A DNA stretch of 56,254 bases, from NCBI RefSeq assembly GCF_001294535.1, contig NZ_LGIC01000052.1, forward strand, positions 1-56,254. The letters are read 5' to 3'. Source of the stretch: Cypionkella psychrotolerans. GTDB taxonomy: Bacteria; Pseudomonadota; Alphaproteobacteria; Rhodobacterales; Rhodobacteraceae. This document shows positions 1 to 56,254 of this stretch, in pieces; within the stretch, counting starts at the first letter, position 1, and every line of letters begins with the position of its first letter. The position numbers and the translations under genes are program-made. The notes under the pieces are model-generated. The model ran no database searches. It was not told the DNA's origin and saw only the letters and a program-made list of their open reading frames with translations.

Positions 1-236
1 TACCCACATAGCACAACCCAAAGTCCGGCGAAAAAGATCAGTTTAAGGATCGGCGTAAACCGGCGCGGACCTGTATCAATTTCCAAATTCAAAAAACTCC
101 ACTTACAACTTGTAGTGCCAAGAATAGACTTCACCCAAACTTCTCTGCAATCCTCATCTTGCCCACTGAATGCCGGGTGACGCCAATTGCCGCGCCTCTT
201 TCTCCACATAGCAGTAGGGTGTGAGAGATCATGCAC
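1..236 (-). CDS. Partial hypothetical membrane protein, runs off left edge
   Basis: An open frame without stops runs on the minus strand from position 236 to the window edge. A GTG at 236 lies about 9 nt after an AGAAGG-like ribosome site, and an ATG at 209 is the alternative start. The visible part is about 78 residues, basic at its beginning (MWRKRRGN after the ATG), with a hydrophobic stretch near the edge (LIFFAGLWVVLCG) that looks like the start of a membrane helix. I recognise no family. It occupies the place where rplE should lie, so it may mark foreign or rearranged sequence. It could also be a chance ORF. Confidence 0.35.
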   Translation of the reverse strand, partial: MHDLSHPTAMWRKRRGNWRHPAFSGQDEDCREVWVKSILGTTSCKWSFLNLEIDTGPRRFTPILKLIFFAGLWVVLCG

Positions 237-328
237 TCCACCAACCTTCTTGTCTCTATGTCAGCATCTGATACGATCTGGCATCGGAGGCCCATCATGC
301 CCAACGTTTATCTGACCAAACAGATGCA

Positions 329-619
329 ATGGTGAACCGCGAAGTGAAGCGCGAGAAGCTGGTGAAGCAACATGCTTCCAAGCGCGCAGCACTGAAAGCG
401 GTGATCAACGACCAAGCGAAACCGGTGGATGAGCGCTTCAAAGCGACCATCAAACTGGCAGAGCTGCCCCGCAACTCGTCGGCTGTCCGTTTGCACAATC
501 GGTGCCAACTGACCGGTCGTCCGCATGCGTATTATCGCAAGCTCAAACTCTCGCGCATCATGCTGCGTGATCTCGCCTCGTTCGGCCAGATCCCCGGCAT
601 GGTCAAGTCGAGCTGGTAA
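329..619 (+). CDS. rpsN: 30S ribosomal protein S14 (N-terminus shortened)
   Basis: S14 binds the head of the 30S subunit. The C-terminal half is unmistakable: [19 protein letters not shown] followed by [12 protein letters not shown]-type ending (here [12 protein letters not shown]). At 96 aa it is about five residues short of the usual alphaproteobacterial protein, which begins MAKKSM; here the first codon corresponds to the internal Met. No rplE precedes it. Instead a 12-codon ORF (297-335) with a good GGAGG site overlaps its start, so translation could be coupled to that ORF. rpsH follows after 12 nt. The identity is certain; the start and the upstream junction are odd and could reflect a rearrangement or an assembly join. 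Confidence 0.93.
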
Positions 620-631
620 GGAGGTCGCCAA

Positions 632-1030
632 ATGATGATGAACGATCCTATCGGCGACATGCTTACCCGTATCCGTAACGCGCAAATGCGTGGCAAATCG
701 ACCGTGTCGACCCCTGCCTCGAAGCTGCGCGCCTGGGTTCTGGACGTGCTCGTAAGCGAAGGTTACATCCGCGGTTTCGAGCGCGCCAAGACCGACAACG
801 GTCAGGGCGAGCTGGTGATCAGCCTGAAGTACTTCGAAGGCGTGCCTGTGATCCGCGAAGTGAAGCGCGTGTCCAAGCCCGGCCGTCGTGTGTACATGTC
901 GGTCAAGGAAATTCCGTCCGTGCGTAACGGTCTCGGGATCTCCATCGTGTCCACGCCGAAAGGCGTGATGTCAGATGCAAATGCGCGCGCAGCCAATGTT
1001 GGCGGCGAAGTGCTTTGCACCGTGTTCTGA
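632..1030 (+). CDS. rpsH: 30S ribosomal protein S8
   Basis: S8 binds the central domain of 16S rRNA and in many bacteria represses its own spc operon. The 132-aa sequence opens with [19 protein letters not shown] and ends with a typical GGEVLCTVF tail. Three ATG codons lie in tandem. The first, at 632, is 7 nt from an AAGGAGG site and was chosen; 638 would give the more usual MNDP start. It follows rpsN by 12 nt and rplF begins 10 nt after it, so it is cotranscribed with both. Confidence 0.97.
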
Positions 1031-1040
1031 GGAGGGTGGC

Positions 1041-1574
1041 ATGTCTCGTATCGGCAAAAAACCCGTAGAACTGATCAAGGGCGTTTCGGCGTCCGTATCA
1101 GGTCAAACCATCGAAGTGAAAGGTCCGAAAGGCACCCGCAGCTTCACCGCAACCGACGACGTGACGCTCACGATCGACGAAGGCAGCATCAAAGTGACCC
1201 CGCGTGGCACTTCGAAGCGTGCGCGTCAGCAGTGGGGCATGGCGCGGTCGATGGTTGAAAACCTCGTCACTGGCGTCACCGCTGGTTTCAAGAAAGAGCT
1301 GGAAATTCAAGGCGTGGGTTACCGCGCTGCGATGGCTGGCAACATCCTGAAACTGTCGCTCGGCTACAGCCATGAAGTCAACTTCGCCGTTCCAGCCGGG
1401 GTCACCGTGACCTCGCCGAAGAACACTGAAATCATTGTGGAAGGCATTGACCAACAGCTCGTTGGTCAGGTCGCTGCGAACATCCGCGAATGGCGCAAGC
1501 CCGAGCCCTACAAGGGCAAAGGCATCCGCTATAAGGGCGAGTTCGTGTTCCGCAAAGAAGGCAAGAAGAAGTAA
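1041..1574 (+). CDS. rplF: 50S ribosomal protein L6
   Basis: L6 lies near the factor-binding region of the large subunit. The 177-aa protein starts [15 protein letters not shown], shows the duplicated L6 fold, and carries the family signature near the C-terminus ([19 protein letters not shown]). The start at 1041 follows a GAGGAGGGT ribosome site and is preferred over an upstream in-frame ATG inside rpsH that would add 22 unrelated residues. rplR follows after 11 nt. Confidence 0.97.
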
Positions 1575-1585
1575 GGGACACAATC

Positions 1586-1945
1586 ATGGCAAACACCAAG
1601 AGAGACCTGTTCCTCAAGCGCCGTCAGCGCGTTCGGAACAAAATCAAAGCGACTTCGCATGGGCGCCTGCGCCTGTCCGTTCACCGCTCGAACAAAAACA
1701 TCAGCGTGCAGCTGATCGACGATGTGAAGGGCGTCACCATCGCCTCCGCCTCCACGCTGGAGAAGGAATTCGGTGTGGTCGGCAAGAACAACGTCGAAGC
1801 AGCGACGAAAATCGGTTCGGCAATCGCCGAGCGGGCCAAAAAGGCCGGTGTTGAAGTGTGCTACTTCGACCGCGGCGGTTTCCTCTTTCACGGTAAGATC
1901 AAGGCTTTGGCCGAGGCTGCCCGTGAAGGTGGATTGCAGTTCTGA
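1586..1945 (+). CDS. rplR: 50S ribosomal protein L18
   Basis: L18 binds 5S rRNA in the central protuberance. It is 119 aa, very basic at the N-terminus ([20 protein letters not shown]) and ends with the conserved [20 protein letters not shown] region. It lies between rplF and rpsE with 11-nt gaps on both sides, the standard spc-operon position. Confidence 0.97.
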
Positions 1946-1956
1946 GGAGTTGAAAA

Positions 1957-2535
1957 ATGGCAGAACGTGATAACCGTCGGGACAATCGTGGTGGCAATGA
2001 TCGCCGCGATAACCGGCCGGAAGAAACCCCGGAATTCGCTGACCGTCTGGTCGCGATCAACCGGGTGTCGAAAACCGTTAAGGGCGGCAAACGCTTTGGC
2101 TTTGCAGCACTTGTGGTAGTCGGCGACCAAAAGGGCCGTGTCGGCTTCGGCAAGGGCAAGGCTAAGGAAGTTCCGGAAGCGATCCGCAAGGCGACCGAGC
2201 AGGCAAAGCGCCAGCTTATTCGCGTGCCGCTGAAAGATGCCCGCACCCTGCACCACGACATGGAAGGCCGTCATGGCGCCGGTAAAGTGGTAATGCGGAC
2301 GGCTGTTGCCGGTACTGGCATCATCGCCGGTGGTCCGATGCGCGCTGTGTTCGAAATGTTGGGCCTGCAAGACGTGGTGGCAAAGTCCATCGGCTCGCAG
2401 AACCCCTACAACATGATCCGCGCCACCATCGACGGGCTGAAGTCGGAAACCTCTCCTCGTCAAGTCGCGGCACGCCGTGGCAAGAAAGTGGCAGAGATCC
2501 TGAACAAGCCCGCCGCTGAAGTTGTGGAGGCTTGA
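1957..2535 (+). CDS. rpsE: 30S ribosomal protein S5
   Basis: S5 sits near the decoding centre and affects fidelity. The 192-aa protein has a charged, repeat-rich N-terminal extension ([16 protein letters not shown]) typical of alphaproteobacteria. The core follows with the double-stranded-RNA-binding region ([16 protein letters not shown]) and the [13 protein letters not shown] segment. GGAGT precedes the ATG. The stop codon lies 2 nt before the rpmD start. Confidence 0.97.
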
Positions 2536-2537
2536 AC

Positions 2538-2738
2538 ATGACCGACACCGTGAAGAAAACCATCGTGGTCAAGCAGGTGGCTTCGGCCGCCCGCCGCCCG
2601 GCAAAACAGACCGCGACCCTGAAAGGTCTTGGCCTGAACAAAATGAACCGCACCCGCGAGCTGGAAGACACCCCTTCCGTGCGCGGCATGGTCAACAAGA
2701 TCTCGCATCTTGTGACGATCATCGAAGAGCGCGGCTGA
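2538..2738 (+). CDS. rpmD: 50S ribosomal protein L30
   Basis: A 66-aa basic protein with the L30 pattern ([21 protein letters not shown], then [14 protein letters not shown]). An in-frame TTG at 2532 would add two residues, but the ATG at 2538 is more likely because GGAGG lies 8 nt upstream within the end of rpsE. It is the last gene before a strong terminator, so this part of the operon ends here rather than reading directly into rplO. Confidence 0.95.
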
Positions 2739-2760
2739 TCGCTGCACCTTCGGGTTAAAC

Positions 2761-2791
2761 AAAAACGCCCCGCCGAAAGGTGGGGCGTTTT
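2761..2791 (+). terminator. Rho-independent terminator after rpmD
   Basis: The stem AAACGCCCC..GGGGCGTTTT, with a short GCCGAAAGGT interior and a T-run, lies 23 nt past the rpmD stop. Because of the A-run on its left side it could also serve the converging minus-strand gene that ends at 2796. Confidence 0.85.
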
Positions 2792-2795
2792 GCTA

Positions 2796-3167
2796 TTAGC
2801 GGGGCACGTTGTTACAAAAGCCGAGAGGCACGGCAGACTTTCTGATGATACCTAACGGCGGGTATGATGTGAATTTCACGCATATCTCGGCACCAGCATA
2901 GCTTTCGATCAGCATGTCATGAAGCGGAACCATCCACTCTTGGCCTTCGACAGATACCCGCAGCGTTGCGACCGCACCTTTGCTAGACGATAAGCCATAC
3001 TGCGCCATCACAGTGCCACGGTGAAAGCTAATCTCGCCAAAAAGGATAAGAATGGCGTAAATACCAAGGATGCCTACAAATATTGGGAGAACCAAGTAGC
3101 GGGACATTTTCTTGGTTTTATCGGCGTTCTCTTTTCTGATCATTTCAAATTTACTCGTGTTGAACAT
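2796..3167 (-). CDS. Hypothetical single-pass membrane protein
   Basis: A 123-aa protein of no family I recognise. A charged N-terminus (KENADKTKKMSR) is followed by one clear membrane helix (YLVLPIFVGILGIYAILILF, about residues 25-44) and an approximately 75-aa presumably periplasmic domain with three cysteines. Met at residue 10 or 22 are alternative starts. It converges on the rpmD terminator and lies inside a three-gene insertion between rpmD and rplO. The neighbouring HEPN gene is on the same strand, 18 nt upstream, so the two may be cotranscribed. Confidence 0.6.
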   Translation of the reverse strand: MFNTSKFEMIRKENADKTKKMSRYLVLPIFVGILGIYAILILFGEISFHRGTVMAQYGLSSSKGAVATLRVSVEGQEWMVPLHDMLIESYAGAEICVKFTSYPPLGIIRKSAVPLGFCNNVPR

Positions 3168-3184
3168 GCAGGCGTTGGGTGGGG

Positions 3185-3688
3185 TTACTGCGTAAACCGA
3201 AACGCCTCACAAAACCGCACCAGCCGCGCGTTGGTCTTGTCCTGCAAGGCCCAACCCCAAGCCTCATCCAACACCACCTGAGCCGCCTCAATCCGCTCGC
3301 CATCCCGCTCGCCATGCACCTTAGCATCGCCGTGGAACAAACTGCCCCGCACGTCCTGAACGACCAAAAAGAAATCCGAAACCGAATTCACCGCCCGCGC
3401 CTTTTTCCAAGACACTTCCCTGTCACGGTCAACCTTCAACAACCGAGGTGGGACATTGAACAGCACCTGAACCTCTGGCAACGCCCGGCAATGCGCCAGA
3501 AACCCATCGCCCAAATCGCCCGCAAACCCCGCCCAACCGGCCTCCGCCGAGGTGCCGGGCTTTTCATATTTCAAATACCCCGCCAGCTTCAGCGCATATT
3601 CAAACCGCGCAAAAGTCGCGACCAAGCTGCCCCATTCGTTCTTGAACAGCAGCTTAATCCCCGCCCGATAATTGGTATCCACCGCCAT
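3185..3688 (-). CDS. HEPN-fold protein with RGSLFHG motif
   Basis: A 167-aa protein starting MAVDTNYRAG; a 263-aa reading is possible but its first 96 residues cross the intergenic region and look non-coding. About residues 115-125 carry VRGSLFHGD followed by RDGERIEAAQVVLDEAW. This matches the R-x4-6-H signature of HEPN proteins, in the variant usually seen as VRNNLFHGxK. HEPN proteins are often RNases in toxin-antitoxin or phage-defence settings. No MNT-type nucleotidyltransferase partner adjoins it. Function is inferred from the motif only. It is oriented against the ribosomal operon. Confidence 0.6.
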   Translation of the reverse strand: MAVDTNYRAGIKLLFKNEWGSLVATFARFEYALKLAGYLKYEKPGTSAEAGWAGFAGDLGDGFLAHCRALPEVQVLFNVPPRLLKVDRDREVSWKKARAVNSVSDFFLVVQDVRGSLFHGDAKVHGERDGERIEAAQVVLDEAWGWALQDKTNARLVRFCEAFRFTQ

Positions 3689-3820
3689 GACAGCCCCCGT
3701 GCAAAACAACCCGCAGATACGCAGGATTTGCGGGGGGAGTCTAGTTGGGTAGGCGGTCCGAGGGCATCGCTTTCGCATGTAGGCAAAAACCTGACGTTCT
3801 ATCTTTGCGACCGCATCCGT

Positions 3821-3857
3821 GTTAACGATTATTAACGTTCTATTAACCTTTGTTAAC
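3821..3857 (+). promoter_or_regulatory. Four phased TTAAC boxes, one a CtrA-like site
   Basis: TTAAC occurs at 3822, 3832, 3843 and 3853, i.e. at 10, 11 and 10 bp, so all four lie on one face of the helix. The middle pair gives TTAA-N7-TTAAC, the consensus of the alphaproteobacterial cell-cycle regulator CtrA; the outer pairs have N6. The array ends 12 nt before the start of the small Cys/His-rich gene and lies about 130 nt from the divergent HEPN gene. Confidence 0.55.
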
Positions 3858-3868
3858 GTAGGTGTTCG

Positions 3869-4057
3869 ATGCGAGTTCTTTCTATCATGGGATTCTTGTT
3901 TCTGCCATCTGTCGGCGTTGCGGCAACAGCACAAACCCCCATGATCGCGTCCTCTGGACACCAGCAGGTCGAACATGGTGGTGGCTGCCGCAAAAGTTCA
4001 CCTCCAGGGCAATGTTGTCATATGCAGAAATCAACGGGCAAGGTGCATTGCCACTAA
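3869..4057 (+). CDS. Small secreted Cys/His-rich protein
   Basis: A 62-aa ORF. Residues 1-20 look like a signal peptide (MRVLSIMGFLFLPSVGVAAT). The mature part has HGGGCRKSS, then PPGQCCHMQ and a VHCH ending, i.e. four Cys and several His in about 30 residues, which suggests metal binding outside the cytoplasm. I have no family name for it. The phased TTAAC boxes immediately upstream suggest its own regulated promoter. It sits between the HEPN gene and the rplO promoter. Confidence 0.55.
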   Translation: MRVLSIMGFLFLPSVGVAATAQTPMIASSGHQQVEHGGGCRKSSPPGQCCHMQKSTGKVHCH

Positions 4058-4093
4058 GTCTGTAGGCTTACGGCTCGGATTGTAAGCCACCAC

Positions 4094-4122
4094 TTGATCC
4101 CCACCCGCATCCCCTCTATACG
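4094..4122 (+). promoter_or_regulatory. Candidate housekeeping promoter for rplO-secY-adk
   Basis: TTGATC (4094-4099), a 17-bp spacer and TATACG (4117-4122), about 95 nt before the rplO start. It would be needed because the terminator after rpmD and the inserted genes separate rplO from the upstream operon. Confidence 0.5.
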
Positions 4123-4217
4123 CGCCCGATGCCTCACCTATCGGCATAAGAATCACAAACAGCCGCGTTGCTCTTGCCCGTCGCAGGCAAGGGCTTTCCG
4201 GCATAGGAGTATGCGAC

Positions 4218-4712
4218 ATGAAATTGAATGAACTGCACGACAATCCCGGTGCAACCAAAAAGCAAAAGCGCGTGGCGCGTGGTCCGGGTTCGGGCTCGGG
4301 TAAAACCGCTGGCCGTGGTATCAAGGGTCAGAAATCGCGTTCGGGCGTCGCTATTGGCGGCTACGAGGGCGGCCAGATGCCTCTGTACCGTCGTCTGCCG
4401 AAGCGTGGCTTCAACAAGCCGAACCAGGATCGCTTTGCCGTGATCAACCTCGGCCTGATCGAGAAATTCATCGGCCTCGGCAAACTCGACGCCAAAGTTG
4501 AGATCACCGAGGATATGCTGGTGGACGCGGGCCTCACCGGTCACAAGCGCGACGGCATCCGTATCCTGAACAAAGGTTCGATCACCACTGCGGTCAAACT
4601 GAACGTCACTGGCGCATCCGCAGCCGCTGTTGAAGCCGTTGCAGCCGCTGGCGGCACCCTGACCGTGGCACCGACCTTGGAAGCTTTCACCAAAGCGGTC
4701 CGCAAAGCATAA
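4218..4712 (+). CDS. rplO: 50S ribosomal protein L15
   Basis: L15 is a late large-subunit assembly protein. The 164-aa sequence begins [18 protein letters not shown], then has the Gly/Lys-rich extension ([20 protein letters not shown]) and the [19 protein letters not shown] signature. AGGAGT lies 7-8 nt upstream of the ATG. secY follows after 116 nt, a normal L15-SecY pairing. Confidence 0.97.
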
Positions 4713-4828
4713 CTAACGCCTTGTGAGCAGTCGACAGACCGCTTACATCGGCTTATGTTTCCCGCACCGCCGACCGGAAACGGTTTGGCGGCGCTTCCCA
4801 TATCGGGCTTACGCAGAAAGAACTGGGC

Positions 4829-6190
4829 ATGGCTTCAGCTGCCGAACAGATGGCCGCGAACCTCAGCTGGGGTACGCTTGGCAAGGCGACGGATCTCCGT
4901 AGCCGGATTTTCTTCACCATTGGCCTGTTGATGGTCTACCGCTTGGGCACCTATGTGCCGGTTCCGGGCATTGATGGCACGCAGCTGCGCCATTTCATGG
5001 ATAATGCGGGGCAGGGCATCGGCGGTATGCTGTCGATGTTCACCGGTGGAGCCATCAAGCGGATGGGTATCTTTGCCTTGGGGATCATGCCCTATATCTC
5101 GGCCTCGATCATCATCCAGCTTTTGGCGTCGATGATTCCGGCGCTGGAGCAGATGAAGAAAGAAGGCGACGCGGGCCGCAAGAAGATGAACCAGTGGACG
5201 CGCTACGGCACAGTCTGTCTGGCGATCCTGCAAGGCTTCGGCATCGCTAAGTCTATTGAGGCAGGTGGGCTCGCCCATACGCCTGGCATGTATTTCGTGG
5301 TCTCCTGCGTGATCACTCTGGTCGCGGGCACGATGTTCCTGATGTGGCTGGGTGAGCAGATCACCGCGCGCGGCATCGGCAACGGCACTTCGCTGATCAT
5401 CTTCACCGGCATCGTCGCTGAGATTCCGCACGCTTTGGCACAGTTCTTCAGCCAAGGCCGCGCGGGCGTGATCTCGACCCCAGTGATCCTGGGTGTGTTG
5501 GTGATGGTCGTCGGCGTGATCGCCTTTGTGGTGTTCATGGAACGCGCCTTGCGCAAGATCCATATCCAATACCCCCGCCGTCAAGTCGGCATGAAGGTCT
5601 ATGATGGCGGCTCAAGCCATTTGCCGATCAAGGTCAACCCGGCAGGCGTGATTCCGGCGATCTTTGCCTCGTCCTTGCTGCTGCTGCCGACCACGATAGC
5701 AACCTTTTCGGGTGCCAATACCGGTCCGATCATGTCGACGATCTTGGCGTATTTCGGCCATGGTCAGCCGCTCTACCTGCTGTTCTTCGTTTCGATGATC
5801 GTGTTTTTCGCGTATTTCTACACCGCGAACGTGGCGTTCAAAACCGATGAAGTGGCCGACAACCTGAAGAACCAGAACGGCTTTATCCCCGGCATCCGCC
5901 CCGGCAAGAAAACCGAGGAATATCTCGATTACGTCGTCAACCGCATCTTGGTGTTGGGCGCGGCTTACTTGGCACTCGTCTGCTTGCTGCCGGAAATCTT
6001 GATCAGCCAGTTCTCGATCCCGTTCTACTTCGGCGGCACCTCGGTGCTGATCGTGGTGTCGGTGACGATGGATACGATCAACCAGATCCAGTCGCATCTA
6101 CTGGCGCATCAATACGAAGGCCTGATTGAGAAATCGCAACTGCGCGGCAAAAAGCGCAGCACGGCCAACCGTCCGCCCGCGCGGCGGTGA
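4829..6190 (+). CDS. secY: Protein translocase subunit SecY
   Basis: The channel-forming subunit of the Sec translocon, 453 aa with ten predicted membrane helices. Visible hallmarks are the first helix region (FFTIGLLMVYRLGTYVPVPG), the GGAIKRMGIFALGIMPYISA segment with the plug-following helix, and the ENQNGFIPGIRPGK-type cytosolic loop (here LKNQNGFIPGIRPGK). The start gives MASAAEQMAANLSWG, usual for Rhodobacterales. A terminator-like hairpin separates it from adk. Confidence 0.97.
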   Translation: MASAAEQMAANLSWGTLGKATDLRSRIFFTIGLLMVYRLGTYVPVPGIDGTQLRHFMDNAGQGIGGMLSMFTGGAIKRMGIFALGIMPYISASIIIQLLASMIPALEQMKKEGDAGRKKMNQWTRYGTVCLAILQGFGIAKSIEAGGLAHTPGMYFVVSCVITLVAGTMFLMWLGEQITARGIGNGTSLIIFTGIVAEIPHALAQFFSQGRAGVISTPVILGVLVMVVGVIAFVVFMERALRKIHIQYPRRQVGMKVYDGGSSHLPIKVNPAGVIPAIFASSLLLLPTTIATFSGANTGPIMSTILAYFGHGQPLYLLFFVSMIVFFAYFYTANVAFKTDEVADNLKNQNGFIPGIRPGKKTEEYLDYVVNRILVLGAAYLALVCLLPEILISQFSIPFYFGGTSVLIVVSVTMDTINQIQSHLLAHQYEGLIEKSQLRGKKRSTANRPPARR

Positions 6191-6205
6191 TCGGGCTATG
6201 ACTTC

Positions 6206-6236
6206 AGGCCCGGCGCACCCCGCCGGGCCTTTTCTT
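6206..6236 (+). terminator. Hairpin terminator between secY and adk
   Basis: AGGCCCGGCG, loop CACCC, CGCCGGGCCT, then TTTCTTT. The 10-bp perfect stem lies 16 nt after the secY stop and 18 nt before adk. Because adk follows so closely it may act as a partial terminator that lowers adk expression. Confidence 0.75.
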
Positions 6237-6253
6237 TGACAGAAAGGCGACCC

Positions 6254-6904
6254 ATGGCAAATATCATCCTCCTCGGGCCACCCGGCGCTGGTAAAGGCAC
6301 CCAAGCCAAGCGTCTGGTGGATGAGCGCGCCATGGTGCAGCTGTCCACGGGCGATATGCTGCGCGAGGCCAAGACCTCTGGCACCGAGATGGGCCGTCTG
6401 GTTGCCGAGGTGATGGACAAGGGCCACCTTGTCACCGATGATATCGTGATCGGGCTGATTGAGGAAAAGCTGCAAACCCATGCGCCGGGCGGCTATATTT
6501 TTGACGGCTTTCCCCGCACGCTGAAACAAGCCGATGCCTTGGGCGAGCTGATGGCGCGCGTTGGTGAGACGCTGGATGCGGTGATCGAGATTAAGGTCGA
6601 TGATGAGGCGCTGAAGGCCCGTATCGTCGGCCGCTACACCTGTGGCAACTGTGGGGCCGTCTACCACGACACCAACCACCCGACCAAGCTGGCGGGCATC
6701 TGTGACGTCTGCGGCAGCCACGATATGAAGCGCCGCGCCGATGACACCGAAAATGCGCTGCGCACCCGGATGCTGGCCTATTACCGCGATACCTCGCCGT
6801 TGATCGGCTATTATTACGCCAAGGGGCAGCTGTCGGCGGTGGATGGCTTGGCGGAAATGGACGCGGTTGCGGGCGCTATCGCCAAAGTTCTTGACAAAGC
6901 GTAA
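6254..6904 (+). CDS. adk: Adenylate kinase, zinc-LID type
   Basis: Converts ATP + AMP to 2 ADP. 216 aa. P-loop GPPGAGKGT at residues 8-16, AMP-site region STGDMLRE, and DGFPRTLKQ at about 84-92. The LID carries four cysteines (C130, C133, C150, C153), the zinc-binding variant of the long-form enzyme. The start at 6254 follows GAAAGG; an upstream TTG in the same frame was not used. The secY-adk-rpsM order is the usual alphaproteobacterial one. Confidence 0.96.
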
Positions 6905-6922
6905 CTAACTTGCCTGCAGCCC

Positions 6923-6951
6923 TTGACGATATGGTCAAAAGCCCATAAAGC
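6923..6951 (+). promoter_or_regulatory. Possible promoter downstream of adk
   Basis: TTGACG, a 17-bp spacer and TAAAGC. It could start the rpsM-rpsK-rpoA transcript, but the next hairpin (6959-6990) would then lie in the leader, as in an attenuator. The -10 match is weak. Confidence 0.3.
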
Positions 6952-6958
6952 ACGGCGT

Positions 6959-6990
6959 CCCGCAGCGGAATCGCTTGCGGGATTCCTTAT
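6959..6990 (+). terminator. Hairpin downstream of adk
   Basis: CCCGCAGCG, loop GAAT, CGCTTGCGGG (one bulge), then ATTCCTTATTTGTT. It either ends the adk transcript or forms a leader hairpin for rpsM, which starts 112 nt further on. Confidence 0.45.
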
Positions 6991-7101
6991 TTGTTAAGGA
7001 TTCGAATCGCCCTCCGGTTTCGGCCTTGGTTTGGACTTTGGGGCGGTGTTGTGAAAAAAGGTTCTGGCACTACGGAACCGCAACCATGAAGGAATACACG
7101 T

Positions 7102-7470
7102 TTGGCACGTATTGCTGGCGTTAACATCCCGACCGCGAAACGGGTTCCGATCGCGCTCACCTATATCACCGGCGTTGGCCCGCATATCGCAGAGCAAATC
7201 TGTGCATCTGTTGGCATCGACCGCGCCCGTCGCGTCAACCAGCTTTCGGATGCCGAAGTGCTGCAGATCCGCGAATACATCGACGCAAACGTCACGGTTG
7301 AAGGCGACCTGCGCCGCGAAACCTCGATGAACATCAAGCGTTTGATGGACCTCGGCTGCTATCGCGGCCTGCGTCATCGTAAGGGCCTGCCGGTCCGCGG
7401 TCAGCGCACCCACACCAACGCTCGCACCCGCAAAGGCCCCGCTAAGGCCATTGCTGGCAAGAAGAAATAA
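7102..7470 (+). CDS. rpsM: 30S ribosomal protein S13 (TTG start)
   Basis: S13 contacts the A-site region and the subunit bridges. The 122-aa sequence is canonical: [15 protein letters not shown] at the start, then [20 protein letters not shown] and a [12 protein letters not shown] tail. The only start that gives this N-terminus is TTG at 7102, with AAGGA 8 nt upstream; no ATG or GTG is in frame nearby. A TTG start may lower S13 translation relative to its operon partners. rpsK follows after 15 nt. Confidence 0.96.
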
Positions 7471-7485
7471 GAGGGGCGTTTAGAT

Positions 7486-7881
7486 ATGGCACGCGATACC
7501 AAAGCATCCCGCACGAAGAAAAAAGAACGCAAGAACATCGCCGCTGGCGTGGTTCACGTGAACTCTTCGTTCAACAACACCAAAATCCTGATCTCTGACG
7601 TTCAGGGCAACGCGATTTCCTGGTCGTCCTCGGGCACCATGGGCTTCAAAGGCTCGCGGAAATCAACGCCTTACGCGGCGCAAATGGCAGCAGAAGATGC
7701 AGGCCGCAAAGCGCAAGAGCATGGCATGAAGACGGTTGAAGTCGAAGTGCAAGGTCCGGGTTCGGGCCGTGAGTCCGCACTGCGTGCTCTGGCCGCAGTT
7801 GGCCTGAACGTCACCTCGATCCGTGACGTGACGCCGCTGGCACACAACGGCTGCCGTCCGCCGAAGCGCCGTCGCGTCTAA
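7486..7881 (+). CDS. rpsK: 30S ribosomal protein S11
   Basis: S11 forms part of the 30S platform. The 131-aa sequence has [18 protein letters not shown] near the start, the [17 protein letters not shown] segment, and the invariant basic tail [17 protein letters not shown] precedes the ATG. It lies between rpsM and rpoA, as in most bacteria. Confidence 0.97.
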
Positions 7882-7895
7882 AGCATCACTACAGG

Positions 7896-7927
7896 TCGGG
7901 TCGTGCGATGTCTGCACGGCCCGATTT
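7896..7927 (+). terminator. Hairpin between rpsK and rpoA
   Basis: An 11-bp stem with one G-T pair (TCGGGTCGTGC / GCACGGCCCGA), a 7-nt loop, then TTTC. The T-run is short, so it is more likely a pause or partial terminator than a full stop. Confidence 0.4.
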
Positions 7928-7995
7928 CTGCATTTCTGAACCTCGGGCGTCCTCTGCTTAGGACATGAGCAGAAGACAAGTATGGAGGCGGTCAC

Positions 7996-9012
7996 ATGAT
8001 CCACAAAAATTGGCTAGAACTGATTAAACCGACGCAGCTGGTCGTGAAGCCGGGGGCCGATGCACAACGCACCGCCACCGTGTTCGCTGAACCGCTGGAG
8101 CGCGGCTTTGGCTTGACCTTGGGCAACGCGCTGCGCCGCGTGCTGATGTCGTCGCTGCAAGGCGGGGCGATCACCTCGGTGCAGATCGACAACGTGCTGC
8201 ACGAATTCTCCAGCGTGGCTGGCGTGCGTGAAGACGTCACCGACATCGTGCTGAACCTGAAAGGCGTTTCGATCAAGATGGATGTGGATGGGCCGAAGCG
8301 CCTGTCGATTTCCGCCAAAGGGCCGGGCGTTGTTACAGCTGGCGACATCTCGGAAACCAACGGCATCGAAATCCTGAACAAAGACCACGTCATCTGCCAC
8401 CTCGATGACGGCGCTGACGTGTTCATGGAACTCACCGTGAACACCGGCAAAGGCTATGTCGCCGCTGACAAAAACCGCCCGGAAGATGCGCCGATCGGTC
8501 TGATTCCGATCGACGCAATCTATTCGCCGGTCAAGAAAGTGTCCTACGAAGTCACCCCGACCCGCGAAGGTCAGGTGCTGGACTATGACAAGCTGACGAT
8601 GAAAATCGAAACCGACGGCTCGCTGACCCCGGAAGACGCTGTGGCTTACGCCGCGCGCATTCTGCAAGATCAGCTGGCTGTGTTCGTCAACTTCGACGAG
8701 CCGGAAGCTGCTGGCAAAGGCGTCGAAGATGCTGGCCTTGAGTTCAACCCGCTGCTGCTGAAGAAAGTTGACGAGTTGGAATTGTCTGTTCGTTCGGCAA
8801 ACTGCCTGAAGAACGACAACATCGTCTACATCGGCGATCTGATCCAGAAAACCGAAGCAGAAATGCTGCGCACCCCGAACTTCGGCCGCAAATCCTTGAA
8901 CGAAATCAAGGAAGTGCTGTCGGGCATGGGTCTGCATCTGGGCATGGAAGTCGAAGACTGGCCGCCGGAAAACATCGAAGATCTGGCCAAACGCTTCGAA
9001 GACCAGTTCTAA
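7996..9012 (+). CDS. rpoA: RNA polymerase subunit alpha
   Basis: The alpha dimer nucleates RNA polymerase assembly. In 338 aa it shows the N-terminal assembly domain ([18 protein letters not shown] at about 37-54) and the C-terminal domain that binds UP elements and activators, including the [19 protein letters not shown] and [17 protein letters not shown] segments. GGAGG lies 8 nt before the ATG. It stands between rpsK and rplQ. Confidence 0.98.
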
Positions 9013-9149
9013 GAATTAGGGGCGGGGGCAACCTCGCCCAACTATAAATGCCCGGACTGCCGGGGAAAATATGGGCGCAAGCCCCAAGGTGAGCGGGACC
9101 AATCGTAGGCCCTGCCGGACAAAGTAAAACACGCGAATAGGAGATTCCA

Positions 9150-9569
9150 ATGCGTCACGCCAATGGTTACCGCAAGCTTAACCGCACCCATGAACACCGC
9201 AAAGCGATGTTCGCCAACATGGCCGGGTCCTTGATCGAGCACGAGCAGATCAAAACCACTCTGCCGAAAGCCAAAGAACTGCGCCCGATCATCGAAAAGC
9301 TGATCACCCTTGCCAAGCGCGGCGACCTGCACGCCCGTCGTCAGGCGCATTCGCAACTGAAGCAAGACATCCACACCGCGCGTCTGTTCGAAATCCTCGG
9401 CCCGCGCTATCAGGATCGTCAGGGCGGTTACGTCCGCGTGCTGAAAGCCGGTTTCCGCTATGGCGACATGGCACCGATGGCGATCATCGAATTCGTTGAT
9501 CGTGACCCGAACGCGAAAGGTGCAGCCGACCACGCCCGCACCGCCGCCGAGGATGCGTTTGAGGCGTAA
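9150..9569 (+). CDS. rplQ: 50S ribosomal protein L17
   Basis: L17 lies near the exit tunnel. 139 aa, starting [20 protein letters not shown], with [15 protein letters not shown] and the [19 protein letters not shown] signature. AGGAGA precedes the ATG. A strong terminator 21 nt after the stop closes the ribosomal block. Confidence 0.97.
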
Positions 9570-9590
9570 GCCCACCGCAAACCCCCTTAA

Positions 9591-9617
9591 AAACCCGCCC
9601 TAACCGGCGGGTTTTTT
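9591..9617 (+). terminator. Terminator closing the ribosomal block
   Basis: ACCCGCC, loop CTAACC, GGCGGGT followed by five more T. A strong classical Rho-independent terminator with an A-run on the left. Confidence 0.9.
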
Positions 9618-9813
9618 CATATCTATCAAGAGCCATCGCGCGGGTTGACGTTGGGTTAACCGCAAGGGCGAAGGCCAATTTTCAAACGTTGCTTCCCTTC
9701 GCATCCATTCTGCTGATTGATGGTAAATTGGAAATAGCATGTTGCTGATCCGAGTATAGTAGCCACCCTCCGAACTGCCTAAAGTTGTAAATGAATCGAG
9801 AGATCGAAGAAAC

Positions 9814-10425
9814 ATGTCAGTAAAGCTAGGTATAGATGTCGAGTTACACCAACTTTCGCTTATGGCTCCTGCGGGTTACTTCGTCGGGCTCCATATCCGT
9901 TTCACAGCGCCCTTGTTCACCTTTCAGACCTATGACCAGCGCTGGCTCGACTACTACACCGAAAAAGGCTACGTCCTGCGCGATCCAATGGTAGCCTGGG
10001 GCTTCAGTGCCACAGGCACCATCCGTTGGAGCGATAGTGCCCTGCCAGACCCGTTTGGCCTGTTCACCGAGGCCGCAAGGTACGGTCTGAACTATGGCGC
10101 CACAGTTGCCTGTGGCCCGGTCAAATCACGATCCATTGCCTCATTTGCGCGGGCTGACCGCGAATTCGAGGATCATGAAATTGCAGCCATCGCCACCATT
10201 GTGCACCGGCTGCATGACGTGACAGAGCCACCCGAAGAGCTGACCAAGGCTCAGATCGAGGCTCTGCGCTGTATCGCTGGGGGGGACCGGTTTACTGCCG
10301 CTGCGGCGAAACTGGGTATATCAGAAAGTGCGCTTAAAGCGCGTATCACATCAGCGCGCGTGCGCTTGATGGCGCGCACCACAGCCGAGGCCATTCAACG
10401 CGCAAAGGATTATCGGCTGATCTGA
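9814..10425 (+). CDS. LuxR-family acyl-homoserine-lactone regulator
   Basis: 203 aa, short for the family. The N-terminal ligand domain has the conserved W44-x3-Y48, D57-P58 and W72 of acyl-HSL receptors (TraR-type W/Y/D/P/W set). The C-terminal part from about residue 143 is the GerE-type helix-turn-helix (LTKAQIEALRCIAGG, then KLGISESALKARI); it is looser than usual at the recognition helix. The paired synthase follows 51 nt later. An inverted repeat GCGAAGG-N21-CCTTCGC lies at 9668-9702 in its leader. In Rhodobacter capsulatus the comparable pair is GtaR/GtaI, which controls gene transfer agents; orthology here is likely but unproven. Confidence 0.88.
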   Translation: MSVKLGIDVELHQLSLMAPAGYFVGLHIRFTAPLFTFQTYDQRWLDYYTEKGYVLRDPMVAWGFSATGTIRWSDSALPDPFGLFTEAARYGLNYGATVACGPVKSRSIASFARADREFEDHEIAAIATIVHRLHDVTEPPEELTKAQIEALRCIAGGDRFTAAAAKLGISESALKARITSARVRLMARTTAEAIQRAKDYRLI

Positions 10426-10476
10426 CAACCCCCTCCGCGATGTTCCGACTGCCATCTGAACATAACGGAGACCACA

Positions 10477-11067
10477 ATGCTCACCACCACACTGTCTTTT
10501 GCCAACCTCCACAACCATGGAGAGCTGTTCGCGAATATGCTTCGCGCCCGGCGCGAGTTATTCATCGTCCATAACAAATGGGACCTGCCCGAGGCTTTGG
10601 GGATGGAATACGATCAGTACGACACCCCGGCCAGCCGCTGGGTGGTCGTGCATGATGATCAGGGCCGGGTTCTGGCGGGCAACCGTCTGACGCCCACCAC
10701 CGCAAAATGCGGTATCTACAGCTATATGATCCGCGACGCGCAGCGCGGTTTGCTGGATACGATTCCGGCCAACCTATTGACCGATGAAGCCCCCGTGGGC
10801 GATCACATCTGGGAATCGAGCCGCCTGTTCGTCGCCCATGACGTGCCATCCTCGATCCGCCGCCGCGTCCACGCGCAGCTGATCGCCCAACTCGGCGACA
10901 CCGTGCGCAGCCTGGGGGCGACGCATTGCCTGACCCTGCTCGCGGCCACTTGGCCCCGTTGGGCCGATCGCGTCGGCGTCAAGATGAAGGCGATGGGCCC
11001 GGTGATGGAAATCGACGCCATCGACAACCAAGTGGTCGAGATGGATTTCAGCCTGACCAAGCACTGA
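10477..11067 (+). CDS. Acyl-homoserine-lactone synthase (LuxI family)
   Basis: Makes acyl-HSL signals from S-adenosylmethionine and acyl-ACP. 196 aa. The invariant set is present: R25/R26, F29, W35, E44, D46, D49, R70 (RLTPTT) and E113 with R116 (IWESSRLFV). CGGAG precedes the ATG. It lies 51 nt after the luxR-type gene in the same direction and is probably cotranscribed or autoinduced. An imperfect GC hairpin (about 11074-11108) after the stop may end the transcript but lacks a T-run. Confidence 0.93.
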   Translation: MLTTTLSFANLHNHGELFANMLRARRELFIVHNKWDLPEALGMEYDQYDTPASRWVVVHDDQGRVLAGNRLTPTTAKCGIYSYMIRDAQRGLLDTIPANLLTDEAPVGDHIWESSRLFVAHDVPSSIRRRVHAQLIAQLGDTVRSLGATHCLTLLAATWPRWADRVGVKMKAMGPVMEIDAIDNQVVEMDFSLTKH

Positions 11068-11307
11068 CCAAACCTGCGGCGGCCTATGGGGAGCAGGGCC
11101 GCCCGCAGCCCCCGATATCACGCAGCGGGGCAGGTGGAAGTGGTGACGAAACTGCCCCTATGCGGTGGGATATGATGACTCGTGGTGGCGTGGGTCAGCT
11201 ATGTGGGACGGAGCTGTCATTGGCAGTGCTTTACTCTGCCAAACAAAAGGTGAAGGTTGGGGCAGGATGGTCTCGTCGATAGGCTGCCGATTTCCTTGGA
11301 GTCACCA

Positions 11308-11946
11308 ATGAATCACCTGTTCCTAACGACCTATGACTGGGTTCCAGACATGCCGCGCGGCTTTGTGCGCGACTTAAGGGTGCGTTGGGCGTTAGAAGAG
11401 GCTGGCTTGCCCTATCGCGTCGAAAGCACACCCTTCAGGGACCGGCAGCCTGCACATTTGGCTCATCAGCCCTTCGGTCAGATACCTTGGTTGACTGATG
11501 GCGAGCTCACGATTTTCGAGAGCGGTGCGATCCTTCTGCACCTGGGCGAGCTCAGCGAGATACTAATGCCTACCCATCCGCGAGGCCGCAGCGAAGTCAA
11601 AGAATGGCTTTTTGCCGCACTAGCATCGGTTGAGGCAGCAAGTCAGCCATGGTCTTTCTTCAAGTTTTCCGGTGAGACCGGCGAAACGCCGATGTGGAAG
11701 TTTTTCGACGATTTTCTGACCCACCGGCTAGCGCATATGGAAACGGTGCTTGCTGGGGGTGAATGGCTGGCTGGGCGCTTCTCGGTGGCTGACATCCTCA
11801 TGGCGGATGTGCTGCGTCTCGTCGACCGGTTTGAAGGCTTGGCAGACTATCCCGCCTGTCGAGATTACGTTGTGCGGGCCACGGAAAGACCAGCCTTCCA
11901 AAAGGCGCATGTGGATCAGATGGCGCATTTTGCTGCAGCTGATTGA
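11308..11946 (+). CDS. Glutathione S-transferase family protein
   Basis: 212 aa starting MNHLFLTTYDWVP; TTGGAG lies about 6 nt upstream. An N-terminal thioredoxin-like half ends with GQIPWLTDGELTIFESGAIL, the glutathione-site cis-Pro and ES pair. An all-alpha C-terminal half carries WLAGRFSVADILMADVLR, the N-capping box of GSTs. Substrate unknown. The 240-nt region between luxI and this gene holds no ORF I can support. It stands alone between luxI and rarA. Confidence 0.87.
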   Translation: MNHLFLTTYDWVPDMPRGFVRDLRVRWALEEAGLPYRVESTPFRDRQPAHLAHQPFGQIPWLTDGELTIFESGAILLHLGELSEILMPTHPRGRSEVKEWLFAALASVEAASQPWSFFKFSGETGETPMWKFFDDFLTHRLAHMETVLAGGEWLAGRFSVADILMADVLRLVDRFEGLADYPACRDYVVRATERPAFQKAHVDQMAHFAAAD

Positions 11947-12139
11947 GCAAAGTCGACACTCGATGCGTGCTGCTATCAAATCGGAGGTTTGATGAAGGTC
12001 TGGTTTGGGCTCAAATGAGGTTTCTCCAATCAGCTGCCCCAAGGCAATCTCCTCCGCCCGCTTGAGCCAGTTCCCCCGCCCCAACAGCTTGGGCGCAATC
12101 CGCCTTCCCCCGCTCCGCTTTGCCGCGTAAACTCCCCGC

Positions 12140-13450
12140 ATGTCAGACCTTTTCGACACCCCCGGAAAACCCGTGCCAGAGGCCCCGCGCCCTTTGGCGG
12201 ATCGCCTACGCCCGCGCACGCTGTCCGAGGTGATTGGTCAAGGTCATGTCCTCGGCCCCGATGGCCCCTTAGGCGCGATGATCGCCGCCCACAGCCTGTC
12301 GTCGCTGATCCTCTGGGGCCCGCCCGGCGTCGGTAAAACCACCATCGCGCGCCTGCTCGCCCATGAATCCGACCTTGCCTTCGTGCAAATCTCCGCGATC
12401 TTCACTGGCGTGCCTGACTTACGCAAAATGTTCGAATCCGCCAAAATTCGCCGCCAAAACGGCCAAGGCACCCTGCTTTTTGTCGATGAAATCCATCGTT
12501 TCAACAAAGCCCAGCAAGACGGCTTCCTGCCCTATATGGAAGATGGCACCATTCTTCTGGTCGGTGCCACCACCGAAAACCCCAGTTTCGAGCTCAATGC
12601 CGCGCTCTTGTCCCGCGCCCAAGTCATCATCCTTGAACGCCTCAACTTGACCGACCTGGAACTGCTCGCCCAACGCGCCGAGAAAGACCTGAACCGCGCC
12701 CTCCCGCTCAACGGCGATGCCCGCGAAGCGCTGATTGAGATGGCCGACGGCGATGGCCGCGCTTTGCTGAACCTGATCGAACAAATCACCGCGTGGAAAC
12801 TCGACAAACCGCTGACTCGCGACCAACTCGCCACCCGCCTGATGCGCCGCGCCAGCAAATACGACAAATCCGGCGAAGAACATTACAACCTAATCTCGGC
12901 CCTGCACAAATCGGTGCGCGGATCGGACCCCGACGCCGCCCTCTACTGGTTTGCCCGCATGCTGGAGGGCGGCGAAGACCCGCGCTTTCTCGCCCGCCGC
13001 ATCACCCGCATGGCCGTCGAAGACATCGGCCTCGCCGACCCGCAAGCCCAGCAAATCTGCCTCGAATCCTGGAACACCTACGAACGCCTCGGCTCTCCCG
13101 AAGGCGAACTCGCCCTCGCGCAAGCCCTCGTCTATCTCGCCCTCGCCCCCAAATCGAACGCGGTCTACACAGCCTACAAAGCCGCCCGCGCGAGCGCCCG
13201 CGAAACCGGCAGTCAACCGCCCCCTTTGCACATCCGCAACGCCCCCACCAAACTGATGAAAGACATCGGCTACGGCGCGGGCTACGCCTATGATCACGAC
13301 GCCGAAGACAGCTTCTCCGGCCAAAACTATTTCCCCGACGACATGAAGCGCCCGATCTACTACACCCCACCCGAGCGCGGTTTTGAGCGTGAGTTGAAAA
13401 AACGCATCGACTATTTCGTCAAACTCCGCGCCAAAAGAAACGACAGCTAG
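12140..13450 (+). CDS. rarA: Replication-associated recombination protein A (AAA+ ATPase)
   Basis: RarA/MgsA acts at stalled replication forks, with homologues in yeast Mgs1 and human WRNIP1. 436 aa with Walker A GPPGVGKTTIARLLA (about residues 59-73), Walker B LLFVDEIHRFNKAQQD, the sensor segment GATTENPSFELNAALLSRAQV, and the C-terminal tetramerisation part ending in a PPERGFERELKKRIDYF-type region. The start follows a purine-poor leader, so the ribosome site is weak. Confidence 0.95.
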   Translation: MSDLFDTPGKPVPEAPRPLADRLRPRTLSEVIGQGHVLGPDGPLGAMIAAHSLSSLILWGPPGVGKTTIARLLAHESDLAFVQISAIFTGVPDLRKMFESAKIRRQNGQGTLLFVDEIHRFNKAQQDGFLPYMEDGTILLVGATTENPSFELNAALLSRAQVIILERLNLTDLELLAQRAEKDLNRALPLNGDAREALIEMADGDGRALLNLIEQITAWKLDKPLTRDQLATRLMRRASKYDKSGEEHYNLISALHKSVRGSDPDAALYWFARMLEGGEDPRFLARRITRMAVEDIGLADPQAQQICLESWNTYERLGSPEGELALAQALVYLALAPKSNAVYTAYKAARASARETGSQPPPLHIRNAPTKLMKDIGYGAGYAYDHDAEDSFSGQNYFPDDMKRPIYYTPPERGFERELKKRIDYFVKLRAKRNDS

Positions 13451-13607
13451 CCGTTTCATCTTGGCCTAAATATCCCCCGCGGAGCGTCCCACACCCGCCG
13501 ATCCGCCGCCCTATCAAGCCTCCGCGCCCCCGCCTTAGCGAAAAGCGCGCGCCAGCAAGCGCTGAGCGGCAGTTGACAAATCCCCCGCCTGCGCCCAATG
13601 AAACCTG

Positions 13608-13958
13608 ATGTTCTACACGCTCTCCCAAGTCGCCCTCGGCGGCGCCATTGGCTCGGTTTTGCGCCACCTGTGCATCTCGACCCTCGGCGCACCTTGGGCC
13701 ACCGCCCTCGTCAACATCGCGGGCAGCTTCGTCATGGGCATCTTTTTCGTCACCCTTAGCCGCACGTCCCTATCGCCCCTGCTGATGACCGGCGTGCTTG
13801 GGGGCTTCACCACCTTCTCCGCCTTCAGCCTCGACACCCTAAAACTCTGGCAATCCGGCCAAATCCCGCAGGCCGCAGCCTATATGCTGGCCTCCGTCAC
13901 CCTCTCTCTCATAGCCGTCGCCCTTGGCGCAGCCCTAGCCCGTGGAGCCCTCGCATGA
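13608..13958 (+). CDS. crcB: Fluoride ion channel CrcB/Fluc
   Basis: A 116-aa dual-topology membrane protein with four hydrophobic segments. Key family motifs are GGAIGSVLRH at the start, LVNIAGSF, and GGFTTFSAFSLDT. It exports fluoride. I see no fluoride riboswitch in the 157 nt upstream. The stop overlaps the next start as ATGA, so it is translationally coupled to the pseudouridine synthase. Confidence 0.93.
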   Translation: MFYTLSQVALGGAIGSVLRHLCISTLGAPWATALVNIAGSFVMGIFFVTLSRTSLSPLLMTGVLGGFTTFSAFSLDTLKLWQSGQIPQAAAYMLASVTLSLIAVALGAALARGALA

Positions 13959-14995
13959 GCGACGTTCAACTGATCACTGTCACCGAAGACGAAGGCGAGC
14001 AACGCCTCGACCGCTGGTTCAAGCGACGTTTTCCGCAAGTCACCCAAGGCCATGTCGAAAAGATGTGCCGTACCGGGCAAGTCCGCGTGGACAGCTCGCG
14101 TTGCAAGGCGTCGGATCACGTCGCCCCCGGCCAGACCATCCGCATCCCGCCGTTGCCCGATGCCGCAGCCCCGGTTGCCCGCCGCGCGGGCAGCTATTCC
14201 GCCGCCGACGAGAAAATGATCCAGAACGCCGTGCTGTGGAAGGATGAGCATATCATCATCCTCAACAAGCCCCCCGGCCTGCCGTCGCAAGGCGGCTCCG
14301 GCCAAGGCGACCGCCATGTTGATGGCCTGACCGAAGCCCTGAAGTTCGGCTACAAAGAGCGCCCCAAACTGGTGCATCGCCTCGATAAAGACACCTCGGG
14401 CCTGTTGATGCTCGCCCGCACCGACCGCGTGGCGCGTGCGCTCAGCGAAGCCCTGCGCCACCGTCTCACCCGCAAAATTTATTGGGCCGCCGTCGCGGGC
14501 GTGCCGCACCCGCGCAAAGGTTCGATCAAATACGGGCTGCAAAAATCCGGCGGCGGTCGTCACGGCGACGAAAAGATGATCTGTATCCACCCCGCGAAAA
14601 TGGCCGAACACCCCGATGCCAAACGCGCCCAGACCGATTATTTCACCCTGTGGTTCCTCGGATCCCGCCTGTCGTGGATGGCGCTGGAGCCCGTCACTGG
14701 CCGCACTCACCAGTTGCGCGCCCATATGGCCGAGATCGGCCATCCGATCTTGGGCGACAGCAAATACGGTGTCTCGGGCACCGAAAACATGGGTGACGGA
14801 TGGGGCGCCAGCATCGGCGGCGATATCAGCCGCAAACTGCATCTGCACGCCCGCATGTTGACCATCGAACACCCGATCCTGAAAAAAATGATGACCTTCA
14901 CAGCACCACTGCCCGAGCATATGGCCCGCACGTGGAAGACCCTTGATTGGGGCGAAAACCAAGTGCCCGCCGATCCGTTCTCGGGTGCTGAATGA
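13955..14995 (+). CDS. rluC: 23S rRNA pseudouridine synthase, RluC/RluD family
   Basis: 346 aa: an S4-like RNA-binding domain at about residues 15-75 (RLDRWFKRRFP), then the catalytic domain with KLVHRLDKDTSGLLMLART, where the Asp in HRLDKDTSG is the catalytic residue, and the late GRTHQLRAHM motif. It is probably RluC (U955/2504/2580) rather than RluD, but the specificity is inferred. It overlaps crcB and the ATP12 gene by 4 nt each. Confidence 0.88.
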   Translation: MSDVQLITVTEDEGEQRLDRWFKRRFPQVTQGHVEKMCRTGQVRVDSSRCKASDHVAPGQTIRIPPLPDAAAPVARRAGSYSAADEKMIQNAVLWKDEHIIILNKPPGLPSQGGSGQGDRHVDGLTEALKFGYKERPKLVHRLDKDTSGLLMLARTDRVARALSEALRHRLTRKIYWAAVAGVPHPRKGSIKYGLQKSGGGRHGDEKMICIHPAKMAEHPDAKRAQTDYFTLWFLGSRLSWMALEPVTGRTHQLRAHMAEIGHPILGDSKYGVSGTENMGDGWGASIGGDISRKLHLHARMLTIEHPILKKMMTFTAPLPEHMARTWKTLDWGENQVPADPFSGAE

Positions 14996-15699
14996 GCGCT
15001 TGGACGGCAAAACGTTTTTGGAAACAAGCCATTGCAGGGCCCTGCGACGGCGGTTTCACCGTAACCCTTGATGGCCGGGCGGTCAAAACCCCGGCCAAGC
15101 GCCTGCTGGTTCTGCCGACAATGGCGATGGCCGAAGTGATTGCCGCCGAATGGGATGCCCAACAAGGCCGCGTCAAACCCGAAACCATGCCCGCCACCCG
15201 CGCCGCCAATTCTGCCATCGACAATGTCGCGATCCAATTCGTCGCCGTCGCGCATGACCTTGCCCGCTACGGCGAAACTGATCTGCTCTGCTACCGCGCC
15301 ACTGGCCCGCAAGAACTGATCGACCGTCAGGCTGACGCATGGGACCCACTGCTGGCTTGGTCCGCCGCCGCCCTGCGCAGCCCCCTGATCGCCACCGCTG
15401 GCGTGATGCATATCCGGCAGCCGGAAGCTTCCATCGCCAAACTGACGGCGCAGGTCCATGCCTTCACCCCATTTCAACTCGCCGCCGTGCATGATCTGAT
15501 CGCGATTTCAGGCTCGCTGATCCTCGCCCTTGCGGTGACCCGAGGTCGCCTGTCGTTGGACGAGGCATGGTCGTTAAGCCGAATCGACGAGACGTGGCAG
15601 AACGAACTCTGGGGCGTCGACGAAGATGCGGCGGCGTTAGAATCGCTTAAACGGCAGGCACTGGCCGAAGCGGCACGATTCTTCGTATTGTGCGGGTAA
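14992..15699 (+). CDS. ATP12-family F1-ATPase assembly chaperone
   Basis: 235 aa. The N-terminal part (RFWKQAIA..GGFTVTLDGRAVKTPAK) and the internal RATGPQELIDRQADAWDPLL segment are typical of ATP12, the chaperone for the F1 alpha subunit known from mitochondria and alphaproteobacteria. The C-terminal region ELWGVDEDA is also conserved. It begins within the rluC stop (ATGA) in a three-gene coupled unit. Confidence 0.88.
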   Translation: MSAWTAKRFWKQAIAGPCDGGFTVTLDGRAVKTPAKRLLVLPTMAMAEVIAAEWDAQQGRVKPETMPATRAANSAIDNVAIQFVAVAHDLARYGETDLLCYRATGPQELIDRQADAWDPLLAWSAAALRSPLIATAGVMHIRQPEASIAKLTAQVHAFTPFQLAAVHDLIAISGSLILALAVTRGRLSLDEAWSLSRIDETWQNELWGVDEDAAALESLKRQALAEAARFFVLCG

Positions 15700-15896
15700 C
15701 AATCTTCTCCCATCTTGCCGCTTCTTTGCACATTCTGTCTGTCTGACTGCCCCAAAGCGTTATGATAGCGCTAAAATCCGTTATATTGGCAGTTTTGCTT
15801 GACCGATTGCATCGCTATGTCCGAGTATCACTGACACTGGCGGCGCTTGCCGTCACTCGGGAAGGCACCTGTAACTTGTGCAGGGCATATAACCTT

Positions 15897-15913
15897 CGCC
15901 CGAAAAACGGGCG
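15897..15913 (+). promoter_or_regulatory. Leader hairpin before bztA
   Basis: CGCCCG, loop AAAAA, CGGGCG, lying 20 nt before the bztA start and just upstream of its ribosome site (GGAAGAGG). It may stabilise the mRNA or modulate initiation. The rest of the 234-nt intergenic region contains no promoter I would assign firmly. Confidence 0.4.
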
Positions 15914-15933
15914 GAAACCAGGAAGAGGTAAGA

Positions 15934-16950
15934 ATGAAAAAATCCGTATTCTTCGGCGCACTTGCGGCCACCACGGTCCTTGCGGGCGCGGCATTTGCCG
16001 GCACGCTCGATGACGTGAAAGCCCGCGGCGAGCTGATCTGCGGCGCGAACGTCGGTCTGACCGGCTTTGGTGCCCCGGATGCAACCGGCGCTTACGTCGG
16101 CTTCGACGTTGATCTGTGCAAAGCCATTGCCGCTGCCGTTCTGGGCGACGCTGCCAAAGTGAAATACGTCCCCACCACCGGTGAGACCCGCTTCACCGCT
16201 CTGGCTTCCGGCGAAGTTGACGTTCTGGTGCGGAACTCGACCTGGACCTTCTCGCGCGACACCGACCTGAAGTTCGATTTCGTCGCGGTGAACTACTATG
16301 ACGGCCAAGGCTTCATGGTGAAAAAAGAGCTGGGCGTGTCCTCGGCGAAAGAACTTGATGGCGCCACCGTCTGTATCCAGACTGGCACCACGACCGAGCT
16401 GAACTTGGCTGACTTCTTCAAAGCCAACAACATCTCCTACACCCCAGTCACCGTCGGCGACGATTCGGAAGCTTTGCGCCAGTATGACGCCGGTGCTTGC
16501 GACGCCTACACCACTGACGCCTCGGGCCTCGCTGCGTCGCGCGCTTCGCTGGCAAACCCGGCTGACCACATCATCCTGCCAGAAATCATCTCGAAAGAGC
16601 CGCTCGGCCCGGTCGTACGTCATGGCGACAACAACTGGGGCGATATCGTCCGTTGGACCTATTACGCGCTGCTCGAAGCTGAAGAAAAAGGCATCACCAA
16701 AGCCAATATCGACACCGTTGGCGCATCGACCACCGACCCGGAAGTCAAGCGTCTGCTTGGTCTTGAAGGCGACATGGGCGCGATGATGGGTCTCGACAAG
16801 GAATGGGCCAAGCGCGCCATCGCCGCGTCCGGCAACTACGGCGAGATCTTTGAAGCCAACATCGGCACCTCGACCCCAATCGGTCTGGCACGCGGCCTGA
16901 ACGCATTGTGGACCCAAGGCGGTCTGCAATACGCTCCGCCGTTCCGGTAA
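15934..16950 (+). CDS. bztA: Amino-acid ABC transporter, periplasmic binding protein
   Basis: 338 aa with a signal peptide (MKKSVFFGALAATTVLAGAAFA). The mature protein is a class-3 solute-binding protein (GTLDDVKARGELICGANVG, then GFDVDLCKAIAAAVLG and DVLVRNSTWTFSRD). It matches the binding component of the Bzt/Aap general L-amino-acid system, which in Rhodobacter takes up glutamate, glutamine, aspartate and asparagine. The start at 15934 follows GGAAGAGGTAAGA. A stable hairpin lies just behind the gene, as expected where the binding protein must be made in excess. Confidence 0.94.
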   Translation: MKKSVFFGALAATTVLAGAAFAGTLDDVKARGELICGANVGLTGFGAPDATGAYVGFDVDLCKAIAAAVLGDAAKVKYVPTTGETRFTALASGEVDVLVRNSTWTFSRDTDLKFDFVAVNYYDGQGFMVKKELGVSSAKELDGATVCIQTGTTTELNLADFFKANNISYTPVTVGDDSEALRQYDAGACDAYTTDASGLAASRASLANPADHIILPEIISKEPLGPVVRHGDNNWGDIVRWTYYALLEAEEKGITKANIDTVGASTTDPEVKRLLGLEGDMGAMMGLDKEWAKRAIAASGNYGEIFEANIGTSTPIGLARGLNALWTQGGLQYAPPFR

Positions 16951-16965
16951 TCTGACCTGACCATT

Positions 16966-16992
16966 CGGGCGCGGGGAAATCCGCGCCCGTTT
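16966..16992 (+). terminator. Intercistronic hairpin after bztA
   Basis: A perfect 9-bp stem CGGGCGCGG / CCGCGCCCG with a 6-nt loop, then TTTC. Position and strength suggest partial termination or 3-prime protection of the bztA message relative to bztBCD. Confidence 0.65.
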
Positions 16993-17080
16993 CACCTTGA
17001 TCCGGCACATCACCTGACCGCAGGGGACCACCCCAAACGACCGGCAAAAGCCCGGCAGCGGCAGGGCAGGGGGAATACAT

Positions 17081-18343
17081 ATGACGCTCGCGACCGAGCC
17101 ACCGAAAGCAAACTTTCGGTTGGGCATGCTGATTTACGACACCCGCTACCGCAGCTACACCATCCAAGTGATCGTTCTGATCCTGTTCGCGCTGGGTGTG
17201 GCGTGGTTGGCCAACAACACCATCGTGAACCTTGCGGCCAAGGACAAAGACATCAACTTTGGCTTCCTGTGGAACCGCGCAGGCTATGACATTGATCAAC
17301 ACCTGATCCCCTACACCAACGACGACAGCCACTTCCGCGCTTTGCTGGTCGGGTTGTGCAACACCCTCGTCGTCGCCTTGGTCGGCTGTATCCTGTCGAC
17401 CATCCTCGGCGTGATCATCGGCGTGCTGCGGCTGTCGAAAAACTGGCTCGTCGCCCGTTTGATGACCGTCTACATTGAGATCTTCCGCAACGTCCCTCTG
17501 CTGCTCTGGATCATCCTCGTCTATGTGGTGTTCTCAGAGACCCGGCCCGAGCCGAAAGCCTTCAAACTCGTCGAAGGCCAAACCTCTGCCGCGCATATGA
17601 ATTTCTTCGACACCATCGCTGTGACCAACCGTGGCACCAACGTACCCCTGCCGCTGCTGACCAATCCGCTGCCGACCGTGCATCTGGGCTTCATGCCGAT
17701 CAGCCTGTCACTGATCGCCGTCATCGCGGTGATTGCGGCCTCGATCTACGCCAATATCCTGCTGCGCCGCCGCACCAAAGTCATCCAAGAAGCCACCGGT
17801 ATCCGCCCCACGATCTGGTGGAAATCCGTGCTGATCCTGTTCGTCCCGGTCGTAGCCCTGCTGTTCGCCATGGGCCTGCATTGGGAATATCCGGTGTTCA
17901 AAGGCTTCAACTTCAAGGGCGGCATCAACATCGCCCATTCCTTCACCGCTCTGACCATCGCGCTGACGCTCTACTACGCCTCGGTGATCGCCGAAACCGT
18001 CCGCGCTGGCATCCAAGCCATCAGCCGTGGCCAGTCCGAAGCCTCCGCTGCCCTCGGCATCCGCCCCGGTCGCACCATGAGCCTCGTGATCCTGCCGCAA
18101 GCCCTGCGCGTCATTATCCCGCCGCTGATCTCGCAATATCTCTCGCTGACCAAGGATACCTCGCTTGGCATTGCCGTCAGTTACCTCGATCTGCGCGGTA
18201 CTTTGGGCGGCATCACCCTAAACCAGACCGGGCGCGAGCTGGAATGTATGACCCTGATGATGTTGATCTATTTGATCATCAGCCTGATCATCTCTGCGGT
18301 GATGAACGCCTATAACGCCTCTGTCAAACTGAAGGAGCGTTAA
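17081..18343 (+). CDS. bztB: Amino-acid ABC transporter permease 1
   Basis: 420 aa, about eight hydrophobic segments, larger than ordinary polar amino-acid permeases, as is typical for BztB/AapQ. An N-terminal part carries a periplasmic loop. The permease core has CNTLVVALVGCILSTILG and, towards the C-terminus, the EAA loop that contacts the ATPase (GQSEASAALGIRPGRTMSLVI). bztC starts 1 nt after its stop. The ATG follows GGGGGAATACAT. Confidence 0.94.
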   Translation: MTLATEPPKANFRLGMLIYDTRYRSYTIQVIVLILFALGVAWLANNTIVNLAAKDKDINFGFLWNRAGYDIDQHLIPYTNDDSHFRALLVGLCNTLVVALVGCILSTILGVIIGVLRLSKNWLVARLMTVYIEIFRNVPLLLWIILVYVVFSETRPEPKAFKLVEGQTSAAHMNFFDTIAVTNRGTNVPLPLLTNPLPTVHLGFMPISLSLIAVIAVIAASIYANILLRRRTKVIQEATGIRPTIWWKSVLILFVPVVALLFAMGLHWEYPVFKGFNFKGGINIAHSFTALTIALTLYYASVIAETVRAGIQAISRGQSEASAALGIRPGRTMSLVILPQALRVIIPPLISQYLSLTKDTSLGIAVSYLDLRGTLGGITLNQTGRELECMTLMMLIYLIISLIISAVMNAYNASVKLKER

Positions 18344-18344
18344 G

Positions 18345-19787
18345 ATGTCTCTCTCTTACATCCGCAAAGACATGCTTGCCCCGCAGGCCCCACCCATTTC
18401 GCAAAGCGGCGTAATCCGCTGGGTGCGTGATAACCTGTTCAAGGGCCCATTCAACACCATCCTGACGTTGCTTGCGATCTGGACGCTCTATCAACTGATC
18501 GCCCTGTCGTGGCCTTGGCTCGCCAATGGGGTATGGAGTGACGCCAACTCGATGGCCGATTGCCGCAAAATCGTCGCCGCAAGCGCGGGCCCCGATGCTT
18601 CGGGTGCCTGCTGGGCGATGATCCGTGAACGTTGGTCGCAGTTCATCTTCGGCTTCTACCCGCCCAGCCTGTGGTGGCGTCCGATCCTCGCCTTCGGTCT
18701 GCTGTTTGTCGCCCTCGCCCCGGTGCTGTATTCTGACAACAAAAGCGCGATGTCGAAACTCTGCGGCGTGGTCGGAGCCCTCACCGTGCTCTGCCTGATC
18801 GGCGCAGATGGTTTCTCGTTCCACACCGTGCTTGCCATCGCCCTAATGGCCGCCCTCACCGCCCTCGCCGCGATCAAACCGCGCCTGTTGCTGATCGTCA
18901 CCCTGCTGTTCCCCTTCGTCGCGCTTTGGCTGCTCTGGGGCGGTTCGATCTGGGGCCCGATCACCGCCCTTTTGGGCTTCACCGTTATGGTCGTGATCTA
19001 TGGCCTCGTAGCCCCCAAACTGGGGCCGGTGATGGGCGCCAGCATCGGCTTTATTGCCGCCTGCCTGTGGTGGTTGTTCCTGCAATCCTATGTGTCTGAG
19101 GCTTGGCAAGCGCTGCTTCCGTTCCAGCTCACCTACGTCAACTCCGACAAATTCGGTGGCTTCCTGTTGGCCTTCGTGATCGGCGTCTCATCCATCTCGA
19201 TCTCGCTGCCCTTGGGCATCCTGCTCGCCCTCGGTCGCCGTTCCGACATGTTCCTCGTCAAAACCCTCTCGGTCGGCTTCATCGAATTTGTCCGCGGCGT
19301 GCCCTTGATCACCATGCTGTTCACCGCATCTTTGCTGCTGCAATACTTCCTGCCGCCGCAAACCAAGTTCGACCTGATCCTGCGCGTCGTCATCCTCGTC
19401 ACCATCTTCTCGGCCGCCTATAACGCCGAAGTGGTGCGCGGCGGCCTCGCCGCCCTGCCACGCGGCCAGTATGAAGCTGCCGACGCTTTGGGTCTGGATT
19501 ACTGGCAGGCGCAGCGGCTTATCATTATGCCGCAAGCGCTGAAAATCTCGATCCCCGGCATCGTGTCGACCTTCATCGGCCTGTTCAAAGACACAACGCT
19601 GGTGTCCTTCGTCGGCCTTGCCGATCCGCTGCGCGGCATCACCACCATTGTGCGCGCCGACATCGCGTGGAAGGGCATCTACTGGGAGCCCTACATCTTC
19701 GTCGGCGCAATCTTCTTTATCGTCTGCTTCGGCATGTCCCGGTACTCGATGTATCTGGAGAACAAGCTGAAGACTGATCACCGCTAA
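18345..19787 (+). CDS. bztC: Amino-acid ABC transporter permease 2
   Basis: 480 aa, with extra membrane helices in the N-terminal half and the conserved permease domain at the C-terminus ([35 protein letters not shown], and the EAA loop [21 protein letters not shown]). It pairs with BztB to form the channel. AAGGAG precedes the ATG. The ATPase gene follows after 16 nt. Confidence 0.94.
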
Positions 19788-19803
19788 ATCAAGGACTTAC
19801 ATC

Positions 19804-20583
19804 ATGGCAGACCCCGCAATCGACCGCAGTAAGATGCAAATCTCTGACGAGGTGGCAATTCAAATCACCAATATGAACAAGTGGTATGGCACCTTCCATG
19901 TGCTGCGCGACATCGACATGACGGTGAACAAGGGCGAACGTATCGTCATCTGCGGCCCCTCCGGCTCGGGTAAATCCACCCTGATCCGCTGCATCAACCG
20001 ACTAGAGGAACACCAGCAGGGCCAGATCATCGTCGATGGCACAGAACTGACCTCTGATCTGAAGAACATCGACAAGGTGCGCTCGGAAGTCGGCATGGTG
20101 TTCCAGCACTTCAACCTGTTCCCGCATCTGACCATCCTTGAGAACCTGACGCTGGCCCCAATCTGGGTCCGCAAGGTGCCGAAAAAAGAAGCCGAAGAAA
20201 CCGCGATGTATTTCCTGCATAAGGTGAAAATTCCCGAGCAGGCGCGTAAATACCCTGGCCAACTCTCGGGCGGCCAACAGCAGCGCGTCGCCATCGCCCG
20301 CTCGCTCTGCATGAAACCCCGCATCATGCTGTTCGACGAGCCGACCTCGGCTTTGGACCCCGAGATGATCAAAGAAGTGCTCGACACCATGATCTCTCTC
20401 GCCGAAGAAGGCATGACCATGCTGTGTGTGACGCACGAAATGGGCTTCGCCCAAGCCGTCGCCAACCGGGTGATCTTCATGGACCAAGGCCAAATCGTCG
20501 AGCAAAACGAGCCGCGCGAGTTCTTCAACAACCCGCAGTCGGAACGCACCAAGCTGTTCCTGTCGCAGATTCTCGGGCACTGA
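19804..20583 (+). CDS. bztD: Amino-acid ABC transporter ATPase
   Basis: 259 aa. Walker [10 protein letters not shown] (about residues 57-65), Q-loop [11 protein letters not shown], signature [15 protein letters not shown], Walker [15 protein letters not shown] and the H-loop THEMGFA. It powers the BztBC permease. The operon closes with a strong terminator 17 nt after the stop. Confidence 0.96.
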
Positions 20584-20600
20584 CACCACCCAACACAAAC

Positions 20601-20631
20601 AAAAAGGCGCCCCTCCCTGGGCGCCTTTTTC
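20601..20631 (+). terminator. Terminator of the bzt operon
   Basis: AAAAAGGCGCCC, loop CTCCCT, GGGCGCCTTTTT. Long perfect stem with a T-run. Confidence 0.92.
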
Positions 20632-20686
20632 GTTAACAATTCCTTACCGTCAAAACCTAACCGATTGATCTAGCGATAATCTCTAA

Positions 20687-20707
20687 GAGGTCCCAACTCG
20701 GGACCTC
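20687..20707 (-). terminator. Hairpin beyond the sixA stop
   Basis: GAGGTCCC, 5-nt loop, GGGACCTC, ending 2 nt from the sixA stop on the minus strand. There is no strong T-run, so this may be a weak terminator or mRNA end-protecting hairpin. Confidence 0.4.
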
Positions 20708-20708
20708 C

Positions 20709-21212
20709 CTAAACCACCATCTCGCGCGGGATAACAAAATCCACCGTCACGCCTTGGCCCAGATCAATCTGATCCCAAGCATCGACCGCGAAATCAACGA
20801 CCAGTGTCGCCCCCGTCGGATAGCGGCCAAACTCCGCATTCAGTGGGGCCTTCGCCACCAACTTCTCGGCAAACTCGGCAATCCCCGGATTGTGCCCGAT
20901 CATCATCACCACATCCGCCTGCGCGTGCTTCAAAACCGCCAGCATCACATCCACCCCGGCGTGATACAGCGCGGGCTTCAACTCCATCAACGGAGTTGCA
21001 GGCAAAGCCGGTGCAATCCCCGACCAGGTCTGCCGGGTCCGCACCGCATCCGAGCACAGAACCTTCTGCGGCACATACCCGCGCGAGGCCAGCCACTGCC
21101 CCAAATCCGCCGCCGCCGCCTTCCCCCGTTCATTCAAAGGCCGGTCGTGGTCCGGCGTAAGTGGATCATCCCAAGCAGACTTGGCGTGGCGAGTCAAAAT
21201 TAGGCGTTTCAT
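20709..21212 (-). CDS. sixA: Phosphohistidine phosphatase SixA family
   Basis: 167 aa of the histidine phosphatase superfamily. The RHG signature appears as LTRHAKSAW (R8-H9), the second half has the catalytic-site MIGHNPG. SixA removes phosphate from phosphohistidine in signalling proteins; the exact substrate here is unknown. The start at 21212 gives MKRLILTRHAKS and overlaps the preceding gene stop as ATGA, so the longer N-terminal reading is rejected. Confidence 0.88.
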   Translation of the reverse strand: MKRLILTRHAKSAWDDPLTPDHDRPLNERGKAAAADLGQWLASRGYVPQKVLCSDAVRTRQTWSGIAPALPATPLMELKPALYHAGVDVMLAVLKHAQADVVMMIGHNPGIAEFAEKLVAKAPLNAEFGRYPTGATLVVDFAVDAWDQIDLGQGVTVDFVIPREMVV

Positions 21213-21913
21213 GTGTGGAATGTTCCCATGTGATAAGCCGAGTGTTCCGCCAGTCTTGCATAGCCTTGCGATACCGGGCAAGCCCGTCGCACAGCGCAAC
21301 CGTAATTCATACAATCTCCGCCACTTGGCCCGCTCAAATAGGCGCGACAGGCAGGCACATCATAGCCCGCCCTATCCAAAGCCCCCACCGGACAGGCCGA
21401 CACACAAGGCCGCGCACATTCCTCACAAGGCGACACCGCCACCGGAACTTCCACAAGCTGCTTCAAAGCCAGCGCGCCACGAAACGACACCATCAAGCCC
21501 TGTTCTGCCTGCACCAGCAACCGCACCGGGCTGTCCCACACCCGCCCGGTCCTAAGCGCCCATTGGTAAAACGGATGATAGGGCGCGCCGCCAAACGGAA
21601 ACAGTGCCTTCGCGCCCAGATCACATGCCATCCGCCCAATCACCCGCCGCGACCAGCGGTCAATCGGATCAGCCTTACCTGCTGAAACATAGTCCAGCCA
21701 CTCCGGCTGGCTTTTCACATGCGCCCAATACCCCGGCTCCAAAGGCCCGAGCAGCAGAACCGAGCGTGTCCCCGCAGGCAACCCAGCCTCATCCTCACAA
21801 CAAAACCCGCCCAACACTGCCAGATGATGCCGCGCCGCCAAGTCCTCAATCGCGCTTAACGAAACGGCAGCCACAGGCTCCACCCCAATCGCGCCGGTTT
21901 CTCGTCTTGCCAT
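21209..21913 (-). CDS. 4Fe-4S ferredoxin-like protein
   Basis: About 234 aa with the start set at the ATG giving MARRETGAIG; a GTG at about 21874 would reduce the overlap with the preceding gene and is also plausible. The C-terminal part holds CEECARPCVSACPVGAL, a classical 4Fe-4S binding motif, and a second Cys set (CRAYL..DCMNYGCAVRRACP). The layout resembles the iron-sulfur part of epoxyqueuosine reductase, but the corrinoid domain is not obvious. Function unknown. Coupled with sixA. Confidence 0.75.
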   Translation of the reverse strand: MARRETGAIGVEPVAAVSLSAIEDLAARHHLAVLGGFCCEDEAGLPAGTRSVLLLGPLEPGYWAHVKSQPEWLDYVSAGKADPIDRWSRRVIGRMACDLGAKALFPFGGAPYHPFYQWALRTGRVWDSPVRLLVQAEQGLMVSFRGALALKQLVEVPVAVSPCEECARPCVSACPVGALDRAGYDVPACRAYLSGPSGGDCMNYGCAVRRACPVSQGYARLAEHSAYHMGTFHT

Positions 21914-22644
21914 TGCAGCCCCACCACCATGCCCTGATGCCCCGCCGCAGGTTGCGCCCGATAGGTCCGAAAGATCCTGTCCCAAACCGACAAGGCAAAG
22001 CCAAAATTGCTGTCATGCTCGGCCCGCACCACCGAATGATGCACCCGATGCATGTCTGGCGTCACCAAAACCAACCGCACCACTGCGTCCAACCACACAG
22101 GCAGCCGCAGATTGGCATGGGTGAACAACGCCATGCCATTGAGCAAAATCTCAAACACCACCACTGCCACCGCTTGCGGCCCCAAAGCATAGATCAGCCC
22201 GATTTTCAGCGCCATCGAGGCTAAAATCTCCACCGGATGAAACCGCAAAGCCGTGGTCACATCCATATCGCGGTCGGCATGGTGCATCCGGTGAAACCGC
22301 CAGAACAACGGCACCTTATGCGTCAACCAATGCTGCGCCCAAATCGCAAAATCCAACACGAGCAGAGCGATCAACACCTCAACCCACAGCGGCCACGCCA
22401 CCCGATTCAGCACACCCCAACCCATTGACCACGCATCCACAGCCGCGCCGACTGCCAGAAACGGCAAAGCCATCGACAGCGCCCGCAAAGCCAGCGTGTT
22501 CAACACCGTTATCGACAGATTGGTAAGCCAGCGCCGCCCGCGCCCCAGCACCCGCTTGCGTTTTGGCGCTAAAGCCTCCAGCCCGGCAAAAACCACAAAC
22601 AGGCTCAGAAATACTGATAATCGCAGTAAAACTTCATATTGCAT
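21856..22644 (-). CDS. Sterol desaturase/fatty acid hydroxylase family membrane protein
   Basis: 262 aa starting MQYEVLLRLS. Several membrane helices and the three His clusters of the di-iron hydroxylase superfamily: HWLTH, HRMHH and HRVHH. Substrate is not predictable; in bacteria such enzymes hydroxylate lipids or carotenoids. The 3-prime end overlaps the ferredoxin-like gene, which suggests one transcript with it and sixA. Confidence 0.86.
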   Translation of the reverse strand: MQYEVLLRLSVFLSLFVVFAGLEALAPKRKRVLGRGRRWLTNLSITVLNTLALRALSMALPFLAVGAAVDAWSMGWGVLNRVAWPLWVEVLIALLVLDFAIWAQHWLTHKVPLFWRFHRMHHADRDMDVTTALRFHPVEILASMALKIGLIYALGPQAVAVVVFEILLNGMALFTHANLRLPVWLDAVVRLVLVTPDMHRVHHSVVRAEHDSNFGFALSVWDRIFRTYRAQPAAGHQGMVVGLQWQDEKPARLGWSLWLPFR

Positions 22645-22709
22645 CGCAGCCTCCGTCAAGCAGCCTAGGCTGACAAAATGCGAAGGCAAGCGCTTTCACA
22701 TTGGCTCAC

Positions 22710-22763
22710 ATATCCCCGCTGGAGGCTCTTTTGGCTGGCAATAGTTGCCTCCGGCGGGGATAT
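22710..22763. repeat. Long intergenic hairpin, 17-bp arms
   Basis: Arms 22710-22726 and 22747-22763 pair over 17 bp with one mismatch (ATATCCCCGCTGGAGGC on the left), with a 20-nt loop. It lies between argB and the sterol desaturase gene, both on the minus strand. The right arm ends in GGGGATATTT, a tail also found at 32971 and, reversed, near 13468, so this looks like a dispersed intergenic repeat of this genome. Confidence 0.7.
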
Positions 22764-22783
22764 TTAGACCAGTATGAAAGCCC

Positions 22784-23683
22784 TTAGCGCTTCACATGCG
22801 GCTTGACGCGCGGCGTGCTGGAGCGAATTTGCGAGCCCGCGCCGTGATCGGTGAACAGTTCCAACAGGCAGGCATTGGGAATCCGCCCGTCGAGAATCGT
22901 CACCGCCCGGGTGCCTGCCTCAATCGCCGCAAGCGCGGTTTCAGTTTTCGGGATCATCCCGCCCGAGATCACCCCATCCGCCGTCATCTGCCGGATTTCT
23001 TCCGGCGTGATCTGGGTCATTACCTCGCCTGCGGCGTTTTTCACCCCCGGCACATCGGTCAACAACAGCAAACGATCGGCCTGCAACGCCCCGGCAATCG
23101 CCCCTGCGGCGGTGTCGCCATTGACGTTGAACGTCTCATTATCTGCCATCCCGGTGGCGACCGGAGCGACCACGGGAATAATCCCCGCATTGTACAAATC
23201 GCGCAAAACCTGCACGTTCATCTCCACGGGACGGCCAACAAACCCGAGTTCAGGATCATCGGCGACGCAAACCATCAGGTCATCATCCTTGCCGGAAATC
23301 CCCACCGCGCGTCCGCCCGCGTCCATGATCGCCTGCACGATGCGCTTGTTGACCAGACCCGACAGGACCATCTCAACGACCTGCACCGTCGCCTTGTCGG
23401 TCACCCGTTTGCCGCGCACGAATTCCGATTTGATGCCCAGTTTGGCCAGCATTTCGTTGATCATCGGCCCGCCGCCATGCACCACAACCGGGTTCACCCC
23501 AACCTGCCGCATCAGCACCACATCGCGGGCAAACTCTGCCATCGCGGCATCATCGCCCATCGCATTGCCGCCAAATTTCACCACCACCACCGCGCCCTCA
23601 AAGCGTTGCAGATAGGGCAGGGCCTCGGACAGCATCTTGGCGGTGTTGATCGCATCACTCATGGTCAGGGTCTGCTTTTGCAT
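22784..23683 (-). CDS. argB: Acetylglutamate kinase
   Basis: Second step of arginine synthesis, phosphorylating N-acetylglutamate. 299 aa. [12 protein letters not shown] is the ATP-site start, [16 protein letters not shown] the substrate region, and [28 protein letters not shown] the kinase core; the end has the regulatory-type helix region. The start at 23683 has GGAGT 7 nt upstream. It lies near engB-MOSC-yidC, a usual Rhodobacterales cluster, here interrupted by an SDR gene on the opposite strand. Confidence 0.95.
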
Positions 23684-23889
23684 GGGGAAGACTCCAGGAT
23701 TTTTTGCCTGATAGCCCCTTTAGCCCCCCCTGCCAAGCAAAGCTTTTGTGTCTGGGCAGAGGTTAATTTCCCGTAAACGGCCCCCCGCTAAGTGATTGAA
23801 ATGATGTAAGCTGAGCCGGTGTCCACGCGCGGACAGGCTTGCAATCGCCCCGCAATGCCCTAGCTTGAGCCCCAGCCAAGGAGGCCATG

Positions 23890-24621
23890 ATGCCCGAGCA
23901 GAAAACCCTCGTCCTGACCGGAGCCAGCCGGGGAATCGGCCACGCCACCGTCAAACGTTTCGGGGCAGAAGGCTGGCGCGTGCTGACCTGCTCGCGCCAC
24001 CCCTTCGATCCGCGCTGCCCGTGGCCGGGTGGGGAAGAAAACCACATTCAGATTGATCTGGCTGACCCCAACAAAACCATCGCCGCGATGGAGACAATCA
24101 AGGCCAAGCTGAACGGAAAACTCCACGCCCTCGTCAACAATGCCGGAATCTCTCCAAAAGGTGAGGGTGGCAAACGGCTGAACACCCTAGAGACCGATCT
24201 GCGGACATGGGGCCAAGTCTTCCACGTCAACTTCTTCGCAAGCGTGATCCTCGCCCGCGGCCTGCAAACCGAACTCGCCGCCGCAAAAGGCTCGGTGGTG
24301 AACGTCACCTCGATTGCGGGAAGCCGGGTGCATCCCTTCGCGGGTGCCGCCTATTCCACGTCGAAAGCCGCGCTGGCGGCGCTCACCCGCGAGATGGCCC
24401 ACGATTTCGGTCCCCTCGGCGTGCGGGTCAACGCGATTGCTCCGGGAGAGGTGGAAACCGCGATCCTCTCGCCCGGCACCGATAAAATCGTAGATCAACT
24501 GCCGATGCGCCGCTTGGGTCAACCGAAAGAGGTTGCCGACGCGATCTGGTTTCTGTGTTCCGAGCAGTCGAGCTATATCTCAGGCACCGAGATCCAGATC
24601 AACGGCGGCCAGCACGTCTGA
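23890..24621 (+). CDS. Short-chain dehydrogenase/reductase (SDR)
   Basis: 243 aa. Cofactor motif TGASRGIGHAT at about residues 10-20, NNAG, catalytic Ser in NVTSIAGS and the YSTSK pair (Tyr/Lys), and the C-terminal SGTEIQINGG ending. Substrate unknown; NAD(P) preference not assignable. The first of two ATG codons is only 2 nt from AAGGAGG, so the second, at 23890, is preferred. It is on the plus strand and converges on engB. Confidence 0.9.
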   Translation: MPEQKTLVLTGASRGIGHATVKRFGAEGWRVLTCSRHPFDPRCPWPGGEENHIQIDLADPNKTIAAMETIKAKLNGKLHALVNNAGISPKGEGGKRLNTLETDLRTWGQVFHVNFFASVILARGLQTELAAAKGSVVNVTSIAGSRVHPFAGAAYSTSKAALAALTREMAHDFGPLGVRVNAIAPGEVETAILSPGTDKIVDQLPMRRLGQPKEVADAIWFLCSEQSSYISGTEIQINGGQHV

Positions 24622-24623
24622 CA

Positions 24624-24645
24624 CCGGAATTCGCGCGAATTCCGG
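24624..24645. repeat. Perfect 22-bp palindrome
   Basis: CCGGAATTCGC followed by its exact complement GCGAATTCCGG. It lies 3 nt after the SDR stop, between two convergent genes, and is followed 2 nt later by a second perfect palindrome. REP-like element or bidirectional terminator structure. Confidence 0.8.
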
Positions 24646-24647
24646 CA

Positions 24648-24667
24648 CGATTTCTGCGCAGAAATCG
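24648..24667. repeat. Perfect 20-bp palindrome
   Basis: CGATTTCTGC followed by GCAGAAATCG, with no spacer. It stands 2 nt from the preceding palindrome and 5 nt from the engB stop. No loop, so as RNA only the outer part can pair. Confidence 0.8.
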
Positions 24668-24672
24668 CCTGC

Positions 24673-25329
24673 CTATACCAGCGTCGCGATGATCGCCCGC
24701 AAAGTCTCAATGCCATCGCCTTTTTCCGAACTGGTCACCACCAATTCCGGGTAAGCCGCAGCATGTTTCGCCAGCGCGCCTTTAACCTGCTCGATATTCG
24801 CGTCGCGCTCCGCCGCAGAAACCTTATCCATCTTGGTCATCACGACTTGAAACGTCACAGCCGAGCGGTCGAGCAGATCCATAATCTCCTCATCCACAGC
24901 CTTCACGCCATGCCTTGTGTCGATCAAAACAAACGCCCTGCGCAAAGTTTGCCGCCCCGCCAGATAGGCCTTCAGCAGTGCCTGCCATTTTGCGACAATC
25001 GGCTTTGGCGCCTCGGCATAGCCATAGCCGGGCAAATCGACCAGAAAACGGTTCATCTCGCCCAAGGCAAAATAGTTGATCTCTTGCGTCCGTCCCGGCG
25101 TGTTCGAGGCGCGGGCGAGGTTTTTACGGCCCGTCAAAGCATTGATCAGGCTGGATTTGCCGACATTCGAGCGGCCCGCAAAGCAGACCTCCAACCGATC
25201 CGGTTCGGGCAGACCCGACATTGCGACCACGCCTTTGACGAAATCAACCGGGCCTGCGAACAGTAAGCGGCCGGCCTCACGCGAGGGGAATTCCGGCTCG
25301 GGGGCCAAGGTGAACTCTAGGCTGCTCAT
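24673..25329 (-). CDS. engB: Ribosome biogenesis GTPase EngB (YsxC/YihA)
   Basis: 218 aa. G1 AGRSNVGKSSLINAL, G2 RTQ, G3 DLPGYGYAEAPK, G4 MTKMDK (TKxD) and a late SSEKG. Essential for 50S assembly in several bacteria. The start at 25329 (MSSLEF) overlaps the MOSC gene stop as ATGA, favouring it over a Met four residues earlier. Confidence 0.95.
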   Translation of the reverse strand: MSSLEFTLAPEPEFPSREAGRLLFAGPVDFVKGVVAMSGLPEPDRLEVCFAGRSNVGKSSLINALTGRKNLARASNTPGRTQEINYFALGEMNRFLVDLPGYGYAEAPKPIVAKWQALLKAYLAGRQTLRRAFVLIDTRHGVKAVDEEIMDLLDRSAVTFQVVMTKMDKVSAAERDANIEQVKGALAKHAAAYPELVVTSSEKGDGIETLRAIIATLV

Positions 25330-26072
25330 GCCAATCTCCATTCATCGCCGACCGCAATCGGCCCGCTTTCCACAACCACAGCATAGACGCCGAAATCCTG
25401 ATGACCGAAATGCTGGTTCAACGCTTGCAGCGTCGGTGCGTTCGGGCGGCCAGTTTCAGGATCAACGGTGGTGGCACTGCACCGCTCAATGCGTTCTTCA
25501 ACCCGCAACACCGCGCCGCCGATACGGATGTTCTGTCCAACCCAAGCCAATTCGGCCCAAGGGTCCGCCCCGTCGAGCCAAAGATTACCACGCCAGCGGT
25601 CTCTCGACAATTCAATCCCCATTCGCGCCGACAGATTTGCCAGTGAGGCGGTGGATAGGATCGACAGCGCGGGCAGGGCGGTATCCGTCATGCCGCGCCC
25701 GGCGGTCGCAATCGCTACCGGCTGCGCACGATCAGGCGGATTCAGCGGCGTCACCCAGTCCAGAAACCGAGGCAAATCGGCGGGATCATCCGGGCGAAAG
25801 CTGATCTCACCGCGCTCTGGATGGTTCAGGGTAACGGTCGCGGTCGCCTCATCCAAGCTGGAGGTGATCGCCATCAGCGCCGGAGCCTTCGCGCCCCGCG
25901 CGAAATTCACGCAGCGATTCCAACCGGGTACGAGTTTCGCCGCCTCATGCGCCACCGCCCAATGCCGATCCCAAGCCAGACACTCCCCCGCCAAAAGGCG
26001 AACGGACGCGAGGGTTTCGCGTCCGTGTCCCTTGATCGGGTGGCGGCAAATTTGCGCCAGCCGCTTGGTCAT
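25326..26072 (-). CDS. MOSC-domain protein with N-terminal barrel
   Basis: 248 aa. An N-terminal MOSC_N-like barrel (ICRHPIKGHGRETL..GWDRHWAV-type, here AWDRHWAVAH) and a C-terminal MOSC domain with FRGNLWLDG-like (RWRGNLWLDG) and the conserved cysteine in IERCSATTVDPETG. MOSC domains bind molybdenum cofactor or carry sulfur; the exact role is unknown. It overlaps yidC and engB by ATGA on both sides, forming one coupled unit. Confidence 0.86.
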   Translation of the reverse strand: MTKRLAQICRHPIKGHGRETLASVRLLAGECLAWDRHWAVAHEAAKLVPGWNRCVNFARGAKAPALMAITSSLDEATATVTLNHPERGEISFRPDDPADLPRFLDWVTPLNPPDRAQPVAIATAGRGMTDTALPALSILSTASLANLSARMGIELSRDRWRGNLWLDGADPWAELAWVGQNIRIGGAVLRVEERIERCSATTVDPETGRPNAPTLQALNQHFGHQDFGVYAVVVESGPIAVGDEWRLA

Positions 26073-27874
26073 TTCTTGGCGACCTCGACGGGCTTTTTCT
26101 TGCTAAAGCCGGATTTGATATTGCCGAAAATATCCGGTTTGTGACCGTGGCTGCGCATGATCAGATATTGCTGGGTGAAGGTAATGGTGTTGTTGGTGAT
26201 CCAGTAAATCACCAGACCGCTGGCGAAACCGCCGAGCATGAACATGAACACGAACGGCATCCAAGCGAACAGCTGTTGCTGCACCGGATCGGCCGGGGCC
26301 GGGTTCAGTTTCTGTTGCAGCCACATCGTCACACCCAGCAGGATCGGCAGCACGCCGATGAAGATGGTTGCCAGCAAAGTGTGAGGCGTGGGGGCACCCC
26401 AAGGCAAAGCGCCGAACAGGTTGTAGATCGACGAGGTGTCGGGTGCGGAAAGGTCGCGGATCCAGCCGAAGAACGGCGATTGCCGTAATTCAATCGTGAC
26501 GAAGATCACCTTGTACAGCGAGAAGAAGATCGGAATCTGGATGAAGATCGGCAAACAGCCCGCAGCAGGGTTCACTTTGCGCTCTTTATACAGCGCCATC
26601 ATGTCCTTTTGCAGCTTTTGCTTATCGTCGCCTGCACGCTCTTTCAGCACCTCGAGTTCAGGCTGCAATTCCTTCATCCGCGCCATCGAGACGTAGGATT
26701 TATAGGCCAGCGGCAGCACAAGAAGTTTCAGAAAGAAGGTCAGCCCGATGATCGCAAGGCCCATGTTGCCGATCAGACCGTGCAGCCAATGCAGCACGAA
26801 GAAGATCGGTTTGGTCAGGAAGTAGAACCAGCCCCAGTCGATCGAATCGATGAAACCGGCGATGCCTGCCTTATCCTGATAGGCGCGAATGGTTTCCCAT
26901 TCTTTCGCGCCCGCAAACATCCGGGTGGTGGTTTCCATGGTTGCACCGGGGGCAACCGTCATCAAAGGCTGGCGCACCTCGGCCTGATAGATGTCCGACC
27001 CGGGCAGATATTTCGCCACTGCGGTATAGGGTTTGCCTTGTTCGGGCACCAGAGTGGTCATCCAGTAGTGGTCGGTGAAGCCGATCCAGCCATCCTTGGT
27101 GGCCTCGGTCACTTCGGCAGGGTAACCCTCACGTTCATTCGGGGTCATCGAGGCGAATTTCGAATATTTCAGTTCTTCAAGGCTGCCATCTGTGCGGCGC
27201 ACCAGACCTTCGTGTACCACATAGATATTTTGCAGTTTCGGCAGGCCTTGGCGGACGATCTGGCCGTATGAATACAGGTTTGCAGCCGCCGTTCCGGTGT
27301 TTTGCACCTGATCGGTCACAGAGAACATGAAATCCTCGTCCACCGCGATGGTGCGCAGGAATTTCAGGCCCTTGGTGTTTTCCCATTGCAGCGTCACCGG
27401 CTGACCCACCGACAAGGTGCCGCCTGCGGCGATTTTCCACTCAGTCGCAGCCCCCGGCACGTCTTCGGCGGTCAAGCCAACACCCGGAGCCCAGCCGAAC
27501 ACGGCGTAATAGGGGGTGGTCTGGCCGACAGGCGACAGCAGTTTGACGGTGGGCGAATTCGGCTCGATCGTCTCATGGTAGGTTTTCAGTGACAGATCGT
27601 CGAACCGCCCGCCCAGCATTGAGATCGAGCCCGACAGTTTCGGGGTGTCGATGGTCAGCCGCGGCGCTTCCGGCAAAGGCTCGGTTGACGCGACGGTGCC
27701 TGCCGGGGCTGCAGTGGCCAGAGCCTCGGGTGTCGCGGCAACCGGGGTCAGCGGCGCTTGGGTCTCAGCGGGAAACCATTGCGGAAAAAGCATCGGGCCT
27801 GCGACGAACCAGCCAAGGATCACCAGAAAGCTAAGCACGGTTGCGAGGATGAGATTCTTGTTTTGATCGTCCAT
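26069..27874 (-). CDS. yidC: Membrane protein insertase YidC
   Basis: 601 aa, starting MDDQNKNLILATVLSFLVILGWF (first membrane helix). A large periplasmic beta domain is followed by the conserved five-helix core, with YVSMARMKELQPELE at the cytosolic coiled hairpin, NPAAGCLPIFIQIPIFFSLYKVI, and a positively charged tail (KSGFSKKKPVEVAKK). It inserts membrane proteins alone or with SecYEG. The start at 27874 was preferred over MVLVP five codons earlier. Confidence 0.96.
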   Translation of the reverse strand: MDDQNKNLILATVLSFLVILGWFVAGPMLFPQWFPAETQAPLTPVAATPEALATAAPAGTVASTEPLPEAPRLTIDTPKLSGSISMLGGRFDDLSLKTYHETIEPNSPTVKLLSPVGQTTPYYAVFGWAPGVGLTAEDVPGAATEWKIAAGGTLSVGQPVTLQWENTKGLKFLRTIAVDEDFMFSVTDQVQNTGTAAANLYSYGQIVRQGLPKLQNIYVVHEGLVRRTDGSLEELKYSKFASMTPNEREGYPAEVTEATKDGWIGFTDHYWMTTLVPEQGKPYTAVAKYLPGSDIYQAEVRQPLMTVAPGATMETTTRMFAGAKEWETIRAYQDKAGIAGFIDSIDWGWFYFLTKPIFFVLHWLHGLIGNMGLAIIGLTFFLKLLVLPLAYKSYVSMARMKELQPELEVLKERAGDDKQKLQKDMMALYKERKVNPAAGCLPIFIQIPIFFSLYKVIFVTIELRQSPFFGWIRDLSAPDTSSIYNLFGALPWGAPTPHTLLATIFIGVLPILLGVTMWLQQKLNPAPADPVQQQLFAWMPFVFMFMLGGFASGLVIYWITNNTITFTQQYLIMRSHGHKPDIFGNIKSGFSKKKPVEVAKK

Positions 27875-28012
27875 CGGGACAAGCACCATTCCTGTTCAGG
27901 GTCAGGCGTGGTTCAACGATAGGGGGGCGCAAAGGTCAAGCGGTTTTCCCCGACTCAAAGGGCTTCGCGCCGGGTTTGCCGCGCAATTCGCGGTGTGCGC
28001 GCCGATTTGACC

Positions 28013-29557
28013 CTAACGGGCGCGTGAGCCGATGCGCGGAATCGCCCCGACCTTGGCGCGGTGACGGGCGATCCATTCCATCGTCTCATCCACCGGCATC
28101 GGGCGGGCGATGCCGAAGCCTTGCACATCTCCGCAACCTAATTGTGACAGCATGGCATGTTCGCCGGGGGTCTCAACCCCTTCGGCCAAGGTTTCCAGCC
28201 CCAACCGCTCGGCCATCGACAGGATCGCCGCCACCATCTTTTGCTGTTCGCGATCCTCATCCAGTCGGGTGACAAAGCTGCGGTCGATCTTGATGCGGCG
28301 CACCGCAAAGCGGCGGATCGAGGTGATCGAGGCGTGACCGGTGCCGAAATCATCCAGATCAATGCCGCAGCCCAACGCCGCCAGCGCTGCGATGTTTGAG
28401 ACGATGATGTCATTGTCGGTTTGAGCGACGACGTTTTCCAACACCTCAACCGACAGTCGCTTGGGCTCCAGATCAAAGCGATCCAACTCCCATTTCAATT
28501 TTTCGGCCAGACGCGGGTTGCGCAGTTCCGGCGATGAGAAGTTCACGGCCACGGTTGGCACATTTAACCCGGCGCGATCCCAGCGGGCGAGGGCCGAGAG
28601 CGCGTGGTACAAAATCACCTCACCCAGACGTTCGCTTAGGCCCGCATCTTCGATCATCGGCAGAAATTCGGCGGGGGGAATCAGGCCCTTATCGGGGTGA
28701 TACCAGCGCGCCAGCGCCTCAAACCCGGTGATCGCCCCGGTATGGGTAGAGATTTGCGGCTGGAAATGTGGGCGAATCTGGCCCTCGTCGAGCGCGTGCT
28801 CCAACTCATCGCGCAAAGCGTCCCGGTCGGCGCGATTGGCCGCCATGTCCTCGGAAAAGCTGCGAATGGCGCTCGGGCCGTGGCGTAAGGCGTCGTCGGC
28901 GGCAATCTGCGCGGCGTTCAGCAGGCTGGCACCGCTTGCCTCTGGTGCGCGACTGCCCAGACAAAAGCCAATCGAGCAGGTGATGTAGATCCGGGTTGCG
29001 TTCAGGCTGATCGGGGCGCACAGCGCCGATTGCAGGCGCGCCGCGACCTGCACCACCGTCTCGATATCCAGCCGCCGCACCGGGGCCAGTGCCACCGCAA
29101 AGCCGCCGCCTTCCAGCCGCGCCACCACATCGCCCGCGCGCAAAGAGGCGCAAATCCGTTCGGCCGAGCGTGCGAGCACCTCGGTCTGTGCGGCGCGGCC
29201 ATGTTGTTCGATCATCCGCTCTGCCAGATCGAATTGCAGCACCAAACAGGCGGTGGTGCGCCCGCTAAGATGCGATTCGCGCAAAACCGCGTCCAGAGTG
29301 CCAACGATTTGGGCGCGCAGCGACAGACCTTCCAGCACTTGCGATTGATCGGTCGGGGTTTCCTGTGGCCGCACTGCGCCTGAAATCGCAAACAACAGCG
29401 GCGCACCAAGTGCTGTCAGGATCAAATCCCTCTCTCCGCCCAGCCAGAACGCGGCGAGGGTCAGGGCGGGGAGGAACACAAAAGCCTCTGGCCTGCGCAT
29501 CAGCACGCCAATGTGGGCGAACCCGGTGGAGACTGCGGTGAAAAAGCGTGAAACCAT
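28013..29557 (-). CDS. EAL-domain c-di-GMP phosphodiesterase with degenerate GGDEF
   Basis: 514 aa starting MVSRFFTAVS. One or two N-terminal membrane helices (about 25-60), then a GGDEF-like domain whose signature is degenerate (RLEGGGFAVAL at about 147-157), so no cyclase activity is expected. The EAL domain keeps FEALARW (E280), LDDFGTGH (D402-D403), KIDRSF and ETLAEGVET, so it should hydrolyse c-di-GMP. It stands between yidD and yidC, which are normally close. c-di-GMP also controls glucan synthases like the one at 36149. Confidence 0.88.
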   Translation of the reverse strand: MVSRFFTAVSTGFAHIGVLMRRPEAFVFLPALTLAAFWLGGERDLILTALGAPLLFAISGAVRPQETPTDQSQVLEGLSLRAQIVGTLDAVLRESHLSGRTTACLVLQFDLAERMIEQHGRAAQTEVLARSAERICASLRAGDVVARLEGGGFAVALAPVRRLDIETVVQVAARLQSALCAPISLNATRIYITCSIGFCLGSRAPEASGASLLNAAQIAADDALRHGPSAIRSFSEDMAANRADRDALRDELEHALDEGQIRPHFQPQISTHTGAITGFEALARWYHPDKGLIPPAEFLPMIEDAGLSERLGEVILYHALSALARWDRAGLNVPTVAVNFSSPELRNPRLAEKLKWELDRFDLEPKRLSVEVLENVVAQTDNDIIVSNIAALAALGCGIDLDDFGTGHASITSIRRFAVRRIKIDRSFVTRLDEDREQQKMVAAILSMAERLGLETLAEGVETPGEHAMLSQLGCGDVQGFGIARPMPVDETMEWIARHRAKVGAIPRIGSRAR

Positions 29558-29720
29558 CGGTCCGGCCCTATCTGCTGCGGGGCAACGCCACCCCGATGCG
29601 GCAAGACTAGGCAAACACCCTGATCGGAAGGTTAATCCTCACCTCAAAGTTGCAGAGGATTTTCGCTATTTGTTCCACGGTTTGTTAATCATCCGGCGCC
29701 AAAGCGGCCCGCGTTCCGCC

Positions 29721-29969
29721 TTAACGTTTGGCGTCAAACTCGGGGTCGGCACCGGGCACCGGATCATAGCCTTGCCCACCCCATGGATGGCAGCGGCAAA
29801 TCCGATGCACCATCAGATAACCGCCTTTGGCCGCGCCATGCCGCTCTAACGCTTCCATTGCATAGGCCGAGCAGGTGGGTTGAAAGCGGCAGCCATGGCC
29901 AATCCAAGGCGACAGCACCAACCGATAGGCGCGCACGGGCAGGGCCACGATGCGCGCCAGCGGAGTCAT
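29721..29969 (-). CDS. yidD: Membrane protein insertion efficiency factor YidD
   Basis: 82 aa. Contains the family core YRLVLSPWIGHGCRFQPTCS with three conserved Cys, YAMEALERHG and CHPWGGQGYDPVP. Overlaps the rnpA stop as ATGA. Membrane-associated helper of YidC; small, and always in the rpmH-rnpA-yidD order. Confidence 0.95.
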   Translation of the reverse strand: MTPLARIVALPVRAYRLVLSPWIGHGCRFQPTCSAYAMEALERHGAAKGGYLMVHRICRCHPWGGQGYDPVPGADPEFDAKR

Positions 29970-30379
29970 GGCCGCGCCTTGTGCACCGAGGCCAAAGCGG
30001 TGGCCAGATCGGCCAGCATATCTTTGTAATCGCGCGCTATTGTGGCCTCTGGCTTGGCGACCAGCACATAATCCCAGCCGGGCCGCGCCAGCCGCGGCAG
30101 CACCTCTCGCGCCAAGGCCCGCATCCGCCGTTTGGCCCGGTTGCGCGCCACCGCGTTGCCGATTTTCTTCGAGGCCGTGAAGCCGATCCGCACCGTGGCC
30201 TGATCATCGCCCCGCGCACGGCCCTGCAACAGAAAGCTGCCCGTGCCCTGCCTGCGCCCTTGTGCGGTGCGCAGATAATCCGGGCGGTTCTTCATGGTCT
30301 GAACACAAACAGAAACCGCCGGAGGCGCTTCGGACGCTTCGGCGGTGGGGCCAATGTCCGATACCTTCGGCGGTGTCAT
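29966..30379 (-). CDS. rnpA: Ribonuclease P protein component
   Basis: 137 aa in the longest reading. The RNR signature is present as KIGNAVARNRAKRRMRAL, with RIGFTASKK before it. The N-terminus is long for the family; Met29 (MKNRPDYLRTAQG) at 30295 would give the usual 109-aa protein with a family-typical start, but 30379 is kept because it follows rpmH closely. Partners with RnpB RNA to mature tRNA 5-prime ends. Confidence 0.92.
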   Translation of the reverse strand: MTPPKVSDIGPTAEASEAPPAVSVCVQTMKNRPDYLRTAQGRRQGTGSFLLQGRARGDDQATVRIGFTASKKIGNAVARNRAKRRMRALAREVLPRLARPGWDYVLVAKPEATIARDYKDMLADLATALASVHKARP

Positions 30380-30418
30380 GTCTGCTCCTGCATCCGACCC
30401 CGCAGGGTCAGTCAGAAA

Positions 30419-30553
30419 TTAAGCCGACAGCTTCTTGCGGCCCTTGGCGCGGCGGGCTGCCAGCACAAGGCGGCCGCCTTTGGTAGCCATGCGGGCGCGG
30501 AAGCCGTGACGGCGGGCGCGAACCAGGTTCGACGGTTGAAAAGTGCGCTTCAT
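30419..30553 (-). CDS. rpmH: 50S ribosomal protein L34
   Basis: A 44-aa gene: [17 protein letters not shown] at the start, then [14 protein letters not shown] and a GRKKLSA end, all diagnostic of L34. It stands at the head of the rpmH-rnpA-yidD run on the minus strand, 39 nt before rnpA. A good promoter lies 65 nt upstream (30618-30646). Confidence 0.97.
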
Positions 30554-30617
30554 CGCGGTCTCCATCAGACGGGCACGGCGAACCTTAAAGATTCGACGGC
30601 GTAAACTTGAAGCCCGG

Positions 30618-30646
30618 TCTTTAGGGGCGGATCATCGGTAAGTCAA
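30618..30646 (-). promoter_or_regulatory. Promoter for rpmH-rnpA-yidD
   Basis: On the minus strand TTGACT (30646-30641), a 17-bp spacer and TAAAGA (30623-30618). The spacing is ideal and the -35 box is nearly consensus. Confidence 0.65.
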
Positions 30647-30712
30647 CGCGCGTCCTGCGAGATTTCTGCAACATTTGCCGATCATCGCGTCTGGGGCGGG
30701 GCAAACTGTTAC

Positions 30713-30739
30713 AAATCGGCGGCTTTAGATCGCCGATTT
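30713..30739. repeat. 9-bp inverted repeat between rpmH and the VTT gene
   Basis: AAATCGGCG, 9-nt spacer, CGCCGATTT, all perfect. It lies 77 nt before the plus-strand gene at 30816 and upstream of the rpmH promoter. Could be an operator or a hairpin; nothing else is evident in this divergent region. Confidence 0.5.
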
Positions 30740-30815
30740 CGCAAACCAGATCAAGCTGGCGTGAGACGGCTGGCGTGGGCAGGCCAATCCGACCATCTTA
30801 GGCTAAAGGAAGACC

Positions 30816-31511
30816 ATGACCCGTTGCGCGCGCCTGATCCCGATTGTGCTGATTCTCTGCACCGCTGTTGCTGGTGCGGTGTTTCTGCGTGAGCGGTTGT
30901 CGTTTGAGGCTTTGGCCGAGAACCGTGAGGCGCTGCTGGCCTACCGCGACGCGCATTTCCTCTGGGCGAGTCTTGGGTTTATCGCGGTCTATATCGTGAT
31001 TGTCGGTCTCAGCCTGCCCGGAGCCACCATCGCCACGCTGACGGGCGGCTTCCTGTTCGGCATGTTCCCCGGCACATTCTATAACGTACTTGCCGCCAGC
31101 ATTGGCGCTGTCTGCATCTTTCTGGCGGCGCGCGCGGGGTTTGGGGCGAGCTTGGCCGAGCGTCTGCAAGGCGGATCAGCCTCGCGTCTGCAAACCGCGT
31201 TGCGCGAGAACCAATGGTCGGCCTTGTTGATCATGCGGCTGGTGCCTGCGCTGCCGTTTGTGCTGGCCAATCTGCTGCCTGCGATGGTGGGGGTGCGGCT
31301 TTTGCCGTTTGCGGTGACGACATTTTTCGGCATTATTCCGGCGGCGTTGGTGTTTACTTCGGTCGGCGCGGGATTAGGAAAAGTGTTTGCACGCGGTGAG
31401 CGGCCCGATTTGGGGGTGATTTTCTCGGCCCCTGTGCTGCTACCCTTGTTAGGGCTTGCGGCTTTGTCCGCGGTGCCGATCCTGTTGAAAAAACGCAAGA
31501 AGGGCGGCTGA
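30816..31511 (+). CDS. TVP38/TMEM64 (VTT/DedA-like) membrane protein
   Basis: 231 aa, about six hydrophobic segments. The family core is visible: LPGATIATLTGGFLFG, AARAGFGASLAERL and LRENQWSALLIMRLVPALPF followed by ANLLPAMVGVRLLPF. VTT-domain proteins act in membrane lipid handling; the exact role here is unknown. The next gene starts on the nucleotide after its stop, and such pairs with a mercuric-reductase-like enzyme are common in proteobacteria. Confidence 0.87.
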   Translation: MTRCARLIPIVLILCTAVAGAVFLRERLSFEALAENREALLAYRDAHFLWASLGFIAVYIVIVGLSLPGATIATLTGGFLFGMFPGTFYNVLAASIGAVCIFLAARAGFGASLAERLQGGSASRLQTALRENQWSALLIMRLVPALPFVLANLLPAMVGVRLLPFAVTTFFGIIPAALVFTSVGAGLGKVFARGERPDLGVIFSAPVLLPLLGLAALSAVPILLKKRKKGG

Positions 31512-32921
31512 ATGGAGCGGATTTCGACAGATATCTGCATCATTGGTGCAGGTTCGGGGGGGCTTTCTGTTGCGGCGGGGGCGGCGCAGATGGGTGCGCG
31601 CGTGGTGCTGATTGAGGGCGCTGCGATGGGCGGTGATTGTTTGAACTATGGCTGCGTGCCATCAAAGGCGCTGTTGGCGGCGGGCCGCGCGGCGCAGGTG
31701 ATCCGTATGGGCGCGCCGGGTGTGCGGGGGGCCGAGCCGCAGATTGATTTTGCTGCCGTCAAAGCGCAGGTCGCGGCGGTGATCGCGCAGATTGCTCCGG
31801 TGGACAGTCAGGAGCGCTTTGAGGGCTTTGGTGTGCAAGTGATCCGCGCTTATGCCCGCTTTATAAGCCCGCGCGAGGTGGAGGCGGGCGGAAAGATCAT
31901 TCGCGCCCGGCGCTTTGTGATCGCGACAGGGTCGCATCCCACGATCCCAGAGCTGCCGGGGTTGGAGGCGATCCCCTATCTGACCAATGAAACGATTTTC
32001 GCGCAGACCGCGCGGCCGGATCATCTGTTGATCCTCGGCGGTGGCCCGATTGCGATGGAAATGGCGCAGGCGCATCGGCGCTTGGGTTGTGCGGTGACGG
32101 TGATCGCCCGCAGCCGTGTGCTCAGCCGCGTTGACCCCGAGGCGGCTGCCGTCGTCCTCGCCGCCCTGCGCGCCGAGGGCATCGAGATGCTGGAGGGCCG
32201 CGACATCGCGCGGCTGCGGCCCACGCCGCTGGGGTTGGAAGCGGTGCTGAATGATGGCACCACGCTAACCGGATCGCATCTGCTGGTTGCCACCGGGCGC
32301 ACGCCTGCCATCGCAAAGCTGGATTTGCCAGCCGCAGGCGTGGCTTACAGCGATAAAGGTGTGACGGTGGGGGCCAATCTGCGCAGCAGCAACCGCCGGA
32401 TTTATGCGGTGGGCGATGTGGCGGGGGGCTTGCAATTCACCCATGTCGCAGGAGCTCATGCCGGGGTGGTGATCAAACAAATACTGTTCGGCCTGCCCGC
32501 CAAGCAAGCCAGCGTGGTGCCAATGGTCACCTACACCGACCCCGAACTGGCGCAGATCGGGCTGACCGAGGCAGAAGCGCGCGCCAAATATCCGGGCGTG
32601 CAGGTGATCCGGCAAGAATTTCTGCACAACGACCGTGCAGTGACCGATGGTCAAACCACAGGCTTTCTCAAGCTCATGCTGCTGAAGGGCCGCCCCATTG
32701 GCGTCACCCTTGTTGGCGCTGGCGCGGGTGAGTTGATCGGGCTTTGGGCGCTGGCGATGACTTCGGACCTGAAGATCGGCGCGCTGGCCGGGATGATCGC
32801 GCCATATCCCACGCGCGGCGAGATTTCGAAGCGTGCAGCGGGGGCCTATTTCTCACCGAAACTCTTTGATAACATGGCCGTGAAGCGGGTGGTGCGGCTG
32901 GTGCAGCGGCTTTTGCCATAA
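31512..32921 (+). CDS. Pyridine nucleotide-disulfide oxidoreductase (mercuric reductase/Lpd-like)
   Basis: 469 aa. FAD site IIGAGSGGLSVAAGAA at about residues 10-25, redox-active disulfide GGDCLNYGCVPSK (C43, C48), NAD(P) site ILGGGPIAMEMAQ, second FAD motif YAVGDVAGG and the dimerisation domain. It lacks the N-terminal HMA domain and the C-terminal Cys pair of true MerA, so mercury reduction is doubtful. Directly abuts the TVP38 gene. Confidence 0.86.
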   Translation: MERISTDICIIGAGSGGLSVAAGAAQMGARVVLIEGAAMGGDCLNYGCVPSKALLAAGRAAQVIRMGAPGVRGAEPQIDFAAVKAQVAAVIAQIAPVDSQERFEGFGVQVIRAYARFISPREVEAGGKIIRARRFVIATGSHPTIPELPGLEAIPYLTNETIFAQTARPDHLLILGGGPIAMEMAQAHRRLGCAVTVIARSRVLSRVDPEAAAVVLAALRAEGIEMLEGRDIARLRPTPLGLEAVLNDGTTLTGSHLLVATGRTPAIAKLDLPAAGVAYSDKGVTVGANLRSSNRRIYAVGDVAGGLQFTHVAGAHAGVVIKQILFGLPAKQASVVPMVTYTDPELAQIGLTEAEARAKYPGVQVIRQEFLHNDRAVTDGQTTGFLKLMLLKGRPIGVTLVGAGAGELIGLWALAMTSDLKIGALAGMIAPYPTRGEISKRAAGAYFSPKLFDNMAVKRVVRLVQRLLP

Positions 32922-32940
32922 GCTGCGTTTGCGGGCCAAG

Positions 32941-32978
32941 CTGGGGGCTTTCGTCCCCCAGACCCCCTAAGGATATTT
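32941..32978 (+). repeat. Hairpin with conserved AAGGATATTT tail
   Basis: CTGGGGG, loop CTTTCGT, CCCCCAG at 32941-32961, then ACCCCCTAAGGATATTT. It lies between the oxidoreductase and the kinase. The GGATATTT tail is shared with the hairpin at 22710-22767. Probably an intergenic terminator-like repeat. Confidence 0.6.
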
Positions 32979-32989
32979 GTACACAGAGG

Positions 32990-34411
32990 ATGACCAGAAG
33001 CGTGGCAGCAAGGCGGGGCGGATTTCTGAACACCCTGTCGGGGCGGGTTTTGGCCTTGACCGTGGCCTTTGTCATGCTGGCCGAAGTGCTGATCTTCGTG
33101 CCTTCGATTGCCCGATTTCGCGCCGATTTTCTGACCCTGCGGTTGGAGAAGGCGCAAATCGCTTCGCTGGCCCAGCTGGCTGCCGAAGACATGGTGACAC
33201 CTGCACTGGAAAAAGAACTGCTGGCCAATGCCGAGGTTTACAACGTTGTGTTGCGCCGGGATGAGGTGCGCCAGCTGGTGCTGTCCTCGCCGCTGCCAAC
33301 GCCGATCTCGGACACTTTCGATCTGCGTGAGGCGGGGCCTTGGGCGCTGATCCGCGATGCATTTGCCTGCCTGTTGGACCCCGATGATCAGATCATCCGG
33401 GTGATCGGCTACCCGGTGCAGTCCGCAGGGCTTCTGATTGAAATCACGATGGATTCCGCGCCGATGCGCAATGCTATGCTGGATTACGGCGGGCGGATTC
33501 TGCTGCTGTCGGCGTTGATTTCTGGCGTCACCGCGTTCTTTCTGTTCCTCGCCGTGCAGCGCCTGATCGTGTTGCCGATCCGCCGGGTGGTCAACCACAT
33601 GACCGCCTATGCCGAAGCGCCCGAGGATGCCCGCCGGGTGATCGAGCCAACCGCCTCGGTGGTGGAGCTGCGCGATGCCGAGGAAGCCATGCACGCGATG
33701 CAGACCCAGCTGACCGGCTCTTTGCGGCAAAAGGAACGCCTCGCACAGCTGGGCGGGGCGGTCGCTAAGATCAGCCACGATCTGCGCAACATCCTGACCA
33801 CGGCGCAGCTGTTTGCCGACCGGATCGAGGGCAGCACCGATCCGATGGTGGCGCGTGCTGCCCCGAAACTGGTCGGCTCCATCGCCCGCGCGGTGGCTCT
33901 GTGCGAATCAACATTGGCGTTTGGCAAGGCCGAAGAACCCGCGCCGCAGTTGCGCGAGGTGGCATTGGCGACCTTGGCCGAGGATGTCGCTGAAGGCGAG
34001 GGCCTTGCGGGCGAAGGCCCGGTGACCTGCCTGATCGAAGTGCCCGAGACGCTGGTGATCCATGCCGATTACGATCAGTTGTTCCGGGTGCTGTCCAACC
34101 TTGTGCGCAACGCGCGCCAAGCGATCGAGGCAACGGGGGTCGAGGGCAGCATCGAAATCTCCGCCGGAGAGAGCGCGTCAGAATGGTGGGTCAGGGTCGG
34201 CGACACCGGCCCCGGCCTGCCAGAAAAGGCCCGTGAGCATCTGTTTGAGGCGTTTCAGGGCGGCGCGCGCAAAGGCGGCATCGGCTTGGGTCTGGCGATT
34301 GCCGCCGAGCTGATCCGCGGCCATGGCGGGCGGCTGGAACTGGCGCGCAGTGACGCGGATGGCACCGAGTTTCTGGTGCATTTGCCGAAAACCATCGACT
34401 CTGCGACCTGA
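32990..34411 (+). CDS. Sensor histidine kinase
   Basis: 473 aa. TM1 at about 18-40 (VLALTVAFVMLAEVLIFVP), an approximately 120-aa periplasmic domain, TM2 at about 165-185, a HAMP-like linker, then H-box KISHDLRNIL (H263), N-box LSNLVRNARQAIE, G1 GDTGPGLP and G2 GGIGLGLAIA. A response regulator is not adjacent, so this is an orphan. The ribosome site AGAGG touches the ATG, which is unusually close; an internal GTG start at codon 5 is possible. Confidence 0.9.
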   Translation: MTRSVAARRGGFLNTLSGRVLALTVAFVMLAEVLIFVPSIARFRADFLTLRLEKAQIASLAQLAAEDMVTPALEKELLANAEVYNVVLRRDEVRQLVLSSPLPTPISDTFDLREAGPWALIRDAFACLLDPDDQIIRVIGYPVQSAGLLIEITMDSAPMRNAMLDYGGRILLLSALISGVTAFFLFLAVQRLIVLPIRRVVNHMTAYAEAPEDARRVIEPTASVVELRDAEEAMHAMQTQLTGSLRQKERLAQLGGAVAKISHDLRNILTTAQLFADRIEGSTDPMVARAAPKLVGSIARAVALCESTLAFGKAEEPAPQLREVALATLAEDVAEGEGLAGEGPVTCLIEVPETLVIHADYDQLFRVLSNLVRNARQAIEATGVEGSIEISAGESASEWWVRVGDTGPGLPEKAREHLFEAFQGGARKGGIGLGLAIAAELIRGHGGRLELARSDADGTEFLVHLPKTIDSAT

Positions 34412-34517
34412 TCACGATTTGCCCAAGGTTACGCGGGGATTGCGCATCAAGTTGCATTTCGCTGCGTATTCGCTCTTGCAATGCCCGGCAGGGGGGGCTA
34501 AATGCAGCCGCAAGAGT

Positions 34518-34594
34518 GGATCCATAGCTCAGCTGGATAGAGCATCAGACTACGAATCTGAGGGTCGGGCGTTCGAATCGCTCTGGGTCCACCA
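34518..34594 (+). tRNA. tRNA-Arg (anticodon ACG), CCA encoded
   Basis: A 77-nt cloverleaf. The acceptor GGATCCA pairs with TGGGTCC, followed by A and CCA. The anticodon stem TCAGA / TCTGA closes the loop CTACGAA with anticodon ACG. The T-arm carries GTTCGAATC. Everything downstream to about 44800 looks accessory, and tRNA 3-prime ends are common integration sites, but I found no clear second copy of this 3-prime end in the window. Confidence 0.95.
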
Positions 34595-34983
34595 CTTTCA
34601 ATCCTCCAACAAATATACAGGCTCGATCGCGGCAAGAAATTGTTGTTGTTTTAGAGGGTTATGCAGTTTTGGCTCAGGAGTTGTTTCTCCGGCCCAAGCC
34701 CCAAAAAGCCTGTCTCTGCGCGAATTCTCTCCGAAGCTGTGGACTGCGGTAATTTACTCCACAGTTGTAAGCCGTTGTTTTGTAAGTTTTTTTATTAGGT
34801 GGGAATTTGTTGTTTTTCAGTTTCGTTTGGGTGGCAGACGGGTCTGGTATCGAAATTTGTGCTGGCTTTAATCGGCAGTCGCTCTGTCGCTGGACGACCA
34901 AGCGCACGCTTAGAGTAACTAAAGCCTGCTTTGCTTCCAGCGCCTTGCCGTGTCATAGAAGTGCTCAATCATCAGGTGACTCA
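34595..34983 (+). other. AT-richer intergenic stretch after the tRNA
   Basis: About 390 bp without a supportable gene. It is clearly more AT-rich than the surroundings. One perfect inverted repeat, CTGTGGA-N14-TCCACAG, lies at 34737-34764. It should contain the promoter of the glucan operon; I cannot assign one confidently. Confidence 0.5.
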
Positions 34984-36147
34984 ATGCGCTACTCCCGTCT
35001 TTTCATTGGCTTCGCACTCATTCTGATTGCGCTCTGGGTGATCGTCAGCGAACAGATGGCGGGCGCGAGTGCCGATGCGGTAATCAACGCGCGGTTGACT
35101 ACCCTGCGCTCGCCTATTGCTGGGCAACTATCAATGCCGCCGCGTGGATTGGGGTCCTCGGTGAGTGTTGGCGAGGAGTTGGTCTCGGTGACCGACCCGC
35201 TGGTCGACAAAATCCGACTCGACGATCTGGCGATGGAGCGCGGATTTGCAGAAGCCGAAGTCGCCAGATTGAGCCTTCAAGTCGAGCGGGCGACGGCGCA
35301 GATCGAAGCATTAGAGGCGCGGCGGCAAGATTATAGTCTCGAACGCGTCACCGAAATTGAAATCAGACTGTCGCGTGCACGCGCCCGACTTGACCTGATA
35401 GAGCGTGGGATATTGGGCGATGAGGCGGTGGCCGGCTTGGTCGAAGAAGGCCAGTCAGGCGATCAAGGTGATCCGCAAATCGAAGGTATTGCCGTTGAAT
35501 ACGCGCGCGAGCGGGTCGCCGTCCTGGAAATCACTCTGCGCAGCGCGAAATCAGGGGTATTCCTTGGCGACGGTTACAATGATGCGCCCTTTTCCGAGCA
35601 GCGGCGCATCGAGCTTGAAACATTGCGCAGCGGGCTAGATGCGGATTGGACGAATGCTAAAGTCCGGTTAGGCACCATCGAAGCCCGCATTCTGAAAGAG
35701 CGCGAGCGGACAACGCTTTTGGGAAGAGCCGCACTTAGTTCCACCGCCAATGGCCAAGTTTGGGAAGTTCTTGCCGCAGATGGCGAAATTGTTCAGCGTG
35801 GACAGGATGTGCTGCGTCTTCTTGACTGTGATTCAACGATAGTCACGGTTTCCGTGACAGAAGGCGTTTACAATCGCCTGACAGTTGGCGAGGCGGCAGT
35901 GTTCCGGCTATCCGGCGACGGGCGCAACTTCGCCGCAAGCGTGATCCGCTTGGCAGGCCCGGGTGCCGGGACAATCTACCAGAATCTTGCGATTGCACCC
36001 AGCCAGCGCCACTTAGAACGCTACGATGTGGCGCTGGTGGTCCCGAGCTTGCGCGAAGTACCCGAGTTGCGCTGCACCGTTGGTCGGACCGGACGGGCGT
36101 TCTTTGACGCACGGCCACTGGATTGGTTGCGGGACATATGGCGCTAA
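34984..36147 (+). CDS. bgsB: HlyD-like membrane-fusion protein, glucan export partner
   Basis: 387 aa. One membrane helix at 5-25 (RLFIGFALILIALWVIV), a lipoyl/barrel half-motif (LRSPIAGQLSMPPRGLGSSVSVGE), a long coiled-coil region (about 75-240, rich in E/R/A) and a C-terminal beta-barrel region (TANGQVWEVLAADGEIVQRGQ). The synthase gene follows 1 nt later. The pair resembles BgsB-BgsA, which make mixed-linkage (1,3)(1,4)-beta-glucan in Sinorhizobium. The symbol is by analogy. Confidence 0.62.
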   Translation: MRYSRLFIGFALILIALWVIVSEQMAGASADAVINARLTTLRSPIAGQLSMPPRGLGSSVSVGEELVSVTDPLVDKIRLDDLAMERGFAEAEVARLSLQVERATAQIEALEARRQDYSLERVTEIEIRLSRARARLDLIERGILGDEAVAGLVEEGQSGDQGDPQIEGIAVEYARERVAVLEITLRSAKSGVFLGDGYNDAPFSEQRRIELETLRSGLDADWTNAKVRLGTIEARILKERERTTLLGRAALSSTANGQVWEVLAADGEIVQRGQDVLRLLDCDSTIVTVSVTEGVYNRLTVGEAAVFRLSGDGRNFAASVIRLAGPGAGTIYQNLAIAPSQRHLERYDVALVVPSLREVPELRCTVGRTGRAFFDARPLDWLRDIWR

Positions 36148-36148
36148 G

Positions 36149-38137
36149 ATGGTGCTGCCATTCTATCTGAGTGAGCTTGAGTCCAGTGCCATGCACATGG
36201 CGCTTGTGGCCGGGATGGCCCTTGTCCTGCCGATGGTCGTGAACCCGGCTCGTAATTGGCAGCGCACTCTTCTGTTCGCGGTGGCGACACTTCTGGCACT
36301 GCGTTATGCCCATTGGCGGTTTACCGAAACACTTGCTCCCGTTGGCTTGACGAGTGCGTTTCTGGCAAGCTGGTCGCTGTTCGTTTTGGAGATGGCGGCG
36401 TTGATCGGGTCGATGAGTGCTTTTGTGATCATGTCACGCACTCGACAGCGTCAAGATGAGGTGGCTGCTCATCTTGGTTGGTGGGCGCCGGCTGCGGATC
36501 CGCGTGTTGCCATACTGATCGCGACCTACAACGAAGATCTTGAGGTGTTGGAACGCACTATTGTTGGGGCGCTAGCGCTGAACCATCCGGCAAAGGAAGT
36601 TCTGGTTCTTGACGATGGCCGTAGAGATTGGTTGCGCGACTATTGTGCTAGCCAAGGCGTGCGTTACTTAAGGCGGCCTGACAACAGGGGGTCAAAAGCT
36701 GGGAACATCAATCATGCTCTCGACGTGCTGGCCGCCGATCCTCTGCCACCAGATTTCATCGCGGTGCTCGACGCCGATTTCGTACCGCATCGGGGGTTCA
36801 TCAGCAGATCTCTGGCGCTGTTCCATGATCCGAAGGTTGGCTTGGTGCAAACCCCACAGCACTTCTTCAATGCCGATCCGATTCAACATAATCTTGGTCT
36901 AAGTCGTTCTTACCCTGATGAGCAGCGGTTTTTCTTTGACCACATGCAGCCCGCACGCGATGCATGGGGTATCGCTTTTTGCTGCGGCACGTCGTCCATC
37001 GCGCGGTGGCGCGCGGTGCAGGAGGCCGGTGGCTTTCCGACCGAAAGCATTACAGAAGACTTTATGCTAACACTCGCACTTCAAGACGTGGGTTGGCGGA
37101 CTGTTTATCTGAACGAACCGCTGACAGAGGGCCTCGCGCCCGAGGGGTTGAAGGAATACGTCACGCAGCGCGCACGCTGGTGTCTTGGCCTGATGCAGAT
37201 CGCCCGCAGCCGCCTCGGTCCGCTGTCACGCAACAACTTGCGTCTGCGCGACCGCTGGAGCGTGATCGACTCGGTTTTCTACTGGCTCACCACTTTTCCG
37301 TTCCGGATCGCGTCGCTGACCTATCCCTTGCTTTACTGGTTTTTCAACGTAACCGTTGTTAACGCAAGCGTGCCGGACGTGCTGAGCTATTTTGGGACTT
37401 ACTTTCTTTGGGTCATCATGTCGCTGAACATCCTCACGCGGGGATTGGTCGTCCCAATCGTCAATGATGTCAGCCAGCTTCTGGGGGCTATTCCCATCAC
37501 CCGCGCGGCGATTGTCGGCTTGATCAAACCGAAAGGCCATCCTTTCACGGTGACCGCCAAGGGTGGCGACCGAAGCAAGATCACGGTTCAATGGCGTCTG
37601 ATGATGCCATTCCTGACTCTGCTTTTACTCACGGTTGTTGGTCTTTTGTTGGCGCTCACCTCAGATCGATTTGCCTATTACGATGCCGGAGACGGCAAGA
37701 TCGTGATCTTGTTCTGGACGATCTACAACGCATTCGTTCTGGCTGCGACATTGATCGCTTGTGTGGAGTTGCCACGCCAGGAACGCCATTTTGCGGATGC
37801 ACCCGAACGGGCAATCTTCGTGGCCGAAGGCACCCCACGCCGGGTTTGGCTGCAAAATCTTACACGCAACACTGTGCGCATCCGCGGCCGCACGTTTAAT
37901 GCAGGTGTGCGCGGAACGCTTCGTGTGCGCGATATTGGGGATGTCGAGGCGATCGTGGTGGCGGAAACAGACGATGGAGCCCGGCTCGCCCTGCGGCCGA
38001 CGGAAGATCAATATGCCGCAATGATGCGGCGTTTTTACACCGAAGGCGACGCCCCCGGCGTCGTCGCCGTGCGCCTGACAGCATTGCTGGACGACATCGC
38101 CCGCAGGCTGTCTTTCTCGTCAACCTCGCGCAACTGA
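36149..38137 (+). CDS. bgsA: Processive beta-glucan synthase, GT2 (BgsA/BcsA-like)
   Basis: 662 aa. N-terminal helices, then the GT2 catalytic domain: IATYNED, DDG at 155-157, DAD at 208-210, TED at 302-304 and QRARW at 340-344, the processive-synthase signature. C-terminal helices are followed by an approximately 125-aa cytosolic tail (RRVWLQNLTRNTVRIRG) that aligns loosely with PilZ but lacks its RxxxR and D/NxSxxG motifs. Combined with the HlyD-like partner and the absence of a BcsB, this suggests a BgsA-type mixed-linkage glucan synthase regulated by c-di-GMP through an unconventional tail. Cellulose is the alternative product. Confidence 0.7.
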   Translation: MVLPFYLSELESSAMHMALVAGMALVLPMVVNPARNWQRTLLFAVATLLALRYAHWRFTETLAPVGLTSAFLASWSLFVLEMAALIGSMSAFVIMSRTRQRQDEVAAHLGWWAPAADPRVAILIATYNEDLEVLERTIVGALALNHPAKEVLVLDDGRRDWLRDYCASQGVRYLRRPDNRGSKAGNINHALDVLAADPLPPDFIAVLDADFVPHRGFISRSLALFHDPKVGLVQTPQHFFNADPIQHNLGLSRSYPDEQRFFFDHMQPARDAWGIAFCCGTSSIARWRAVQEAGGFPTESITEDFMLTLALQDVGWRTVYLNEPLTEGLAPEGLKEYVTQRARWCLGLMQIARSRLGPLSRNNLRLRDRWSVIDSVFYWLTTFPFRIASLTYPLLYWFFNVTVVNASVPDVLSYFGTYFLWVIMSLNILTRGLVVPIVNDVSQLLGAIPITRAAIVGLIKPKGHPFTVTAKGGDRSKITVQWRLMMPFLTLLLLTVVGLLLALTSDRFAYYDAGDGKIVILFWTIYNAFVLAATLIACVELPRQERHFADAPERAIFVAEGTPRRVWLQNLTRNTVRIRGRTFNAGVRGTLRVRDIGDVEAIVVAETDDGARLALRPTEDQYAAMMRRFYTEGDAPGVVAVRLTALLDDIARRLSFSSTSRN

Positions 38138-38154
38138 CCGGGATCATCTCTGGC

Positions 38155-39240
38155 TCAGTTTCTGCGACCCTGAAGTTGCGCCAGCGCCGCTGACAAGCGC
38201 TGAAGCTCGCTCGTGCGCCGCAGTTCAAGCGGGTATTCATCCGCCCCATCCGCGATGCTTTTGGCGTTGTCGGCCAATAGCGAAAACGGATGAATAAAAA
38301 TCCGGTTGAAGCCAACCGTCAGGATCAGCAGCAAGAGCCCTGCCACTGACAGCACGACAAAAAGCGAGCTGGTCAACCCGGATGACATTGTTTCGAACTC
38401 ATTTGGCGCAATGCGCGCGACCATACGCCAACCAAAGGAGGGCAGATCGCCATAGATGACATCGGGAATGACCACCGTGAAGTATTCCACACCATCTGGC
38501 CATATTTCCCGGTTGGATTGCGCGACCCCTGCTGCTGCGGCGCGAAAACTCTGCAAGTCTTGGATCCCAGGTTTTGAGCCATCCGTCGCTATGATCACGT
38601 CACCGTTCTGGCTGACCAAATACAGATCTAACCCAAGGTCTTGCGCCGTCTCGGCCAGAAACGCCTCCGCCCATGTAAAGTTGATGTGAAACCCAAGGAC
38701 TCCGGCGATCTGCCCTTTTGGATCTTTCACTTGCGCGGCAAGGTCAATAAAGCGAAGCGGATCATCTGCCGAACCGCCCAGAAGCTTGTTCAGCAGTACC
38801 GCATCGTGCACGTCTCCGGCAAAATTGCCACTGAGGCCGCGTTGGAACCACGGACGTGCTGAGACATCAACGTTCTTGAGCAGATTGTTCGAGGCTTCAG
38901 AAACCAATCCATCTGGTGTGGCAAACCCCGCCCATGAGATGCGCTCGCCATTTCCTGCTGCAAGATCAAGCGCGCCCTTTAACGCGAAGCCATCGGTGAG
39001 CGCGATCTTGTCTGCGATAGTCTTGAGTGTTTTCCAGTCCTGATCCAGCACCCGCGCAAAATCGCGGGCGGCGTGGCGCCCGCGCACTGTAACGGCTTGC
39101 TCTAGAGCCGCAGCCTCGGCGCGTCCAACCCGGTCTTGCAAGAGAATTGTCGTTGCCAGCCCGAAAAGGATCGCCCCGAGCATCACAAAGCCGTAAACTG
39201 CGACTGAAAGCGAGATTACGGAGGATGGACGTGATGTCAT
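38155..39240 (-). CDS. dCache-HAMP sensor without output domain
   Basis: 361 aa starting MTSRPSSVISLSV. TM1 about 8-30, an approximately 250-aa extracytoplasmic region with dCache features (ARPWFQRGLSG, GVLGFHINFTWAE), TM2 about 295-320 and a HAMP-like stretch (NRIFIHPFSLLADNAKSIADG). It then ends after about 25 residues, with no kinase, GGDEF or methyl-accepting domain. It may work through a partner, or be a truncated gene. It lies between bgsA and the GH8 gene, on the opposite strand, the stop being 17 nt from the bgsA stop. Confidence 0.72.
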   Translation of the reverse strand: MTSRPSSVISLSVAVYGFVMLGAILFGLATTILLQDRVGRAEAAALEQAVTVRGRHAARDFARVLDQDWKTLKTIADKIALTDGFALKGALDLAAGNGERISWAGFATPDGLVSEASNNLLKNVDVSARPWFQRGLSGNFAGDVHDAVLLNKLLGGSADDPLRFIDLAAQVKDPKGQIAGVLGFHINFTWAEAFLAETAQDLGLDLYLVSQNGDVIIATDGSKPGIQDLQSFRAAAAGVAQSNREIWPDGVEYFTVVIPDVIYGDLPSFGWRMVARIAPNEFETMSSGLTSSLFVVLSVAGLLLLILTVGFNRIFIHPFSLLADNAKSIADGADEYPLELRRTSELQRLSAALAQLQGRRN

Positions 39241-39382
39241 CGTTTTATACCCCTCAAGGTTGTGTATGCGCGCGGAAATACATCCGAAACTATCGTAACG
39301 ACCACCGCAGCACCGTTCAACCCGTAACTCATGGTGTGAAAGATCGGCTTTGCCTTGAACGCTGCAATAGTAACGACGCACA

Positions 39383-40468
39383 ATGAACCGCCGGAGCTAC
39401 ATACGGCTGATGGCGTTTCTGGCATCGACGTTGGCCTTCCGCGTCAATGCGGATATAGGAAAGGCCCGCAGCGCCCCCAGCGGTCAGCCTAAAAGAGACA
39501 CGACAGATTGGGAACTATGGAAGGCCGCGTTCCTGACGCACGACGGCCGCGTGGTCGATCATTTGCAAGACGATGCGAGCCATTCTGAGGGCCAAGGCTA
39601 CGGCATGTTCCTCGCGGCGTGGTTTGGTGATATGCAGGCTTTTCAGCGGATGGACGGCTGGACATCAAGTTTTTTGGCTGTGCGTCAAGACCCGTTGCTC
39701 GCTTGGCGCTGGACTCCGAACCAATCGCCGCAAATTTCAGATTACAACAATGCGACTGACGGTGATCTATTCCATGCTTGGGCGCTGTTGCGGGCAGGTC
39801 TGAGGTTTAAAAGCGATGATTATCTGGCAAGGGCGCGTGAAGTCGCGCGTTTTATAGCCGCAAGTTGCGTGCGCCCCGATCCGCGCGGAAACGGCAGATT
39901 ACTATTTCTTCCGGGCGCCGAGCGTTTCAGCACCGATGAATATGCGACAGTCAATCCATCTTATTACATGCCTTTGGCGATGCGAGAACTGGGGTTGGCA
40001 GCCTCGGAACCAGCGCTTTTGCGATGTGCGGACGATGGCGAGGCTTTGCTGGCGGAACTCGCGGTGGCGGTAGGGCTCGTGCCGGATTGGATTGACGTTG
40101 GGCCTTTCGGTTGGCGTTACGCGCAGGGGCACCCAGCTCAAAGTGGATATGATGCACTGCGGTCAGCATTGTTCCTCATTTGGTCGGGCAGCTTAGACCA
40201 TCCTGCCGTGGAGCGGGCCGCTGCTTTTTATATCGCCGAAGCGAAGCGCGGCGCGCCAGTTCCGACAGTGATCGCCTCATCTGGAAAAACCGTGCGAGCA
40301 ACCAGCGATTACCCCGGTTACGAGGCGGTTTCCGCGCTTGTTAGTTGTGCCGCCGGGGCAGATGAGCATGTGATGATCTCCCGATCTCTCGACGATCAGC
40401 CCTACTTTCCCGCGACATTGCATTTGTTTTCTCAGATTGCGTCAGACACAGTAGGCCTGACCTGTTAG
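39383..40468 (+). CDS. GH8 endoglucanase (BcsZ-like)
   Basis: 361 aa with an N-terminal secretion signal (MNRRSYIRLMAFLASTLAF). GH8 hallmarks: HSEGQGYGMFLAAW with the proton donor E69, and NNATDGDLFHAWALL with D126/D128. It would cut beta-1,4 or mixed-linkage glucan in the periplasm and may trim the product of the adjacent synthase. An IS element is inserted at the TA of its TAG stop codon. Because the IS starts with G, TAG is rebuilt and the protein is unchanged. Confidence 0.86.
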   Translation: MNRRSYIRLMAFLASTLAFRVNADIGKARSAPSGQPKRDTTDWELWKAAFLTHDGRVVDHLQDDASHSEGQGYGMFLAAWFGDMQAFQRMDGWTSSFLAVRQDPLLAWRWTPNQSPQISDYNNATDGDLFHAWALLRAGLRFKSDDYLARAREVARFIAASCVRPDPRGNGRLLFLPGAERFSTDEYATVNPSYYMPLAMRELGLAASEPALLRCADDGEALLAELAVAVGLVPDWIDVGPFGWRYAQGHPAQSGYDALRSALFLIWSGSLDHPAVERAAAFYIAEAKRGAPVPTVIASSGKTVRATSDYPGYEAVSALVSCAAGADEHVMISRSLDDQPYFPATLHLFSQIASDTVGLTC

Positions 40469-40482
40469 GGTCAGGACTCGTT
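40468..40482 (+). repeat. IS left terminal inverted repeat
   Basis: GGGTCAGGACTCGTT, the first base of which also completes the TAG stop of the GH8 gene. Confidence 0.8.
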
Positions 40483-40488
40483 CTCGTT

Positions 40489-40902
40489 TCATAGCCAGAA
40501 CATGACGATTGCGGCGAGTGCGACGGCGGAAAGGAAGACTTTCGGGCATCTGTCGTAGCGCGTGGCCACTCTTCGCCAATCCTTCAGCCGCCCGAAAATG
40601 ATCTCGATCCGGTTGCGGCGTTTGTAGCGGCGCTTGTCGTATTTGACGGGCTTGCCGCGTGACTTCCGGCCGGGGATGCAGGGCTTTATCCCTTTGTCTT
40701 TCAACGCATCTCTGAACCAATCAGCGTTATACCCCCGGTCGGCCAACAACCACTCGGCCTTGGGTAAGCTACCCAGCAGGGCGGCCGCGCCGGTGTAATC
40801 GCTAACCTGGCCTGCGGTCATGAAGAAGCGGATCGGGCGGCCATCGGCATCGGTGACGGCATGCAGCTTGGTGTTCATGCCGCCCTTGGTGCGGCCGATC
40901 AA
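40489..40902 (-). CDS. IS427-group transposase, C-terminal frame
   Basis: 137 aa in its own frame, beginning in a TTG overlapping the stop of the first frame. Contains GRTKGGMNTKLHAVTD, the second DDE residue in LLADRGYNADW and the E motif RNRIEIIFGRLKDWRR. Expected to be made as a fusion with the upstream frame after a -1 shift at the A5G6 run near 40925. Confidence 0.85.
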   Translation of the reverse strand: MIGRTKGGMNTKLHAVTDADGRPIRFFMTAGQVSDYTGAAALLGSLPKAEWLLADRGYNADWFRDALKDKGIKPCIPGRKSRGKPVKYDKRRYKRRNRIEIIFGRLKDWRRVATRYDRCPKVFLSAVALAAIVMFWL

Positions 40903-41258
40903 TCGGCCCCGTTGGTCGTCAGGCCCCCCTTTTTCGACCGTAGGCTTGAAGCCGTACGGTGTGCCTTGAGATAAGTCGCATCGATCATCACCGTCTTCGG
41001 AACGGCCGCCTCCGACGCCAACCCTTCCATGATCCGGGCAAAGACCCCCATGTCACCCCATCGCTTCCAACGGTTGTAGAGGGTCTTTGGAGGGCCATAC
41101 TCCTTGGGGGCATCGCACCAGCGCAACCCGTTACGATTGATGAAGATTATCCCACTCAGAACCCGACGGTCATCGACGCGCGGCTTGCCATGGCTCTTGG
41201 GGAAAAACGGTTGAAGACGGGCCATCTGCGCGTCGTTCAGCCAAAAAAGGTTGCTCAT
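40899..41258 (-). CDS. IS427-group transposase, N-terminal frame
   Basis: 119 aa starting MSNLFWLNDAQMARLQPFFP. Has the DUF4096-type N-terminal domain (GIIFINRNGLRWCDAPKEYG, TLYNRWKRWGDMGVF) and the first catalytic Asp in MIDATYLKAHRTA. It ends with SLRSKKGGLTTNGAD; a -1 frameshift at AAAAAGGGGGG would instead read GGPDDQRGRLIGRTKGG, the usual intact transposase sequence. Confidence 0.87.
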   Translation of the reverse strand: MSNLFWLNDAQMARLQPFFPKSHGKPRVDDRRVLSGIIFINRNGLRWCDAPKEYGPPKTLYNRWKRWGDMGVFARIMEGLASEAAVPKTVMIDATYLKAHRTASSLRSKKGGLTTNGAD

Positions 41259-41305
41259 TGATCGGTCTCCTTGCGGAGCCTGAATCACGCCTGCATTGCA
41301 AGTTC

Positions 41306-41320
41306 AATGGGTCCTCACCC
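41306..41320 (-). repeat. IS right terminal inverted repeat
   Basis: AATGGGTCCTCACCC on the plus strand, the complement of the left end with three differences. Confidence 0.8.
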
Positions 41321-41424
41321 TAGAGAAACGGACCTGCGGGACGCCGAGAACGAGGTCTATGACTATTTCGGGTTGAGAAATCAAGAAACTGTGGTAAAAT
41401 CGAGACAAGGTACGGGGTAAGGTC

Positions 41425-42015
41425 ATGGTTCGAGCCTTCGCAATCCTGTTAGTACTCTTGACTTTGGCACCTCAGCTTGCCGCTGCCGATGATCGTCTCT
41501 TCGCAGCCATAAGTGTTGGCGATAGCGCTGCGATCAAGCGGGAACTTGCAAATGGCGCGAATGTTGATGGCCGGGCGCGTGATCAGGCAACACCCCTCAT
41601 CGCCGCCGCCCTTGCGAGCCAGTTTCACATTGTAGAATTGCTGCTCGGTAGTGGTGCCGATGTCATGGCGCGCAATTCTGGCGGTTTCACGGCGCTTCAT
41701 GCTGCAGCGTACTCCGGCAGTGTTCCGATCGCTGAATTGCTGCTTGAGAAAGGCGCGCTGCTGGACGACGCGGATAACAAGGCAGGTGTCACTCCAATGA
41801 TGGTGGCGGGAGAGGAAAATCGCTTAGCGGTCGCCGAATTACTTATCGCCAAGGGCGCAAATGTTAGCCACCCAGAAGTGCACGGCTACACGCCAATCAC
41901 ACGTGCGCTCTTCAAAGGTAACAGCGACATCATCCGATTGTACAAGCGTCACGGAGCAACGTGTCAAGTCAAGATAGTTGCGTGGTATCAGCAATGTTTG
42001 GAAATTCATGATTAA
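41425..42015 (+). CDS. Secreted ankyrin-repeat protein
   Basis: 196 aa. A signal peptide (MVRAFAILLVLLTLAPQLAAA) is followed by about four ankyrin repeats: GANVDGRARDQATPLIAAAL, GADVMARNSGGFTALHAAA, then GVTPMMVAGE and GYTPITRAL. A short Cys-containing tail follows. Probably a periplasmic protein-protein adaptor. It begins 100 nt after the IS; the YHS-domain gene follows after 14 nt and is probably cotranscribed. GGGGTAAGG serves as ribosome site. Confidence 0.82.
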   Translation: MVRAFAILLVLLTLAPQLAAADDRLFAAISVGDSAAIKRELANGANVDGRARDQATPLIAAALASQFHIVELLLGSGADVMARNSGGFTALHAAAYSGSVPIAELLLEKGALLDDADNKAGVTPMMVAGEENRLAVAELLIAKGANVSHPEVHGYTPITRALFKGNSDIIRLYKRHGATCQVKIVAWYQQCLEIHD

Positions 42016-42029
42016 CTGGAGGACGAGCA

Positions 42030-42542
42030 ATGTTCAAAGCAGTGCAAGTTAACAGCAAGCATATGACCCGAGTGCTGGCATTCACGGCCATGACAGGAAT
42101 GGCTTTGGTGGCTGGCGTTGTGCCGGTTCTCGCCGACGGTACGTTCAACACCGGTTATTTCGAGGGCATTGCGATCAAGGGCTACGATACGGTCGCCTAT
42201 TTCACCGAGAACCGTGCGGTGAAAGGGTCTGAAGAGTATTCTTATGAATGGCTCGGAACACCTTGGTATTTTGTCAGCGCCAAGCACAGGGACCTGTTTC
42301 AGAGCAACCCGGTCAAATATGCACCGCAATACGGCGGCTACTGCGCGGGCGAGGTTGTCGGCGGATCGGTCACCGTCGATATTGATCCGGAGGCGTTCAA
42401 GATCATCGATGGCAAGCTCTATTTGATCTACGACAAAACCGATGCGGACGATTTCGAAGCGCACGCAAGCGACTACATCCCAAAGGCCGATGCCAACTGG
42501 CCCGAAGTCAAGGCCGAGCTTGAACAGGATCTGTTCAACTGA
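42030..42542 (+). CDS. Secreted YHS-domain protein
   Basis: 170 aa. The signal sequence reaches about residue 35 (GMALVAGVVPVLA). The domain shows GYDTVAYFTENRAVKG, YEWLGTPWYFVSAKHRDLF and KYAPQYGGYCA, the YHS pattern with its conserved C. YHS domains are associated with metal (Cu/Hg) binding; no metal partner gene adjoins it. SD GGAGGACG lies 7 nt upstream of the ATG. Confidence 0.84.
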   Translation: MFKAVQVNSKHMTRVLAFTAMTGMALVAGVVPVLADGTFNTGYFEGIAIKGYDTVAYFTENRAVKGSEEYSYEWLGTPWYFVSAKHRDLFQSNPVKYAPQYGGYCAGEVVGGSVTVDIDPEAFKIIDGKLYLIYDKTDADDFEAHASDYIPKADANWPEVKAELEQDLFN

Positions 42543-42570
42543 AACTTGAATCGTAAACGCGGAATCAGCC

Positions 42571-44784
42571 TCAATTCTGCGGCTTGAAGTGAAAGATCAA
42601 GTTTGAGTTTGCAAAAACGAACGGGTACTCGTCGGCGCTCTTGAATACCTGGCCGCAATCTCGTCGCCCGAAACCGTTCTCGCTCTGCAAACACAGCAGG
42701 TCCTCATCGACATCGATGAAGAGCATTGCTTGAAAGGCGACGTCCTGTGAGCGGGGCTGCCCATAGACTCCCGTAAAGAACACAATCCGCCTGTCTGCCC
42801 CGACAAACATGGTCGCCATCCGCTTTCCGGGGTCAATAAATCCGTTAAGAGTTTGAGAGCCTTCCTTTGTTGGCCTGAAAAAGAGACTCTCGATCTCATC
42901 GGACTTAAGTCGTTCCCGCCCCTGTTCCCGAAAGCCGAAAGGCCACTCAGGCATGCCTGCCTCGCGCAGCGCTGCGATCAGGAACGCGAAATCCTTTTCA
43001 TAACGATAGTGCGCCCGGTTTATCCGCATGCCCGCTAAAGACGGGTCACTTGAAGGCAGGCGAATACTTTGTCCGATTGCGGCACGCGCGTCGGCAATGC
43101 GGCCCCCCCGCGCATAGGCCGCAGCCAAGGAGATGAGAACATCGTCAATCTCCGGCCCCTCATAGTAGGCACGTTCAAGAGCAGCGATAGCCCGATCGTT
43201 GTCGCCGTTAAAGAAGTAAACGAGGCCTGCAATACTCCGGTTGATTGGCGAAAGATTGGGGTCGAGCTTCAGTGCAGTCTCAATCGCGGCGCTTGCCTCG
43301 GCAAAATTGCCAGCAAACACTTGAACGTAACCAAGCGTGATATATGCCTCGGCATCCCCAGGGCCCAGATTGACCGCCTTCTGGGCCGATGCGATTGACT
43401 CGTCGAAGTGTCCATCCACATTTTGCAGGATCGCCAGCGTCATCCAGGGCAGCGGCAAACTGGGTTTATACTTCTGCGCAAGCGAGGCTTTCTGGTAAGC
43501 CCGCTCTTCCGCGACCCTGTTTGGCAGCACATCGTCATAAGTATTTCGCCAAATGTAGGCGGCTGTTCGGGCATCGGCTGCCAACGCTTCCGCGAAATTG
43601 GGGTCGAGTTCCACCGCGGTTTCGTAAAAATCGAGGGCCTCGCGCAGCCCCTTCAGGTCGCCATTGCGCGCGACCTGCTCGCCGCGCAAAAAGTAATCGT
43701 AGGCCTCAAGATTAGCTGTCGGCGGGCGGGCGATCTGCGCCGCCTCGGTTGCCAGAGGCTCCACGCCGAGTGCGTCAACAAGTTCCTTTCTCATCTGGTC
43801 CAGAACGGCGAACACCTCTGTCTCCGGACGGTCGAATCGGTCGGTCCAGACATGTTTTCCGGTAGCTGCGTCAAGGAGTGCGGCATTGACCCGAATTTGT
43901 CCTTCCGCGCGCCGCACGCTGCCCTCGACCACATACCGGACGCCAAGATCGCCTGCGACTTTGGCGAGGACGATGGGCTTGCCCCTGTACGCGAACGCAG
44001 AGTCGCGGGCGATCACGTCGAGCCCGGTCAGTTTGGCCAGATCGGTGATCAAATCTTCGGTGATGCCATCAGCGAAATAGTCCTGGGCCGGATCGCCGCT
44101 CAAGTTCTCGAACGGCAGGACTGCGACCGACGGCCGTTCCGGTACGGAGTGCGTTTGCCATGCAAACACAACCGCAATCGAGGCGACCACCAGTGCTGCA
44201 ACCACCAGCGGTTTCAGCTTCAGCGTACCCGGCCGACGCGAAGCAGATTTGACTTTTCCGACATCCCCGGGATCAAGCAGAATCCGATACACCCTGATCG
44301 GCGTAGCGATGTTCTTCAGCTTTTGTTCGCCAAGAGCGGAAAATCCAACATCAACCTTCTGCGCGGCGTGATCGAAGGCAGTACCAGAGATGCAGATACC
44401 TCCGGGCTCTGCCAAACTCTCCAGACGCGCCGCGATGTTGACGCCGTCGCCGTAGATATCGTTGTCCTGGATGATGATGTCGCCGAGATTGACTCCGATC
44501 CGAAGGCGAATGCGTTGAGCTTCGGAAGTACTCTGATCGTAGTCGGCCATTCCTCGCTGAATCGCGGCGGCACAGTGTACAGCATCTACAATACTGGCGA
44601 ACTCCACCAGCGCGCCATCACCCATGAGCTTGACGATGTGACCATGGAACTGCGCGATTGCCGGATCAATCACCTCTTTGCGGCACGCCACGAGCCGCGC
44701 AAGCGTACCAACTTCATCTTCCCCCATGAGTCGGCTATAGCCAACTACGTCGGAGGTAAGTATCGCGGTAAGTCGTCGTTCCAT
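42571..44784 (-). CDS. Class III adenylate cyclase with TM and TPR region
   Basis: 737 aa starting MERRLTAILTSDVVGYSRLM. The catalytic domain keeps metal-binding D12 and D56 (KLMGDGALVEF) and YGDGVNIAARLESLAEPGGI. A helix at about 193-212 is followed by a FlgO/TolB-like segment (PSVAVLPFENLSGDPAQDYFADG) and TPR-type repeats to about 570, then a unique C-terminal part. Expected to make cAMP. This architecture is common in Rhizobiales and Rhodobacterales. An upstream Met was rejected in favour of the family-typical start. Confidence 0.88.
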   Translation of the reverse strand: MERRLTAILTSDVVGYSRLMGEDEVGTLARLVACRKEVIDPAIAQFHGHIVKLMGDGALVEFASIVDAVHCAAAIQRGMADYDQSTSEAQRIRLRIGVNLGDIIIQDNDIYGDGVNIAARLESLAEPGGICISGTAFDHAAQKVDVGFSALGEQKLKNIATPIRVYRILLDPGDVGKVKSASRRPGTLKLKPLVVAALVVASIAVVFAWQTHSVPERPSVAVLPFENLSGDPAQDYFADGITEDLITDLAKLTGLDVIARDSAFAYRGKPIVLAKVAGDLGVRYVVEGSVRRAEGQIRVNAALLDAATGKHVWTDRFDRPETEVFAVLDQMRKELVDALGVEPLATEAAQIARPPTANLEAYDYFLRGEQVARNGDLKGLREALDFYETAVELDPNFAEALAADARTAAYIWRNTYDDVLPNRVAEERAYQKASLAQKYKPSLPLPWMTLAILQNVDGHFDESIASAQKAVNLGPGDAEAYITLGYVQVFAGNFAEASAAIETALKLDPNLSPINRSIAGLVYFFNGDNDRAIAALERAYYEGPEIDDVLISLAAAYARGGRIADARAAIGQSIRLPSSDPSLAGMRINRAHYRYEKDFAFLIAALREAGMPEWPFGFREQGRERLKSDEIESLFFRPTKEGSQTLNGFIDPGKRMATMFVGADRRIVFFTGVYGQPRSQDVAFQAMLFIDVDEDLLCLQSENGFGRRDCGQVFKSADEYPFVFANSNLIFHFKPQN

Positions 44785-44992
44785 TTGCCTATTCGCTGAA
44801 AACTGTCTTTGTCGTAGTCTACATTCATTTTCAGGCACCTGGGTGCACAATCGACGGGAGAGGGAGGGGTCAGAGCAAACTCGTGCGCCTGTCAAGGCCG
44901 TCGCCCGTCTTGCTCGAATGACCCAAAAGCCGAAAAAATCTGAGCCTTAGTGGTTCAAGGTTGAGGGGCGGACGCGGCTCAAAACTCGAAAG

Positions 44993-45382
44993 TCACGTAT
45001 TCAAAGCAAACAACCGATGCTGCTGCCCCCACTCGGCAGGAACAGCATTCAGCAACATCGCCATCGTTGCTCCGCCAATTTGCCGCCCCTCGACGATCGC
45101 TTCCACGATGTCGGGCGCGAGATTGTTCAGGCGCAGAACCCTGCTCAGATATGATGGGTCGATCTTCTCTGCGGCGGCGAGCTCGGTAATAGTCGCGAAG
45201 GTGCCCAATTCCAAAATCCGCCGCCAACGGAAAGCGCGGGCCAGCGTCTTGATCATCGTGTTGTCGATCTGGCGGCGCGCGATGGGCGCGCCCTCCGGCT
45301 GAACGATAGTCTTTCGTCTGCCGTGCTTGCGCAGCGCCATCGGGACATGAAGCGTGAGAGTTTCTGCCGAAACTTGGCTCAT
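44993..45382 (-). CDS. Recombinase-associated hypothetical protein
   Basis: 129 aa. MSQVSAETLTLHVPMALRKHGRRKT at the start, then a helical part (LAAAEKIDPSYLSRVLRLN) that looks like a helix-turn-helix. It overlaps the recombinase stop as ATGA and is the last gene in the integration operon. I know it only as a regular neighbour of such recombinases. It may be a DNA-binding cofactor; that is inferred from the HTH-like stretch. Confidence 0.72.
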   Translation of the reverse strand: MSQVSAETLTLHVPMALRKHGRRKTIVQPEGAPIARRQIDNTMIKTLARAFRWRRILELGTFATITELAAAEKIDPSYLSRVLRLNNLAPDIVEAIVEGRQIGGATMAMLLNAVPAEWGQQHRLFALNT

Positions 45383-46701
45383 GACGCGCCTCCCGAGACG
45401 GTTGCCATCTCGTGCACAAGTCCGGCAAGTCCATCAACGCGCAAAAGAACATTCATGCCTGCCACCCCAAGATCAATCCGCTCGATCAACAACTGGACGA
45501 TGCGCGCCTGCTCTGCGGGAAAAAGTTCATCCCAGAGCGGATCAAGTTGTATTAACGCCGCGCGCGCATCGCCCTCGACAATAGGCGGGTCGTCCATCTT
45601 CGCAGCCTTCCATGTGCCGATGATGATCTCCGGTTGGCGAAACACCGCCCGCAACTGGTCCACCACAGCGCCTTCGATCTCTGCCGCAGGCACCCGTGCC
45701 ACAGGGCAAGTTCCGGCGCCATGGTTGAGGATAGTCTGACTGACATAGTAGCGGTACCGTCGCGTACCCTTGCAGGTATGTGTGGGTGAGAATGCAGCGC
45801 CATCCGGCCCGAACAAAAGGCCCTTCAGGAGGGCGGGCGTCTCTGCGCGGGTGTTGCTGGCGCGCTTGCGCGGGCTGACCGTCAAGATGGCATGCACCTT
45901 GTCCCATAAGGGTTGATCAATGATTGCAAGGTGCTCGCCGGGGTAGCTTGTGCCCTTGTGCACGGCCTCGCCGATGTAGACCCGATTGTTCAGCATCCGG
46001 TACAGATGGCATTTATTGAGCAGCGCGCCTTTGCGCGTGGTGACGCCGATCTTGCGCAGGGACTGCACGATGGTGGTGGCTGATCCGACCTTGGCAAATT
46101 CCGAGAAGACCATACGCACCGTGGCCGCATCGGCAGCACTCACAACCAGTTTGCGGTCTTTCACCTCGTAGCCCATCGGGGGGCAACCGCCCATCCACAT
46201 GCCCTTCATCCGACTGGCACGGACCTTGTCGCGAATGCGCTCGGCGGTCACCTCGCGTTCGAATTGTGCAAAGCTGAGCAGGATGTTCAGCGTAAGCCGC
46301 CCCATTGATGTTGTCGTGTTGAAAGATTGCGTTACCGAAATGAAGGTGACGCCATGCCGGTCAAACACTTCGACCAGTTTCGAAAAGTCCATCAGCGAAC
46401 GTGACAGCCGGTCGATCTTGTAGACCACCACCACGTCGACCAACCCGTCTTCGATGTCGGCCATCAGCTGTTTCAGCCCGGGGCGCTCAAGGGTGCCACC
46501 CGAAACCCCGCCATCGTCGTATTGATCACGCAGCAGCGCCCAACCCTCGGAGCGTTGGCTGGTGATGTAGGCTTCGCACGCTTCGCGCTGGGCGTGCAGG
46601 CTGTTGAAGTCGCGATCCAGCCCTTCTTCAGATGATTTCCGGGTATAGATGGCGCAGCGCAGTTTGCGCAAAAGATTATCAGGTTTAACGGGCGCGTTCA
46701 T
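45379..46701 (-). CDS. Large serine recombinase
   Basis: 440 aa starting MNAPVKPDN. Resolvase domain: AIYTRKSSEEGLD with catalytic Ser 23 (Y-x-R-x-S), VVYKIDRLSRSLMDFSKL, and FEREVTAERIRDKVRASR. A recombinase domain follows (GYEVKDRKLVVSAADAAT) and a zinc-ribbon-like part (GTRRYRYYVSQ..CP). It should catalyse site-specific integration or excision of the element. It is coupled by ATGA overlaps to its neighbours on both sides. Confidence 0.92.
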   Translation of the reverse strand: MNAPVKPDNLLRKLRCAIYTRKSSEEGLDRDFNSLHAQREACEAYITSQRSEGWALLRDQYDDGGVSGGTLERPGLKQLMADIEDGLVDVVVVYKIDRLSRSLMDFSKLVEVFDRHGVTFISVTQSFNTTTSMGRLTLNILLSFAQFEREVTAERIRDKVRASRMKGMWMGGCPPMGYEVKDRKLVVSAADAATVRMVFSEFAKVGSATTIVQSLRKIGVTTRKGALLNKCHLYRMLNNRVYIGEAVHKGTSYPGEHLAIIDQPLWDKVHAILTVSPRKRASNTRAETPALLKGLLFGPDGAAFSPTHTCKGTRRYRYYVSQTILNHGAGTCPVARVPAAEIEGAVVDQLRAVFRQPEIIIGTWKAAKMDDPPIVEGDARAALIQLDPLWDELFPAEQARIVQLLIERIDLGVAGMNVLLRVDGLAGLVHEMATVSGGAS

Positions 46702-47150
46702 GCGGCCCTCCGGCTGTGTTTGAGACCAAAGAACGTCCAGCCATTCCAACGCGTGCCGGTGATGGCGCGGGCGATCGCCGAAAGCGATTGATAGGGGCGA
46801 CCCTGCCATTCAAACCCGGTTTGCAGCACGGTGACGACATGTTCGACGCCTTGGTGCGCGCGGATCAGTTTGGTGCCTGCAATGGGCATCAGGTCGGTAC
46901 GGATGCGCCGCGTGGTGATATTGCCGCCATCAAGCTGTTCGCCCAAGGCTTCAAGCCGCTTGACGATTTCCGGGTTCAGCCCGCCATAGGCCAGTTCCTG
47001 AATGCGGTAAGCAAGGCGACTTTCCAAGTTCTTGCGGTTATATCTCGGGGGCTCGCTTGCGTAGAGATCGTGCCATTGCGCCTTCAATTCTGATATCGGC
47101 GCGGTCTTCAGCGCGGCCAAGCGGGCGGGGATGGGGTCAGATTTGGTCAT
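46698..47150 (-). CDS. DUF2924 protein
   Basis: 150 aa. Family markers: RLAALKTAPISELKAQWHDL, RLAYRIQELAYGG and the C-terminal YQSLSAIARAITGTRWNG-type motif. DUF2924 genes regularly precede serine recombinases in alphaproteobacteria. The role is unknown. The stop overlaps the recombinase start as ATGA and its own start overlaps the preceding small ORF. Confidence 0.88.
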   Translation of the reverse strand: MTKSDPIPARLAALKTAPISELKAQWHDLYASEPPRYNRKNLESRLAYRIQELAYGGLNPEIVKRLEALGEQLDGGNITTRRIRTDLMPIAGTKLIRAHQGVEHVVTVLQTGFEWQGRPYQSLSAIARAITGTRWNGWTFFGLKHSRRAA

Positions 47151-47349
47151 GGGTCTCTCCGATGGTTGGAGTTGCATGAGCACTCTGGCCGGGCAGAGAG
47201 TGTAGCGAACTATCTCCCGCAATCGCAGATAGATCGCTTGCATTTCGTGCGCGCAAACGACGCAGGCCGAGGGCCAAGATCGCGCAGAGTTCGGCCCGGC
47301 GTTCGAGCGGTTTCATATGGGACGGGGCAAGGGGATTGGGGCGTATCAT
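47137..47349 (-). CDS. Small basic protein at head of recombinase operon
   Basis: 70 aa. Core KPLERRAELCAILALGLRRLRAR, then a Ser-rich segment ending in PTIGETHDQI. I have seen comparable small ORFs before DUF2924-recombinase pairs, but no function is known. GAAGG precedes the ATG at 47349; Met 12 at 47316 is an alternative. It overlaps DUF2924 by 14 nt. Confidence 0.6.
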   Translation of the reverse strand: MIRPNPLAPSHMKPLERRAELCAILALGLRRLRARNASDLSAIAGDSSLHSLPGQSAHATPTIGETHDQI

Positions 47350-47453
47350 GGCAGACCTTCGGTGGTATCTGCCCGGTAAAAGCCAAGTCGAAGGCGAGAA
47401 TGGGACACTTCTTCTGCGCTATTTCGCGTGACAGATTTCAAGTCGCGGATAGG

Positions 47454-47469
47454 GTGGCCACAGTGCACT
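47454..47469. promoter_or_regulatory. Two abutting 8-bp palindromes, candidate operator
   Basis: GTGGCCAC directly followed by AGTGCACT, both perfect. They lie in the divergent region between the recombinase operon and the 723-aa gene, 15 nt before that gene starts. Confidence 0.4.
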
Positions 47470-47484
47470 ATGCTGGAGAGCTTG

Positions 47485-49656
47485 ATGGTACGCGCGCCGA
47501 CTAGAACCTGCCCGCATTTGTCCAACCTGTTTGACACCGCCCCTCCGATCCTTGTTGCTGCTTTCTTCAAATCGAAGCCTTTTGAACGGTTCACATGGGT
47601 TGAAGGCTACATGCCCCGTTTGGACGGAATCCCAAGCAACGAGCCCGCGCGTGCAATGCTGGCGACTGAAACAAAAATGCGTCTTGGTCCGCTGGAAACC
47701 GAGGCCGCGCGTATTGTCACGATGGCAGGCAACCGCGGCCAGTTTGCGTTGGAGGGTCTGGCCACGACGAAATTGACCGCAGATCGATTGCAAATTCTGA
47801 TTGGCCAGAGGGATGAACTTGCGCGTAGCCTTTGGGCCTATGTTCACGAATCCAGCCTGTTCGATGCTACCGAGAACGGCATGCATATGCGCCTCTACCG
47901 GCGTTACGACCGCCATTATCAGACCTTTATGGCCGAACCCTCCCCGGGAACCGACCGCGATGTCGAAGAAAGTCTGGTCAAGGATTTGCTGGCCGAGTTG
48001 AAAGGGAGCCTAAATCGTGGGGATGGTTATCGAATTGACCGCTTTGATCTGCCTGAAGAGGCCGATGAACCTGCAGCCGTGATGTATTTGCTTTCACATC
48101 CCAGCCCTCCAACCAGCGCGCGGGATATGGACGACGACGGCAATAGTGCTCGGATATATTTCCGCCCGCCTGGCGAGGCGATGATCGTCTACACGCCGTC
48201 GACGGGCAGGGTGCATGTTCGGGCCGGGACGCGTTCACTGCGCCATAAAATCGCTGATGCCTTCATCGAAAAGGTCCTTAGCCAAGAGCCCTCGCGTCAA
48301 CCGGTCGACTTCCAAGCTTACGATATATCGAAATTCAGATCCGAGTTTGATCTGGCTCGGCCTGCGATGGCCGATGTGGAAATCGTGGCGGCCAAGGTTA
48401 TTCAAGTCCAAGTAAGCGTGGAAGACCTTGCAAGCCGACTTTCCGTCTCGACGTCGATAGAGAGTGATCTCGCAACACTCGTCGAAAACCAGCCGGGGCT
48501 GGCGCGCATATTCGAACGGGCGATCGCGACACGGTTTCTTGAAATTGCCGTGCGATACCGGCGCAAGGACAAAGACGAGACACGGACACTGTCATTTACA
48601 GTGACGGATCGAAATACATGCAGCCTTCTCAGCGTCGACGATCCGTTTGAGCGGGTTCTGGGGCATCGGCTATTGAGGCATTGGGGCATTCTTCGGGAAG
48701 GTCGCGCGCCAAGTGAGACTGACGCGATGTCGGTTTTGCCAGCCCTGTTGGAAATTTGGGATATCGGGGCGGAGACGCTCTCCGGGGCTTGGTTGTTTGA
48801 GCGGCAGATCGATCCTCAACTCTTGATCGAAATTGGCTTTCTTGTTCCGTCTGGTGCGGATGACGGCGACGTGATCGACGATGAAGATGGCATCGGCCAA
48901 GCTACCGCCGAGGTTGTAACAAGGTCGGATGGGATCGGTGTCAAAACAATACGGGGCCAAGAGGCTCCCGGTGGCCCCGCTGATCGATACTGCCGCTATC
49001 GCGTTCGAAAAGGTTGGGTTGCGCAGTACGTCCGCGAATTTACTGCCAAATCATTCGATAATTCTGCAGTGCCCGACGATGACGCCAATCTTGTGGCGCT
49101 GGGAACATTGCAGATCGAAGGTCGGGATGTGCCGGTCTACCTTGTCCGCGGGCTTGATGACGAGCGAGCACGCGAGTCCATCGATACAAAACTAAGATCG
49201 CGCCCAGGTGGCAAGGTTGGATTGGTTTTGCAGGCGGGATCTGCGCTGGGCAGCTCTATTTCTGGCAATGTGTTGACGCGCCTGATTGATCACTTGGAGG
49301 GCACGTTGCCCGCAATTGGTTTGAACCTGGCAAGCCTGCGCTCTGTCTACGAGCGCAATTGCGTGTTGGCAAATGGGGGCGCGATCGTGGAATTTGTCCC
49401 GCTGGGCGACACGGCGGGTACGTTATTCGTGCCTAAAAAGGGCAGCATTTACATATCGGGAGAGCATAAAGTTAGGGTGATCCAGCGGCTTGTCGACGCC
49501 CATAACAGCGGCTCGTCCCCAACCGCGAGTGACGATCTGCGAAAAGGGATCTTGGACCAATCTCTGGCAAATATCTTCAATCAGCCGCTTTGGGATAAGT
49601 TGAAGGCAGACTTCATTCGATCACCCAAGAAACCGTTTTGGGAAATCGCCACCTAG
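47485..49656 (+). CDS. Unrecognised 723-aa protein
   Basis: I do not recognise this protein. The start at 47485 has GGAG 8 nt upstream. It is soluble (no signal or membrane helix), acidic and mixed alpha/beta. Notable parts: DRDVEESLVKDLLAELKGSL with a conserved-looking HxxxLYRRYDRHYQTF region (about 128-150); an internal helical stretch (DLASRLSVSTSIESDLATLV), and GKVGLVLQAGSALGSSISGN (about 587-606), then a basic C-terminus. No catalytic motif is clear. It lies divergent to the recombinase operon, where accessory or defence cargo is often found. Confidence 0.85.
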   Translation: MVRAPTRTCPHLSNLFDTAPPILVAAFFKSKPFERFTWVEGYMPRLDGIPSNEPARAMLATETKMRLGPLETEAARIVTMAGNRGQFALEGLATTKLTADRLQILIGQRDELARSLWAYVHESSLFDATENGMHMRLYRRYDRHYQTFMAEPSPGTDRDVEESLVKDLLAELKGSLNRGDGYRIDRFDLPEEADEPAAVMYLLSHPSPPTSARDMDDDGNSARIYFRPPGEAMIVYTPSTGRVHVRAGTRSLRHKIADAFIEKVLSQEPSRQPVDFQAYDISKFRSEFDLARPAMADVEIVAAKVIQVQVSVEDLASRLSVSTSIESDLATLVENQPGLARIFERAIATRFLEIAVRYRRKDKDETRTLSFTVTDRNTCSLLSVDDPFERVLGHRLLRHWGILREGRAPSETDAMSVLPALLEIWDIGAETLSGAWLFERQIDPQLLIEIGFLVPSGADDGDVIDDEDGIGQATAEVVTRSDGIGVKTIRGQEAPGGPADRYCRYRVRKGWVAQYVREFTAKSFDNSAVPDDDANLVALGTLQIEGRDVPVYLVRGLDDERARESIDTKLRSRPGGKVGLVLQAGSALGSSISGNVLTRLIDHLEGTLPAIGLNLASLRSVYERNCVLANGGAIVEFVPLGDTAGTLFVPKKGSIYISGEHKVRVIQRLVDAHNSGSSPTASDDLRKGILDQSLANIFNQPLWDKLKADFIRSPKKPFWEIAT

Positions 49657-49659
49657 ACC

Positions 49660-49681
49660 CAACTCCGTTGCAACTCCGTTG
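49660..49681. repeat. Tandem 11-bp repeat CAACTCCGTTG
   Basis: Two exact copies in a row, each itself a short dyad (CAAC/GTTG). A degenerate third copy, GAACTCCGATT, starts at 49694. They follow the stop of the 723-aa gene and precede the zinc-ribbon gene; possible operator. Confidence 0.55.
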
Positions 49682-49747
49682 CGGGGGACTGACGAACTCC
49701 GATTCGCCATGACAATTCCACGGCTCCCGTAATCGCAGGAGCCTAAA

Positions 49748-49963
49748 ATGGCCTATGTCGATCCCGATCAACTGACACAGCGCCTAGCGCGCAAACATCC
49801 CGCTGATTTTCTGCAAAACGACTGGCGCTGCCTTGAATGTGGCAAGCTGCTGGGCGTGCGCCGCGGCGCAAAGTTGCACGTGCGGGTTCAAGGTCACGAT
49901 TACACCGTGAGCTTGCCCGCTGAAGCTATCTGTCGCGGCTGCGGCACACACAACCGGACCTGA
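49748..49963 (+). CDS. Small zinc-ribbon protein
   Basis: 71 aa with two CxxC knuckles, CLECGKLLG and CRGCGTHNR, about 40 residues apart: a zinc ribbon. It resembles the phage Com-like small zinc-finger proteins, which can be translational regulators, but the match is loose. AGGAGCCT precedes the ATG; a strong terminator follows 7 nt after the stop, so it is a separate transcript or the end of the one above. Confidence 0.72.
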   Translation: MAYVDPDQLTQRLARKHPADFLQNDWRCLECGKLLGVRRGAKLHVRVQGHDYTVSLPAEAICRGCGTHNRT

Positions 49964-49969
49964 CATGAG

Positions 49970-49995
49970 CGGGCGCCTTTCAGGGCGCCCGTTTT
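49970..49995 (+). terminator. Terminator after the zinc-ribbon gene
   Basis: CGGGCGCC, loop TTTCAG, GGCGCCCG, then TTTT. Perfect 8-bp stem. Confidence 0.85.
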
Positions 49996-50040
49996 GTCAT
50001 CCAGCCCCCTCACAAAATTAACTGGTCCCCCGTGAGGCGC

Positions 50041-50069
50041 GTGACGCCCGGCCGTAAGGCAGGCGTCAC
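50041..50069. promoter_or_regulatory. 8-bp inverted repeat abutting the sigma-like start
   Basis: GTGACGCC-N13-GGCGTCAC. The right arm ends on the base just before the ATG at 50070, so the hairpin would enclose the ribosome site (AAGGCAGG). Operator or translational control hairpin. Confidence 0.45.
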
Positions 50070-50882
50070 ATGCGAGCCAGTTGGCAAGCACTCTATTCTG
50101 ACTTGGTCCAGGCGACCAATCGTCTCCGTTTCCAAACGGAATTTTGCCAAATATGCCAAGACCACAGCGCCCTGTGCGGTGGGCGGGATCCGGGCGATCT
50201 GATGGACCGCTTGCATGCGCCCGTTGGGGACCCGGCGATCCGCAACGACATGCTTCGCGCGCTCGTGATCGTTGCGCAGGGCGATGCGCGGCGCTCCGAG
50301 GTAGCCACCACCTTGTTGCTGCTCGCACTTTGGCCTGGGCTTGATGCGGTCCACGGGCGGCTGTGTCGATACTACCCGCACGAGCGGCATGAGGTCGGGG
50401 CAGAAATCCTTGGCCGCGTCACCTTGGGCATTCTGAACATGGACTTGGACGCCGTGCAAAAGGTGGCGGCGACTCTCGTTATGAACACCCAGCGCGACAT
50501 CCACCGCTCTTTTAAACGCCTGCGCGATGAACGCCGCGATCAGATCTCGTGGGATGACACATGCGGTTATGCGCTCATCGGGCCAACAGACGATGTTGAA
50601 CTCATAGCTGCGATGGAGTGGCGTCAGCGGCTGGTCCCGCTACTCGGCAAAGATACCGAGCTGTTCTTGCGCATCATGCTCTTGGGCGAAACCCAAGCCG
50701 AGGCAGGACGCGCATTAGGGCTGTCCCATGCGGCAGCGCGCAAGCGTCATCAGCGTGCGCTGGCGCGACTGCCTGCACCCGCACAATTCGTTCCGCCCTG
50801 TCCCATTCCGCGGTCGCGTTTGGCTTTTGCAGATCGAGAGGCCGCGGATGTGCCTCGCGATGGAGGTGGTCATGGTGCATGA
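50070..50882 (+). CDS. Sigma-factor-like protein
   Basis: 270 aa. The C-terminal part shows a sigma region-4 helix-turn-helix (LLGETQAEAGRALGLSHAAARKRHQRALARL, recognition helix about 219-236). The middle (TRHEVGAEILGRVTLGI-like and DIHRSFKRLRDER) is compatible with a region 2 fold. A phage-encoded sigma or late activator is possible. N-terminal Cys-rich segment CQICQDHSALC. It overlaps the next gene by 11 nt and heads the replication operon. Confidence 0.68.
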   Translation: MRASWQALYSDLVQATNRLRFQTEFCQICQDHSALCGGRDPGDLMDRLHAPVGDPAIRNDMLRALVIVAQGDARRSEVATTLLLLALWPGLDAVHGRLCRYYPHERHEVGAEILGRVTLGILNMDLDAVQKVAATLVMNTQRDIHRSFKRLRDERRDQISWDDTCGYALIGPTDDVELIAAMEWRQRLVPLLGKDTELFLRIMLLGETQAEAGRALGLSHAAARKRHQRALARLPAPAQFVPPCPIPRSRLAFADREAADVPRDGGGHGA

Positions 50883-51051
50883 AAACGAGCAAGAGGACTT
50901 CGAGCGCTTGCCGGGCCTGTTTCGGGTTTGGGATCTGGCACGGGTGATCGTGCCGGGCGCGATTTACCGGATCGAAGAAGCCGGGCTGACGCGGGACGGA
51001 GCCACGCTCTTTGCCATCTATCAGGTCCTCGTCTCGGCAATGGTGCACTGA
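50872..51051 (+). CDS. Small hypothetical protein in the replication operon
   Basis: 59 aa from ATG 50872 (GGAGG 4 nt upstream). MVHENEQEDFERLPGLFRVWDL, then ARVIVPGAIYRIEEAGLTRDG. No family is recognised. It bridges the sigma-like gene (11-nt overlap) and the Topo VI-A-like gene (1 nt away), so it is part of the same transcript. Confidence 0.6.
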   Translation: MVHENEQEDFERLPGLFRVWDLARVIVPGAIYRIEEAGLTRDGATLFAIYQVLVSAMVH

Positions 51052-51052
51052 G

Positions 51053-51961
51053 ATGAAGCATAACGATGCGAACCCCGATACCAACACTCCGCTTTATCGT
51101 GCTGGCACTATAAAGCGTCAGCGCGCAAGCCATGCCGAAATGGCGGATCGCGACGCGTTCTTGATCAACTATGCACACGCGCACGGTCCGATCACCGTGC
51201 GCGGCCTCTACTACCAGGCCGAGGTGCACGCCGTTGCAGGCATCGACAAGACCGAAAGCGGCTACCGCAAGGTTCAGGCACAGGTTCTGAAGCTGCGGCG
51301 TGAGGGTCGGCTGAACTACGAAGCCATCGCAGATTCATCACGCTTCATGCGCAAGCCGCAAACGTTTAACGGCTGGGAAGATGCTTTGCGCGACACGGCA
51401 CGGTTCTACCGCAAGGATCTGTGGGCCGACACCGATCTTGAAGTCGAGATATGGCTGGAGAAAAATGCGCTGGCGGGCGTCCTGTTTCCGGTCACGTCGG
51501 AATACGACGTGCCGTTGATGTGCACGGGCGGCTTTAGCTCCGAAACCTTCGCTCATGAGGCAGTTGCGCGATTGCGTGGCTCAGGACGCACGCTGATTGT
51601 GCACGCGCTTTACGACTTTGACCGGTCTGGCGGTGACGCGTCACGATCCTTGTGCGAAAAAGTCGAGCGTTTCGGCCACGACTACGGTGTCCCCGTCCAG
51701 TTCAGATCGCTTGGGCTGTCTTTTGACCAGGTCACGCAGTTCAAACTGCCAACGCGCCCGGCCAAAGATGGGACCAAGGCAGACCGGCGCTGGCCGCATG
51801 CCTTTGCGGCCGAACTCGACGCGCTGCCGCCGGACGAATTGCGCCGCATCGTGCGGGACGCGATCGAAGATCACCTGCCGCAAGTGCAGCTTGCCTACCT
51901 CAAGAACATCGAGGCTCTGGAGCGCGCCACTCTGCTTGATTTTGTCGGGGGGCTGGCATGA
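51053..51961 (+). CDS. Topo VI-A/Spo11-like protein (orphan, TOPRIM)
   Basis: 302 aa. An N-terminal winged-helix region has TVRGLYYQAEV (about 49-59), comparable to the RxIYY catalytic-Tyr motif of Topo VI subunit A and Spo11. The TOPRIM part has VEIWLEKNALAGVL (E136) and LYDFDRSG (D188, D190). No subunit B (GHKL ATPase) is adjacent. Orphan A-type proteins (Mini-A) have been described in mobile elements. A DNA nicking or cleaving role in replication is inferred. Confidence 0.72.
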   Translation: MKHNDANPDTNTPLYRAGTIKRQRASHAEMADRDAFLINYAHAHGPITVRGLYYQAEVHAVAGIDKTESGYRKVQAQVLKLRREGRLNYEAIADSSRFMRKPQTFNGWEDALRDTARFYRKDLWADTDLEVEIWLEKNALAGVLFPVTSEYDVPLMCTGGFSSETFAHEAVARLRGSGRTLIVHALYDFDRSGGDASRSLCEKVERFGHDYGVPVQFRSLGLSFDQVTQFKLPTRPAKDGTKADRRWPHAFAAELDALPPDELRRIVRDAIEDHLPQVQLAYLKNIEALERATLLDFVGGLA

Positions 51962-52158
51962 ACGGCGCAGAGGATCTTGCGCTGCGCCTGACGCGTGAAG
52001 AATTGGCCCATCATTGGCGGGTCAGCGTGCGCACGATTGAGCGGTGGTCAGCTACCGGGCTCTGTCCGCGCCCGCTGCGAATGGGGGGCCGCATACTTTA
52101 CCGCCGCGAAGATGTACTCGCTTGGGAACGCGGGCAAACTGGCGAGGCGCTCGATTGA
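51958..52158 (+). CDS. Small HTH protein, excisionase/MerR-like
   Basis: 66 aa with LTREELAHHWRVSVRTIERW (helix-turn-helix) and a wing GGRILYRREDVLAWE. Typical of excisionase or phage regulatory proteins. Overlaps the preceding stop (ATGA) and its own stop overlaps the next start (TGATG), so it is coupled in the operon. Confidence 0.8.
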   Translation: MNGAEDLALRLTREELAHHWRVSVRTIERWSATGLCPRPLRMGGRILYRREDVLAWERGQTGEALD

Positions 52159-55100
52159 TGGACAAGGCGGGCCCCCATCGGGACCTGCCGAAGCATGACG
52201 AAACGACTGACAGGGTGGCCGAGCGCCGCCCCGAAGGCGTGTCCGTCCCCACTTTTGCAGAAATCGCCATGCGCTTGGTGGACAACGGCTATGAGCCGGT
52301 GCCGATCCTGCCGCATGCCAAAAAGGTGGCCGCAAGAAACTGGACGACGGTTACAATTGACGAGGCACAGGTTGAGGATTGGATAAAGCGATTTGGCCAT
52401 TGCGGCATCGGGCTGCGCACCGGCAAGCTTGTTGCCGTAGATATCGACCTGCTCGATCCTGATCTTGCGCACGACGCTGCAGAGATCACGCGGCTGCATC
52501 TCGGCGATACGCTGCTGCGGGTTGGGCGTTGGCCCAAGCGGTTGCTGCTGTACCGCACGCGCAGCCCGGAGCCAAAGCGGGCTGTTGGCAAGGTGGAGAT
52601 CCTCGGCCTCGGACAACAGTTCGTGGCCTTCGGCATCCACCCCGATACCGGCCAGCCTTACGATTGGCCCTTGGGCGAAAGCCCGCTGGACGTGCCGTTA
52701 GATGCGCTGCCTCTTGTGGATGCAGGGGCAATAGAAACGCTGCTTGCGCCGCTGCAGCCAATTGCCGGGCCTGCACCGTCCGGATCGCGTGTGCCGCGTG
52801 GTGGCGACAATACGCAAAGTGGTCCGATCAGGGCGGCGGACGGACGTGTCATCGACGGGCGCGACCAATGGCTTTCGCTGATCGCCTATCATGGCGTGTA
52901 CGACGCGGTGGATCGCGGCGAGACGCTTGACGCGCATCAGATTGCCGCCGCGGTTTGGCAGCGGTTTTTGGCAAGCACTGATCTCGATCGCCCGAAACAG
53001 GATGGTCGGCATCGATATGGACCTGACGATGCCCTCAAGAAAGTGCGCGACAAGCTGCGCCTTTTGGGTCTTGGCCAGTTGCCGGAGCGCCAAAGGCCGC
53101 GGATAGAACCCAGCTACGTGTTGCCCACACTCCCGGTTGATCGCGCGCGGGTGGAGCTGGACCACGTTTTTGACGCCGCAATGACCGAGATTGCCAACTG
53201 GCATCGGGGTGGGCGTGTGGATGAGGCCCCGTGCTTGGGGGTTCGTGCGACAGTTGGGCTTGGCAAAAGCACAGCTGCTCGACGTCATGTCGTGAAGCTT
53301 CTCGCAACACTCGCGGAAGAAGGGCAACCAGCGCGGTTGCTGAACTTCGTACCGTCGCTGGCGCTGGCCGATGAGACGGCAGCGGCTTGGCAGAGCCTGG
53401 GCGTGGAGGCTCAGGTGCTGCGTGGCTATGAGGCTTTGCAGCTGACCACGCGTGCGCCGATGTGCCGCGATGTACCGTCCGTCAGGGCCGCTGTTGCTGC
53501 GGGCTTAGATATTCAATCCTCGGTCTGCTTCAGGAGCGAAAAAGAGAAATGTGCACATTATGCAGGGTGTGCCAAGCAATCCAATCGTCGCGAGGTTGCA
53601 AAAGTCCAAGTGGTGGTTGCGGCCTATGACGCAATGTACACTGGCTTTGCAGGCGATGCCGAGGAGCTTGCGCTGGTTCTGGTCGATGAAGCCTGCTGGT
53701 CGCGGAGCTTGGAAGAGACCACGGGGCTGACGATCGAGGCGCTTCCGCTGCTTGGGATCACCGGGCTTGGGGGCGCGCGCAAACAAGATGCCCGAGGAGC
53801 CGACATGGCAGATGCTGTGATCTGCCGGCAGCGGTTGTCGGCTGCTCTTGCCTCATTGCCTCTGGGGCAGGTCAGAGCGGCTGATCTGGCGGCGCTGCAC
53901 ATTGATGGCCGCTTTTGCGAGGATGCCTCCCGGTTGGAGGTTGCGGCTTTGGCGCGCTGTGGGCTTGTGCCTGGTCAGAGCGCGGGCGCGCGTAGGGCGG
54001 CTCTCGCCACGAGCGTGCGCCGGGCGCTGGGGCTTCAGATCATTGCTCTTTGGGATGCGCTTGCGGCGCTGTTGCGGGGTGATCCTGCGGCGCTCGCTAA
54101 GGTCTGGCTGGATGGGCCGGCCGCGCAATCTGGGCAAAGGCCGATCCGCATGTGGCGGCGCAAGGCAATGGCCCCTGATCTCATCAGCCTGCCCTTACTT
54201 CATCTCGATGCGACGCTGCGCCCCGAAATCGCCAAGGCCGTGCTGCCAAGGTTAGAGATCGTGACGATCGAGGCTGCGGCACCCCATCAACATGTGCGGC
54301 TGATCGGGGGCGGTTTTGGCATGGGCTCGCTTTGTCCTGCCCCACAAGCAGACGCCGCAGAGATCAATCGTCGCGCCAATCGTTTGCGCGATTGCCTCGA
54401 TTATGTGCGGTGGCATGCCAAGCGGCATGCGCCGCAGCGCTGCCTTGTCATTACCTACAAGGCGATTGAAGCGGCGTTTGCCGATATTCCGGGTGTGGAG
54501 GTTGCACATTACAATGCTGTCGCAGGCTTGGACTGCTGGGGGGACATTGGCTGCTTGTTTTTGATCGGCCGCCCGCTGCCATCATCGGTGGAATTGCACG
54601 AATTGACTGGGGCAGTGCTCGATCACTCTGCTCATGGCAAATATCAAACGTCTGCGGTTGGCATTCTAACCGAGACCGGGCGCAAACTGTCGGGCCAAGC
54701 GATACGCCACACCGACCCTGCCGCAGAAATCTTGCGTGCCGCAATCTGCGATGACGAGGTGATGCAGGCGATGGGGCGGGGGCGTGGGATCAATCGCACG
54801 GATGCAACCCCGCTCGAGGTTCATCTGATGGCCCACGTTGTTTTGCCCCTCGCATATGATCGTGTGATGGCTTGGGAGATGGTTTGTCCTGATATTGTGC
54901 AGCGCATGCTTCTGTGCGGGATGGCGGTGGATAGCCCTGCCGACGCGGCAATGCTTCATCCGGGATTATTCTCGGGGCAGGAGCAGGCTAAGAAAGCATT
55001 CCAACGAGGGGCATTTAAGGGACATTTCCCTATAAGAGGTACCTATAGGGAAATGTCCCTTAAATCGGCTGCATATCGACGGTCCGGCCGCGGTCGTGGC

Positions 55101-55205
55101 TGGCAACGGGCCTGGTGGGTAAACGGCTCTGCCGACGAACGGCGGGCGCAAGTCGAGGCAGCCCTTGGGGCGTTGGCCGAGTGGGTCTCCGACATTCCTG
55201 AGTAG
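52158..55205 (+). CDS. Prim-pol primase with C-terminal ATPase
   Basis: 1015 aa. N-terminal bifunctional primase-polymerase domain: VAVDIDLLD with D95/D97, FGIHPDTGQ with H161. About residues 360-520 show an ATPase with GLGKST (367-372) and LVLVDEA (506-512). Four cysteines between them (C436, C457, C465, C471) recall the Fe-S or zinc insert of XPD/DinG helicases, though this is inferred. It should start and unwind replication of the element. A perfect inverted repeat (55013-55065) is embedded in codons 952-970. The start at 52158 follows the HTH stop; an extended reading to 52044 is overlap. Confidence 0.82.
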   Translation: MDKAGPHRDLPKHDETTDRVAERRPEGVSVPTFAEIAMRLVDNGYEPVPILPHAKKVAARNWTTVTIDEAQVEDWIKRFGHCGIGLRTGKLVAVDIDLLDPDLAHDAAEITRLHLGDTLLRVGRWPKRLLLYRTRSPEPKRAVGKVEILGLGQQFVAFGIHPDTGQPYDWPLGESPLDVPLDALPLVDAGAIETLLAPLQPIAGPAPSGSRVPRGGDNTQSGPIRAADGRVIDGRDQWLSLIAYHGVYDAVDRGETLDAHQIAAAVWQRFLASTDLDRPKQDGRHRYGPDDALKKVRDKLRLLGLGQLPERQRPRIEPSYVLPTLPVDRARVELDHVFDAAMTEIANWHRGGRVDEAPCLGVRATVGLGKSTAARRHVVKLLATLAEEGQPARLLNFVPSLALADETAAAWQSLGVEAQVLRGYEALQLTTRAPMCRDVPSVRAAVAAGLDIQSSVCFRSEKEKCAHYAGCAKQSNRREVAKVQVVVAAYDAMYTGFAGDAEELALVLVDEACWSRSLEETTGLTIEALPLLGITGLGGARKQDARGADMADAVICRQRLSAALASLPLGQVRAADLAALHIDGRFCEDASRLEVAALARCGLVPGQSAGARRAALATSVRRALGLQIIALWDALAALLRGDPAALAKVWLDGPAAQSGQRPIRMWRRKAMAPDLISLPLLHLDATLRPEIAKAVLPRLEIVTIEAAAPHQHVRLIGGGFGMGSLCPAPQADAAEINRRANRLRDCLDYVRWHAKRHAPQRCLVITYKAIEAAFADIPGVEVAHYNAVAGLDCWGDIGCLFLIGRPLPSSVELHELTGAVLDHSAHGKYQTSAVGILTETGRKLSGQAIRHTDPAAEILRAAICDDEVMQAMGRGRGINRTDATPLEVHLMAHVVLPLAYDRVMAWEMVCPDIVQRMLLCGMAVDSPADAAMLHPGLFSGQEQAKKAFQRGAFKGHFPIRGTYREMSLKSAAYRRSGRGRGWQRAWWVNGSADERRAQVEAALGALAEWVSDIPE
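55013..55065. repeat. Perfect 22-bp inverted repeat inside the prim-pol gene
   Basis: Arms 55013-55034 and 55044-55065 are exact complements (left arm begins ATTTAAGGGACATTTCCC) with a 9-nt loop AGAGGTACC. It is AT-rich compared with the gene and lies wholly within its coding sequence, near the 3-prime end. Both strands read like KGHFPI..YREMSLK. Candidate ssDNA initiation or recognition hairpin; a REP-like insertion is the alternative. Confidence 0.9.
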
Positions 55206-55213
55206 CGGCCAAC

Positions 55214-55253
55214 ATGTCGCGCCATGTCGTCAATTGTCATTTAATGTCGTAAA
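55214..55253 (+). repeat. 10-bp phased repeat array (ATGTCG)
   Basis: ATGTCG at 55214, 55224 and 55244, and a degenerate TTGTCA at 55234: four consecutive 10-bp units starting 9 nt past the prim-pol stop. ATTGTC-N15-GACAAT also forms a dyad over the last units. A weak -10 (TATACT) lies downstream at about 55276. Candidate iteron array or operator. Confidence 0.6.
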
Positions 55254-55338
55254 GACAATAGCTTAAGCCCATGATATACTGTCGCCACGAGATGTTTTAC
55301 CCCCGCGATTTTGCAAAGGGGGGATCGGAGATCGAGCG

Positions 55339-56254
55339 ATGGTGGCAACGGTGATGAGCGAAAGTGGCGGCGGAACAGCCCCGGGTGCGGAGTTGGACCA
55401 CGCCAGCGGCAAGGCCTTGCACATCACCTACCGCCCGATCGGCAATCTGATCCCCTACGCGCGGAACGCCCGCACGCACAGTCCGGCGCAGGTGGGGCTG
55501 ATCGCAGGCTCGATCCGGGAGTTCGGCTTTACCAATCCGGTGCTGGTCGATGGGGAAAACGGCATCATCGCAGGCCATGGCCGGGTCCTCGCGGCGCAGA
55601 AGTTGGGGCTGGCTACGGTGCCGGTGATTGAGCTTGCCCATCTCACCGAGGCACAAAAGCGCGCGTATATTCTTGCCGACAATCGCTTGGCCGAACAGGC
55701 GGGGTGGGACGCGGACCTGCTTGCGCTTGAGATGGGGGATCTTGAGGCCCTGGGCGTTGAACTCACCGACCTTGGCTTTGAAAGTGCGGAAATCGATCGG
55801 TTGCTCAGGGGTGATGCGACGGATCCGCGCGAAGAGGTTATTCCCGAGCCACCTGCAGTTCCGATCTCGCAGCTGGGTGATCTGTGGTGTTTGGGCACGC
55901 ACCGGCTCATTTGCGGCGATGCCACCGATGCCGCGGCGGTTGCTCTCTTGCTTGGCGGTGTTGTGCCGCATCTGATGGTCAGCGATCCGCCTTATGGTGT
56001 GATGTACGATCCAAGCTGGCGCAACAAGATCGGCGTGTCTGAGACCAAACGCGTTGGTAAGGTGATGAATGACGACCGCGCCGACTGGCGGGCAGCGTGG
56101 GCGCTGTTTCCGGGGGATGTGGCGTACGTTTGGCATGGGGCTCTGCATGCCACCACAGTGGCCGACAGCCTCGCGGCTGCAGGCTTTGCGGTGCGCAGCC
56201 AAATCATCTGGGCTAAGGAGCGCCTGGTGCTGAGCCGGGGCGACTATCACTGGC
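55339..56254 (+). CDS. ParB-like DNA methyltransferase (partial, right edge)
   Basis: The first about 305 codons; runs off the window. N-terminal ParB/Srx-like domain (YRPIGNLIPYARNARTHS, GLIAGSIREFGFTNPV, GIIAGHGRVLAAQKLG). The methylase domain opens with WCLGTHRLICGDAT (SAM site) and DPPYGVMYD (DPPY at about 217-220), an N4/N6 methyltransferase. Such ParB-methylases regularly stand before terminase genes in prophages, which may lie just beyond the edge. GGAG lies 9 nt upstream of ATG 55339; 55354 is an alternative. Confidence 0.87.
   Translation, partial: MVATVMSESGGGTAPGAELDHASGKALHITYRPIGNLIPYARNARTHSPAQVGLIAGSIREFGFTNPVLVDGENGIIAGHGRVLAAQKLGLATVPVIELAHLTEAQKRAYILADNRLAEQAGWDADLLALEMGDLEALGVELTDLGFESAEIDRLLRGDATDPREEVIPEPPAVPISQLGDLWCLGTHRLICGDATDAAAVALLLGGVVPHLMVSDPPYGVMYDPSWRNKIGVSETKRVGKVMNDDRADWRAAWALFPGDVAYVWHGALHATTVADSLAAAGFAVRSQIIWAKERLVLSRGDYHW

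Follow-up and report, generated by a model that had tools for sequence, protein, structure and literature searches.

Origins of replication inside initiator genes are already known, and lambda O and P4 provide two of them. The oriV of repABC replicons lies inside repC (PMC3155836) and the oriL of P1 inside repL (PMC9948254); both are described as resting on AT-rich regions, while others named in the first of these sources rest on iterons (PMC3155836, PMC9948254). The nearest known system to the locus presented here is the pRN1-type replicon, in which ORF904, a prim-pol joined to an SF3 helicase, is accompanied by a stem-loop downstream of its gene (PMC4234260). According to the account of this replicon, the stem-loop is poorly conserved in sequence but conserved in fold and is required, one stem mutation blocked replication until symmetry was restored, and sequence-specific binding was not found; the Bordetella phage BIP-1 is given the same layout (PMC4234260). 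UL9 (OBP) of HSV-1 is an SF2 helicase with a C-terminal sequence-specific domain, and its oriS consists of inverted boxes around an AT-rich spacer, situated in the repeats that flank the short unique region and outside the OBP gene (PMC12543377). CyRepA joins a primase-like domain to a DEXD helicase domain and is needed for plasmid replication (PMC10079941, PMC10899382, PMC9978351). The run-off origin of Bartonella was considered as well and set aside, being described as a lambda-O-like module and not this system (PMC3610622).

The locus under study shares with pRN1 a Prim-Pol domain in the replication protein and a long symmetric element beside the replication gene, which lies within the gene here and after it in some distant relatives. 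It departs from pRN1 in having an SF2 helicase of the DinG/XPD-like kind instead of SF3, in placing the dyad within the coding sequence instead of 3' of the gene, and in showing covariation of residues and bases where no sequence-specific binding was found for pRN1. An SF2 helicase and inverted boxes about an AT-rich spacer are also found in UL9 and oriS, an analogy of working principle only: UL9 has no fused primase, the dyad here is inside the helicase gene, and the model of the C-terminal domain, searched for homology to a DNA-binding domain such as that of UL9, had no PDB match at E <= 0.001. As with repABC oriV and P1 oriL, the site lies in the coding sequence of an initiator, here a putative one whose binding is suggested by covariation; unlike them, it is a single long dyad with boxes that covary with the adjacent helix. 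The joined primase-like and helicase domains resemble CyRepA by analogy only, as DUF3854, the CyRepA domain, is absent from the Pfam families of the protein (P0001) and of the 15 helicase stretches scanned, and the pSYSA region searched contains no inverted repeat of at least 12 bp within 60 nt. In the open-licence literature, judged mainly by titles and the starts of abstracts, no recognisable description of this element was met, which is weak evidence of novelty.

The gene is part of an integrated element in the 56,254-bp stretch of DNA that was analysed (the window), together with genes for a serine recombinase, a DUF2924 protein and a ParB-like/methyltransferase protein. The evidence set out below makes it quite likely that the element's own primase-helicase has its double-stranded DNA target in a dyad within the codons of its C-terminal domain, and that this target most likely functions as the element's replication origin. 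Foldseek with residues 403-1053 returned CasDinG, DinG and XPD as the best matches (top three E-values 2.6e-10 to 4.1e-10, TM about 0.4-0.5), the predicted helicase structure having a mean pLDDT of 88. Four conserved cysteines in the helicase (window 53463-53570, residues 474-509) agree with this match; one is invariant and three nearly so in alignment A1, and in the wider alignment A2 the 90% level is attained by three. Such cysteines are a feature of iron-sulphur helicases of the XPD/DinG kind. The Prim-Pol domain is not universal among relatives, one of which is annotated as TOPRIM, and Toprim_3 was found in 1 of the 15 helicase stretches. In the model, the residues encoded by the dyad form a low-confidence stretch between the helix of residues 979-988 and a beta hairpin. 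The 11-residue stretch used below as a positional anchor corresponds to helicase motif VI.

Table. Features of the window around the dyad (base numbers count from the outer end of the outer box)
Feature	Position	Strand	Basis or remark
Serine recombinase, close to one end of the integrated element	45379..46809	-	PF00239 2e-38; phrog_95 integrase 9e-101
Primase-helicase gene (P0001): N-terminal Prim-Pol, SF2 (DinG/XPD-like) helicase, C-terminal DNA-binding-like domain	52044..55205	+	ORF, Pfam, Foldseek
Prim-Pol domain	52269..52694	+	PF09250 8.3e-10, residues 76-217
Presumed helicase motif VI QAMGRGRGINR, anchor at nearly fixed distance from the dyad	54765..54797	+	
Putative recognition helix codons, residues 979-988 QEQAKKAFQR	54978..55007	+	Helix in model m6492e8644ffa, model residues 577-586; residue-base covariation
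K983 codon	54990..54992	+	
K984 codon	54993..54995	+	
Dyad: two inverted half-sites flanking a 9-bp centre	55013..55065	.	Inverted-repeat search; same place in homologues
Left outer box ATTTAAGGGACA	55013..55024	+	Base 8 = 55020, base 10 = 55022; covarying arm
Left 3-bp spacer	55025..55027	.	No pairing constraint in homologues
Left inner box CCCTATA, conserved	55028..55034	+	
Centre separating the half-sites	55035..55043	.	Length variable among homologues
Right inner box	55044..55050	-	
Right 3-bp spacer	55051..55053	.	
Right outer box	55054..55065	-	Base 8 partner = 55058, base 10 partner = 55056
ParB-like domain/DNA methyltransferase gene, downstream, runs off the contig	55339..56253	+	phrog_498 5.9e-92

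The original prediction described, at 55013-55065, an inverted repeat of 22 bp without mismatch around a 9-nt loop, and an inverted-repeat search of the window reproduced it exactly, with arms at 55013-55034 and 55044-55065 that are 22 nt each, 100% complementary and 9 nt apart. The accompanying statements that the repeat is translated in frame and differs in composition from the surrounding gene also hold: the 1053-aa ORF 52044-55205 is open throughout, reading ...QRGAFKGHFPIRGTYREMSLKSAAYRR... across the dyad near the end of the gene, and G+C is 36% in the dyad vs 62% in its gene. It is the sole perfect inverted repeat in the window with arms above 12 bp and a loop of up to 20 nt; the runner-up, at 20601, has 12 bp, and the longest in six base shuffles of the window has 11 bp. 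The proposed search for the repeat elsewhere in the genome, made with a 181-bp stretch around the dyad, matched, besides its source in the window, one more locus: a paralogous primase-helicase gene on contig C89, whose dyad has diverged but occupies the corresponding position. There were no scattered copies, and the dyad is thus no multi-copy repeat. The middle of the outer arm is GGGACA in the window and CCGTCA in the paralogue, both arms being altered together.

Homologues were collected from genomes of the same family (12 matches from 394), class (12 from 385) and order (33 from 390), from 82 genomes in the order of genome G737 (8), from viral contigs (37 loci) and from plasmid records (20), with E-value limits that were not uniform across the searches. 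A single-sequence scan of the viral contigs gave no match, the 37 loci coming from an alignment-based scan. When the family search was repeated with the wider alignment, 10 of the 394 genomes matched, and a phylum sample gave matches in 2 of 319 genomes, namely the window's own and one of its class. Sixty-five distinct helicase genes (51 clusters at 90% identity) have a motif VI fitting one regular expression and 420 nt available beyond it, and all of them come from loci found by protein or genome search, none by dyad pattern alone. A dyad with an inverted repeat score of at least 13 is present between +180 and +420 nt past motif VI in all 65, starting at +233 to +348. For comparison, that score was reached in 2 of 192 upstream control windows and in none of 65 shuffles. 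The coding stretch after the dyad varies, amounting to 46 codons in the window and reaching 166, with a median of 104; for one of the 65 (L109) the dyad is beyond the ORF. None of the 65 lacks the repeat. Among 31 further loci, which are more distant or partial, a dyad judged comparable is present in 20, and 11 have none at score 13.

Each of four whole plasmid records contains one dyad when half-sites are sought with up to 4 mismatches, the number found in the right half-site of p546-7. Genome G253 carries two elements with an identical dyad (L012, L020), and one phage contig (L053) has a second dyad of the same kind at about 9912-9971, some 2 kb downstream of the first and outside the helicase gene. 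Scanning viral contigs with the pattern ATTTAANNGNCANNNCCCTAT returned 31 stretches; motif VI is present in all 8 that have both half-sites inverted and in 3 of the 23 single matches, a fourth of which (L162) shows the helicase C-terminal region. The core pattern CTATTATAGN{0,8}CTATAATAG returned 49 stretches, 16 of them with the family's outer arms. Motif VI accompanies 15 of these, the dyad of the other (L196) lying at the stretch edge, and the remaining 33 have neither outer arms nor motif VI. Tandem or nested CTATTATAG/CTATAATAG palindromes also occur in viral contigs without the helicase motif (L174, L182, L193, L211).

Going inwards, the half-site is made up of an outer box (about 12 bp), a spacer of 3 bp and an inner box with CCCTATA or a similar TATA-type core, and the length of the centre varies. 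Outer arms are diverse: dyads of the window's group have ATTTAAGGGACA, those of another group combine GAGGAGTGTGACA or GAGGAAGGGGACA with a CTATTATAG core, and Bradyrhizobium, Methylorubrum and Roseomonas plasmids show other versions again. Both groups were chosen by regular expressions that fix some outer-box letters. In the window's group (bases 9, 11 and 12 fixed; 20 distinct dyads, L023 and L044 omitted), Watson-Crick pairs fill 154 of the 160 cells of outer pairs 5-12 vs 126.1 ± 3.65 in 2000 permutations (maximum 139), 13 of the 60 cells of spacer pairs 13-15 vs 17.1 expected, and 113 of the 120 cells of inner pairs 16-21 vs 106.5 expected. In the second group of 19 dyads, with L049 and L058 left outside, outer pairs 1-13 are Watson-Crick in 235 of 247 cells vs 209.2 ± 5.5 (maximum 226). 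This excess of pairing over permutation implies that the symmetry of the dyad itself is under selection, in two blocks that are about one helical turn apart by count. The frame through the inner box differs, giving CCT-ATA in the window but CCC-TAT in pCMU02, and in some distant relatives the predicted ORF stops within the dyad (L107, L110) or falls 7-29 nt short of it (L097, L098, L103, L104). Such differing frames, and a dyad that runs across or past the ORF end, indicate conservation as DNA and not as peptide. That DNA rather than RNA is conserved is less certain. Mismatches in the arms are of two sorts, G.T, which could still pair in the mRNA, and A.C, which could pair only on the opposite strand; summed by hand, G.T leads by 7 to 2 within the window's group and trails by 1 to 6 in the second, the two sorts being equal (8 to 8) when the groups are combined.

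Covariation between protein and dyad points to a single helix. Among 861 columns in 21 proteins of the window's group, dyad codons aside, residue 983 is the best column for base 8 (z 7.6, and 1.4 for base 10) and residue 984 the best for base 10 (z 7.0, and 1.8 for base 8), these scores treating sequences as independent. Residue 980 reaches 4.6 for base 10 and 3.2 for base 8; columns 129 and 742 are slightly higher for base 10 (z above 4.8) and column 1018 exceeds 4. Residues 985-990, closer to the dyad, track neither base (z < 2). Residues 980, 983 and 984 share the helix predicted at 979-988, immediately before the dyad codons. Across 55 proteins, base 8 is C in 8, all of which have Q, D or E at 983, and something else in 47, of which 46 have K or R; K984 is found in none of the 8 proteins with T at base 10 and in 27 of the 45 with A.

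These associations were followed on a quick tree of the 55 proteins, built with the helix/dyad region excluded, on which the box changed at least 24 times and the helix at least 27 times. Of 11 independent pairs, 10 show the KK helix and the GGGA box changing jointly, and none shows them changing in opposite directions (p 0.002). The single-residue tests comprise 5 pairs each, with 4.5 and 4.7 in the same direction on average (p >= 0.06), and when the comparison starts from the residue, base 10 stays the same in 6.2 of the 11 pairs in which 984 changes. The tree test omits 6 of 60 in-frame dyads with unalignable boxes (L068, L073, L074, L075, L076, L105) and adds L044; helix residues were read off by eye for each of the 55 rows, the left arm alone was used outside the window's group, and ten boxes were set by eye (L015, L021, L022, L025, L027, L043, L044, L061, L067, L072), L043 as GGGT with its arms being unequal. 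Exceptions are 15 RQ rows with A at base 10 and no lysine, and L094 with E983 and G at base 8. Sequences met after the rule was made agree with it, namely L135 (KL/GGGT), L139 (QK/GCGA), L162 (DH/CCGC) and the L117-L121 lineage (KK/GGGGGACA); the box of L095 (QK) is not comparable. Near-identical helicases with different boxes also exist (L008/L039, L021/L023).

This covariation of residues and bases is the ground for regarding it as likely, from sequence comparison, that the primase-helicase binds the dyad in its own gene. In the proposed mechanism the C-terminal domain would act in two copies, one at each outer box, where residue 983 would touch base 8 and residue 984 would touch base 10. 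The inner CCCTATA boxes and the AT-rich middle would melt, after which the SF2 helicase would unwind and the Prim-Pol domain would prime; the dimer geometry and the melting are presumed. That the dyad is the element's origin is an argument by analogy, and it is supported by the single dyad per plasmid record, by the precedent of pRN1 and by the lack of any known Rep family in the 10 proteins examined among the other 33 annotated on pCMU02. The original prediction had offered a single-strand origin or primase recognition hairpin carried within the gene that acts on it. The evidence agrees well with such a site inside the acting gene, be it an origin or a recognition site, but the signal appears to be a double-stranded dyad read by the C-terminal domain of the helicase; a single-stranded primase hairpin is disfavoured because the dyad is also present in a TOPRIM-annotated homologue (R. 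haemaphysalidis) and in one with a separate primase-like gene (Bradyrhizobium).

Since the residue-base covariation speaks for recognition and not for origin function, the helicase might bind the dyad as a control site for autoregulation, for copy-number or incompatibility control, or for helicase loading in repair or packaging, and GC skew in four plasmids does not clearly point at the dyad as an origin. This is unlikely, though it retains some weight: the dyad is about 3 kb past the start of the gene in the window, its distance from motif VI is nearly fixed in the 65 genes while the coding stretch beyond varies, plasmid records carry it as a single copy, and in the pRN1 layout a required stem-loop adjoins the prim-pol gene (PMC4234260). 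An operator of the next gene was also considered and is disfavoured by the continued coding past the dyad. It is rather improbable that helix and box covary solely because recombination swaps them jointly as neighbours, without contact. They do lie within about 30 nt of each other, and the near-identical helicases with different boxes would suit such swapping, but residues 983 and 984 each track their own base, 8 and 10 respectively, and not the other's, and the residues between them and the dyad follow neither.

An mRNA hairpin acting in processing, stability or translation control would account for the long and perfect stem, would produce pairing covariation too and finds some favour in the excess of G.T over A.C mismatches in the window's group. 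It is nevertheless very unlikely, as the second group shows the opposite and the combined count is even, the spacer between the paired blocks is mostly unpaired, helix residues covary with dyad bases, and the dyad is beyond the ORF end in some relatives. A slimmer chance still is left to a recombination, packaging or telomere-resolution site. The succession of outer box, spacer, inner box and AT-rich centre resembles protelomerase targets, and the terminase small subunit gene comes next after the helicase gene in R. mucosa plasmids; against this, protelomerase (PF16684) was found in 1 of 24 dyad-bearing genomes and on a different contig, contigs continue through the dyad, and pCMU02 keeps the dyad without an annotated terminase. 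The mobile REP-like or palindromic unit inserted in frame, which the original prediction had entertained, has a negligible probability. A palindrome in coding sequence that is read in frame and AT-richer than its gene would suit it, yet the genome has no scattered copies, every placeable complete dyad with the family's outer arms in the two viral-contig pattern scans accompanies a helicase gene, and the one conserved place in 65 of 65 homologues with motif VI already refutes it.

It is reasonably probable that a broad alphaproteobacterial family of phage and plasmid primase-helicases carries its own origin in the codons beside the recognition helix, so that target and reader form a short cassette of legible specificity (983 to base 8, 984 to base 10) that has changed many times. 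If true, this would provide a sequence-level origin address for poorly annotated prophages, phage-plasmids and small plasmids, pCMU02 included, and a recognition code predicting which element's helicase reads which origin. Side-by-side reader and target would also explain shifts in replicon specificity while helicase cores are nearly identical, and origin recognition by DinG-like helicase-primases would become directly testable.

Several further observations concern the element and its relatives. A 742-aa ORF of the element (window 47428-49656) has no Pfam match and matches one phage family of unknown function, phrog_37634. Between the primase-helicase gene and the ParB/methyltransferase gene (window 55206-55338), several direct repeats resembling TGTCG were seen by eye, with a similar array ahead of the L003 copy, and are possibly operator sites. 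Contigs C52 and C89 share a 693-nt part of the ParB-like/methyltransferase gene at 95% identity (window 55416-56108; L003 2406-3097), a similarity that may be the reason for the contig ending close by. In a genome of the same class, G697:C176:4398-4958 encodes a member of the protelomerase family (PF16684 3.1e-25). Lastly, the plasmid NZ_CP015609.1 (L023/L032), labelled Bacillus safensis, has 65% G+C, and its helicase hardly differs from one on a Roseomonas mucosa plasmid, which may reflect a wrong label or a mixed culture.
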